The notes beneath the pieces are model-generated. The model was not told the origin of the DNA, did no database searches, and worked only from the letters and a program-made list of their open reading frames with translations. 36,780 nt of DNA from Rhodospirillaceae bacterium (GTDB lineage Bacteria; Pseudomonadota; Alphaproteobacteria; Azospirillales; Azospirillaceae): NCBI GenBank assembly GCA_029267445.1, contig JAJUIU010000039.1, positions 1 to 36,780 on the forward strand, in the 5' to 3' direction. Position numbers and translations under genes: made by a program. Positions within the stretch are counted from its first letter, which is position 1. Every line of letters starts with the position of its first letter. Positions 1 through 36,780 of the stretch are shown here, one piece after another.

Positions 1-108
1 CCCTACGACAAGCACAGCCTGAGGTCTACTGAAATGGGCGCGGCAGTCACGTATCGTCTGTTTCAAGACCAGCGTCCGTCCCGTTCGGCCTCACCCTGAG
101 CCTGTCGA
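1..108. repeat. Decayed inverted pair of an interspersed palindromic repeat
   Basis: Bases 1-24 match the arm at 13031-13054 at 19 of 24 positions, and bases 89-108 match the opposite arm (13104-13123) exactly. Together they form a second, partly decayed copy of the inverted pair found near 13 kb. The pair lies downstream of prs; the rest of the first 154 bases shows no gene. The element resembles the CTTCGACAGGCTCAGGGTGA palindromes seen between genes in many GC-rich Proteobacteria. The first arm may continue to the left of the window. Confidence 0.6.
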
Positions 109-154
109 CGCTTTAGCGGACGCCGGAGGCGGCTAGGGCGGGGCCGTGCCCCCC

Positions 155-1087
155 TCAATCGAACAGGCTGGAGACCGAGCGTTCGTTGCTGATGCGCTCG
201 ATGGCGTCGGCGATCAGGGTGGCGATGGTGAGCTGGCGGATGTTGCGGGAGACGCGCACCGCCTCCGTCGCCTGGATGCTGTCGGTGCTGACCAGCTCGT
301 CCAGGGGGCTGTCGGCCACGCGGGCGACGGCACCGCCGGAGAGCACGCCGTGGGTGACGTAGGCCCGCACCGAGCGGGCGCCGCGCTCCTTCAGGGCCAC
401 GCCCGCGTTGCAGAGGGTGCCGGCGCTGTCGACAATGTCGTCGATCAGGATGCAGTCGCGGCCGTCCACGTCGCCGATGACGTTCATCACCTCGGACACG
501 CCCGCGCGTTCGCGCCGCTTGTCGATGATGGCGAGGTCGGCGTCCAGGCGCTTGGCGATGGCGCGGGCGCGCACCACGCCGCCCACGTCGGGGGAGACGA
601 TCATCAGGCCGCTGGTGTCCATGCGGTCCTGGATGTCCTTGGTGAAGACCGGGGCGGCGACGAGGTTGTCCGTCGGGATGTCGAAGAAGCCCTGGATCTG
701 CCCGGCGTGCAGGTCGAGGGTGAGCACCCGGTTGGCCCCCGCCGTCTCGATCAGGTTGGCGACCAGCTTGGCCGAGATCGGCGTGCGCGGCCCGGTCTTC
801 CGGTCCTGGCGGGCATAGCCGAAATAGGGGATCACGGCGGTGATGCGGCGGGCGGAGCCGCGACGGAGCGCGTCGATGATGACCAGCAGCTCCATCAGGT
901 TGTCGTTGGCCGGGAACGAGGTCGACTGGATGACGAAGACATCCTCGCCGCGCACGTTCTCCAGGATCTCGACGAACACCTCCATGTCGGAGAAGCGGCG
1001 GATGCTGGCCTTTGTCAGCGGCACCTTAAGGCAGACGGAGATCGCCTCGGCGAGGGGGCGATTGCTGTTGCCGGCGATGAGCTTCAT
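155..1087 (-). CDS. prs: Ribose-phosphate pyrophosphokinase (PRPP synthetase)
   Basis: Makes 5-phosphoribosyl-1-pyrophosphate from ribose 5-phosphate and ATP, the precursor for purine, pyrimidine, histidine, tryptophan and NAD synthesis; cytosolic. The 310-residue product has the usual class I length. Visible landmarks are the [11 protein letters not shown] segment at residues 125-135, the KRRERAG catalytic flexible loop at 190-196 and the PRPP-binding loop DDIVDSAGT at 216-224. The start at [13 protein letters not shown] was chosen because family members begin there; an in-frame ATG 23 codons upstream would add an unconserved arginine-rich stretch. It is a single-gene unit with its own sigma-70-like promoter about 85 bases upstream. 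Identification is secure. Confidence 0.97.
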
Positions 1088-1170
1088 GGAGCGCCGCCCC
1101 GTGTCCCGTTGGATGTCGGAAAACATAACGGCCGAGGGCCCCGGTTGGAGCCCCAAGCCGTCGTGAAAGC

Positions 1171-1198
1171 GTCATAAAAGGTGGCCGGACAATATCAA
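1171..1198 (-). promoter_or_regulatory. Sigma-70-like promoter for prs
   Basis: On the minus strand TTGATA (1198-1193) is followed after 16 bases by TATGAC (1176-1171). These match the -35 and -10 consensus at 5 and 4 of 6 positions. The predicted transcript would start near 1164, giving a leader of roughly 77 bases before prs. Found by eye only. Confidence 0.5.
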
Positions 1199-1296
1199 GG
1201 CGGGGTGGGGCTGTAAACGTTCGTGCGGCCGTCCGGAGCACCCCCGCCGACCCCCATGCTGTCACCGCCGACGGGGTGCCCGGATCGTTCGGAACG

Positions 1297-1365
1297 TCAG
1301 GTGGAGCAAAGGGCGAGGATGCCGAGGAGGATCACCGCCAGGACGAAGAAGCGCATGTAATGCAT
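1297..1365 (-). CDS. Possible 22-aa hydrophobic peptide
   Basis: A very short reading frame 38 bases downstream of pgeF on the same strand, preceded by the purine-rich GGAAAGG five bases before ATG. The peptide begins MHYMRFFVLAV, continues as an unbroken run of Val, Ile, Leu, Gly and Ala, and ends LCST. It would be a single membrane-spanning helix or lipoprotein-like miniprotein. The only support is the ribosome-binding site, the operon-like position and the hydrophobic composition. I do not recognise a family, and chance is a fair alternative. Nothing else is seen in the 1088-1403 spacer apart from the prs promoter. Confidence 0.33.
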   Translation of the reverse strand: MHYMRFFVLAVILLGILALCST

Positions 1366-1403
1366 GGCACCTTTCCGTTAGCTGGGAGCCCCTGTTCGGC
1401 CGC

Positions 1404-2171
1404 CTACTCGGCGAGCGCGATGGCGGAGAGGCCGCGCCCGTAGTCCGGCTCCCCGTTCAGGGTGGCGCGCCGGTAGCTGAAGAAGCGGTCGGATTCGGCC
1501 AGCGTGTCGTGGGGGGCGCGCTGCACCAGCTCCACCCCGGCGGCGGCCAGCCGATCCTCGATGAAACCGCCCAGATCGAACAGGAAGCGGTCCTCCCGCC
1601 GGCCGGGGGCGAAATGGATCTCGTGCGCGGGGTCGCGCTCCAGGAAGCGCTGGCGGAACTCCGGCCCCACCTCGTAGCTGCGGAAGGCGATGTGCGGGCC
1701 GATGGCGGCGACGATCCGCTCCGGCTTCGCCCCCAGGGCGGCCATGGCGTCCACGGTCGATTCGATGACGCCGCCGAAAGCGCCCTTCCAGCCGGCGTGG
1801 GCCGCCCCGATCACCTCCGCCTTGGGATCGCAGAAGAGGACGGGCGCGCAGTCGGCCGTGAGGATGCCGAGCGCCACGCGGGGCACCTTCGTCACCAGCG
1901 CGTCGGCCTGTGGCGCCTCCTTCGGGCCGAAGGGGGCGGTGACGGTGACGACGGTGGGGCTGTGGACCTGGTAGACCGTGACGAGGCTTTCGGGGGCGAG
2001 GTCCAGGCCCCGCATGGCGCGGGACCGGTTCTCAGCCACGGCGGCCGGCGCGTCCCCGGAGCCGAAGCCGCAGTTCAGGCTGTCGAACAGCCCGCGCGAG
2101 ACGCCGCCGCGCCGGGTGAAGAAGCCGTGCCTGATGCTGCCGATCTCGTTAAGCGCGCCAAGCGTGATCAC
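1404..2171 (-). CDS. pgeF: Peptidoglycan editing factor / purine nucleoside phosphorylase, YfiH (DUF152) family
   Basis: YfiH-family proteins were long called polyphenol oxidases or laccase-domain proteins. They are now described as purine nucleoside phosphorylase/adenosine deaminase-like enzymes, and in E. coli as removing mis-incorporated serine from peptidoglycan precursors. The 255 residues carry the three zinc ligands in the expected places: His70 in YQVHSP, Cys108 in LTADCAPV and His125 in HAGWKG. The start is GTG, 18 bases after the stop of the upstream methyltransferase gene, and a GAGAAGG ribosome-binding site overlaps that stop, which suggests coupled expression. It is the last recognisable gene of the rfaD-lgt-methyltransferase-pgeF run. 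Family assignment is firm; the substrate in this organism is not visible from sequence. Confidence 0.93.
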   Translation of the reverse strand: MITLGALNEIGSIRHGFFTRRGGVSRGLFDSLNCGFGSGDAPAAVAENRSRAMRGLDLAPESLVTVYQVHSPTVVTVTAPFGPKEAPQADALVTKVPRVALGILTADCAPVLFCDPKAEVIGAAHAGWKGAFGGVIESTVDAMAALGAKPERIVAAIGPHIAFRSYEVGPEFRQRFLERDPAHEIHFAPGRREDRFLFDLGGFIEDRLAAAGVELVQRAPHDTLAESDRFFSYRRATLNGEPDYGRGLSAIALAE

Positions 2172-2189
2172 AGACGTACGCCAACCTTC

Positions 2190-3269
2190 TCAACGTTCGA
2201 AGCCCGCCGGCACCGGGGCGCCGGGGCTGGTCATCGCCACCGCCTTGAACAGGCGGCCCATCTGTTGTTCACCGGCCAAACGGTTCGCGGCGGCGTCAAT
2301 ATCTCCCGCCTGGGCCGGGCTCGCAAGACGCTTGAGGGCCTGGGCGCGAAGGGACAGGCCCAGGCGCTCCAGAAGGTCCCCCTGCGTCACGGGGCCATGG
2401 ACGGCCGCACCGGCGGCACGGGCGGATTCGGCCAGGGCGGTGAAGTCCACATGGGCGGTCAGGTCCGCCTCCCCCGGCTCGGCCAGCGGGTCGACGCCGG
2501 CGTGGCGCTTGAGGGCCTGCAGCGTGTCGCCGACGGCGGGGCCGGCGTAGCCGTAGTCGACGATCAGGGCGGCACCGGGGGCGGCGGCGAGACGCGCCCC
2601 GATCTCCGCCGCGACGGCGCCGGCGGCGGGGCAGACCTCCACCACCCCGCCCGGCGGGGTGTGGCGCAGGGAGGCGGGCACCAGTGCTGCGCCGGGGCGC
2701 GGGTCCAGCACCCAGGCGAGGCGCCCGTCGGCGTCCAGCCCGACCTTGCGCTCCCCCCAGCCGCGATCGCCGCGCACGAACTGGCGGATGGGCAGGGCGT
2801 CGAAGAACTCGTTCGCCAGCAGGATCATCGGGCCGGGCGGAACGTCGGACAGGCGGTCGTGCCATGTCGGCGTGAAGGGCGACAGCGCTTCGGCCTGCTT
2901 CGCGCGCAGGACGGGGCTGGTCTCCACGAGATGGAGGGTGAGGGCGGCGTGGAAGCCGGGCACCCTGGCCGTGGCGCGCAGGGCGTCCGCCATCAGGGTG
3001 CCCCGACCGGGCCCAAGCTCCACCAGGGCGAAGGGAGCGGGGCCGCCCAGGCGCATCCAGGTGTCCGCCGCCCAGGCGCCCAGCAGCTCCCCGAACATCT
3101 GGCTGACCTCCGGGGCAGTGGTGAAGTCGCCCCGGACCCCCAGCGGATCGCGCGTCATATAGTAGCCGTGGCGGGGATGGCCGAGGCACAGGGCCATGTA
3201 TTCCGGCAGGGGCATCGGCCCCTCAAGCCCGATGCGGCGGGCTATCAAGTCATGGAGGGGCGTGCTCAC
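2190..3269 (-). CDS. MidA/NDUFAF7-type SAM-dependent methyltransferase
   Basis: A 359-residue class I methyltransferase of the DUF185/MidA family. The mitochondrial homologue NDUFAF7 dimethylates an arginine of complex I subunit NDUFS2 during assembly. The family motif GDFTTAPEVSQMFGE is at residues 47-61 and the SAM-binding loop VELGPGRGT at 83-91. Start: GTG whose last two bases form the TGA stop of lgt (GTGA overlap), giving the protein start STPLHDLIARRIG, typical of the family. In-frame open sequence continues far upstream, but it is the antisense-like shadow of lgt and rfaD and is not coding. A complex I assembly role is inference from the family. Confidence 0.92.
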   Translation of the reverse strand: MSTPLHDLIARRIGLEGPMPLPEYMALCLGHPRHGYYMTRDPLGVRGDFTTAPEVSQMFGELLGAWAADTWMRLGGPAPFALVELGPGRGTLMADALRATARVPGFHAALTLHLVETSPVLRAKQAEALSPFTPTWHDRLSDVPPGPMILLANEFFDALPIRQFVRGDRGWGERKVGLDADGRLAWVLDPRPGAALVPASLRHTPPGGVVEVCPAAGAVAAEIGARLAAAPGAALIVDYGYAGPAVGDTLQALKRHAGVDPLAEPGEADLTAHVDFTALAESARAAGAAVHGPVTQGDLLERLGLSLRAQALKRLASPAQAGDIDAAANRLAGEQQMGRLFKAVAMTSPGAPVPAGFER

Positions 3270-4099
3270 CGCGTCGCCTTCGGTCCCTCGGCCGGGCGGC
3301 GGCCGAAGGGGGCCATCACGACGAAGGCGATGCCGGCCAGTACCATGGGGATGGACAGAAGCTGGCCCATGGTGACGCCGAAGGCGAGATAGCCGATCTG
3401 CACGTCCGGCTCGCGGAAGAACTCCGCCGTGATGCGGCCGAGGCCGTAGCCGATCAGGAAGACGCCGGAGAGTGTGCCCGTCCGCTCCCGCACGGCGGGG
3501 ATGCGGGCCAGGATGAGGAGGACGATGAAGAGGACGATGCCCTCGAGTGCGGCCTCGTAAAGCTGACTGGGATGGCGGGGAATGCCGCCCGCGCGGGGAT
3601 CGGGGAAGACCACCGCCCAGGGCAGGTCGGGGGCGGGGCGGCCCCACAGCTCCCCGTTCACGAAGTTGGCGACACGGCCCAGGAACAGCCCGATGGGGCC
3701 CGCGCAGGCGACCAGATCGCCCAGGCGGAAGGGGCTGAAGCCCTGGCTGCGCGCATACCAGAGGATGGCGACGATGATCCCCGCCAGCCCGCCATGGAAG
3801 GACATGCCGCCCGACCAGAGCTTCAGGATGTCGAGCGGGTTCGCGAGGTAGTAATCCAGATTGTAGAACAGGATGAAGCCCAGGCGCCCGCCCAGGATCA
3901 CGCCGATGCCGGCCCAGAACAGGAAATCGGTCAGGTCGTCGTCGGTGGGGCGGCCGGGGATGCGCCGGTTCAGCGCGATGCAGTAGCGCCAGCCGAGCAC
4001 GAAGCCCGCGATGTAGGCCAGCGCGTACCAGCGGATGACGATCGGCCCAAGCTCGAGCGCCACCGGATCGATCTCGGGGAAGGCGATGGCGGACAGCAT
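3266..4099 (-). CDS. lgt: Prolipoprotein diacylglyceryl transferase
   Basis: Transfers diacylglycerol from phosphatidylglycerol to the lipobox cysteine of prolipoproteins, the first step of bacterial lipoprotein maturation, in the inner membrane. The 277 residues form about seven hydrophobic helices. The essential His102 sits in SFHGGLAG, the Lgt signature GRVANFVNGELWG is at 141-153 and HPSQLYEA at 176-183. The gene starts 6 bases after the rfaD stop, and its stop overlaps the next start by four bases, so it is embedded in the rfaD-lgt-midA-pgeF operon. Confidence 0.97.
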   Translation of the reverse strand: MLSAIAFPEIDPVALELGPIVIRWYALAYIAGFVLGWRYCIALNRRIPGRPTDDDLTDFLFWAGIGVILGGRLGFILFYNLDYYLANPLDILKLWSGGMSFHGGLAGIIVAILWYARSQGFSPFRLGDLVACAGPIGLFLGRVANFVNGELWGRPAPDLPWAVVFPDPRAGGIPRHPSQLYEAALEGIVLFIVLLILARIPAVRERTGTLSGVFLIGYGLGRITAEFFREPDVQIGYLAFGVTMGQLLSIPMVLAGIAFVVMAPFGRRPAEGPKATR

Positions 4100-4105
4100 G
4101 GGGGC

Positions 4106-5086
4106 TCAGGCGTAGGGGTCGGACGTGGCGAGGAAGTCCTGCACGTAACGCCGCAACCCCTCCTCCAGCGTCGTGAAGGGGGCCGTGTAGCCGGCCGCGC
4201 GCAGCCGGTCCATCCGCGCCTCGGTGAAATACTGGTACTTGCCCTTCAGGTGGTCGGGCATGGGCGCGTAGGCGATCCGGGCCGGTTGGCCTGCGGCGGC
4301 GAACATGGCGGCGGCCAGATCGTTCCAGGTGCGGGCCCGCCCCGTGCCGAGGTTGAACAGGCCGTTCACGCCCGGATTGGCGTGCAGCCAGAGCATCACC
4401 TCCACACAGTCGCCGACCCAGACGAAATCCCGCATCTGGCCGCCGTCGGCATAGTCCGGCCGGTCCGAGGCGAACAGGGTCGCCGCCTCCCCCGCCCGGA
4501 CCACGGGCCAGAGCTTGGCCGGGACGGAGCGCATGTCCTCCTTGTGGTACTCGTTCGGGCCGTAGACGTTGAAGAACTTCAGCCCCGCCCACTGGCGCGG
4601 GCGCCGCCCGCCGGCCGAAAGCTGCGCCATCACCCGCCGGTCGAAGGCGTGCTTGGACCAGCCGTAGGGGTTGAGGGGACGCAGGTCCGGCAGGCGGGCG
4701 GGATCGTCGTCGAACCCGGCCGACCCGTCGCCGTAGGTGGCGGCCGAGCTGGCGTAGATCAGCCGCGTGTCGGTGCGCACGCACCAGCTCCAGAGATCCA
4801 GCGACAGGCGGAAATTGCTGGCGACGATCAGGTCGGCGTCGGTCTCCGTCGTCGCGGAGACGGCGCCTAAATGGAAGATCGTGTCGATCTCGAGCTGGTG
4901 GCGGTCGAGGAAGGCGGGCAGGGCCTCCGGCACGACGATGTCATGGGGGACGCGCTTGGCGATGTTGCGCCACTTGTCGCCATGGCCCAGCCGGTCCACC
5001 ACCACCACGGGCCCGATCCCCCGCGCCTCCAAGGCCGCGACCAGGTTAGAGCCGATGAAACCGGCGCCGCCGGTGACGATGATCAT
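4106..5086 (-). CDS. rfaD: ADP-L-glycero-D-manno-heptose 6-epimerase
   Basis: NAD(P)-dependent extended SDR that inverts C6 of ADP-D-glycero-D-manno-heptose to supply heptose for the lipopolysaccharide inner core. The nucleotide-binding GGAGFIG is at residues 6-12, the heptose-epimerase-type DRLGHGDKWRNI at 31-42, and the catalytic Ser113/Ser114, Tyr141 and Lys145 are in SSAATYGD and YGWSK. Its 326 residues are normal for the family. It heads the four-gene minus-strand run and is preceded by a good promoter. The other heptose-pathway genes are not in this window. Also called hldD or gmhD. Confidence 0.95.
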   Translation of the reverse strand: MIIVTGGAGFIGSNLVAALEARGIGPVVVVDRLGHGDKWRNIAKRVPHDIVVPEALPAFLDRHQLEIDTIFHLGAVSATTETDADLIVASNFRLSLDLWSWCVRTDTRLIYASSAATYGDGSAGFDDDPARLPDLRPLNPYGWSKHAFDRRVMAQLSAGGRRPRQWAGLKFFNVYGPNEYHKEDMRSVPAKLWPVVRAGEAATLFASDRPDYADGGQMRDFVWVGDCVEVMLWLHANPGVNGLFNLGTGRARTWNDLAAAMFAAAGQPARIAYAPMPDHLKGKYQYFTEARMDRLRAAGYTAPFTTLEEGLRRYVQDFLATSDPYA

Positions 5087-5143
5087 GGGGCCTGACTGTC
5101 CCTGCCTTGGGAATCGGCGCGGGCACGCCGCCCGGTCGCGGCT

Positions 5144-5172
5144 GTTATAGGGGGTGCCCCCCGGCGCGGCAA
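5144..5172 (-). promoter_or_regulatory. Sigma-70-like promoter for the rfaD operon
   Basis: Minus strand: TTGCCG (5172-5167), a 17-base spacer, then TATAAC (5149-5144), matching consensus at 4 and 5 of 6 positions. The predicted transcript start lies about 50 bases upstream of rfaD. It is placed back to back with the ubiK promoter in a 180-base divergent region. Confidence 0.6.
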
Positions 5173-5208
5173 GAACGCGCCCGGCGCGCCCGCCTCACCG
5201 ACGCCGCG

Positions 5209-5237
5209 TGGACAAGGGGGGCGGGGGCGACCATAAT
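5209..5237 (+). promoter_or_regulatory. Sigma-70-like promoter for ubiK
   Basis: TGGACA (5209-5214), a 17-base G-rich spacer, then CATAAT (5232-5237), matching consensus at 5 of 6 positions in both boxes. The predicted start lies about 23 bases before the ubiK ATG, leaving room for the GGGAAGG ribosome-binding site. Confidence 0.6.
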
Positions 5238-5266
5238 CTTTCGGTACGCAGGCAAGGGAAGGTCCG

Positions 5267-5602
5267 ATGCAGGTCGACAACAAGCTGCTGGACGATCTGG
5301 CGCGAGTCGCGAGCGGTGCGGTGGGGGCCCTGGCGGGCATCCGCACCGAGGTCGAGTCGCAGTTCCGCCAGCAGTTCGAACGCATCCTGTCGCAGATGGA
5401 CGTGGTCCCGCGCGACGAGTTCGAAGCCGCCAAGGAGATGGCGGCGGCGGCGCGCTCCGCCCAGGAGGAACTGGAGGAGCGGGTGACGCGGCTGGAGGCC
5501 GTCGTCGCCACCATGGCCGCCAAGCTGGAACTGGCCGCACCCGAGGCCCCGCCGAAGCGGGCGCCGCGCAAGGGCGGCGGCGGCGGCGGACCCGCCGCCT
5601 GA
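5267..5602 (+). CDS. ubiK: BMFP-domain / UbiK-type ubiquinone biosynthesis accessory protein
   Basis: A small protein (111 aa) of the BMFP/YqiC/UbiK family (formerly DUF526). In E. coli UbiK binds UbiJ in the ubiquinone-synthesis complex; the Brucella relative is a membrane-fusogenic coiled-coil protein. Residues 1-50 contain the family pattern around VESQFRQQFERILSQMDVV followed by PRDEFEAA. Residues 55-85 form a strong heptad coiled coil (EELEERVTRLEAVVATMAAKL). The tail (from about 92) is a Pro/Arg/Gly run typical of alphaproteobacterial members. The ubiquinone role is inferred from the family; ubiA and ubiD occur elsewhere in the window, not beside it. Confidence 0.88.
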   Translation: MQVDNKLLDDLARVASGAVGALAGIRTEVESQFRQQFERILSQMDVVPRDEFEAAKEMAAAARSAQEELEERVTRLEAVVATMAAKLELAAPEAPPKRAPRKGGGGGGPAA

Positions 5603-5925
5603 GGCGGACGTCGGATTCGCCGTCCAGAATAGCCGAAATCCCCGAGTCGGCCTTGTCCGGTTTCGATTCGGCCTAGACTTGCGTGCGGGCCGCGGGGCCG
5701 CGCGCCCGTCTTGCGCCCGATTCGCGACGACTGGCGGGGCGATTCGGATGTCAGCGAAACTTCATTCATCCATCACAGCGCCGCCGGGAAATCAGGTTGC
5801 GCGATGGTATTACCCATGGCACCGTATCCCTGGTGGTTCCCCCGGCTGGAACTACTAGATATCGGGCCGGTTAGGACTGTGATGGGGGTGGGCCGCGATG
5901 CCCGCCGGGCGAGAGGAGGGCGCAC
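5603..5925. promoter_or_regulatory. Intergenic spacer with five GANTC (CcrM-type) sites
   Basis: This 323-base gap before the YbjN-domain gene contains five GANTC sequences at 5614, 5644 (GAGTC), 5665, 5719 and 5741. Four of them read GATTCG in the same orientation. GANTC is the target of the cell-cycle DNA methyltransferase CcrM in Alphaproteobacteria, and clustered sites in promoters can make transcription depend on methylation state. Whether this is functional is inference. I see no convincing -35/-10 pair and no reading frame with a good ribosome-binding site in the gap. Confidence 0.4.
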
Positions 5926-6429
5926 ATGACGGCCGTGACCATCGAGACTTCGAGCAGCACCCACAATCCCCTCGACATCCTGGAAGAGATCGTCGTCGCC
6001 AACGAATGGCCGTTCGACCGGGCCAGCGACGAGGAGATGATCGTCGAGATCAAGGGCCGCTGGTGCGATTACCGCCTGTTCTTCGTCTGGCAGACGGAGG
6101 TGAGCGCCATGCAGTTCTCCGCCCAGTTCGACATGAAGGTGCCCACCGCGCGCAAGCCGCCGGTCACCGAGCTGCTGGCCGAGATCAACAACAAGATGTG
6201 GCTCGGCCATTTCGACGTCTGCTGCGAGGAGCAGACGCCGATGTTCCGCCAGACGGTGCTGCTGCGCGGGTCGCGCGGGGCCAGCGTGGAGCAGCTCGAG
6301 GATCTGGTCGACATCGCGCTTTCGGAGTGCGAACGCTTCTACCCCGCCTTCCAGTTCGTCATCTGGGGCGGTAAAACGGCGCAGGAGGCGGTGAGCGCCG
6401 CCATCCTGGACACGGTGGGCGAAGCGTGA
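5926..6429 (+). CDS. YbjN-domain-containing protein
   Basis: A 167-residue cytosolic protein of the YbjN family (bacterial sensory transduction regulator-like domain). The fold resembles type III secretion chaperones, and its biochemical role is unsettled. Typical alphaproteobacterial features are NPLDILEEIVVANEWPFDR near residues 13-31, a D-Y-R-L-F-F-W strand around 46-55, and the NNKMWLGHFD segment near 87-96. The start is supported by GAGAGGAGGG a few bases upstream. It lies ahead of proC with a 60-base gap, an order common in related genomes by my recollection. Confidence 0.85.
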   Translation: MTAVTIETSSSTHNPLDILEEIVVANEWPFDRASDEEMIVEIKGRWCDYRLFFVWQTEVSAMQFSAQFDMKVPTARKPPVTELLAEINNKMWLGHFDVCCEEQTPMFRQTVLLRGSRGASVEQLEDLVDIALSECERFYPAFQFVIWGGKTAQEAVSAAILDTVGEA

Positions 6430-6496
6430 GGGCTGGCGCAGCGTAGGCGGACCACCGCCCCCGCCGCCCGGGACCCGAGAGAGCGGGGTGGGGACG

Positions 6497-7297
6497 ATGG
6501 GCGCGGCACTGCTGCTGGTCGGCTGCGGCAAGATGGGCGGGGCGATGCTGGCCGGCTGGATGGCCGCCGGCGTCGCCGGCCGGGTGGTGGTGGTGGAGCC
6601 GTCCGGCGCCACGGGGCCGCTGCCCGACGGTGTGACGGCCGTGCGCGACCCGGCGGACATCCCGGCCGACTTCAGCCCCGCCGCCGTGATCCTGGCGGTG
6701 AAGCCGCAGATGATGGACGCGGCCCTGCCCGGATATCGGCGCTTCGCAGGGGATGCGGTGTTCCTGTCCATCGCGGCGGGCAAGCCGATCGCCTATTTCG
6801 AGAAGCATCTGGGCGCGGAAGCGGCGGTGGTGCGGGCGATGCCAAACACCCCGGCCGCCATCGGGCGCGGCATCAGCGTGGCCGTGCCGAACGCACGGGC
6901 CACCAGCTGCCACCGGAACCTGTGCGACCGGCTGCTGGCCGCCGTGGGCGAGGTCGCCTGGGTGGATGACGAGTCCCTGCTGGACCCCGTGACGGCCGTG
7001 TCGGGCAGCGGGCCCGCCTATGTGTTCCTGCTGGTGGAGACGCTGGCGAAGGCGGGGGAGGCGGCGGGCCTTCCGGCGGAGCTTTCCATGCGGCTGGCCC
7101 GCGCCACGGTGAGCGGGGCGGGCGAGCTGCTGCGCCAGTCCCCGGAGGAGGCGGCCCAGCTCCGCCGCAACGTCACCAGCCCGAACGGCACCACGCAGGC
7201 GGCGCTGGACGTGTTGATGGCGGCGGACGGCCTCGCCCCGTTGATGGAGCGGGCGGTGGCGGACGCGACCCGCCGGTCGCGGGCCCTGGCCGGGTGA
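6497..7297 (+). CDS. proC: Pyrroline-5-carboxylate reductase
   Basis: Catalyses the last step of proline synthesis, NAD(P)H-dependent reduction of 1-pyrroline-5-carboxylate. The Rossmann loop LLVGCGKMGGAM lies at the N-terminus, VRAMPNTPA in the middle and the C-terminal signature TAVSGSGPAYVF, where the substrate binds. It is 266 residues from the chosen ATG. A GTG three codons earlier (6488) is also possible, since purine-rich sequence precedes both. The downstream YbaK-like gene starts 7 bases after the stop, so the two are probably co-transcribed. Confidence 0.95.
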   Translation: MGAALLLVGCGKMGGAMLAGWMAAGVAGRVVVVEPSGATGPLPDGVTAVRDPADIPADFSPAAVILAVKPQMMDAALPGYRRFAGDAVFLSIAAGKPIAYFEKHLGAEAAVVRAMPNTPAAIGRGISVAVPNARATSCHRNLCDRLLAAVGEVAWVDDESLLDPVTAVSGSGPAYVFLLVETLAKAGEAAGLPAELSMRLARATVSGAGELLRQSPEEAAQLRRNVTSPNGTTQAALDVLMAADGLAPLMERAVADATRRSRALAG

Positions 7298-7304
7298 CCG
7301 CGCG

Positions 7305-7799
7305 ATGCCCGGACCGCTCAGCCCCAGCGCCCAGCGCATCCAGAACCTGCTGAACGATCTCGGCTATCCGATCCATGTGGTGGAGTTCGCCGCGTCCACC
7401 CGCACCTCGGCCGAGGCGGCGGCGGTGATCGGCTGCGATGTCGGGCAGATCGCCAAGAGCATCGTCTTCCGCACCCGCGACACGGGCCGCCCGGTGGTGG
7501 TGGTGGCGAGCGGGGCGAACCGGGTGAACGAGGCGTCGGTCGCCAAGGCGCTGGCGGAGCGGCTTAACGGGGAGCGGCTGGGCAAGGCGGACGCGGAGTT
7601 CGTCCGCATGGCGACCGGCTTCCCCATCGGCGGGGTGCCGCCCGTGGGCCACGCGGTGCCGGCCCTGATGATGCTGGACCGTGACCTCTTGAAGTACGAG
7701 ACGGTGTGGGCGGCAGCCGGCACGCCGAACGCGGTTTTCCCGATCGCCCCCCAGGCGCTGGCGGCAGTGACCGGCGGCGTGGTCGGCGAGGTGGTCTGA
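7305..7799 (+). CDS. YbaK/EbsC-family aminoacyl-tRNA deacylase
   Basis: A 164-residue protein of the YbaK/ProX editing-domain superfamily, which hydrolyses mischarged tRNAs such as Cys-tRNA(Pro) or Ala-tRNA(Pro). Recognisable segments are the EAAAVIGCDVGQIAKSIVF strand-helix near residue 35-53, with the conserved lysine in AKSIVF, ANRVNEASVAKAL near 69-81 and the GFPIGGVPPVGH loop near 105-116. It is a stand-alone editing protein, not attached to ProRS. Its close coupling to proC suggests co-regulation with proline supply, but this is inference. Substrate specificity cannot be read from sequence. Confidence 0.88.
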   Translation: MPGPLSPSAQRIQNLLNDLGYPIHVVEFAASTRTSAEAAAVIGCDVGQIAKSIVFRTRDTGRPVVVVASGANRVNEASVAKALAERLNGERLGKADAEFVRMATGFPIGGVPPVGHAVPALMMLDRDLLKYETVWAAAGTPNAVFPIAPQALAAVTGGVVGEVV

Positions 7800-7809
7800 G
7801 ACTGTGTGG

Positions 7810-8724
7810 TCAGCGGCCGGGCAGGCCGTGGGTCAGCAGGGCGGGGCCGAGGGCGGCGCGGAGCTTGGCCAGTGCGCGCTGCTCGAGCTGGCGGACGCGG
7901 TCCTTGCTGATGCCCAGCTCCCGCCCGATGGCTTCGAAGGTCGGGGCGGAGTCGCCCAGATGCCGGGCGCGGATGATGTGCGCCTCCCGGTCCGGCAGCA
8001 GCTTCAACGCCTTCGCCAGCAGGCCGGTCCACAGGCCCTGGAGGCGCGTGTCGGCGACCATCTCCTCCGGCGAGGGGAGCGGGGTGGCCAGCCGCTCGCC
8101 GAACGTCTCCTCCCGCTCCGGCCCCGCGGTGGCGGAGCCGGGCGGGGGCGCATCCAGCGACAGGTCGGGGGCGGACAGGCGGCGGAGCATGGCCATGATC
8201 TCCGCCGCCGGGAGCCGGCCCTTCTCCATCAGCTTCGCCAACGGGGATTCGGGCTGCGGCTCGGCCGCCGCGTCGGCCTGATCCAGCTTGCGCAGGGAGA
8301 AGAAGAGGGCGCGGTGGGCGGCGGACTTGCCCAGCCGCACCAGCGACCAGGAACGCACCACATGCTCCTGCATCGCGGCGCGGATCCACCACATGGCGTA
8401 GGTGGACAGCCGGTTGTCGCGCTGCGGGTCGAACTTGCGGATCGCCTGGATCAGCCCGATCGTCCCCTCCTGCATCAGGTCCTGCAGCGAGGCGCCGTAG
8501 CGGCGGTAGACGCGCGCCAGCTTCACCACCATGCGGAGATGGGAGAGCACCAGACGCGCCTCCGCCATCCGGTCGCCGGCCCGGCAGCGCAGGGCGAGGT
8601 CGCGCTCCTCCTCCACGCTGAGGTAGGGCAGCCGGTGCGCCACGCCCTGGGTACCCGCGTTGGGCGTGACCGCATGGGGTGGACTGGCGTGAGAAGCGCC
8701 GCTGTCGAGCTGGCGGGGGTCCAT
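7810..8724 (-). CDS. rpoH: RpoH-type (sigma-32) RNA polymerase sigma factor
   Basis: A sigma-70 family factor of 304 residues without regions 1.1 or a non-conserved insert, the size of heat-shock sigma factors. Region 2 spans about 56-128 (EARLVLSHLRMVVKLAR, DLMQEGTIGLIQA, LSTYAMWWIRAAM), and the region 4 helix-turn-helix is at about 255-295. Between them, HRALFFSLRK at 137-146 occupies the place of the RpoH box, normally QRKLFFNLR, so the factor is RpoH-like with a degenerate box. Alphaproteobacteria often carry two RpoH paralogues and this looks like the more divergent kind (inference). The ATG is preceded by AGGA. The 273-base region to the divergent tetR-like gene holds a GTTACC/GGTAAC inverted pair at 8850-8881 but no clear promoter. 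Confidence 0.88.
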   Translation of the reverse strand: MDPRQLDSGASHASPPHAVTPNAGTQGVAHRLPYLSVEEERDLALRCRAGDRMAEARLVLSHLRMVVKLARVYRRYGASLQDLMQEGTIGLIQAIRKFDPQRDNRLSTYAMWWIRAAMQEHVVRSWSLVRLGKSAAHRALFFSLRKLDQADAAAEPQPESPLAKLMEKGRLPAAEIMAMLRRLSAPDLSLDAPPPGSATAGPEREETFGERLATPLPSPEEMVADTRLQGLWTGLLAKALKLLPDREAHIIRARHLGDSAPTFEAIGRELGISKDRVRQLEQRALAKLRAALGPALLTHGLPGR

Positions 8725-8967
8725 GCGGACGTCCTGCTTTTGCTGCGGGTGGGGGCTGCTGTTGGGGGCTGCCGCTGGGTGGATGCGTCGGTGAGTGAAA
8801 TATCCTTGGGGGCCATGCGCCGCAAGGTCAACCCGGGAACACAGATGCCGTTACCGCGACACGCGCGCGGGCCGGGGTAACACCATCCGCGACCTTTCCC
8901 CGCACGCGCCGCTGTGGTCGTATACGCCGGAAAGTCCCATCTCCGCTCGAACGGACAACCACCAAGG

Positions 8968-8982
8968 GGCCACCAAGTGGCC
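8968..8982. promoter_or_regulatory. 15-bp palindrome just upstream of the TetR-like gene
   Basis: GGCCAC-CAA-GTGGCC is a perfect inverted repeat ending 15 bases before the ATG of the TetR-like gene and abutting its ribosome-binding site. Position and symmetry fit an autoregulatory operator, but the site is short and GC-rich, so chance is possible. Confidence 0.3.
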
Positions 8983-8997
8983 GGCAGGGGGCGAACC

Positions 8998-9603
8998 ATG
9001 GCGAGGAAAATCGATCCCGTGCAACGCATCGTCGACGCGGCCATGGCGCTGGCGGCGGAGAAGGGCTGGCGGACCACGACGCTGGCCGACATCGCCGAGC
9101 GCGCGGGCATGTCGCTGGCCGAGTTCTACCGCCACGTCTCGGGCCGGGCCGACATCATCGCCGCCCTGTCGCGCCTGACCGACGCCAAGGTGCTGGGCGG
9201 TGGCGTGGACATGGAGGAGAGGCCGCGCGACCGGCTGTTCGACGTGCTGATGCGCCGGTTCGACGCGCTGGCGCCCTACAAGGAGGGGCTGCGCGCCATC
9301 TGGACCGAGGCCCGCATGGACCCGCTGACGGCGCTGTCCGGACTGCCGCACCTGAAACGGTCCATGGGCTGGATGCTGGAGGCGGCGGGCGTGCATTCCA
9401 GCGGCTTCGCCGGCATGGTCCAGGTGCGCGGCCTCGCCGCCGTCTGGCTGTCGGTCCTGGACACCTGGTTCCAGGACGACAGCGAGGATCTGGCCAAGAC
9501 CATGGCCGCCCTGGACAGCAGGCTTAGACAGGCGGAGGAGCTGTGGGCGTCGGTCCGCCGCCCGTTCGGGGCGTTCCGCCGCCCGGAAGCGCCAGCGGCT
9601 TGA
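8998..9603 (+). CDS. TetR-like / COQ9-like helix-turn-helix protein
   Basis: A 201-residue protein with an N-terminal TetR-type DNA-binding domain (residues 8-52). The TTTLADIAERAGMSLAEFYRHVS stretch at about 26-48 contains the helix-turn-helix. The C-terminal half, with a tryptophan-rich VWLSVLDTWFQDDSEDLAKTMAALDSRL-like segment near 155-180, resembles the C-terminal region of COQ9, a TetR-fold ubiquinone-synthesis protein. It could therefore be a transcription factor or a lipid-binding COQ9-like protein; the well-formed HTH favours a regulator. The ATG is chosen because AGGGGG lies seven bases upstream and the family starts MARK. It stands divergent from rpoH and 139 bases upstream of the phasin gene. 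Confidence 0.8.
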   Translation: MARKIDPVQRIVDAAMALAAEKGWRTTTLADIAERAGMSLAEFYRHVSGRADIIAALSRLTDAKVLGGGVDMEERPRDRLFDVLMRRFDALAPYKEGLRAIWTEARMDPLTALSGLPHLKRSMGWMLEAAGVHSSGFAGMVQVRGLAAVWLSVLDTWFQDDSEDLAKTMAALDSRLRQAEELWASVRRPFGAFRRPEAPAA

Positions 9604-9616
9604 TAATTAACCCCTT

Positions 9617-9633
9617 TTTGTGCACTGCACAAA
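9617..9633. promoter_or_regulatory. Candidate PhaR-type operator (distal)
   Basis: TTTGTGCA-C-TGCACAAA is a perfect 8-bp-arm palindrome with a TGC-N3-GCA core, ending five bases upstream of the phasin -35 box. PhaR repressors of PHA genes in Alphaproteobacteria are reported to recognise TGC-rich inverted repeats of the type CTGC-N3-GCAG. Assignment to PhaR is by motif and location. Confidence 0.55.
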
Positions 9634-9638
9634 GAAGA

Positions 9639-9667
9639 TTGACGAAAAAAGTGGCAAAGTGCATGAT
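9639..9667 (+). promoter_or_regulatory. Sigma-70-like promoter for the phasin gene
   Basis: TTGACG (9639-9644), a 17-base A-rich spacer, then CATGAT (9662-9667), matching consensus at 5 and 4 of 6. The predicted start near 9674 gives a leader of about 70 bases. Two palindromes flank it, one just upstream of -35 and one just downstream of the start. The leader also carries a 15-base tandem duplication beginning ACAGTCCG (9698-9726). Confidence 0.6.
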
Positions 9668-9680
9668 GACGCCACGAAAT

Positions 9681-9695
9681 TGCTGCATCGCAGCA
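9681..9695. promoter_or_regulatory. Candidate PhaR-type operator (proximal)
   Basis: TGCTGC-ATC-GCAGCA is a perfect palindrome containing the exact CTGC-N3-GCAG pattern, placed a few bases downstream of the predicted phasin transcription start. A repressor bound here would block elongation or promoter escape. It shares the TGC-N3-GCA core with the distal site 64 bases away. Confidence 0.55.
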
Positions 9696-9742
9696 TCACA
9701 GTCCGCAACGTGACAGTCCGTAACCGCGCCGGGGAAACGCAC

Positions 9743-10216
9743 ATGGCCCAGACGAAGCCCCCGTTCATGGATTTCGACATGACGAAGTTCATGGACCCGA
9801 CCAAGTTCGCCGACATGACCAAGATGATGGTCGACTTCAAGATGCCCGGTGTCGACATGGAGGCGATGATCGCCGCCCAGCGGAAGAACATCGAGGCGGT
9901 CACCGCCGCGAACCAGCTGGCGTTCGAGGGCGTGCAGGCCGTGATGCGCCGGCAGGCCGAGATCCTGCGCCAGACGATGGAGGAGTCCTCCGCCGTGCTG
10001 AGCCAGATGATGGCCGCCGGTACCCCGGAGGACAAGATCGCCAAGCAGGCCGACATGGTGAAGGCCGCCTTCGAGAAGGCGCTTTCCAACATGAAGGAGC
10101 TGTCGGAGATGGTGGCGAAGTCCAACACCGAGGCCGCCGAGGTGCTCTCCAACCGCATGAAGGAGAGCCTGGAGGAGGTGAAGTCGGCCATGGCGAAGGC
10201 CATGCCGAAGAAGTGA
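9743..10216 (+). CDS. Phasin family protein (PHA granule surface)
   Basis: A 157-residue phasin of the alphaproteobacterial type. Such proteins coat polyhydroxyalkanoate granules, controlling their size and their access to synthase and depolymerase. The N-terminus is unusually rich in Met, Asp, Phe and Lys, with repeated D-x-T-K-F/M units at residues 12-40. The central part (45-130) is amphipathic helix with the common AQRKNIEAVTAANQ signature near 49-62, and the C-terminus is lysine-rich. The ATG follows GGGGAAACGCAC; upstream in-frame codons cover the operators and are non-coding. A strong terminator follows 50 bases downstream, so the gene is monocistronic. Confidence 0.92.
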   Translation: MAQTKPPFMDFDMTKFMDPTKFADMTKMMVDFKMPGVDMEAMIAAQRKNIEAVTAANQLAFEGVQAVMRRQAEILRQTMEESSAVLSQMMAAGTPEDKIAKQADMVKAAFEKALSNMKELSEMVAKSNTEAAEVLSNRMKESLEEVKSAMAKAMPKK

Positions 10217-10268
10217 TCCGCCGCTGGCGCCGCCGCCCGTGAGGGGCGGTGGACGCCGCGCATGCGAG

Positions 10269-10303
10269 AAAGGGCCGCACCCATCCGGGCGCGGCCCTTT
10301 TTT
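10269..10303 (+). terminator. Rho-independent terminator of the phasin gene
   Basis: A perfect 10-bp stem, AAAGGGCCGC (10269-10278) with GCGGCCCTTT (10291-10300), closes a 12-base loop and runs into a stretch of six T (10298-10303). It is the clearest intrinsic terminator in the window. Confidence 0.9.
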
Positions 10304-10405
10304 CGCGTTCACAGCCGGGACCGGCCGGGTCATGCTGGGGACTTGGCTGTTTGCCCAATCGGACAACACTCTGTTGAAGGCTCCTCGAACGACCGGGTGA
10401 CCGCG

Positions 10406-10879
10406 ATGCAGGCTGGCGCTGTGAAGACCAGGATGGCCGTCAGGCCTTGGATGAAAGCCGGGCTCGCCGCCCTGGTCGCCGCCCCGCTGCTGTGGGCGGC
10501 GCCCGTCGCCCCCCCGGCCGCCGCGCAGGACGCGGCCAAGGCCCTGGACGGCATCTACACCGTGAACGGCCGCGACGTGGGGCGGGAGACCTACAAGGGT
10601 GTCGCGGAAATCCGCCGGAGCGGCCCGACCTACCAGATGGTCTGGCAGATCGGCCCGACCGCCTTCATCGGCACCGGCCTCTACGCCGAGGGTGTGCTGT
10701 CCGTGGCCTTCCGCGACGTGCATGGCCGGGTGCTGGGGCTGGGCGTCTATTCGCTGCAGGACGACAAGACGCTGGCCGGCGTCTTCACCTTCGTCGGGTC
10801 GGACAAGACCGGCTCGGAGATGCTGAGCCCGATGGAGGGCGGCACGCCGCCGCGGCCGCCGAAGCCCGAGAAGGACTGA
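10406..10879 (+). CDS. Exported protein of unknown function
   Basis: A 157-residue protein with a signal peptide: a basic start (VKTRMAVRPWMKAG), a hydrophobic core near 19-33 and an Ala-rich cleavage region ending AAA-QD near residue 41. The mature part, about 115 residues, is beta-rich with repeated glycine-aromatic patterns (GIYTVNGRDVG, YQMVWQIGPTAFIGTG, LGLGVYSLQD), and the tail is Pro/Lys-rich (PPRPPKPEKD). I do not recognise the family or a catalytic motif. The start is uncertain: ATGs at 10433 and 10451 would also leave a signal peptide, and no strong ribosome-binding site decides. It ends 13 bases from the convergent kinase gene. Confidence 0.72.
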   Translation: MQAGAVKTRMAVRPWMKAGLAALVAAPLLWAAPVAPPAAAQDAAKALDGIYTVNGRDVGRETYKGVAEIRRSGPTYQMVWQIGPTAFIGTGLYAEGVLSVAFRDVHGRVLGLGVYSLQDDKTLAGVFTFVGSDKTGSEMLSPMEGGTPPRPPKPEKD

Positions 10880-10892
10880 GGCGGCGGGGGCG

Positions 10893-12272
10893 TCACAGCG
10901 GCAGGCGGACCACGGCCTTCAGCCCGCCAAGCGCGCTGTCGCCCAGCACCACGTCGCCGCCATGGCCGCGCGCGATGTCGCGGGCGATGGTGAGGCCGAG
11001 GCCCACACCGCCGGTCGCGAGGTTGCGCGACGGTTCCAGCCGGTGGAACGGGCGGAACACCTCCTCCCGCCGGGCGGCCGGGATGCCGGGCCCGTCATCC
11101 TCGATGGCGATCTCGATCGTCTCCGGCCCGACCGTCAGCCCGATGCGGACCCGCTTGCCGTAGCGCAGCCCGTTGGCGACGAGGTTGGTGAGGCAGCGCT
11201 TCATGGCGTTGGCCCGCAGCGGCAGTTCCGGCACCTCCGCGTCGCCGACGACGAGCTCGACCGCCGCCCCCTCCCGCCGGGCGTTGCCGGCGATCTCCCG
11301 CAGCAGCCGGTCGAGCTGGACGGGCTGCGGCGCCTCCGTCCCCTCGCCGCGGGCGAAGGCGAGATAGCCCTCGATCATGGTCTCCATCTCGACCACGTCG
11401 GCCTTCAGCTCCTCCACCTCCTGGCTGTCGGGCAGCATGGCGAGCTGGAGCCGCATGCGGGTCAGGGGCGTGCGCAGATCGTGGCTGACGCCGGCCAGCA
11501 TCTCCGTCCGCTGGCTGATCTGGCGCTGGATGCGGGCGCGCATCTGCAGGAAGGCGGCGGAGGCCTGCCGCACCTCGGCCGCCCCTTCCGGCTTGAAGCC
11601 CGGCGCGTCGCGCCCCTTGCCGAAGGCGTCGGCCGCCACCGCCAGCCGCCGGATGGGGCGGATCTGGTTGCGCATGAAGACGACGGCGATGGCGAAGAGG
11701 ACGGCGGAGCTGCCGACCATCCAGATGATGAAGAGGTAGCTGGTGAAGCTGAACAGGCGCCGCTCAGGGCTCATCACCGACAGGAGCCCGTCCTCCAGCT
11801 GTACCCGGATTTCGATCCATTCGCGGGCGACGTTGGTGTCGATCCGCCAGGGGCGCCGCACCCGCTCGTCGAGCGCCCTCGCCAGCGTGGTCTCCAGGAT
11901 GCCGCTGACCCGCTGCGGTTCGCGCGGCAGCGCCTCCCCCGGCAGCCACGTGATGTAGAGGTCCATGGTGCTGGCCGTGCGGGCCAGGGTGGCGGCGCGC
12001 TCCGCCTCCCCGTCGTCGTCGCGCAGCTCCTCGATCACCATGGCGATCTCGCCCGCCACCCCGAAGGCCAGGCGCTTGGTCAGCTCCTCCCAGTGCCGGT
12101 CGTAGAACCAGTAAGTCGCCATGAGCTGGGCCAGCACGACCGGTGTGACCATGATCATCAGCGACCGGCCGAACAGGGTGCGCGGCAGGAACCGCTTCAT
12201 CCAGCGGAAGGGGCGGGGCCGGCGGCGCCAGAGGTCCGTGGCGGGGCCACCCAGGGCGTCGGGGGCGGCCAT
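10893..12272 (-). CDS. EnvZ-type sensor histidine kinase
   Basis: A 459-residue membrane kinase forming a two-component system with the upstream OmpR-type regulator; its ATG follows the regulator's stop after one base (TGACATG), so translation is coupled. It has transmembrane helix 1 (about 36-56), a periplasmic sensor of some 120 residues, helix 2 (178-200), HAMP (201-252) and an H box with phosphoacceptor His264 in GVSHDLRTPLTRMRL. The N box is NLVANGLRYG (363-372), followed by DDGPGIP (392-398) and GVGLGLTIA (422-430). The architecture and H box are EnvZ-like. The first 25 residues are Pro/Arg-rich; a start at Met25 (MKRFLPRTLFGRSL) is possible but would lose the coupling. The stimulus cannot be predicted. 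Confidence 0.92.
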   Translation of the reverse strand: MAAPDALGGPATDLWRRRPRPFRWMKRFLPRTLFGRSLMIMVTPVVLAQLMATYWFYDRHWEELTKRLAFGVAGEIAMVIEELRDDDGEAERAATLARTASTMDLYITWLPGEALPREPQRVSGILETTLARALDERVRRPWRIDTNVAREWIEIRVQLEDGLLSVMSPERRLFSFTSYLFIIWMVGSSAVLFAIAVVFMRNQIRPIRRLAVAADAFGKGRDAPGFKPEGAAEVRQASAAFLQMRARIQRQISQRTEMLAGVSHDLRTPLTRMRLQLAMLPDSQEVEELKADVVEMETMIEGYLAFARGEGTEAPQPVQLDRLLREIAGNARREGAAVELVVGDAEVPELPLRANAMKRCLTNLVANGLRYGKRVRIGLTVGPETIEIAIEDDGPGIPAARREEVFRPFHRLEPSRNLATGGVGLGLTIARDIARGHGGDVVLGDSALGGLKAVVRLPL

Positions 12273-12273
12273 G

Positions 12274-12969
12274 TCAGTCCGGCCTCAGCACATAGCCCTC
12301 GCCGCGCACGGTCTGGAGATAGCGCGGCAGGCGTGGATCGTCCTCCAGCTTGCGCCGCAGGCGGGTGACCTGCACGTCGATGGTGCGGGCGTTGTTGCCG
12401 TCCACCCCCGCCTTCTCCACCAGCGCCTCGCGGGTGAAGACGGTGCCGGGGTTGGCGGCCAGCACCTTGAGCAGGGCCGCCTCCGCCGTGGTCAGGCGCA
12501 CGACCTCCGCCCCGGATTCGGCACCGGCGCGCAGCTCTTCCCGCTGGGGGTCGAACAGCCAGCGGCCCAGCCGCATCTCCGCCGGCGGCGGGGCGGGGGA
12601 CTTGGGCAGGCGGCGCAGGATGGAGTGCAGCCGCAGCACCAGCTCGCGCGGCTCGAACGGCTTGGCGAGGTAATCGTCCGCCCCGGCCTCCAGCCCGGCG
12701 ATGCGGTCGTCCGGGTCGCCGCGCGCGGTCAGCAGCAGGATGGGGATGCGGCCCTTGAGCCCCCGCGTGAGATCGAGCCCGCTTTCGCCCGGCATCATCA
12801 CGTCCAGGATCATCAGGTCGAAGGACAGGGCCTCCAGCTTCGCCCGCGCGTCGGCGGCGTCGGCCGCCGTGGTCACCAGGAAGCCGTTCTGGCCGAGATA
12901 GCGGCGCAGCGCGTCGCGCAGCCGCGTGTCGTCGTCGACCACCAGGATATGGGGCATGTCCTCCGTCAT
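12274..12969 (-). CDS. petR: OmpR/PetR-type response regulator
   Basis: A 231-residue response regulator. The receiver domain has Asp12-14, phosphoacceptor Asp56 (LDVMMPG), Thr81 (LTARG) and Lys103 (LAKPFEP), and a winged-helix DNA-binding domain lies at about 135-229, with NARTIDVQVTRLRRKLEDD the recognition region. In Rhodobacter capsulatus the MarR-like petP and OmpR-like petR genes are adjacent; here a MarR gene lies just upstream on the same strand, and the kinase just downstream. The symbol is assigned by this resemblance. The start MTEDMPHILVVDDD fits the family; an ATG at 12987 adds six residues, and neither has a good ribosome-binding site. Confidence 0.88.
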   Translation of the reverse strand: MTEDMPHILVVDDDTRLRDALRRYLGQNGFLVTTAADAADARAKLEALSFDLMILDVMMPGESGLDLTRGLKGRIPILLLTARGDPDDRIAGLEAGADDYLAKPFEPRELVLRLHSILRRLPKSPAPPPAEMRLGRWLFDPQREELRAGAESGAEVVRLTTAEAALLKVLAANPGTVFTREALVEKAGVDGNNARTIDVQVTRLRRKLEDDPRLPRYLQTVRGEGYVLRPD

Positions 12970-13030
12970 GGGGCGGGAGGATAGCATGGGTGGGCCCGTG
13001 TCTCGAATGGCTTGCGGTGTGGCGGCCTCG

Positions 13031-13127
13031 CCCTTCGACAGGCTCAGGGTGAGGCCGAGTGGGAAAGCCGGGCCTGATACGACATCGCCGCTGAAAGCAC
13101 AGCCCTCACCCTGAGCCTGTCGAAGGG
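13031..13127. repeat. Interspersed palindromic repeat, 24-bp inverted arms
   Basis: Arms CCCTTCGACAGGCTCAGGGT + GAGG (13031-13054) and their exact reverse complement (13104-13127) enclose 49 bases and could form a large stem-loop. The same sequence, more decayed, opens the window at 1-108, and similarity extends beyond the arm (GGCCGA..GGGA). It fits a REP/BIME-like mobile palindrome between the marR and response-regulator genes. No associated transposase is in the window. Confidence 0.85.
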
Positions 13128-13148
13128 GGAGGGCGGAAGCCCCGCCCG

Positions 13149-13652
13149 CTACCGCTTCCCGCCGGGGCCGCGCGGGGTGGGGAATTTGGCGCGGTCGATC
13201 TCGTCCATGATGCCGAGCATGACGGTGCGGAAGCCCTCCACCGCCTCCGCCCCGGCCGCGCGGTAGGCGCGGGCGATGCGGGCGCGCTGGGCGTCGGACA
13301 GCTGGCGCTCCAGCTCCTGGCCCTTGTCGGTGAGGGTCAGCAGGCGCTGGCGCCGGTCCTTGGTGCCGGGCCGCTGCTCCACATAGCCCTGCTCCATCAG
13401 CTCGCCCAGCACACGGCTCAGGCTCTGCTTGGTGATGCGCAGGATGGCCAGCAGCTCCGTCACGGTGGCGCCGGGATAGCGGCCGACGAAGTAGATGACC
13501 CGGTGGTGCGCCCGGCCCAGTCCGATTTTTCCGAGCATCGCGTCGGGTTCGGCGGTAAAGTCCCGGTACGCGTAGAACAGGAGTTCGATGCCCTGGCGGA
13601 GGTCCTCCTCACGCAGGAACAGGGGGTTCGGGCCGGTTTTTACGTCAGTCAT
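13149..13652 (-). CDS. petP: MarR-family transcriptional regulator (PetP-like)
   Basis: A 167-residue MarR protein. The helical dimerisation N-terminus contains LFYAYRDFTAEPD, the helix-turn-helix is near 65-90 (TVTELLAILRITKQSLSRVLGEL), and the wing carries the D-R-R-x-R-x-L motif at about 99-108 (KDRRQRLLTLT). It lies upstream of the OmpR-type regulator on the same strand, the petP-petR order of Rhodobacter; the symbol rests on that. About 180 bases holding the palindromic repeat separate the two genes, so co-transcription is not certain. It is divergent from ilvE, with an inverted repeat between them that may be its operator. Confidence 0.85.
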   Translation of the reverse strand: MTDVKTGPNPLFLREEDLRQGIELLFYAYRDFTAEPDAMLGKIGLGRAHHRVIYFVGRYPGATVTELLAILRITKQSLSRVLGELMEQGYVEQRPGTKDRRQRLLTLTDKGQELERQLSDAQRARIARAYRAAGAEAVEGFRTVMLGIMDEIDRAKFPTPRGPGGKR

Positions 13653-13653
13653 G

Positions 13654-13682
13654 TTGACTTATTTCGGAAAGATCGTTATGTC
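13654..13682 (+). promoter_or_regulatory. Candidate promoter for ilvE
   Basis: TTGACT (13654-13659), a 17-base spacer and TATGTC (13677-13682). The -35 is good and the -10 matches only at its first three positions. The -10 box falls inside the left arm of the inverted repeat described next, an arrangement expected for repression. Confidence 0.35.
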
Positions 13683-13704
13683 CGGTGCGTGTGGCCGGAC
13701 ATAA
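13676..13704. promoter_or_regulatory. 10-bp inverted repeat between marR and ilvE
   Basis: TTATGTCCGG (13676-13685) and CCGGACATAA (13695-13704) are perfect inverted arms separated by nine bases. They sit in the 85-base divergent region, between the start codons. MarR regulators usually bind such palindromes next to their own gene, so this is a natural operator for the MarR protein that would also control ilvE. That is inferred from position. Confidence 0.5.
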
Positions 13705-13737
13705 TCTGTCCCGCTCCTTCTGAGGAAACGACCCAAG

Positions 13738-14637
13738 ATGTCCATCATCCCCTTCCACGACCGCGACGGCGTCATCTGGTTCGACGGCGAGATGGTGCCG
13801 TGGCGCGACGCGAAGATCCATGTGCTGACCCATGGCCTGCACTACGGAAGCTGTGTATTCGAAGGGGAGCGGGTTTACAACGGCAGGGTCTTCAAGCTGA
13901 CCGAACATTCGGAGCGGCTGGTGAAGTCGGCCGAGCTGCTGGGCTTCAGGATTCCCTACACGGTGGCCGAGATCGACAAGGCCACCAACGACACGGTGAA
14001 GGCCGCCGGCCTGACCAACGCCTATGTCCGCCCGGTGGCGTGGCGCGGCAGCGAGATGATGGGCGTGTCGGCCCAGGCGAACACGATCCATCTGGCGATC
14101 GCCGTGTGGGAGTGGCCCAGCTATTTCTCGCCCGAGCTGCGGATGAAGGGCATCGCCCTGCAATGGTCGAAGTGGCGCCGCCCGGCGCCGGACACGGCCC
14201 CCACCGCGTCGAAGGCGGCCGGCCTCTACATGATCTGCACCATGTCCAAGCACGCGGCGGAGAACGAGGGCTTCCAGGACGCGCTGATGCTGGACTACCG
14301 CGGGCAGGTGGCGGAGGCGACGGGCGCCAACGTCTTCATCATCAAGGACGGCGTGATCCACACGCCCATCCCGGACTGCTTCCTGGACGGGATCACCCGG
14401 CGCACGGTGATCGACCTCGCCAAGCGGCGCGGCTATCAGGTGGTGGAACGGGCGATCTTCCCGGAGGAGCTGAAGGGCGCCACGGAGGTGTTCCTGACGG
14501 GGACGGCGGCGGAGGTGACGCCGGTGGGCCGCATCGGCGACCTGACCTTCACGCCGGGCGAGATCACGCGCACCCTGATGACCGATTACGACGCGCTGGT
14601 GAACGGCCGGCTGGAGGGGATGCGGGCGGCGGAGTAG
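13738..14637 (+). CDS. ilvE: Branched-chain amino acid aminotransferase
   Basis: Fold-type IV PLP enzyme (299 aa) carrying out the last step of valine, leucine and isoleucine synthesis and the first of their breakdown, with 2-oxoglutarate/glutamate as partner. The PLP lysine is Lys159 in TASKAAGLYM. Other landmarks are LTHGLHYGSCVFEG at 30-43, the RPVAWRG loop at 98-104, and EATGANVFI near 193-201 for cofactor binding. The ribosome-binding site TGAGGAAACG precedes the ATG. D-amino acid transaminase and 4-amino-4-deoxychorismate lyase share the fold, but the GLHYGSCVFEG and WEWPSYF segments are typical of BCAT group I. Confidence 0.95.
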   Translation: MSIIPFHDRDGVIWFDGEMVPWRDAKIHVLTHGLHYGSCVFEGERVYNGRVFKLTEHSERLVKSAELLGFRIPYTVAEIDKATNDTVKAAGLTNAYVRPVAWRGSEMMGVSAQANTIHLAIAVWEWPSYFSPELRMKGIALQWSKWRRPAPDTAPTASKAAGLYMICTMSKHAAENEGFQDALMLDYRGQVAEATGANVFIIKDGVIHTPIPDCFLDGITRRTVIDLAKRRGYQVVERAIFPEELKGATEVFLTGTAAEVTPVGRIGDLTFTPGEITRTLMTDYDALVNGRLEGMRAAE

Positions 14638-14662
14638 GGGGGCTTCCGAGCTCTCTCCCCGA

Positions 14663-14744
14663 CGTCATTCCCGCGGAAGCGGGAACCCATGTTTCCACCA
14701 GCGAGCCCGCTGAAGGATGGGTTCCCGCTTTCGCGGGAATGACG
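14663..14744. repeat. Interspersed palindrome of the GTCATTCCCGC type
   Basis: Arms at 14663-14690 and 14717-14744, each 28 bases, are inverted copies with one mismatch. Each begins or ends CGTCATTCCCGC and contains its own small palindrome (CCCGCGGAAGCGGG or CCCGCTTTCGCGGG). Twenty-six bases separate them. The sequence matches a repeat family widespread between genes in Proteobacteria. It occupies almost the whole gap between the convergent ilvE and moaE genes, where it could also act as a bidirectional transcription stop. Confidence 0.85.
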
Positions 14745-14758
14745 GGTAGAGAGTGCCG

Positions 14759-15214
14759 TCAGCCCCGCTCCCACCGGGCGGCAGCGTCGTCGTCGGTGGA
14801 TTTGGCGTCCACCCAGCGGGGGCCGGCGGGGGTTTCCTCCTGCTTCCAGAAGGGCGCCTTGGTCTTCAGCCAGTCGATCAGGAAGTGGCAGGCCTGGAAC
14901 GCCGCCTCCCGGTGGGCGCTGGCGCAGGCGACCAGCACGATGCGGTCGCCGGGCTCCAGCCGGCCGATGCGGTGGACGATCAGCGTGGCGTCCAGCGGCC
15001 AGCGGCGCCGCGCCTCCGTCTCGATCGCCTCCAGCTGGCGCTCGGTCATGCCGGGGTAATGCTCCAGCGTCATGGCGCCGACGGCGTCGCCGCCCGCCAT
15101 GTCGCGCACCAGCCCGACGAAGCTGGTCAGGCCGCCGATGCGGGTGTTGCCCCGGGTCAGGGCGCCCAGCTCCGCCCCGATGTCGAAATCCTCCCGCTGC
15201 ACCCGGACGGCCAT
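14759..15214 (-). CDS. moaE: Molybdopterin synthase catalytic subunit
   Basis: MoaE (151 aa) forms a heterotetramer with MoaD and transfers two sulfurs to cyclic pyranopterin monophosphate to make molybdopterin. Conserved segments are GGLTSFVGLVRD near 27-38, the ALEHYPGMTE-like motif near 49-57, HRIGRLEPGD near 81-90, and the active-site lysine region KTKAPFWKQE near 117-126. The C-terminus is extended by a charged tail typical of alphaproteobacteria. It lies 23 bases behind moaD and closes the run uvrC-pgsA-moaD-moaE. Confidence 0.95.
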   Translation of the reverse strand: MAVRVQREDFDIGAELGALTRGNTRIGGLTSFVGLVRDMAGGDAVGAMTLEHYPGMTERQLEAIETEARRRWPLDATLIVHRIGRLEPGDRIVLVACASAHREAAFQACHFLIDWLKTKAPFWKQEETPAGPRWVDAKSTDDDAAARWERG

Positions 15215-15237
15215 GGCGGTGTCCCTTCCTGGCGGGG

Positions 15238-15489
15238 TCAGCCGCCGGTGACGGGCGGGAACAGGGCGACCTCGTCCCCCGGCTTCACCGGGTGGTCCAG
15301 CCCCACATACTCCTGGTTCACCGCCACCTTGACGACGGCGAGGTTCGCCAGCGCGTCGGCATAGCCGGGTCCGCGCCCGCGCAGCCAGTCGATCAGCCCG
15401 CCCACGTCGGACACCCCGGCGGGCAGGTCCACGGATTCCTCGGCCGTCCCGATCTTGGTGCGCAGCCAGGCGAAATAGAGCAGCTTCAC
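15238..15489 (-). CDS. moaD: Molybdopterin synthase sulfur-carrier subunit
   Basis: A ubiquitin-like beta-grasp protein of 83 residues ending in the double glycine (FPPVTGG) that is thiocarboxylated by MoeB and donates sulfur within the MoaD/MoaE complex. MKLLYFAWLR begins the first strand and VKPGDEVALFPPVTGG forms the last, both standard. It starts 13 bases after pgsA and precedes moaE. No other molybdenum-cofactor genes are in the window. Confidence 0.95.
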   Translation of the reverse strand: MKLLYFAWLRTKIGTAEESVDLPAGVSDVGGLIDWLRGRGPGYADALANLAVVKVAVNQEYVGLDHPVKPGDEVALFPPVTGG

Positions 15490-15502
15490 GGGAACGATCC
15501 TC

Positions 15503-16105
15503 CTAAGTGCCCACCTGCGTCGAGCCCGAGCGCGGCGGCTTCGCCGCTTCCGGCGCCAGCATGTGGCGCAGACCGGCGCGCAGGTAGTCCCAGCCGGTGA
15601 TCAGCGTCAAGGCGGCGGCGGCCCAGAGGCCGAGTTCGCCGATCAGGCGGACGGGCAGCCAGCCCGGCCCGTCGTCGCCGACGATGAGGAAGCCGATGGC
15701 GACCATCTGCACGGCGGTCTTCCACTTGGCGAGCCGGCTGACCGGCATGCCGACCTGGACGCCGGCGAGGAACTCCCTGAGGCCGGAGACCAGCACCTCG
15801 CGCAGCAGGATGACGACGGCGGGCAACACCACGAGGCCGCTGATCTTGTCCACCGCCACCAGCATCAGCAGCACGGCGGCGACCAGCAGCTTGTCGGCGA
15901 TCGGGTCCAGGAAGCGGCCGATCACGCTCTCCTCCCGCCGGGTGCGGGCGAGGTAGCCGTCGAACCAGTCGGTGATGCCGGCGAGGCTGAAGAGCGCGCA
16001 GCACGCATAGGCGGCCCAGGGGCCGGGGACGTAGAACAGGGCCACGACCGGGGGGATCACCGCGATCCGGCTCAGCGTCAGGATGTTGGGCAGGCTGGTC
16101 AGCAT
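15503..16105 (-). CDS. pgsA: CDP-diacylglycerol-glycerol-3-phosphate 3-phosphatidyltransferase
   Basis: Inner-membrane enzyme making phosphatidylglycerol phosphate, the committed step to phosphatidylglycerol and cardiolipin. The CDP-alcohol phosphotransferase signature D-G-x2-A-R-x8-G-x3-D-x3-D is complete: Asp49, Gly50, Ala53, Arg54, Gly63, Asp67 and Asp71. About five or six hydrophobic helices follow in a protein of normal size (200 aa). The start MLTSLPNILTLSRI is typical of PgsA. Phosphatidylglycerol is also the lipid donor used by Lgt, encoded earlier in the window. Confidence 0.95.
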   Translation of the reverse strand: MLTSLPNILTLSRIAVIPPVVALFYVPGPWAAYACCALFSLAGITDWFDGYLARTRREESVIGRFLDPIADKLLVAAVLLMLVAVDKISGLVVLPAVVILLREVLVSGLREFLAGVQVGMPVSRLAKWKTAVQMVAIGFLIVGDDGPGWLPVRLIGELGLWAAAALTLITGWDYLRAGLRHMLAPEAAKPPRSGSTQVGT

Positions 16106-16186
16106 GACGGTGTAACGGCGCTCCGGTCCCGGTCGGGCACACCCTTCGTCAGAGCCGTGCCGGGGTCAAGGGGGATATGCCCGGCC

Positions 16187-18121
16187 TCACCCGTCCGGAT
16201 GGAAGTGGTCGTAGATGAGCTTGGCCACCGCCTCGCTGATGCCCTCCACGTTGGCGAGGTCCTGGAGGCCGGCGCGGGCCACGGCCTTGGCCGAGCCGAA
16301 ATGGTGCAGAAGGGCCTTCTTGCGCTTCGGCCCGATGCCCTGGATCTCGTCCAGCGGATTGGCGCCGATCGCCTTCTCCCGCCGCGCCCGGTGCGTGCCG
16401 ATGGCGAAACGGTGCGCCTCGTCCCGCAGGCGCTGGAGGAAGTAGAGCACCGGGCTCTTGGCGTCGAGGCCGAAGGGCGGGCGTCCGGGCATGAAGAAGC
16501 GTTCGCGCCCGGCGTCGCGGTCGGGGCCCTTGGCGATGGCGGCCAGCGGCAAATCGTCGATGCCGAGTTCGGCCAGCACCTCCATGGCGACGGTGAGCTG
16601 CCCCTCCCCGCCGTCGATCAGGACGAGGTCGGGCCAGGTGCCCTCCGCCCGCTCCGGGTCCTCCTTGATGGCGCGCTCGAACCGGCGGGTCAGCACCTCC
16701 CGCATCATGGCGTAGTCGTCGCCGGCGGCCTTGGGGTCCTTGATGTTGAACTTGCGGTAGCTGTTCTTCAGGAAGCCCTCCGGCCCGGCGACGATCATGC
16801 CGCCCACCGCGTTGGTGCCCTGGATGTGGGAGTTGTCGTAGACCTCGATCCGCTTCGGCGGCTCCGACAGGCCGAACACGTCGGCCACGCCGGCCAGCAG
16901 CTTCGCCTGGCTGCCGCTTTCGGCGAGGCGCCGGCCGTGCGCCTCCCGCGCGTTGTTGAGCGCGTGGTCGACCACCCGGCGCTTGTCGCCCCGCTGGGGG
17001 GCGTGCAGCTCCACCCGGTGGCCGGCGCGCACCGACAGCGCCTCCTGCAACAGGTCGTGCTCCGCCAGCTCGTGGCTGACCAGCACCAGGGCGGGGGCCG
17101 CCTTGTTCTCGTAGAACTGGGCGACGAAGGCGGCCAGCACCTCCCCCGTCTCCTGGCTCTTGTCGTGGCTGGGAAAGTAGGCGCGGTTGCCGTAGTTCCG
17201 CCCGCCGCGGAAGAAGAAGACCTGGATGCAGGTCAGGCCGCCGTCCTGATGGGCGGCGATCACGTCCGCGTCCTCCAGCCCCGACACGTTGATGTCCTGG
17301 TGGGCCTGGATGGCGGTCAGGGCGCGGATGCGGTCGCGCAGCCGGGCCGCGCGCTCGAACTCCAGATTGTCCGACGCCTCCTGCATGGCGCGGGCGAGGT
17401 CCGCCTGGATGTCGCTGGACCGGCCGCGCAGGAAGTCCGTCGCCTCCTTCACCTGGTCCAGGTACTCGCCCCGGTCCACCCGGCCGACGCAGGGGGCGGT
17501 GCAGCGCTTGATCTGGTACTGCAGGCAGGGGCGGGTGCGGCTGGAGAACACCGTGTCGGAGCAGTTGCGGATCTGGAAGGCGCGCTGGAGCGCCGTCATC
17601 ACGCGGTTGACGCTGCCGGCACTGGCGAAGGGGCCGAAATAGTCGCCCTTGCGGTCCCGGGCGCCGCGATGCTTGGTGAGCTGCGGGAAGTCGTGGTCGG
17701 CCGCGATCAGGATGTGCGGGAAGGTCTTGTCGTCCCGCAGCAGCACGTTGTAGCGCGGCATCAGCCGCTTGATCAGGTTGGACTCCAGGAGCAGCGCCTC
17801 CACCTCCGTGTGGGTGGTGACGAACTCCATGGTCACGGTCTCGCTCACCATGCGCTGAAGCCGGATCGGCAGCTTCGTGGGCATGGTGTAGTTGGCGACG
17901 CGCTTCTTCAGGTTCTTCGCCTTGCCTACATAGAGCACGTCGCCGGCGGCGTTGATCATGCGGTAGACGCCGGGACGGTCGGGCAGGGTGCGCAGATAGC
18001 CCTTGATGGTGTCGACGCCGCGCGCCAGGTCGGGCCTGGCGTTCTCGGGCCGGGCGCGGCCGATTGGGGCCGTCTGACCATCCGGCGCCGGCGCGGTCGG
18101 GTCGGGAAGCGTGTCGTCCAT
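16187..18121 (-). CDS. uvrC: Excinuclease ABC subunit C
   Basis: UvrC makes the 3-prime and 5-prime incisions in nucleotide excision repair with UvrA and UvrB. The 644 residues show, in order, a GIY-YIG nuclease domain (GVYRM at 51-55 and [13 protein letters not shown] at 63-75), the cysteine cluster near 175-215 ([23 protein letters not shown]), a UVR domain near 240-275, the RNase H-like endonuclease ([28 protein letters not shown]) and a C-terminal helix-hairpin-helix pair ([32 protein letters not shown]). The start MDDTLP was preferred because GGGGCG lies four bases before it; an ATG 12 codons upstream is possible. The 40 residues before the nuclease domain are Pro/Ala-rich. Confidence 0.97.
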
Positions 18122-18596
18122 GACGCCCCATGTGGCCGATCCGGCGGCGCCGGTCAATCGCCGGCCGCGCGGGACCGATGCCGCGGGTGGGTCGAATCGA
18201 GAGGGTGTACCCCGTTTGATCCGCAGCCCCCGCAGTCATCCACGATTCCTGTGGATAAGTCTCGGGACAACTGGCGCCCCCGCTTGTGGGAGGTGAGGCG
18301 GCCCAAGGCTTTCACGTGGTTGCACAGATTTTAGGCAATTCAATAAGGACCATTGAATTCATTGACGTTTTTCTGTGTCAAGGGGTCACCATTCTGTCAC
18401 CTGCTGGATTTTCCGCCTTGACACGCCTGCGAGGCCGGGGCAGGCGCTACCCGAAAGTGATATGTGCAAAACTTTCCGGCCGTTCGCCTCGCCCCGGCGC
18501 CGGGAGCGCCCGCGCGGGCCGCCCGGACCCCTTCGCGCGGCGTAACCCTTCGGATTCCCTTAACCATGTCCGGGGCCGCCGGTCGTCGGCAGCCGC
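18122..18596. other. 475-bp gene-free spacer with DnaA-box-like and palindromic sequences
   Basis: No reading frame with a ribosome-binding site was found. The spacer holds a perfect DnaA-box consensus on the minus strand (TGTGGATAA, 18250-18258) and a second box fitting TGTGNAWAA (TGTGCAAAA, 18463-18471). A palindrome AATTCAAT-N7-ATTGAATT spans 18337-18359, TTGAC-N10-GTCAA spans 18362-18381, and GTCACC occurs twice 11 bases apart (18385, 18396). GANTC occurs at 18194, 18244 and 18553. The stretch 18320-18420 is clearly AT-richer than its surroundings. It could be the long uvrC leader, a regulatory hub or, less likely, a replication origin. This is description with inference only. Confidence 0.5.
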
Positions 18597-19346
18597 TCAG
18601 CCTGCGGGCTGCGCCCAGCCCAGATGCTCCCCACCGTCCAGCGCCAGCATCTGGCCTGTCATGCTGGGCGTGGCCAGGATGAAGCGCACGGCCGCCGCGA
18701 CCTCGTCGCCTTCGACGGGACGGCGCAGCGGCCTGTCCTCCGGCGCCGGGCCAGGCTGGCCGTCCGGCCGGGGCGGGCGGAACTCCGCCCCCGGACCGAT
18801 GCCGTTGACCCTGACGCGCGGCGCCAGCGCGAGCGCCAGCGTGCGCGTCAGGGTCCAGAGCCCGGCCTTGCTGAGGGTGTAGCTGAGATAGTGGGGCGTC
18901 AGGTTCAGCACGCGCTGGTCCAGCACGTTGATGACCGAGCCGTTCTCCCCCTGCGGGAGCTGGGCGGCGAAGCGCTGGATCAGCACGAAGGGGGCGCGCA
19001 GGTTGGTCTCAAGATGGCGGTCCCAGCTTTCGCGGTCGGCCGTGGCGACGGTGTCGTCGGCGAACTCCGCGGCCGCGTTCACCAGCAGCGTCAGGTGGCC
19101 GACCTTGCGGCAGGCGGCCGGCACCAGGGCCTCCACCTCCTCCTCGCGGGAGAGGTTGGTCTGGAACGCCTCCGCCCGGCCGCCATCGCGGCGGATGGCG
19201 GCGACCACCTCGTCCGCCTCGGCCTTGCGGTGGAAGTACTGGATGGCGACGTTCCAGCCATGGGCGGCGAGGTCGAGCGCGATCGTCCGCCCGACCCCCT
19301 TGGCGCCGCCCGTGACCAGCGCCGCCTTCTTGGTGATGACCGTCAT
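18597..19346 (-). CDS. SDR oxidoreductase resembling pteridine reductase (FolM/PTR1)
   Basis: A classical short-chain dehydrogenase of 249 residues. The dinucleotide loop is VTGGAKGVGR (11-20) and the structural Asn-Ala region is LLVNAAAEF (88-95). The catalytic trio reads Asp143, Tyr156 and Lys160 (INVLDQRV... HYLSYTLSK). An Asp replaces the usual Ser, with 13 residues between Asp and Tyr, as in Leishmania pteridine reductase PTR1 (Asp181-Tyr194-Lys198), which points to a dihydropteridine/dihydromonapterin substrate. It lies upstream of uvrC-pgsA-moaD-moaE on the same strand but separated by a 475-base spacer. SDR assignment is firm, substrate tentative. Confidence 0.88.
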   Translation of the reverse strand: MTVITKKAALVTGGAKGVGRTIALDLAAHGWNVAIQYFHRKAEADEVVAAIRRDGGRAEAFQTNLSREEEVEALVPAACRKVGHLTLLVNAAAEFADDTVATADRESWDRHLETNLRAPFVLIQRFAAQLPQGENGSVINVLDQRVLNLTPHYLSYTLSKAGLWTLTRTLALALAPRVRVNGIGPGAEFRPPRPDGQPGPAPEDRPLRRPVEGDEVAAAVRFILATPSMTGQMLALDGGEHLGWAQPAG

Positions 19347-19480
19347 GATCCCGCCCGTCCCCGCCTGTCCCGATCCGGCCCCGCTTCAATGGGTGCGGGC
19401 GGACTCTATCCCGGAGACGGGCGGGGGCAAGTGCGCTGGATCAGTCGCGTCGCGGGAACCACCAGGGTCGCCGGTGCGGC

Positions 19481-20128
19481 TCAGCTGCCCGGCGCGTCGG
19501 CGGGTGGGGGCCATTTGACGGCGGCGTCGCCCCAGAGCTGTTCCAGCCGCGCGTCCCGGCCGCAGCCCCAGCGGTAGTACTGGTACTTGAGGCTGTTCCG
19601 CTTGTAGTAGTCCTGGTGGTATTCCTCTGCCGGGGTGAAGCCCGACAGCTTCAGCGGCTCCACCACGGTGGCGACCTCCCGGCCCAGCACCTTCTCGATC
19701 GTCTCCTTGCCGGCGTTGGCGGCGGCGAGCTGGGACGGCGAGGTGGCGTAGATGGCCGTGGTGTAGCTCTCCCCCTTGTCGCAGAACTGCCCCCTCGCAT
19801 CGAGCGGGTCCACCGTGCGCCAGAAATAGCTGACGAGCTGGGGATAGCTGACGGTGGCCGGGTCGTAGACGATCTTGACCACCTCGCGATGGCCGGTGCC
19901 GCCGGCGGTCACGTCCTCGTAGGTGGGGTTGCGGGTGTGCCCGCCGGCATAGCCGGACACGGTCTCCAGCACGCCCGGCACCTTGTCGAAATCGCTTTCC
20001 ACGCACCAGAAGCATCCGCCGGCGAAGATCGCGGTCTCCGTCGCGGCGGGCTTCTCCTGGGCGAGGGCCCCGGCGGCCGACAGGATCAGGGCGGCGCCGA
20101 CGACGGCGCCCTGGATGAGCTTGCGCAT
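19481..20128 (-). CDS. msrA: Peptide-methionine (S)-S-oxide reductase, exported
   Basis: Reduces S-methionine sulfoxide in proteins. The catalytic cysteine is Cys39 in the GGCFWC motif (residues 37-42), followed by GYAGG, GHREVVKIVYDP and EEYHQDYY, all typical. It is preceded by a Sec signal peptide (MRKLIQGAVVGAALILSAAGALA, cleavage near ALA-Q), so it should act in the periplasm. Recycling cysteines near the C-terminus include WGCGRD. The ribosome-binding site GAGGAGG overlaps the msrB stop 10 bases upstream, indicating an msrB-msrA operon. Confidence 0.95.
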   Translation of the reverse strand: MRKLIQGAVVGAALILSAAGALAQEKPAATETAIFAGGCFWCVESDFDKVPGVLETVSGYAGGHTRNPTYEDVTAGGTGHREVVKIVYDPATVSYPQLVSYFWRTVDPLDARGQFCDKGESYTTAIYATSPSQLAAANAGKETIEKVLGREVATVVEPLKLSGFTPAEEYHQDYYKRNSLKYQYYRWGCGRDARLEQLWGDAAVKWPPPADAPGS

Positions 20129-20138
20129 CGTGTCCTCC

Positions 20139-20678
20139 TCAGGCGCCGGAACCGGCGGCGGGCTTGGCGCCCGGCTTGAAGGTCATGGCCACACCGTTCA
20201 TGCAGTAGCGCAGCCCGGTCGGCGGCGGCCCATCCTCGAACACATGGCCCAGATGGCCGCCGCAGTTGGCGCAGTGCACCTCCACCCGGACCATGAAGAA
20301 GCTGCGGTCCTCGGCCGTGCCGATGGCGTCCGGCAGATGGTCCCAGAAGCTGGGCCACCCGGTGCCGCTGTCGTACTTGGTCGCGGCGTCGAACAGCGGG
20401 TGGTCGCAGCCGGCGCAGTGGAACAGCCCCGGGCCCTTCACGGTGTTCAACGGGCTGGTGAAGGCCCGCTCCGTCCCGTGGCCGCGCAGGACGCGGTAGG
20501 CCTCCGGCGACAGGCGCCGCGCCCACTCTTGCTCCGGCAGGGTGAAGGGAAAGGTCTTCGCCCCGGCCTGCGCCCCGGCCTGCGCGCCGGACGCGGCGGC
20601 GGCGTCGCGCGCGGCCTTGGCGCCGAAGGCGGCCGCCCCGAGCCCCGCAAGCCCGCCCAACAGGGTCCGTCTCGTCAT
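20139..20678 (-). CDS. msrB: Peptide-methionine (R)-S-oxide reductase, probably Tat-exported
   Basis: Reduces the R epimer of methionine sulfoxide, complementing MsrA. Zinc-binding CxxC pairs are at 88-91 and 136-139, and the catalytic Cys159 is in LRYCMNG. GTGWPSFW at 105-112 is also typical. The N-terminus is MTRRTLLGGLAGLGAAAFG, a twin-arginine plus hydrophobic stretch followed by an Ala-rich linker, suggesting Tat export of the folded zinc protein. I placed the start at the third of three closely spaced candidates because the perfect AGGAGG lies nine bases before it; the ATG at 20687 directly abuts AGGAGG and is too close. First gene of msrB-msrA. Confidence 0.93.
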   Translation of the reverse strand: MTRRTLLGGLAGLGAAAFGAKAARDAAAASGAQAGAQAGAKTFPFTLPEQEWARRLSPEAYRVLRGHGTERAFTSPLNTVKGPGLFHCAGCDHPLFDAATKYDSGTGWPSFWDHLPDAIGTAEDRSFFMVRVEVHCANCGGHLGHVFEDGPPPTGLRYCMNGVAMTFKPGAKPAAGSGA

Positions 20679-20854
20679 CACGCGCATCCTCCTCGTCTCG
20701 TCACCGTGTGGTCGGTCGGATGCCCCACAATCTGGTCATCGGGAACGCCGTTGGCGAATCACGAGCGCCGCCGGACCCGTCACGAAGGCGTGAGGACGCG
20801 ACAACGCGGCGCGCGCGCCTGTTGCAGAGGCCTGCATAGGAGGGAAGGACGCCG

Positions 20855-21277
20855 ATGGACACGCTTGCCGACCGCCTGCCGCCGACCCGCCACCGGGTGC
20901 GGGACCATTCGCCGGAACCGATCAACCGGGCGCGCGACGCGGAGATCGACCGGCGGATCGAGCGCTACCGCGACCTCGACCCCTGCGCCATCGACTGGCG
21001 CCTGGAGGAGCTGGACCGGGAATGGGACATGGAGCGGACGCTGGAGGCGAACGCGGCCAGCCTGACGCTGATCGGCCTCGCGCTGACGGCGGCGGTCGAC
21101 CGCCGGTTCCTGGTCATGCCCATGGTGGTGCAGGGCTTCCTGCTGCAGCACGCGCTGCAGGGCTGGTGCCCGCCGGTGCCGCTGTTCCGCCGCCTGGGCG
21201 TGCGCACCATGGACGAGATCGAGCGGGAACGGGCGGCACTGCTGGCCCTCAGGGGCGACTTCGACCACCTGGGCTGA
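20855..21277 (+). CDS. DUF2892/YgaP-like small membrane protein
   Basis: A 140-residue protein. The first 60 residues are charged and probably cytosolic (DAEIDRRIERYRDLDP), followed by two hydrophobic segments (about 68-80 and 84-104) and then GWCPPVPLFRRLGVRT. This ending resembles the GWCPLY...LG..T motif of DUF2892 (inner membrane YgaP-type) domains. The function of such domains is unknown. The ribosome-binding site GGAGGGAAGG supports the start. It lies 106 bases upstream of the potassium transporter gene on the same strand; co-transcription is possible. Confidence 0.72.
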   Translation: MDTLADRLPPTRHRVRDHSPEPINRARDAEIDRRIERYRDLDPCAIDWRLEELDREWDMERTLEANAASLTLIGLALTAAVDRRFLVMPMVVQGFLLQHALQGWCPPVPLFRRLGVRTMDEIERERAALLALRGDFDHLG

Positions 21278-21383
21278 GGCCCGCGCGGCGCGAGAAGATT
21301 CCGACTGTCCGGCCGGGCTGAAAGGGGTAAGTTAGGCGCCGTTCCGCCGGCCCCTCGGGCGCGGCCCAGTGCGCGCGGGTATC

Positions 21384-22838
21384 ATGGCCGTCCTGGACGT
21401 CAGGCCGATCTTCTTCATCATCGGATATCTGCTGTTGGTCCTGGCGGGGGCGATGCTGGTCCCCATGCTGGCGGACCTCGCCGCGGATAACGAGGACTGG
21501 CAGGTCTTCGCGGTGTCGTCGGCGCTGACGCTGTTCTTCAGCGTGCTGCTGATCCTGACGAACCGGCAGACCGGGGTGGTGCTGACCCTGCGGCAGACCT
21601 TCGTGCTGACCAGCCTCGCCTGGATCGTGGTCTGCCTGTTCTCCTCCCTGCCGTTCATGCTGTCGTCGCTGCGGCTGGGCTTCGCCGACGGCTTCTTCGA
21701 GGCCATGAGCGGGCTGACCACCACGGGGTCCACCGTGATCATCGGGCTGTCGGAGCTGCCGCCGGGCATCCTGCTCTGGCGCTCCCTGCTGCAATGGCTG
21801 GGCGGCATCGGCATCGTCGGCATGGGCATCGTCATCCTGCCGTTCCTGCGCGTCGGCGGGATGCAGCTGTTCCGGTCGGAATCCTCCGACAAGTCGGACA
21901 AGGTGGTGCCCCGGGCGGCAGACCTCGCGCTGGCCTTCGGCTGGATCTATCTCGGCATGACGGTGGCCTGCGCCATCCTGCTGGGCCTGTCGGGCATGGG
22001 GACGTTCGACGCCATCTGCCACGCCATGACGGCGGTCTCCACCGGCGGGTTCTCCACCCAGGACGCCAGCATCGGGTACTGGCAGCAGCCGGCGGTCCAC
22101 TGGGTGCTGATCGTCTTCATGCTGCTGGGGAGCCTGCCCTTCGTCCGCTACATCAGCCTGGTGCGCGGCGAGACGACGCCCCTGCTGCGGGACAGCCAGG
22201 TGCGTCTGTTCCTGCTCTTCATCCTGGCCGTCTCGCTCGCCCTCGCCGTCTATCTCGGCGTGACCACGGACACGCCGGCGATGGAGTCGCTGCGCCTCGC
22301 CACCTTCAACGTCGTCTCGGTGATCAGCACCACGGGCTACGCCTCGGCCGACTACTCCACCTGGGGCCCGCCCGCCGTGGCCCTGTTCTTCGTGCTGCTG
22401 TTCACGGGCGGCTGCACCGGATCGACCACGGGTGGCGTGAAGATGCTGCGGTACGAGATCCTGTGGCTGGCCCTGCGCACCCAGATGACGCGGCTGTTCA
22501 GCCCGCGCCGGGTGATGCCGCTCAGCTACAACGGCAAGCCGGTGGACGCCGACGTCATCATCTCGGTGATGAGCTTCCTCGCCCTCTATCTCGGCATCAC
22601 CTTCCTGTTCTCGATCCTGGTCGCGATGACGGGGCTGGACCTCGTGACGTCGGTGACGGGCGTGGCCCAGGCGCTGGGCAATGTGGGGCCGGGGCTGGGG
22701 CCGGTGATCGGCCCTGCGGGCAACTTCCGGCCGCTAGAGGACGAGGCGAAGTGGCTTCTGTCGCTGGCGATGCTGCTGGGCCGGCTGGAGCTGTTCACCC
22801 TTCTGGTGATGCTGAGCCCATCCTTCTGGCGGACCTGA
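21384..22838 (+). CDS. trkH: TrkH-family potassium uptake protein
   Basis: Membrane subunit of the Trk/Ktr potassium uptake system, gated by a cytosolic TrkA/KtrA partner that is not encoded nearby. The 484 residues hold about ten hydrophobic helices. The four P-loop filter segments are visible: MSGLTTTGSTVI, MTAVSTGGFSTQD, VSVISTTGYASADY and GGCTGSTTGGVKMLR, the last followed by the conserved Lys-x-x-Arg. LGNVGPGLG near the C-terminus is also typical. The ATG was preferred over an in-frame GTG five codons upstream because MAVLDVRPIFFIIGY matches the family start; neither has a strong ribosome-binding site. Confidence 0.95.
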   Translation: MAVLDVRPIFFIIGYLLLVLAGAMLVPMLADLAADNEDWQVFAVSSALTLFFSVLLILTNRQTGVVLTLRQTFVLTSLAWIVVCLFSSLPFMLSSLRLGFADGFFEAMSGLTTTGSTVIIGLSELPPGILLWRSLLQWLGGIGIVGMGIVILPFLRVGGMQLFRSESSDKSDKVVPRAADLALAFGWIYLGMTVACAILLGLSGMGTFDAICHAMTAVSTGGFSTQDASIGYWQQPAVHWVLIVFMLLGSLPFVRYISLVRGETTPLLRDSQVRLFLLFILAVSLALAVYLGVTTDTPAMESLRLATFNVVSVISTTGYASADYSTWGPPAVALFFVLLFTGGCTGSTTGGVKMLRYEILWLALRTQMTRLFSPRRVMPLSYNGKPVDADVIISVMSFLALYLGITFLFSILVAMTGLDLVTSVTGVAQALGNVGPGLGPVIGPAGNFRPLEDEAKWLLSLAMLLGRLELFTLLVMLSPSFWRT

Positions 22839-22965
22839 GATCATCCGTAAGCACCGGCCGCCCGAAACAATTGAAACACCGGCCGACATAATCGAGATAC
22901 ACGCGTCTGCTTCAGTCTCCACCGCGGCCGGGGCAGAAGGTCCCGGCGCGGGAAGGAGACCCGTC

Positions 22966-23136
22966 ATGAAGGACCGCCGTCTTTCCATTGCCTTGCAGGC
23001 CGCCGTCCTGGCCAGCCTTCTGATCGCCGCCATGGCATCCGCCCCGGTGCGCGACACGGCCAACGCCACGGAGCGGGCCGAGGCGGGCGCCGACGCCGCG
23101 GCCGTGGCGGAGACGGCCGCCGGGCCCGCACGCTGA
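22966..23136 (+). CDS. 56-aa exported or membrane-anchored peptide of unknown function
   Basis: Found between trkH and the phosphatase gene, preceded by a very good ribosome-binding site (GGGAAGGAGA, six bases before the ATG). The peptide begins MKDRRLSIALQ and has a hydrophobic stretch AAVLASLLIAAMASA at 12-26, then an Ala/Glu/Arg-rich tail ending AAGPAR. It could be cleaved after ASA or remain as an anchored peptide. I do not know a family. It ends 53 bases before the histidine phosphatase gene. Confidence 0.55.
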   Translation: MKDRRLSIALQAAVLASLLIAAMASAPVRDTANATERAEAGADAAAVAETAAGPAR

Positions 23137-23189
23137 ACCGGCGCAGCGGGCCCCTGGCCGCCCGGCCGTGGGCATCCCATCTCACCGGC

Positions 23190-23756
23190 ATGCGAACCTT
23201 CCTGCCGCTCGCCCTGCTGATCCTCTGCTGGCTGGCGCCCGCACCCGCGCGGGCGGCCGACGACGCGGCGCTGTGGGACCTGCTGCGCCGGGGCGGGGCG
23301 ATCGCCATGATGCGCCATGCGCTGGCGCCCGGAACCGGCGACCCGCCGGAGTTCCGACTGGAGGAGTGCGCCACCCAGCGCAACCTGTCGGAGGAGGGGC
23401 GGGCCCAGGCCCGCGCCATCGGCCAGGCCTTCCGCGACCGGGGCGTGCCGGTGGCGGGTGTGCTGTCCAGCCGCTGGTGCCGCTGCCTGGAGACGGCGCG
23501 CCTCGCCTTCGGGGAGGCCACGCCGTTCCCGCCGCTGGACAGCTTCTTCCAGGACCGGTCGGCGGAACCGGCGCAGACGGCGGAACTACGCCGGCACCTG
23601 AAGGACTGGGACGGGACGGGCACGCTGGTGCTGGTCACCCATCAGGTGAACATCACGGCGCTCACCGGCGTGTTCCCGCAGTCGGGCGAGATGGTGGTGC
23701 TGACCCGGGACGGGGACGGCGCGGTGAGGGTGGCGGGACGGCTTGTGCCGCGCTGA
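23190..23756 (+). CDS. Exported histidine phosphatase superfamily protein
   Basis: A 188-residue phosphoglycerate-mutase-like phosphatase. After a signal peptide (MRTFLPLALLILCWLAPAPARA, cleavage near residue 22), the catalytic RH dyad appears as MMRHA (Arg42, His43). Further on are RNLSEEGRAQARAIG, the SSRWCRCLETA segment with a conserved Arg, and the second catalytic His in LVTHQVN. The SSRWCRCxETA form is common in a subgroup of periplasmic proteins of unknown substrate. It is separated by five bases from the convergent DUF3616 gene. Confidence 0.88.
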   Translation: MRTFLPLALLILCWLAPAPARAADDAALWDLLRRGGAIAMMRHALAPGTGDPPEFRLEECATQRNLSEEGRAQARAIGQAFRDRGVPVAGVLSSRWCRCLETARLAFGEATPFPPLDSFFQDRSAEPAQTAELRRHLKDWDGTGTLVLVTHQVNITALTGVFPQSGEMVVLTRDGDGAVRVAGRLVPR

Positions 23757-23761
23757 CCCCG

Positions 23762-24892
23762 TCAGGGCAGGTCGAACAGGTCCAGGTCCACCGTGGCGCC
23801 GTCGTCGTGCTGGCGGTCCTTGCCGGGATTGTCGTAGGCGACGAGCAGGCGGGGCTTGGATTCGCCCGGCAGACGGCGCAGGCACATCCCCTCCGCATGG
23901 TCGAAGCCGGTGCCGTGCGGCACGTCCAGGACGCGCACCAGCCGGTCGCGCGGCACCACGTCCTGGTCCGTGGCCAGCAACCCCTCCGGCCAGCGCCAGA
24001 CGGCGACCGGCCCGTCCAGGTCCATGGTGGGGCCGGCCAGAAGCCAGAGATCCTCGCCCTGGACCTTCATATCGCGGATGCCGAGGCCGTCCAGATCGAG
24101 GAAATGCTTGCGGTAGGGCTCGTCATCCGGGCCGATCTCGCACAGGCGCAGACGGCCGTGGCGGCCCATCTCCACCTCCAGCTCCAGCACCACGGCCCAG
24201 CCGCGCAGCACCGGTCCGCGCAGGCCCAGGAAGACGCGGGCGACACCGTGCGGGCCGGGGGCGGCGGCGATGCCCTCGATGTCAAAGCCGTTCTCCTTGG
24301 CCGGGACGTCCAGGAAGCGGGCCAGATGTTCATCCGCCCGCAGCGCCTTGGTCAGCGGATTGGCGCCCTTGGACGACATCTTGAGGCAGGCGGCCTCCAG
24401 ATGCGTGCCGTCGGCGAGCGTGACGGACCGATGCAGCGCGTGCGCCCCGTCGGCCGAGGCGAGGCAGGGGATGCGGCCCAGCAGCCAGCGGTTGGGGTCC
24501 GTCTTCACCCTTGTCAGCCGGTCCAGCGCCGCCCTGGCGTCGGTCTCCCCCACCTTGGGCTTGCGGCGGGCGAGGCTCATGGAGCCGGTGACCCAAAGCC
24601 AGTTTCCGTCGGCGGCGACCCCCTCGACATCAACCTCGCCGTCCGGCTCCGGCAGGTCGAAGAAGTCGCCCAGCTTGAAGGTGCGATGGTCGCCGTAGCT
24701 GGCGCCGCCGTCCGCGCTGACCAGCCGCTCGATGCTGGCCGTCTCGTCCGAGGCGGTCCACAGCGTGTCGCCGGTCACCTCCAGGACGGAGAGGTTGTTG
24801 CGGATCGCCTCGTCCACCGCCGGGCCCAGTCGATCATGGTGGGTGAGGTCGAGCGGCACGATGCCGGCGGGCTTGGCGGGGCGGTGGGGCAT
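23762..24892 (-). CDS. DUF3616 domain protein
   Basis: A 376-residue protein matching the DUF3616 family, probably a beta-propeller by the repeated hydrophobic strand and glycine turns. Characteristic pieces are LSVLEVTGDTLWTASDETASIERL (about 34-57), a DVEGVAADGNWLWVTGSMS segment (about 87-105), DIEGIAAAPG...VFLGLRGPVLRGWA (about 203-232) and DHAEGMCL (about 338). No signal peptide is seen. Family function is unknown; the paired D-x-E-G-x-A motifs are placed like metal or substrate loops in propeller enzymes, which is inference. It stands alone between convergent and same-strand neighbours. Confidence 0.82.
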   Translation of the reverse strand: MPHRPAKPAGIVPLDLTHHDRLGPAVDEAIRNNLSVLEVTGDTLWTASDETASIERLVSADGGASYGDHRTFKLGDFFDLPEPDGEVDVEGVAADGNWLWVTGSMSLARRKPKVGETDARAALDRLTRVKTDPNRWLLGRIPCLASADGAHALHRSVTLADGTHLEAACLKMSSKGANPLTKALRADEHLARFLDVPAKENGFDIEGIAAAPGPHGVARVFLGLRGPVLRGWAVVLELEVEMGRHGRLRLCEIGPDDEPYRKHFLDLDGLGIRDMKVQGEDLWLLAGPTMDLDGPVAVWRWPEGLLATDQDVVPRDRLVRVLDVPHGTGFDHAEGMCLRRLPGESKPRLLVAYDNPGKDRQHDDGATVDLDLFDLP

Positions 24893-24962
24893 GGGGGGCG
24901 TTTCCTGTCGGTCCGGTTTGGAACGGATATGGGAAGTCCGCCCCGGACCTGCATCAACACGG

Positions 24963-26474
24963 CTACTTCCAGATCGGCTTGCCGCTGCCCGGCAGGCCGA
25001 GCTTGCCCCACATCTCGGTGACCTTGTCCACGATACCCTGGTCCATGCGCAGGACCTCGCCCCATTCGCGGTACGTCTCGGGGGGGAGCTTGTCGGTGGC
25101 GTCGAGGCCGATCTTGCCGCCGAGGCCGGACTCGGGGCTCGCGAAGTCCAGATAGTCGATCGGCGTGCCCTCGATCACGGTGATGTCGCGGGCGGGGTCC
25201 ATCTTGGTGGAGATGGCCCACATCACGTCCTTCCAGTCCCGCGCGTTGACGTCGTGGTCAACGACGATCACCCACTTCGTGTACATGAACTGCCGCAGGA
25301 AGGACCACACGCCCATCATCACGCGCTTGGCGTGGCCGGGATAGGCCTTCTTCATGCTGACCACGGCGATGCGGTAGGAGCAGCCCTCCGGCGGCAGCCA
25401 GAAATCCACGATCTCCGGGAACTGCTGCTGGAGGAGCGGGATGAACACCTCGTTCAGCGCCTCGCCCAGGACGCTCGGCTCGTCCGGCGGGCGGCCGGTG
25501 AAGGTGGAGAGGTAGATCGGGTCCCGCCGCATGGTGATGGCGGTGACGTGGAAGACCGGGAACTTCTCCACGCTGTTGTAGTAGCCGGTGTGGTCGCCGT
25601 AGGGCCCCTCGTCGGCGTACTCGTCGAGCGACACGTGCCCCTCGATCACGATCTCAGCATTGGCGGGGACCTTCAGCGGCACGGTCTTGCAGTCCACCAG
25701 ATCGACCTTCTTGCCCCGCAGCAATCCCGCGAACTGGTATTCCGACAGGGTGTCCGGCACGGGCGTGACGGCGGCCAGGATGGTGCCGGGATCGGCGCCC
25801 AGCACGCAGGCGGCGGGCAGGGGCTCGCGCTTGCCGGCCCCCTTCCAGCGCTGGTGGTGCTGGGCCCCGCCGCGGTGCTTCAGCCAGCGCATGATGGTGC
25901 GGTCCTTGCCCAGCACCTGCATGCGGTAGATGCCGAGGTTGAAGTTGTCCTCCCGCTTGTCGCTGGGGCCCTTGGTGACGACCAGGGGCCAGGTGATCAG
26001 GGGGGCGGGCTCCCCCGGCCAGCAGGACTGCACCGGCAGGCGGGTCAGGTCGATCTGGTCGCCTGTCAGCACGACCTCCTGGCAGGGGGCCTTGGAGACG
26101 GTGCCGGGCCGCATGGCCATGACGGTCTTGGCCAGCGGCAGCAGGTCGAACGCCTCCCGAAGCCCGCGCGGCGGCTCCGGCTGCTTCAGGAAGGCCAGCG
26201 TCTCCCCCACCTGCCGCAGCTCCTGCGGCTCCCGATCCATGCCCCAGGCGACACGCTCCACCGTGCCGAACAGGTTGATCAGCACGGGCATGTCGCTGCG
26301 GGTGCCGTCGGCCTTGATGGCGTTCTCGAACAGCACGGCGGGCCCGCCCTCCGCCAGCAGGCGGGTGTGGATCTCCGTCATCTCCAGCACGGTGGAGACG
26401 GGCTCCCTCACCCGGACGAGGCGGCCGGTCTTCTCGAGCTTGTCCAGGAATTCGCGGAGCGAGGCGTAGGGCAT
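24963..26474 (-). CDS. ubiD: UbiD-family decarboxylase (3-octaprenyl-4-hydroxybenzoate carboxy-lyase)
   Basis: UbiD decarboxylates 3-polyprenyl-4-hydroxybenzoate in ubiquinone synthesis, using prenylated FMN supplied by UbiX. The 503 residues have the expected length. Landmarks are [22 protein letters not shown] at the start, [13 protein letters not shown] with the metal/prFMN-binding region near 145-157, [18 protein letters not shown] near 278-295 with catalytic acidic residues, and [19 protein letters not shown] near 405-423. It is monocistronic here; ubiA is 3 kb away. Other UbiD-family decarboxylases act on aromatic acids, but this length and the SCWPGE form fit the ubiquinone enzyme. Confidence 0.95.
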
Positions 26475-26551
26475 GGGACACCGGGGTTGCGACGGTGCCC
26501 AGAAGATCGGGGTGGCGGCAGGAGCGTCAAGCGGGATCGGGTGTCGCGGCC

Positions 26552-26581
26552 TTGACGCGCCTCATCGCTGAGAGCGATATT
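26552..26581 (+). promoter_or_regulatory. Promoter and palindromic operator of the toxin-antitoxin pair
   Basis: TTGACG (26552-26557) and GATATT (26576-26581) are separated by 18 bases. Between them lies ATCGCT-GAG-AGCGAT (26564-26578), a perfect palindrome overlapping the -10 box, as expected for autorepression by the antitoxin. Transcription would start close to the toxin ATG at 26588, and no ribosome-binding site precedes that ATG, so the message may be leaderless. Confidence 0.5.
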
Positions 26582-26587
26582 GTTCGC

Positions 26588-26839
26588 ATGGAGCTTGTCT
26601 ACGAGACGCAGGCCGCCGCCGCCCTTCTGACCATGCCGCGGAAGGATGCCCGCGCACTCCGTGACAAACTCGAAGCGTTCGCCGCCGATCCGCATGCCCC
26701 ACACCCCTGGGCCAAGTCCTTCGGCAAGGGCACCGGGCGTGTCAGGCATGGTGACTGGAGAGCACTCTATCGCATCGATGGCGCGGCCATCACGGTCGTC
26801 GTCGTCAGGATCGCCAACAGGAAGGATGCCTATCGATGA
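26588..26839 (+). CDS. RelE/ParE-superfamily toxin
   Basis: An 83-residue RelE-fold protein: beta strand MELVYETQAAAALL, two helices (RKDARALRDKLEAFAADPHAP), then the strand-rich core GTGRVRHGDWRALYRIDGAAITVVVVRI, ending KDAYR. The R-x-x-x-G-D-W-R-A-x-Y-R pattern is typical of RelE toxins, which cut mRNA in the ribosome. The gene overlaps the antitoxin gene by four bases (ATGA), with the toxin first as in HigBA-type modules. No Shine-Dalgarno sequence is present before the ATG. Base composition is only slightly lower in GC than the neighbours, so recent transfer is not obvious. Confidence 0.9.
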   Translation: MELVYETQAAAALLTMPRKDARALRDKLEAFAADPHAPHPWAKSFGKGTGRVRHGDWRALYRIDGAAITVVVVRIANRKDAYR

Positions 26840-27225
26840 AAGCGTCCGCCATCCGCCCCATCGCTGAGACCGCCGACAGCGTGACGCTCGCCAGGGCTGA
26901 CTACGATGCGCTGCGGGAGCTTGTCGAGGATGCGATCGACCTTGCTGACATCGAGGCCGTGGCCCGGCGCATCCAGACCGGAGAGACGGGCGTGCTGCCG
27001 GCCAGCGTCGTCAACCGCATCCTCGATGGCGAGCACCCTGTCGCGGTGCTGCGCGAGCTGCGCGGACTGACGGCGTCCGAACTGGCCCGGCGGGCGGGCA
27101 CGTCGCAGTCCTATGTCACGGAGATCGAGACGGGGGTGAAGACGGGTGGCGTCGAGACGCTGCGGCGTCTGGCACGGGTTCTCGACGTGCCGTTGGAGAC
27201 GATCCTGCCGGCCCCGGCGGAATAA
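26836..27225 (+). CDS. XRE-family antitoxin
   Basis: A 129-residue protein whose C-terminal half is a Cro/C1-type helix-turn-helix (residues about 72-122: LRELRGLTASELARRAGTSQSYVTEIETG and onward to LARVLDVPLETI). The first 55 residues (SVTLARADYDALRELVEDAIDLADIEAVARRI) form an acidic helical segment likely to wrap the toxin. It should neutralise the RelE-like protein and bind the palindrome upstream of the pair. HigA-like arrangement; coupled to the toxin by the ATGA overlap. Confidence 0.9.
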   Translation: MKASAIRPIAETADSVTLARADYDALRELVEDAIDLADIEAVARRIQTGETGVLPASVVNRILDGEHPVAVLRELRGLTASELARRAGTSQSYVTEIETGVKTGGVETLRRLARVLDVPLETILPAPAE

Positions 27226-27320
27226 GCCCGTTACAATTCCTTACATCTCGCCGATACACTGAAACACTGTCCTTCGGCATGGTCGCGGCCACTTCGGAAC
27301 CGCCTTTTCGAGGAACGACC

Positions 27321-27845
27321 ATGCGCAAGCTCATCACCATCCTGGCCCTGTCGCTGGGCCTGTTCAGCCTGTCCGCCCGGGCGGATGAGGCCACCCACGC
27401 CGCCATCAACAAGGTCTACACGGACATGAGCGCCGCCTACACGGCGCTGGACGTGGCCGCGATGGGGCGCATCTACACGGCCGAGGCCGCCTATCTCCAG
27501 CCAGGACCGCAGGGGGCCGTCGGCGAGGTCGGCCGGGAGGGCATCGTCGGCGGGTTCAAGCAGTTCTTCGAGGGTGCGAAGGCCAAGGGCGACAAGCTCG
27601 ACATCGACTTCCGCGTCGTCAGCCGCACCCTGCTGAACCCGACCACGGCGGTGGATCTGGGCCACTTCCTGCTGACGGTCACGCCGGCGCAGGGGCAGCC
27701 GCAACGGATGGCAGGGACCTTCATCACCGTACCGACCCGGCAGGCGGACGGCAGCTGGGCCTTCGCCGCCGACAGCTACGGGCCGACGAAGGTGGACACG
27801 TACAATTCGGCACCGAAGACCGGCAACCTGAAGTATGACGGGTGA
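27321..27845 (+). CDS. Exported SnoaL/DUF4440-like (NTF2-fold) protein
   Basis: A 174-residue protein with a clear signal peptide (MRKLITILALSLGLFSLSARA, cleavage near ARA-DE). The mature part has the ketosteroid-isomerase/SnoaL pattern: helix INKVYTDMSAAYTALDVAAMGRIYTAEAAYLQP, then a beta-sheet with GHFLLTV and GTFITVPTRQADGSWAFAADSYG. Such domains serve diverse roles; no catalytic residue decides here. The start follows GAGGAACG. A GGGGCGGA/TCCGCCCC stem-loop (27853-27883) lies just behind the stop without a T run and may terminate or attenuate transcription. Confidence 0.82.
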   Translation: MRKLITILALSLGLFSLSARADEATHAAINKVYTDMSAAYTALDVAAMGRIYTAEAAYLQPGPQGAVGEVGREGIVGGFKQFFEGAKAKGDKLDIDFRVVSRTLLNPTTAVDLGHFLLTVTPAQGQPQRMAGTFITVPTRQADGSWAFAADSYGPTKVDTYNSAPKTGNLKYDG

Positions 27846-27916
27846 GGAGGCGGGGGCGGAGCGGTCGTGTTAGCCTCCGCCCCGACCGATCACCCACGCC
27901 CGTCCGAGGACCGTCC

Positions 27917-28381
27917 GTGCCGCAGGCCTTCCATCTCGCCCAGGTCAACATCGCCAAGCTCCTGCACCCCATCGATAGCCCGCCGCTGCGGACCTTCGTC
28001 GAGCGGCTGGACGCGGTGAACGCGCTGGCGGAGGCGTCGCCGGGGTTCGTGTGGCGGCTGGTGGGCGACGGCAATGACGCGACGTCGCTGCGGCCGTTCC
28101 CGGACCCGGAGATGATCGTCAATATGTCGGTCTGGGAAAGCCTGGAGGCGCTGCACGCCTTCACCTTCCGGATGGCGGAGCATGTCGCGGTGATGCGGGA
28201 CCGGCGGGAATACTTCCTGCCGCTGGACACCCCGCACCTGGCGCTCTGGTGGGTGCCGGCAGGGACGCGGCCGACCCTCCAGGACGCGCGGGAGCGGCTG
28301 GACCACCTGCACCGGCACGGGCCGACGCCGGTCGCCTTCACCTTCCGGGAACGGTTCCCGCCACCCGCCATACCGTCGTGA
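27917..28381 (+). CDS. DUF3291 domain protein
   Basis: A 154-residue protein of the DUF3291 family, related to ABM-type ferredoxin-like monooxygenases. The pattern is complete: FHLAQVNIAKLLHPIDSPPLRTFVERLDAVNALAEASPGFVWRL at the start, NMSVWESLEALHAFTFR in the middle, and LALWWVPAGTRPTLQDARERLDHL near the end. A GTG start is chosen because GAGGACC precedes it and the family begins PxAFHLAQ; upstream in-frame codons overlap the stem-loop. Its last 44 bases overlap the 3-prime end of the convergent methyltransferase gene. Function unknown. Confidence 0.87.
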   Translation: MPQAFHLAQVNIAKLLHPIDSPPLRTFVERLDAVNALAEASPGFVWRLVGDGNDATSLRPFPDPEMIVNMSVWESLEALHAFTFRMAEHVAVMRDRREYFLPLDTPHLALWWVPAGTRPTLQDARERLDHLHRHGPTPVAFTFRERFPPPAIPS

Positions 28382-29009
28382 CCCGTTCCTCCTTGTCCTC
28401 CAGCTCGAGGGTGGTGGGGACGGTGTGGTCGGCCACCCGCTCCAGCCCGTCCGTGGGCAGGTAGGCGCGGCCGGGGTCGCCCAGCAGGACCAGGGTGCCG
28501 GCCGCCGCGCGGTCGCGGAGCCAGGCGGTGACGCGGTCGGCCATCGGCTTCTCGTAGCAGACGTCGCCCACCAGCAGCACGTCCACGGCGGGCGGGGCCG
28601 TGCCCACGATATCCTCCGCGTGGACGTCCAGCGTCACGCCGTTGAGCGCCGCGTTGGTGATGCAGGCGGCCTCCGCCAGCGGGTCGATGTCGACCGCCAC
28701 GACGGAGGCCGCACCCGCCAGGGCGGCGGCGATGCCGATCAAACCGCCGCCCGCCGCGAAGTCCAGCACGCGCCGCCCGCGCACGAGGCCGGGGTTGTCC
28801 AGCACATGGCGGGCCACCGCCTGCCCGCCGGCCCAGGGGAAGGCCCAGAAGGGCGGGCCGATGCCTTGCCGTTCAAGCCAGTCCTCCGTCGCCTGCCAGA
28901 GCGGCGTCACCTCCGTCGCCATGTGCAGGCGCAGCTCCGGTAGCAGCGGCGGGGCGGCCGGAACCGTATGCGCCCGCACGAAGGCGAGGCGATCGGTCAG
29001 GGAGCGCAT
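28338..29009 (-). CDS. Class I SAM-dependent methyltransferase (protein-lysine type, PrmA/ETFBKMT-like)
   Basis: A 223-residue methyltransferase similar to alphaproteobacterial relatives of the electron-transfer flavoprotein beta-subunit lysine methyltransferase and PrmA. Key segments are LHMATEVTPLWQATEDWL, PPFWAFPWAGGQAVARHVLDNP, the SAM-binding motif VLDFAAGGGLIGIAAALAGA, the acidic loop VVAVDIDP and the DVLLVGDVCYEKP post-motif. The start is uncertain: ATG at 29009 was preferred, with ATG at 29024 adding five residues; sequence farther upstream is arginine-rich and non-coding in appearance. The target protein is not known. Its 3-prime end overlaps the DUF3291 gene tail to tail by 44 bases. 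Confidence 0.85.
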   Translation of the reverse strand: MRSLTDRLAFVRAHTVPAAPPLLPELRLHMATEVTPLWQATEDWLERQGIGPPFWAFPWAGGQAVARHVLDNPGLVRGRRVLDFAAGGGLIGIAAALAGAASVVAVDIDPLAEAACITNAALNGVTLDVHAEDIVGTAPPAVDVLLVGDVCYEKPMADRVTAWLRDRAAAGTLVLLGDPGRAYLPTDGLERVADHTVPTTLELEDKEERVTTVWRVAGTVPGR

Positions 29010-29164
29010 GGGCGGGGAACGCATATCTCGACGGGCGATGACGGCGGCAATGTCATGGGACTCCGTGGGGGCTTTCTGCGACGCTTCCCGTCCGAGTCGC
29101 CGCCGCCCCGGCCAGGGCCGGGACACCAAGGACGGTGGGACCGCACGCGCAGGGAGAGATGGAC

Positions 29165-29593
29165 ATGTCGGACGCCGCGACCGCCCCCGCACCCGAAGCC
29201 ATGCAGATGCCGCCCCCGGGCAGTTTCGTCTGGCACGAGCTGACCACCCCCGATCCGGAGAAGGCCAAGGCCTTCTTCGGCGGGCTGCTGGGCTGGACCT
29301 TCCGCACCCAGGACATGGGCGAGATGGGGATGTACACCATCTGCAGCCACGGTGGCCGCGACTTCGGCGGCATGATGAAGATGGAAGGCCCCATGTGGGA
29401 CGGCATTCCGCCCCACTGGATGAACTACATCAACGTGCCGGACATCCACGCGTCGGCGCGGAAGGTGGAGGAGCTGGGCGGCAAGGTCTGCCATGGGCCG
29501 TTCCTGGCGACGGGCGTGGGCTGGATCGCCGTCATCAACGATCCGACCGGGGCGGTGATCAGCCTGATCCAGTTCACCCCGCACGAGGGGTGA
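29165..29593 (+). CDS. VOC (glyoxalase/bleomycin-resistance) family protein
   Basis: A 142-residue single-copy VOC-fold protein: SFVWHELTTPDPEKAKAFFGGLLGWTF, then MYTICSHGGRDFGGMMKMEG, PHWMNYINVPDIHASARKVEELGGKV and WIAVINDPTGAVISLIQFTP. The WHEL and DP-x-G segments place the usual metal-binding His and acidic residues. Substrate unknown. The ATG was chosen because AGGGAG lies eight bases upstream; an ATG two codons earlier abuts that sequence and is too close. Convergent with ubiA. Confidence 0.87.
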   Translation: MSDAATAPAPEAMQMPPPGSFVWHELTTPDPEKAKAFFGGLLGWTFRTQDMGEMGMYTICSHGGRDFGGMMKMEGPMWDGIPPHWMNYINVPDIHASARKVEELGGKVCHGPFLATGVGWIAVINDPTGAVISLIQFTPHEG

Positions 29594-29624
29594 GGCGCGC
29601 GGCCGCCGCTCAGCCCGGACCGCA

Positions 29625-30659
29625 TCAGCCCGGATGGTTGATCAGCGTGTAGGGATGGTATGGGGCGTGATGCTGCGGCGGGGCGGATACCCCGCCGCCG
29701 CCGCCGGGGGCCTGCGTGGCCGGCGGCTGCAGGCTGGCCACGCCGGCGATGATGGCGAGCAACAGCGCCCAGCCGACGAAGCGGCTGGCCTTGAAGGTGG
29801 CGAGGCTGTCGGCCGGATCGTCCTGGTCCCAGCCGCGCAGTTGGAACAGCAGCAGGCCGGCCACCGCCAGCATTGGCAGGGACATGACCGCCGAGTCCCC
29901 GCGTGGGATGACGGCGAGGCACCAGAGGACGAAGGCGCCCGCGTAGAACAACCCGACCCAATGGCGCGACCTGTCGCCGAACAGTAGGGCGGTGGAGCGG
30001 ATGCCGACGCGCGCGTCATCCTCCTTGTCCTGGTGGGCGTAGATGGTGTCGTAGCCCAGGGTCCAGAGGATGCAGCCGGCGTAGAGCAGCAGGGCGGGGG
30101 CGTCGAGGCTGCCGGTCACGGCCGTCCAGCCCATCAGGGCGCCCCAGTTGAAGGTGAGGCCAAGGAAGGCCTGCGGCCACCAGGTGATCCGCTTCATCAG
30201 CGGGTAGGTGCCGACCAGCAGCAGGGAGGCGACACCCAGCCAGATCGACAGCCAGTTGAGCTGGATGAGGACGAGGAATCCCAGCAGGAGCTGGACCACC
30301 AGGAACGCCAGGGCCTGCCGCGTGGTGACCTGACCGCTGGGGATGGGGCGCACGCGCGTGCGCTCCACCTGGGCGTCCAGGTCGCGGTCCAGGATGTCGT
30401 TGACGGTGCAGCCGGCCCCGCGCATGACCACGGCCCCGACGGCGAACAGGGCCATCAGCCAGAGGTCCGGCCACTGGCCCGGCGGGGCGGCCAGGGCGAT
30501 CGCCCACCAGCCGGGGAACAGCAGCAGCCACGTTCCGATCGGCCGGTCCAGCCGCGCCAGCCGCGCATAGGGGCGCGCGGCCGACGGCAGCCAGCGGTCC
30601 ACCCAGGTGCCGTCCTGGATGTCGGTATGCCCGGCGCGGTCGTGAATCGTGTCCACCAT
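29625..30659 (-). CDS. ubiA: 4-hydroxybenzoate polyprenyltransferase
   Basis: Inner-membrane enzyme attaching the polyprenyl chain to 4-hydroxybenzoate in ubiquinone synthesis. The two Asp-rich Mg-diphosphate motifs are NDILDRDLD (87-95) and the D204-x6-D211 segment in [14 protein letters not shown]. Seven to nine hydrophobic helices are seen in 344 residues. The last 27 residues are an unusual Gly/Pro/His-rich tail (from APGGGGG to HPG) absent from the family core. The 18 residues before [17 protein letters not shown] are hydrophilic. Divergent from rsmE with an 89-base gap. Confidence 0.95.
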
Positions 30660-30748
30660 GCGTCGACCTTACACCAGCGGCCCACGGCGGGAGAAGGGGT
30701 GCGGGCGGGCTTGACCATCCTTCGCCACCCGGTGTTTCTGCTGCCACC

Positions 30749-31525
30749 ATGATCCAACGCCCCCGCACCCGCCTGTACGTCGACGCCGACCTGTCCGCCG
30801 GGGCGGAGGTGCCGCTGGAGGCGGGGCGGGCGCATTACCTCAGGTCGGTGCTGCGGATGGAGCCGGGGGCCAGGGTGCTGGCCTTCAACGGGCGCGACGG
30901 CGAATGGCTGGCCGAGGTGGCGCATCTCACGAAGTCCGGCGGCAGCTTGACGGCGCTGGAGCGGGTGCGGGAGCAGACGACGGAGGCCGGCCCATGGCTG
31001 CTGTTCGCGCCGCTGAAGGCCGGGCGCACCGAATCGGTGGTGGAGAAAGCGGTGGAGCTGGGCGTGTCCCGCCTTCAGCCGGTCTACACCAAGCGGTCGG
31101 ACGTGACGCGGGTGAACCTGGACCGGCTGACCGCCAACGCCGTGGAGGCGGCCGAACAGTGCGAGCGCCTGGGCGTGCCGGACGTCAACGACGGGCTGCC
31201 CCTGTTCAAGGCGCTGGAGGGCTGGGACCCCCGCCGCACGCTGTTCCTGGCCGCCGAAAGTGGCGGAGCGGGGGATGCCGTGATGGCGGTCACTGCGCGA
31301 AAGGGGCAACCGGCCGCATGGCTCGTCGGCCCGGAAGGCGGCTTCGACTCTGGAGAGCTTGACGGGTTGCGGCACCTGCCGTTTGTAGTGCCGGTCGGCC
31401 TCGGGCCCCGCATCCTTAGGGCCGACACGGCGGCCTTCGCCGCGCTCGCCCTGTGGCAGGCGCTGGCGGGGGACTGGACCGGGGCCGGCGGTGTTTCCCG
31501 GCCACCCTTCCGCACCGAGGCCTAA
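30749..31525 (+). CDS. rsmE: 16S rRNA (uracil-1498-N3)-methyltransferase
   Basis: SPOUT-class enzyme methylating U1498 of 16S rRNA. It has an N-terminal PUA-like domain (RLYVDADL, HYLRSVLRMEPGARVLAFNGRDGEW) and a C-terminal knotted domain with KAGRTESVVEKAVELGVSRLQPVYTKRS, AAEQCERLGVP, LVGPEGGF (SAM binding) and the trefoil-knot end LGPRILRADTAAFAALAL. Length 258 is normal. The gshA gene follows after 15 bases, so both are likely on one transcript. Confidence 0.95.
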   Translation: MIQRPRTRLYVDADLSAGAEVPLEAGRAHYLRSVLRMEPGARVLAFNGRDGEWLAEVAHLTKSGGSLTALERVREQTTEAGPWLLFAPLKAGRTESVVEKAVELGVSRLQPVYTKRSDVTRVNLDRLTANAVEAAEQCERLGVPDVNDGLPLFKALEGWDPRRTLFLAAESGGAGDAVMAVTARKGQPAAWLVGPEGGFDSGELDGLRHLPFVVPVGLGPRILRADTAAFAALALWQALAGDWTGAGGVSRPPFRTEA

Positions 31526-31540
31526 GGACCTTACCCGTCG

Positions 31541-32908
31541 ATGTCCGCCCCCCCGAAGTCCCCCGGCGCGCCGATCACCGACCGGCGGCAGCTGATCGAG
31601 CACCTGGAGCAGGGCTGCAAGCCGGCCGCCGAATGGCGCATCGGCACCGAACACGAGAAGTTCGCCTTCCGCTGGGCCGACAAGGCGCCGCTGCCCTATG
31701 ACGGGCCGGACGGCATCGGCGCCGTGCTGAACGCGCTGGCCGACCGGTTCGGCTGGGAGCGGGTGTACGAGGGCGAGAACGTCATCGCCCTGACCAGGGG
31801 CCTCGCCAGTATCAGCCTTGAGCCGGGCGGGCAGTTCGAGCTGTCCGGCGCGCCGCTCGCCACCATCCACCAGACCTGCGGGGAGGTGACGGAACACCTC
31901 GCCCAGGTGAAGGAGGTGGGCCAGCATCTGGGCATCGGCATGCTGGGGCTGGGCTTCAATCCGAAATGGCGGCGGGACCAGATCCCCTGGATGCCCAAGG
32001 GCCGCTACAAGATCATGAAGGAGTACATGCCCAAGCGGGGCGGTCTCGGACTCGACATGATGACGCGCACCTGCACGGTGCAGGTGAATCTGGACTTCGC
32101 CTCCGAAGCGGACATGGTGAAGAAGTTCCGGGTGTCGCTGGCGTTGCAGCCGGTGGCGACGGCGCTGTTCGCCAACTCCCCCTTCACCGAGGGGCTCCCG
32201 AACGGGTTCCAGAGCTTCCGCAGCCACATCTGGACCGACACCGACCCCGACCGCACGGGCGATCTGCCCTTCGTGTTCGAGGACGGGTTCGGGTTCGAGC
32301 GCTATGTCGACTACGCCCTGTCGGTGCCGATGTACTTCGTCTACCGCGACGGCGTGTACAACGACGCGTCCGGCCAGTCCTTCCGCGACTTCCTGGCGGG
32401 CCGGTTGCCGGCGCTGCCGGGGGCGGCGCCGCTGATCACCGACTGGAACGACCATCTGACGACGCTTTTCCCGGAGGTGCGGCTGAAGCGCTATCTGGAG
32501 CAGCGCGGGGCGGACGGGGGCCCGTGGAAGCGTCTGTGCGCCCTGCCCGCGCTGTGGGTCGGGCTGCTGTACGACGGCACGGCGCTGGACGCCGCCTGGG
32601 ATGTGGCGAAGGACTGGACGGCGGCGGAACGCGCGGCCCTGCGCCGGGACGTGCCGCGCCTGGGCCTGCAGGCGCCATTCCGGGGCGGCACGCTGCGCGA
32701 CGTCGCCCAGCGGGTGGTGGAGATCGCCCAGGCGGGCCTGCGCGCCCGCGCCCGCACGGCCGGGATGGGCGACGACGAGACCCACTTCCTGGAGCCGCTG
32801 GTCGAGATCGCGTCCTCCGGCCGCACGGCCGCGTCCGAGATGCTGGAGAAGTACGAGCGCGCCTGGGCCGGCGACATCGACCGGGTGTACGAGGAATACG
32901 CGTACTGA
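31541..32908 (+). CDS. gshA: Glutamate-cysteine ligase (plant/alphaproteobacterial type)
   Basis: Catalyses the ATP-dependent first step of glutathione synthesis. The 455-residue protein belongs to the GCS2-like group shared by plants and Alphaproteobacteria, distinct from E. coli GshA. Landmarks are [12 protein letters not shown] near 31-42, [23 protein letters not shown] near 91-113, [31 protein letters not shown] near 173-186 and FANSPFTEG. The start MSAPPKSPG has no strong ribosome-binding site and may be coupled to rsmE. It ends 21 bases before the convergent DUF1428 gene. Confidence 0.96.
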
Positions 32909-32929
32909 ACCTGGCCAGCCTGGCGCGGC

Positions 32930-33283
32930 CTACAGTTCCACCATCGTGGTGAAGCCGCCCCAGAACATGCGCTTGGCGTCGAAGGGGTGATCCTCCGGCG
33001 CCATCTTCAGCCTGGGATCGGCCATCACCTTGGCGTTGATGGCGTCGCGCGCCTCCCGCGAGGGATAGGTGATCCAGGCGAAGACCACGACCTCGTCCTC
33101 CGTGGCCAGGACCGAGCGGGGGAAAGAGGTCAGCTTGCCGTAGGGCACGTCGTCCGCCACGCATTCCACGTAGGAGAGCGCCCCATGGTCGCGCCAGACG
33201 GCGCCGGCCTGGCTGGCGAGGGCCTTGTAGGCGTCCAGCTTGGCCTTCGGCACCGGCAGCACGAATCCGTCGACATAGGTCAT
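32930..33283 (-). CDS. DUF1428 (YbaA-like) protein
   Basis: A 117-residue protein of the DUF1428 family with a ferredoxin-like/dimeric alpha-beta barrel fold. The pattern YVDGFVLPVPKAKLDAYKALASQAGAVWRDHGALSYVEC, followed by VVFAWITYPSREARDAINAKVMADPR and the ending FDAKRMFWGGFTTMVEL, is characteristic. Function unknown; members often lie near stress genes. GGGAGGATGCC provides a strong ribosome-binding site. It stands alone, upstream of tldD on the opposite side of an 94-base gap. Confidence 0.92.
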   Translation of the reverse strand: MTYVDGFVLPVPKAKLDAYKALASQAGAVWRDHGALSYVECVADDVPYGKLTSFPRSVLATEDEVVVFAWITYPSREARDAINAKVMADPRLKMAPEDHPFDAKRMFWGGFTTMVEL

Positions 33284-33377
33284 GGCATCCTCCCAGCGGG
33301 GCGAGTTCCCGCCAGGGAGGATGCGCCTAGCGCCCTGGTGAGGGAACCTGGACGGAAGGAGGATGACCAGCGGGCGG

Positions 33378-34814
33378 TCACGCCGCCCGGGTGCCGCCCA
33401 CGGTCAGGCCGTCGATGCGCAGCGTCGGCTGGCCCACGCCGACGGGCACGCCCTGGCCCGCCTTGCCGCAGACGCCGATGCCGGGGTCGAGGCCCATGTC
33501 GTCGCCGATCATGGTGACCTTGGTCAGGGCGTCGGGGCCGTTGCCGATCAGGGTGGCGCCCTTCACGGCGGGGCCGATCCGGCCATCCTCGATCAGGTAG
33601 GCCTCGCTGGCGGAGAAGACGAACTTGCCGGACACGATGTCGACCTGCCCGCCGCCGAAATTCACGGCGTAGAGGCCGCGCTTCACAGAGGCGAGGATCT
33701 CGTCCTTCGTCCTGTCCCCGCCCAGCATGACGGTGTTGGTCATGCGCGGCATTGGCATGTGGGCGAAGGACTGGCGGCGGCCGTTGCCGGTGGGCTTCAC
33801 GCCCATCAGCCGCGCGTTCATCCGGTCCTGCATGTAGCCGACAAGGATGCCGTCCTCGATCAGGGTGGTGCGGTTGGTCGGCGTGCCCTCGTCATCCACG
33901 GTCAGGCTGCCGCGCCGACCCTCCAGCGTGCCGTCATCGACGACGGTCACACCGGGCGAGGCCACCCGCTCCCCCAGGAGGCCTGAGAAGGCGGAGGTCT
34001 TCTTGCGGTTGAAGTCGCCCTCCAGCCCGTGGCCGATCGCCTCGTGCAGCATGACGCCGCACCAGCCGGGGCCCAGGACCACCGGCATCTCCCCGGCCGG
34101 GGCGTCCACCGCCGCGATGTTGACCCGTGCGCCGCGCAGCGCCTCGTCGGCGTAGGATTTCCAAACGGACGGGTCGAGGAACTCCTGATAGGTGCGCCGC
34201 CCGCCGGCACCGTGGCTGCCCGATTCCATGCGGTCGCCGTCGGCCAGCACGACGCTGACGTTCAGGCGCACCAGCGGGCGGATGTCGGCCACACGGGTGC
34301 CGTCGGCGCGGACGATCTGCACCGCCTGCCATTCCCCGGACAGGGAGGCGGAGACCTGCCGCACCCGGCTGTCCTGGGAGCGGACATAGCCGTCGATCTG
34401 GCGCAGCAGCGCCACCTTCGCCTCGAACGGGACGAGGGAGAGGGGGTTGTCGCTGGCGTAGAGCAGGCGGTTGGTGCCGACCGGCGGCTCCGCATAGGTG
34501 CCGGAATGGCCGACATGGACGGCCCGCACGGTGTCGCCCGCGCGGCGGATCGCATCCTCGGACAGGGTGGAGGCGTGGGCGTAGCCGGTGGCCTCCCCCG
34601 CGACGGCGCGCAGGCCGAAGCCCTGGGTGGTGTCGAAGCTGGCGCTCTTCAGCTTGCCATCGTCCCAGACGAAGCTCTCCGTCTGGCTGTACTCCAGATA
34701 GAGCTCCCCGTCGTCGGCACCGCGCAGGGCTTCTCCGACGATGCCTTCCGTCCGGGCGCGGTCGAGGCCGGCGCGGGTGTAGAACAGGTCGTCGGTCTGG
34801 GCGAGGCTGGACAT
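33378..34814 (-). CDS. tldD: Metalloprotease TldD
   Basis: Large partner of the TldD/TldE heterodimeric zinc protease, which trims modified peptides such as microcin B17 precursors and degrades CcdA in E. coli. The 478 residues contain the zinc-site HEAIGHGLEGD (His257, Glu258, His262) and the C-terminal metal-ligand region GVCGKAGQGVPVGVGQP. The N-terminal half (GELYLEYSQTESFVWDDGKLKSASF) is the usual beta-sandwich. The partner tldE/pmbA is not nearby. Divergent from the cytochrome oxidase genes; a TGACTC-TCCG-GAGTCA palindrome lies 24 bases upstream of the start (34838-34853). Confidence 0.95.
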   Translation of the reverse strand: MSSLAQTDDLFYTRAGLDRARTEGIVGEALRGADDGELYLEYSQTESFVWDDGKLKSASFDTTQGFGLRAVAGEATGYAHASTLSEDAIRRAGDTVRAVHVGHSGTYAEPPVGTNRLLYASDNPLSLVPFEAKVALLRQIDGYVRSQDSRVRQVSASLSGEWQAVQIVRADGTRVADIRPLVRLNVSVVLADGDRMESGSHGAGGRRTYQEFLDPSVWKSYADEALRGARVNIAAVDAPAGEMPVVLGPGWCGVMLHEAIGHGLEGDFNRKKTSAFSGLLGERVASPGVTVVDDGTLEGRRGSLTVDDEGTPTNRTTLIEDGILVGYMQDRMNARLMGVKPTGNGRRQSFAHMPMPRMTNTVMLGGDRTKDEILASVKRGLYAVNFGGGQVDIVSGKFVFSASEAYLIEDGRIGPAVKGATLIGNGPDALTKVTMIGDDMGLDPGIGVCGKAGQGVPVGVGQPTLRIDGLTVGGTRAA

Positions 34815-34937
34815 CGGGCGCGTCTCCGGCGGCGGTCTGACTCTCCGGAGTCACAATGGCGACGCGGCAGCCCCGCGGCAAGCGCCGGAGCGGGGCGGAC
34901 GGGCGGATCGGGGGCCGGTCCCAGGCAGGTCACGCAT

Positions 34938-34956
34938 GCCGGATGCGTCGTCCGGC
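34938..34956. promoter_or_regulatory. Inverted repeat upstream of the coxB leader
   Basis: GCCGGA-TGCGTCG-TCCGGC is a 6-bp-arm inverted repeat in the tldD-coxB divergent region. It ends 14 bases before a strong ribosome-binding sequence. It could be an operator or an RNA stem; no regulator is identified. Confidence 0.3.
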
Positions 34957-34985
34957 GAACTTTACCTCGAAGGAGGGGGTGCGGT

Positions 34986-35036
34986 ATGGTCTGCGACGAT
35001 ATGCGCGACCCGGCCTGGGGTCGCGCATATTGTTAG
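34986..35036 (+). CDS. Possible 16-aa leader peptide upstream of coxB
   Basis: A tiny reading frame with an excellent ribosome-binding site (AAGGAGGGGG at 34970-34979). The peptide is MVCDDMRDPAWGRAYC, with cysteine at position 3 and at the end. Almost all of it is covered by the hairpin described next, so ribosome progress through it would affect hairpin folding. No promoter is seen upstream, and a coxB promoter may lie at its 3-prime end, which would exclude it from that transcript. Evidence is the ribosome-binding site and geometry only. Confidence 0.25.
   Translation: MVCDDMRDPAWGRAYC
34996..35033. other. Strong 16-bp hairpin in the tldD-coxB region
   Basis: ATATGCGCGACCC (34999-35011) pairs perfectly with GGGTCGCGCATAT (35018-35030) around a six-base loop, and three more pairs (one G-U) extend the stem to 34996 and 35033. 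There is no T run on either side, so it is not a classical intrinsic terminator. It may be an operator, an attenuator or an insulating stop before the coxB promoter. Confidence 0.7.
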
Positions 35037-35057
35037 GGGCCCGCCCGCACGTATAGT
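35030..35057 (+). promoter_or_regulatory. Candidate promoter for coxB-ctaD
   Basis: TTGTTA (35030-35035), a 16-base spacer and TATAGT (35052-35057) match consensus at 4 and 5 of 6. The -35 box lies on the right foot of the hairpin. The transcript would have a leader of about 140 bases. A second TATAAC at 35124-35129 has only a poor -35. The remainder of the 390-base region shows no gene. Confidence 0.4.
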
Positions 35058-35205
35058 TTTCGGTCAGCCCGCAACAGCGCGGCGAGGGTTCCGTCACGCT
35101 TCCTTCCGGTATGCCGAGCGCCATATAACGGCGCCCGCCGGATGGGGGATACGGCCAGGGATGGGGGCGCCGGCTCCCGACCAAAACGACGAGAGTGGTT
35201 CAGGG

Positions 35206-36096
35206 ATGTTCAAGAAATCCATCTTCGCCCGGATCGGCGGTGCGGCTTCGGCCCTGGTCACGGCGGTCCTCACCAGCCTGATCGCGGGCGCCGCCTGGGC
35301 GCAGGACCAGGCGCCGATCATCGGCGCCCCGCGCGAATGGCAGCTCGGCTTCCAGCCGGCCTCCTCGCCGGTCAAGACGCAGCTCGAGTCCTTCCACGAT
35401 CTGCTGCTGATCATCATCACGGCCATCACGCTGTTCGTGCTGGCCCTGCTGATCTACGTGATGGTCCGGTTCCGCCGCGGCGCGAACCCGAATCCGTCCA
35501 AAACGACGCACCACACCGGCCTGGAGGTCGCCTGGACGGTGATCCCGGTGATCATCCTGGTGATCATCGCCATCCCGTCCTTCCGCGTGCTCTACTACAT
35601 GGACAAGGCGCCGAACGCCGAGATGACCCTGAAGGTCACCGGCTACCAGTGGTACTGGGGCTACGAGTACCCGGACCATGGCGGCATCGAGTTCCAGGCC
35701 AACATGCTGAGCCGCGAGGAGGCCGAGGCCAAGGGCGGCCCGTACCTGCTGGAGACCGACAACCGCGTGGTCGTGCCGGTCGGCACCGACATCCGGGTGC
35801 TGGTCACGGCGGCGGACGTGCTGCACAGCTGGGCCATGCCGGCGTTCGGCGTGAAGAAGGACGCGGTCCCCGGCCGCCTGAACGAGACGTGGTTCCGCGC
35901 CGATCGCGAGGGGCTGTACTACGGCCAGTGCTCCGAGATCTGCGGCATCAACCACGGCTTCATGCCGATCGCCGTCGAGGTGGTGTCGAAGGAGCGGTTC
36001 GCCGCCTGGGTCGAGGAGACCAAGGTGGCGCAGGGCCTCGCCCCCGCGACGCAGGTCGCCGCCACCGAACAGCCGGCCGCCAAGGCCGCCGAGTAA
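35206..36096 (+). CDS. coxB: Cytochrome c oxidase subunit II
   Basis: Carries the CuA centre that accepts electrons from cytochrome c and passes them to subunit I of the aa3-type oxidase. After a signal peptide (MFKKSIFARIGGAASAL... AWA-QD, cleavage near residue 32) come two membrane helices (about 66-88 and 108-130) and the periplasmic cupredoxin domain. The aromatic GYQWYWGYEYP is at 146-156. The CuA ligands are His207, Cys242, Glu244, Cys246, His250 and Met253 (HSW..., QCSEICGINHGFMPI). The ATG start gives 296 residues; the 90 in-frame codons upstream are leader DNA. The last 25 residues are an Ala/Pro-rich tail. ctaD follows after 24 bases. Confidence 0.97.
   Translation: MFKKSIFARIGGAASALVTAVLTSLIAGAAWAQDQAPIIGAPREWQLGFQPASSPVKTQLESFHDLLLIIITAITLFVLALLIYVMVRFRRGANPNPSKTTHHTGLEVAWTVIPVIILVIIAIPSFRVLYYMDKAPNAEMTLKVTGYQWYWGYEYPDHGGIEFQANMLSREEAEAKGGPYLLETDNRVVVPVGTDIRVLVTAADVLHSWAMPAFGVKKDAVPGRLNETWFRADREGLYYGQCSEICGINHGFMPIAVEVVSKERFAAWVEETKVAQGLAPATQVAATEQPAAKAAE

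Positions 36097-36780
<684 letters not shown>

Follow-up and report, generated by a model that had tools for sequence, protein, structure and literature searches.

The closest described systems are phasin promoters at which the binding of PhaR has been mapped, and the statements on them given here follow the accessible parts of the cited papers. At phaP1 of Ralstonia eutropha (Cupriavidus necator) footprinted PhaR sites are located directly upstream of the -35 hexamer and around the start site (PMC12849132). In Sinorhizobium meliloti the promoters of phaP1 and phaP2 carry two palindromes each, with the same core sequence as the locus described here, and deletion or mutation of these palindromes abolishes the shift caused by PhaR (AniA) (PMC12542648). 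The model in which PhaR is removed from the DNA by PHB granules was confirmed for S. meliloti by the authors of this study (PMC12542648) and has been reviewed for C. necator (PMC9049629). For phaP1 of Bradyrhizobium diazoefficiens two PhaR footprints with the consensus TGCRNYGCASMA were reported (PMC6201568), a consensus which is contained in both boxes of the promoter treated below.

The DNA analysed here, called the window in the following, is a stretch of 36,780 nucleotides from a Rhodospirillaceae bacterium. It contains a phasin gene, the promoter region of which is made up of the following features.

9617–9633, no strand assigned: predicted distal PhaR box TTTGTGCACTGCACAAA, ending 5 bp before the -35 hexamer, with the best matrix score of the window (30.8)
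9639–9644, plus strand: -35 hexamer TTGACG, from the promoter search, its position kept in orthologs
9662–9667, plus strand: -10 hexamer CATGAT, after a spacer of 17, with similar hexamers at the same position in many orthologs
9681–9695, no strand assigned: predicted proximal PhaR box TGCTGCATCGCAGCA, with the second best matrix score of the window (23.9)
9743–10216, plus strand: phasin gene of 157 amino acids (Phasin_2 81 bits, TIGR01841 89 bits)

Perfect palindromes on either side of the -35/-10 pair had been claimed in a preliminary description of this DNA, and both are indeed present. The distal one, TTTGTGCA-C-TGCACAAA, has arms of 8 bases and its centre at 9625, the proximal one, TGCTGC-ATC-GCAGCA, has arms of 6 bases and its centre at 9688. 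The distance from centre to centre is 63 bp, which corrects the 64 bases given before. TTGACG-N17-CATGAT (9639–9667) is the sole sigma70-like promoter in the region 9500–10400 (one found against a shuffle mean of 0.1), and the boxes bracket this predicted promoter of a PHB-granule gene. Transcription probably starts near 9674, and the proximal box would then cover about +8 to +22. In the untranslated leader there is a 15-bp tandem repeat into which the right arm of the proximal box extends. Its existence had been described correctly, but it is imperfect, the two units being 80% alike according to the repeat finder, and it is located at 9689–9703 and 9704–9718 instead of 9698–9726.

Palindromy alone proves nothing, because shuffled sequences contain cores and palindromes of such size just as often as the window. 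The TGCN3GCA core is not enriched in the window (13 observed versus 16.0 expected), perfect palindromes with an N3 centre and arms of at least 6 bases occur 18 times versus a shuffle mean of 21.9, and those with an odd centre and arms of at least 8 bases 4 times versus 1.8. The rarity of palindromes was therefore rejected as evidence, since shuffles yield as many. A symmetric weight matrix was built from 16 S. meliloti sites of promoters which were shifted efficiently by purified PhaR, that is, those marked 'Efficient' in Table 3 of the accessible part of PMC12542648, with four exoH sites, which are also marked 'Efficient', omitted as ambiguous. This matrix ranks the distal box first and the proximal box second in the window, and the third match reaches 11.8. 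In 20 simulated windows the matrix maximum ranged from 6.6 to 22.7 with one window at 20 or above (22.7), so that one such site could be luck. Two such sites at a distance of 63 bp, with a phasin promoter between them, can not plausibly be attributed to luck, and it is sequence and place together which exceed chance.

Further features of the two palindromes point in the same direction. Both have the palindromic TGCRNYGCA core and the AT-rich arms of a PhaR box. The R. eutropha consensus YTKNTGCRNYGCANMAR is found in the distal box with no mismatch and in the proximal box with one, the next best places of the window having two. Over 16 bases in a row, TTGTGCACTGCACAAA, the region of the distal box is identical to the S. 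meliloti phaP1 site TTATTGTGCACTGCACAAATT. The two palindromes are almost certainly PhaR binding sites, one to each side of the promoter which serves a granule-coat gene.

A search of the genome for phaR, which had been proposed in the preliminary description, yielded a complete gene at C55:22470–22652. Both PhaR domains are present (PHB_acc_N 107 bits, PHB_acc 66 bits), and the match to TIGR01848 reaches 156 bits versus an NCBIfam equivalog cut-off of 109. A weak PhaC_N match, below the cut-off, adjoins phaR on the other strand. All four Phasin_2 matches of the genome, the one on C103 being below the Pfam cut-off, have an upstream box, with scores of 30.8 and 23.9 in the window, 31.8 and 19.3 on C29, 24.4 on C131, and 22.5 on C103. 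The phasin on C29 repeats the bracket in the form of a box, TTGACC-N18-TATAAG, and a second box, and the exact 15-mer TTGTGCACTGCACAA occurs at only two places in the 4.23-Mb genome, namely in the window and at this second phasin. The same palindromes had also been expected before phaC and phaR, where none was found: the matrix maximum is 2.7 at the main phaC locus and 6.2 in the 11.5-kb region of phaR, with 3.5 next to phaR itself.

Over the whole genome TGCRNYGCASMA yielded 51 matches versus 16 for the backward control. Looser patterns proved unsuitable for listing a regulon and were rejected, TGCTGCNNNGCAGCA with one mismatch occurring at 45 genome places and TTGCANTGCAA with one mismatch at 21, where its backward control has 42. 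A box-like match of score 20.8 lies inside coding DNA (G000:C144:11440–11454; L034 2941–2955), which we take to be metH, which shows that such a score can be reached by sequences with no role in a promoter. A match on C34, in what is presumably nuoD, scores at most 3.2. A weaker box of 19.0 (G000:C64:19812–19826; L033 2813–2827) precedes a soxA-like cytochrome gene by about 165 bp and could be due to chance.

Conservation was studied in a set of 59 genomes, the own genome included, from which the labels used for genera and families (g2, f1) are taken. A relative of the window phasin is found in 47 of the 59 genomes and phaR also in 47, but the two sets are not identical. In the family of the window all 35 genomes, again with the own one included, have phaR. 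The 39 ortholog loci consist of 29 from the 59-genome set, the window being excluded, and 10 from separate genomes; two of them (L061, L044) repeat another locus, and the phaR survey covered the 59-genome set. At least one box, defined by a score of at least 11 in the 350 bp upstream, is present in 38 of these 39 loci and two boxes in 21, versus none of 39 in a downstream control stretch. The palindromes are thus kept upstream of orthologous phasins, one of the points on which the preliminary description had made its reading depend. The one locus below the threshold of 11 shows two box-like sequences by eye.

Beyond these 39 loci, 16 further phaR-positive ones were chosen by hand from the relatives of the window phasin, and 13 of these have a strong box, the three without one being those of G048, G046, and one of three copies in G015. 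Four phasin-bearing genomes are free of phaR (G040, G047, G053, G054), and no TGC-N3-GCA core occurs in the 600 bp upstream in any of the four. The best matrix scores of such phaR-free loci, also chosen by hand, are 8.1 to 13.5 without the core, and these genomes are a weak contrast because they are small and lower in G+C (0.36–0.48). Twenty other Phasin_2 loci from 20 genomes of the family, one per genome and picked by hand from the upper part of the match list, all have a box, and 17 of them two or more. At L170 and L172, which lie before other phasins in genomes of genus g2, there is a third box (scores 26.2 and 18.8), located about 131 bp further upstream than the pair which brackets the promoter.

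Directly upstream of the window phasin and on the same strand lies a gene of the TetR family (8914–9603) with weak similarity to COQ9. As TetR-type regulators bind palindromes, the boxes might belong to this protein and not to PhaR, and in 24 of the 39 ortholog loci the phasin does have a tetR homolog before it. All of the other 15, which have no TetR match, still have a box, however, as have the phasin stretches on C29, C103, and C131 of this genome, where there is no TetR match either. None of the 12 best boxes of the window is located before the tetR gene, and PhaR sites were the sole source of the motif. Binding by the TetR protein is disfavoured by this neighbourhood and is considered extremely improbable.

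How regularly the PhaR boxes come in pairs was evaluated with a minimum score of 12 for a first box and of 8 for a second. From 56 loci given, four had no box of at least 12 (L079, L117, L121, L130) and two were duplicates, leaving 50 distinct ones. A second box at +42 to +75 from the first is present in 34 of the 50, versus none in the mirrored upstream window (Wilcoxon p about 1e-9, shared descent ignored), a contrast to which the procedure itself contributes somewhat, since in loci with two boxes the first was defined as the one followed by the best promoter. A TTGAC hexamer, searched at 9–23 bp after the centre of the first box, starts at 13–17 bp in 48 of the 50 loci and is absent from the searched range in L081 and L043. 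Two strong sites are not essential, because the second window scores below 8 in 16 of the 50 loci, the five distinct g2 loci, at 6.4 each, being among them. Upstream of the main phasin in this genus (L058–L063) the proximal box has decayed to TTGCCGCACCGCAGCGG at the usual position, and the distal box is still strong. Control of the phasin promoter by PhaR through two sites is strongly supported, since phaR is present in the genome, the boxes match PhaR-bound sites of other organisms, and they recur before the other phasins and in relatives.

The preliminary description had suggested two-site or looping repression over six helical turns, of which the two-site part is well founded and the looping part is not, as the spacing of the boxes varies. 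It is 52–66 bp in the ortholog set, with 60–63 bp in 22 of the 34 two-box loci. In the two-box loci of the other phasins it is about 4 bp shorter, amounting to 57–60 in 16 of 17 and to 78 in the seventeenth, and within this genome it is 63 bp for the window phasin and 59 bp for the one on C29. The fixed helical phase between two operators which is characteristic of a LacI-like looping pair was not observed in these sets. Phase-locked looping is therefore not supported, and a loop which needs both operators on one face of the helix is no general requirement. The two-box bracket is kept while its spacing drifts, which favours steric blocking.

A related mode of action would be cooperative bridging, in which PhaR dimers on the same two operators join through a loop of about 63 bp or a wrapped complex and trap the promoter. 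The limits of 52–66 bp within which the boxes are kept and the preference for 60–63 agree with this, as does a Rayleigh R of 0.41 (p about 0.003, shared descent ignored), and the accessible text on R. eutropha phaP1 raises a LacI-like role as auxiliary operator (PMC12849132). Yet six of the 34 loci have spacings of 56–58, half a turn away from 62–63, and the shorter values of the other phasins, including the 59 of this genome, as well as the 18 and 28 bp published for S. meliloti, speak against it too. In addition, the constant distance between the distal box and the -35 hexamer is what promoter geometry alone would demand. Bridging is thus regarded as unlikely, and steric blocking of RNA polymerase is the simpler account when compared to phase-locked looping.

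Taken together, the palindromes are very probably PhaR operators, one adjoining the -35 hexamer and the other spanning bases at the very beginning of the transcript, through which the phasin promoter would be repressed until PHB forms. When PHB is absent, PhaR, probably in the form of dimers, would occupy both boxes and sterically block the access of RNA polymerase to the promoter; at their positions, next to the -35 hexamer and at the start site, either box would exclude the polymerase. Upon formation of PHB granules PhaR would be drawn to the granule surface, the operators would become empty, and phasin could be made. As soon as phasin covers the granules PhaR would be displaced from them and repression would return, a course of events which from granule formation onwards has been reported in other species. 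The presence of two sites probably raises occupancy, and a DNA loop of fixed phase would not be needed.

PhaR might also bind the pair and activate the promoter, or do both, as for phaP3 of R. eutropha, which is activated by PhaR (PMC12849132). The accessible parts of the S. meliloti (PMC12542648) and B. diazoefficiens (PMC6201568) papers likewise report genes which require PhaR. In R. eutropha, however, both boxes of the activated gene stand distinctly upstream of its promoter, and repression goes with boxes at the -35 hexamer and the start site (PMC12849132), which is the arrangement found here. Activation at the window phasin is thus considered very unlikely.

Two further genes, neither of them expected, emerged from the box as candidate targets of PhaR; one encodes a ParA-family ATPase, the other a small protein of 107 amino acids. 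A box of score 24.7 (G000:C13:14597–14611; L029 4098–4112, L133) was noticed before a gene for a ParA-family partition ATPase, which is divergent from sua5. The gene (C13:13919–14551) matches NF041546 with 223 bits versus a cut-off of 180, and the centre of the box is 53 bp before its start codon. A box of at least 11 stands before the parA-like gene in 11 of 30 loci, the own one included, from the genera g1, g2, g3, and g12, versus none in 30 control stretches taken from within the gene. In the 10 loci of relatives the box is found at 70–96 bp; three more loci score 7.8–9.9 at 72 bp, and the other 16 reach at most 8.1 at other positions. L154 has no box. By eye the box of the relatives abuts a CTTGCC-like hexamer resembling a -35 element, followed by a CACACT-like one resembling a -10 element, and neither is evident in the parA-like promoter of the own genome. 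Such a pattern of boxes tentatively suggests that in the genus of the window and some related genera PHB, via PhaR, might switch on a partition machine of the ParA ATPase type for spacing or segregating the granules, an idea we consider possible but rather doubtful. In the accessible part of a 2025 review only PhaM, PhaF, and PhaH are named for the positioning of PHB granules, and these are stated to lack homology to ParA (PMC13052382). The second candidate has the strongest box among the scored stretches of this genome (32.8; G000:C52:29378–29392, L032 2879–2893). It precedes the gene of the 107 amino acid protein, which has no Pfam or NCBIfam match and one clear relative among the 59 genomes, in G027, with an upstream box of 22.6.

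Among the known systems the locus shares its arrangement with phaP1 of R. eutropha, where the sites BS1 and BS2 form the same bracket with the motif YTKNTGCRNYGCANMAR (PMC12849132). A difference is that this betaproteobacterium has a third predicted site within the phaP1 reading frame according to the same source, and none of the 12 best matches of the window occupies such a position. In S. meliloti both sites flank the -35 hexamer, 18 or 28 bp apart, and in B. diazoefficiens the sites are 6 bp to either side of the -35 hexamer (PMC6201568), unlike the bracket described here, which encloses the whole -35/-10 core. The lack of a box before phaC and phaR has its counterpart in S. meliloti, for which the accessible part of the paper reports no box before phbC and weak binding to the phaR region (PMC12542648). 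The CTGC-N3-GCAG form named in the preliminary description applies to the proximal box only, which is an exact fit to the Rhodobacter sphaeroides PhaR site CTGCNNNGCAG as quoted in PMC12542648. The distal box differs from that site, being GTGC-N3-GCAC, a form which fits the consensus of S. meliloti and of R. eutropha. No PhaR sites of Azospirillum phasins were found in the titles and abstract beginnings searched, which mostly did not extend to subscription journals, and the accessible parts of three papers on Azospirillum PHB mention PhaR and no PhaR site (PMC6761214, PMC10383645, PMC10934627). With an independently derived motif and controls across genomes, the present comparison describes how PhaR operators are probably arranged at phasin promoters in several named Rhodospirillales and in the family of the window. 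This family is probably Azospirillaceae, since Azospirillum halopraeferens is the best match with a name. As the bracket has already been published for R. eutropha phaP1, the window is a well-conserved further example of a known switch.
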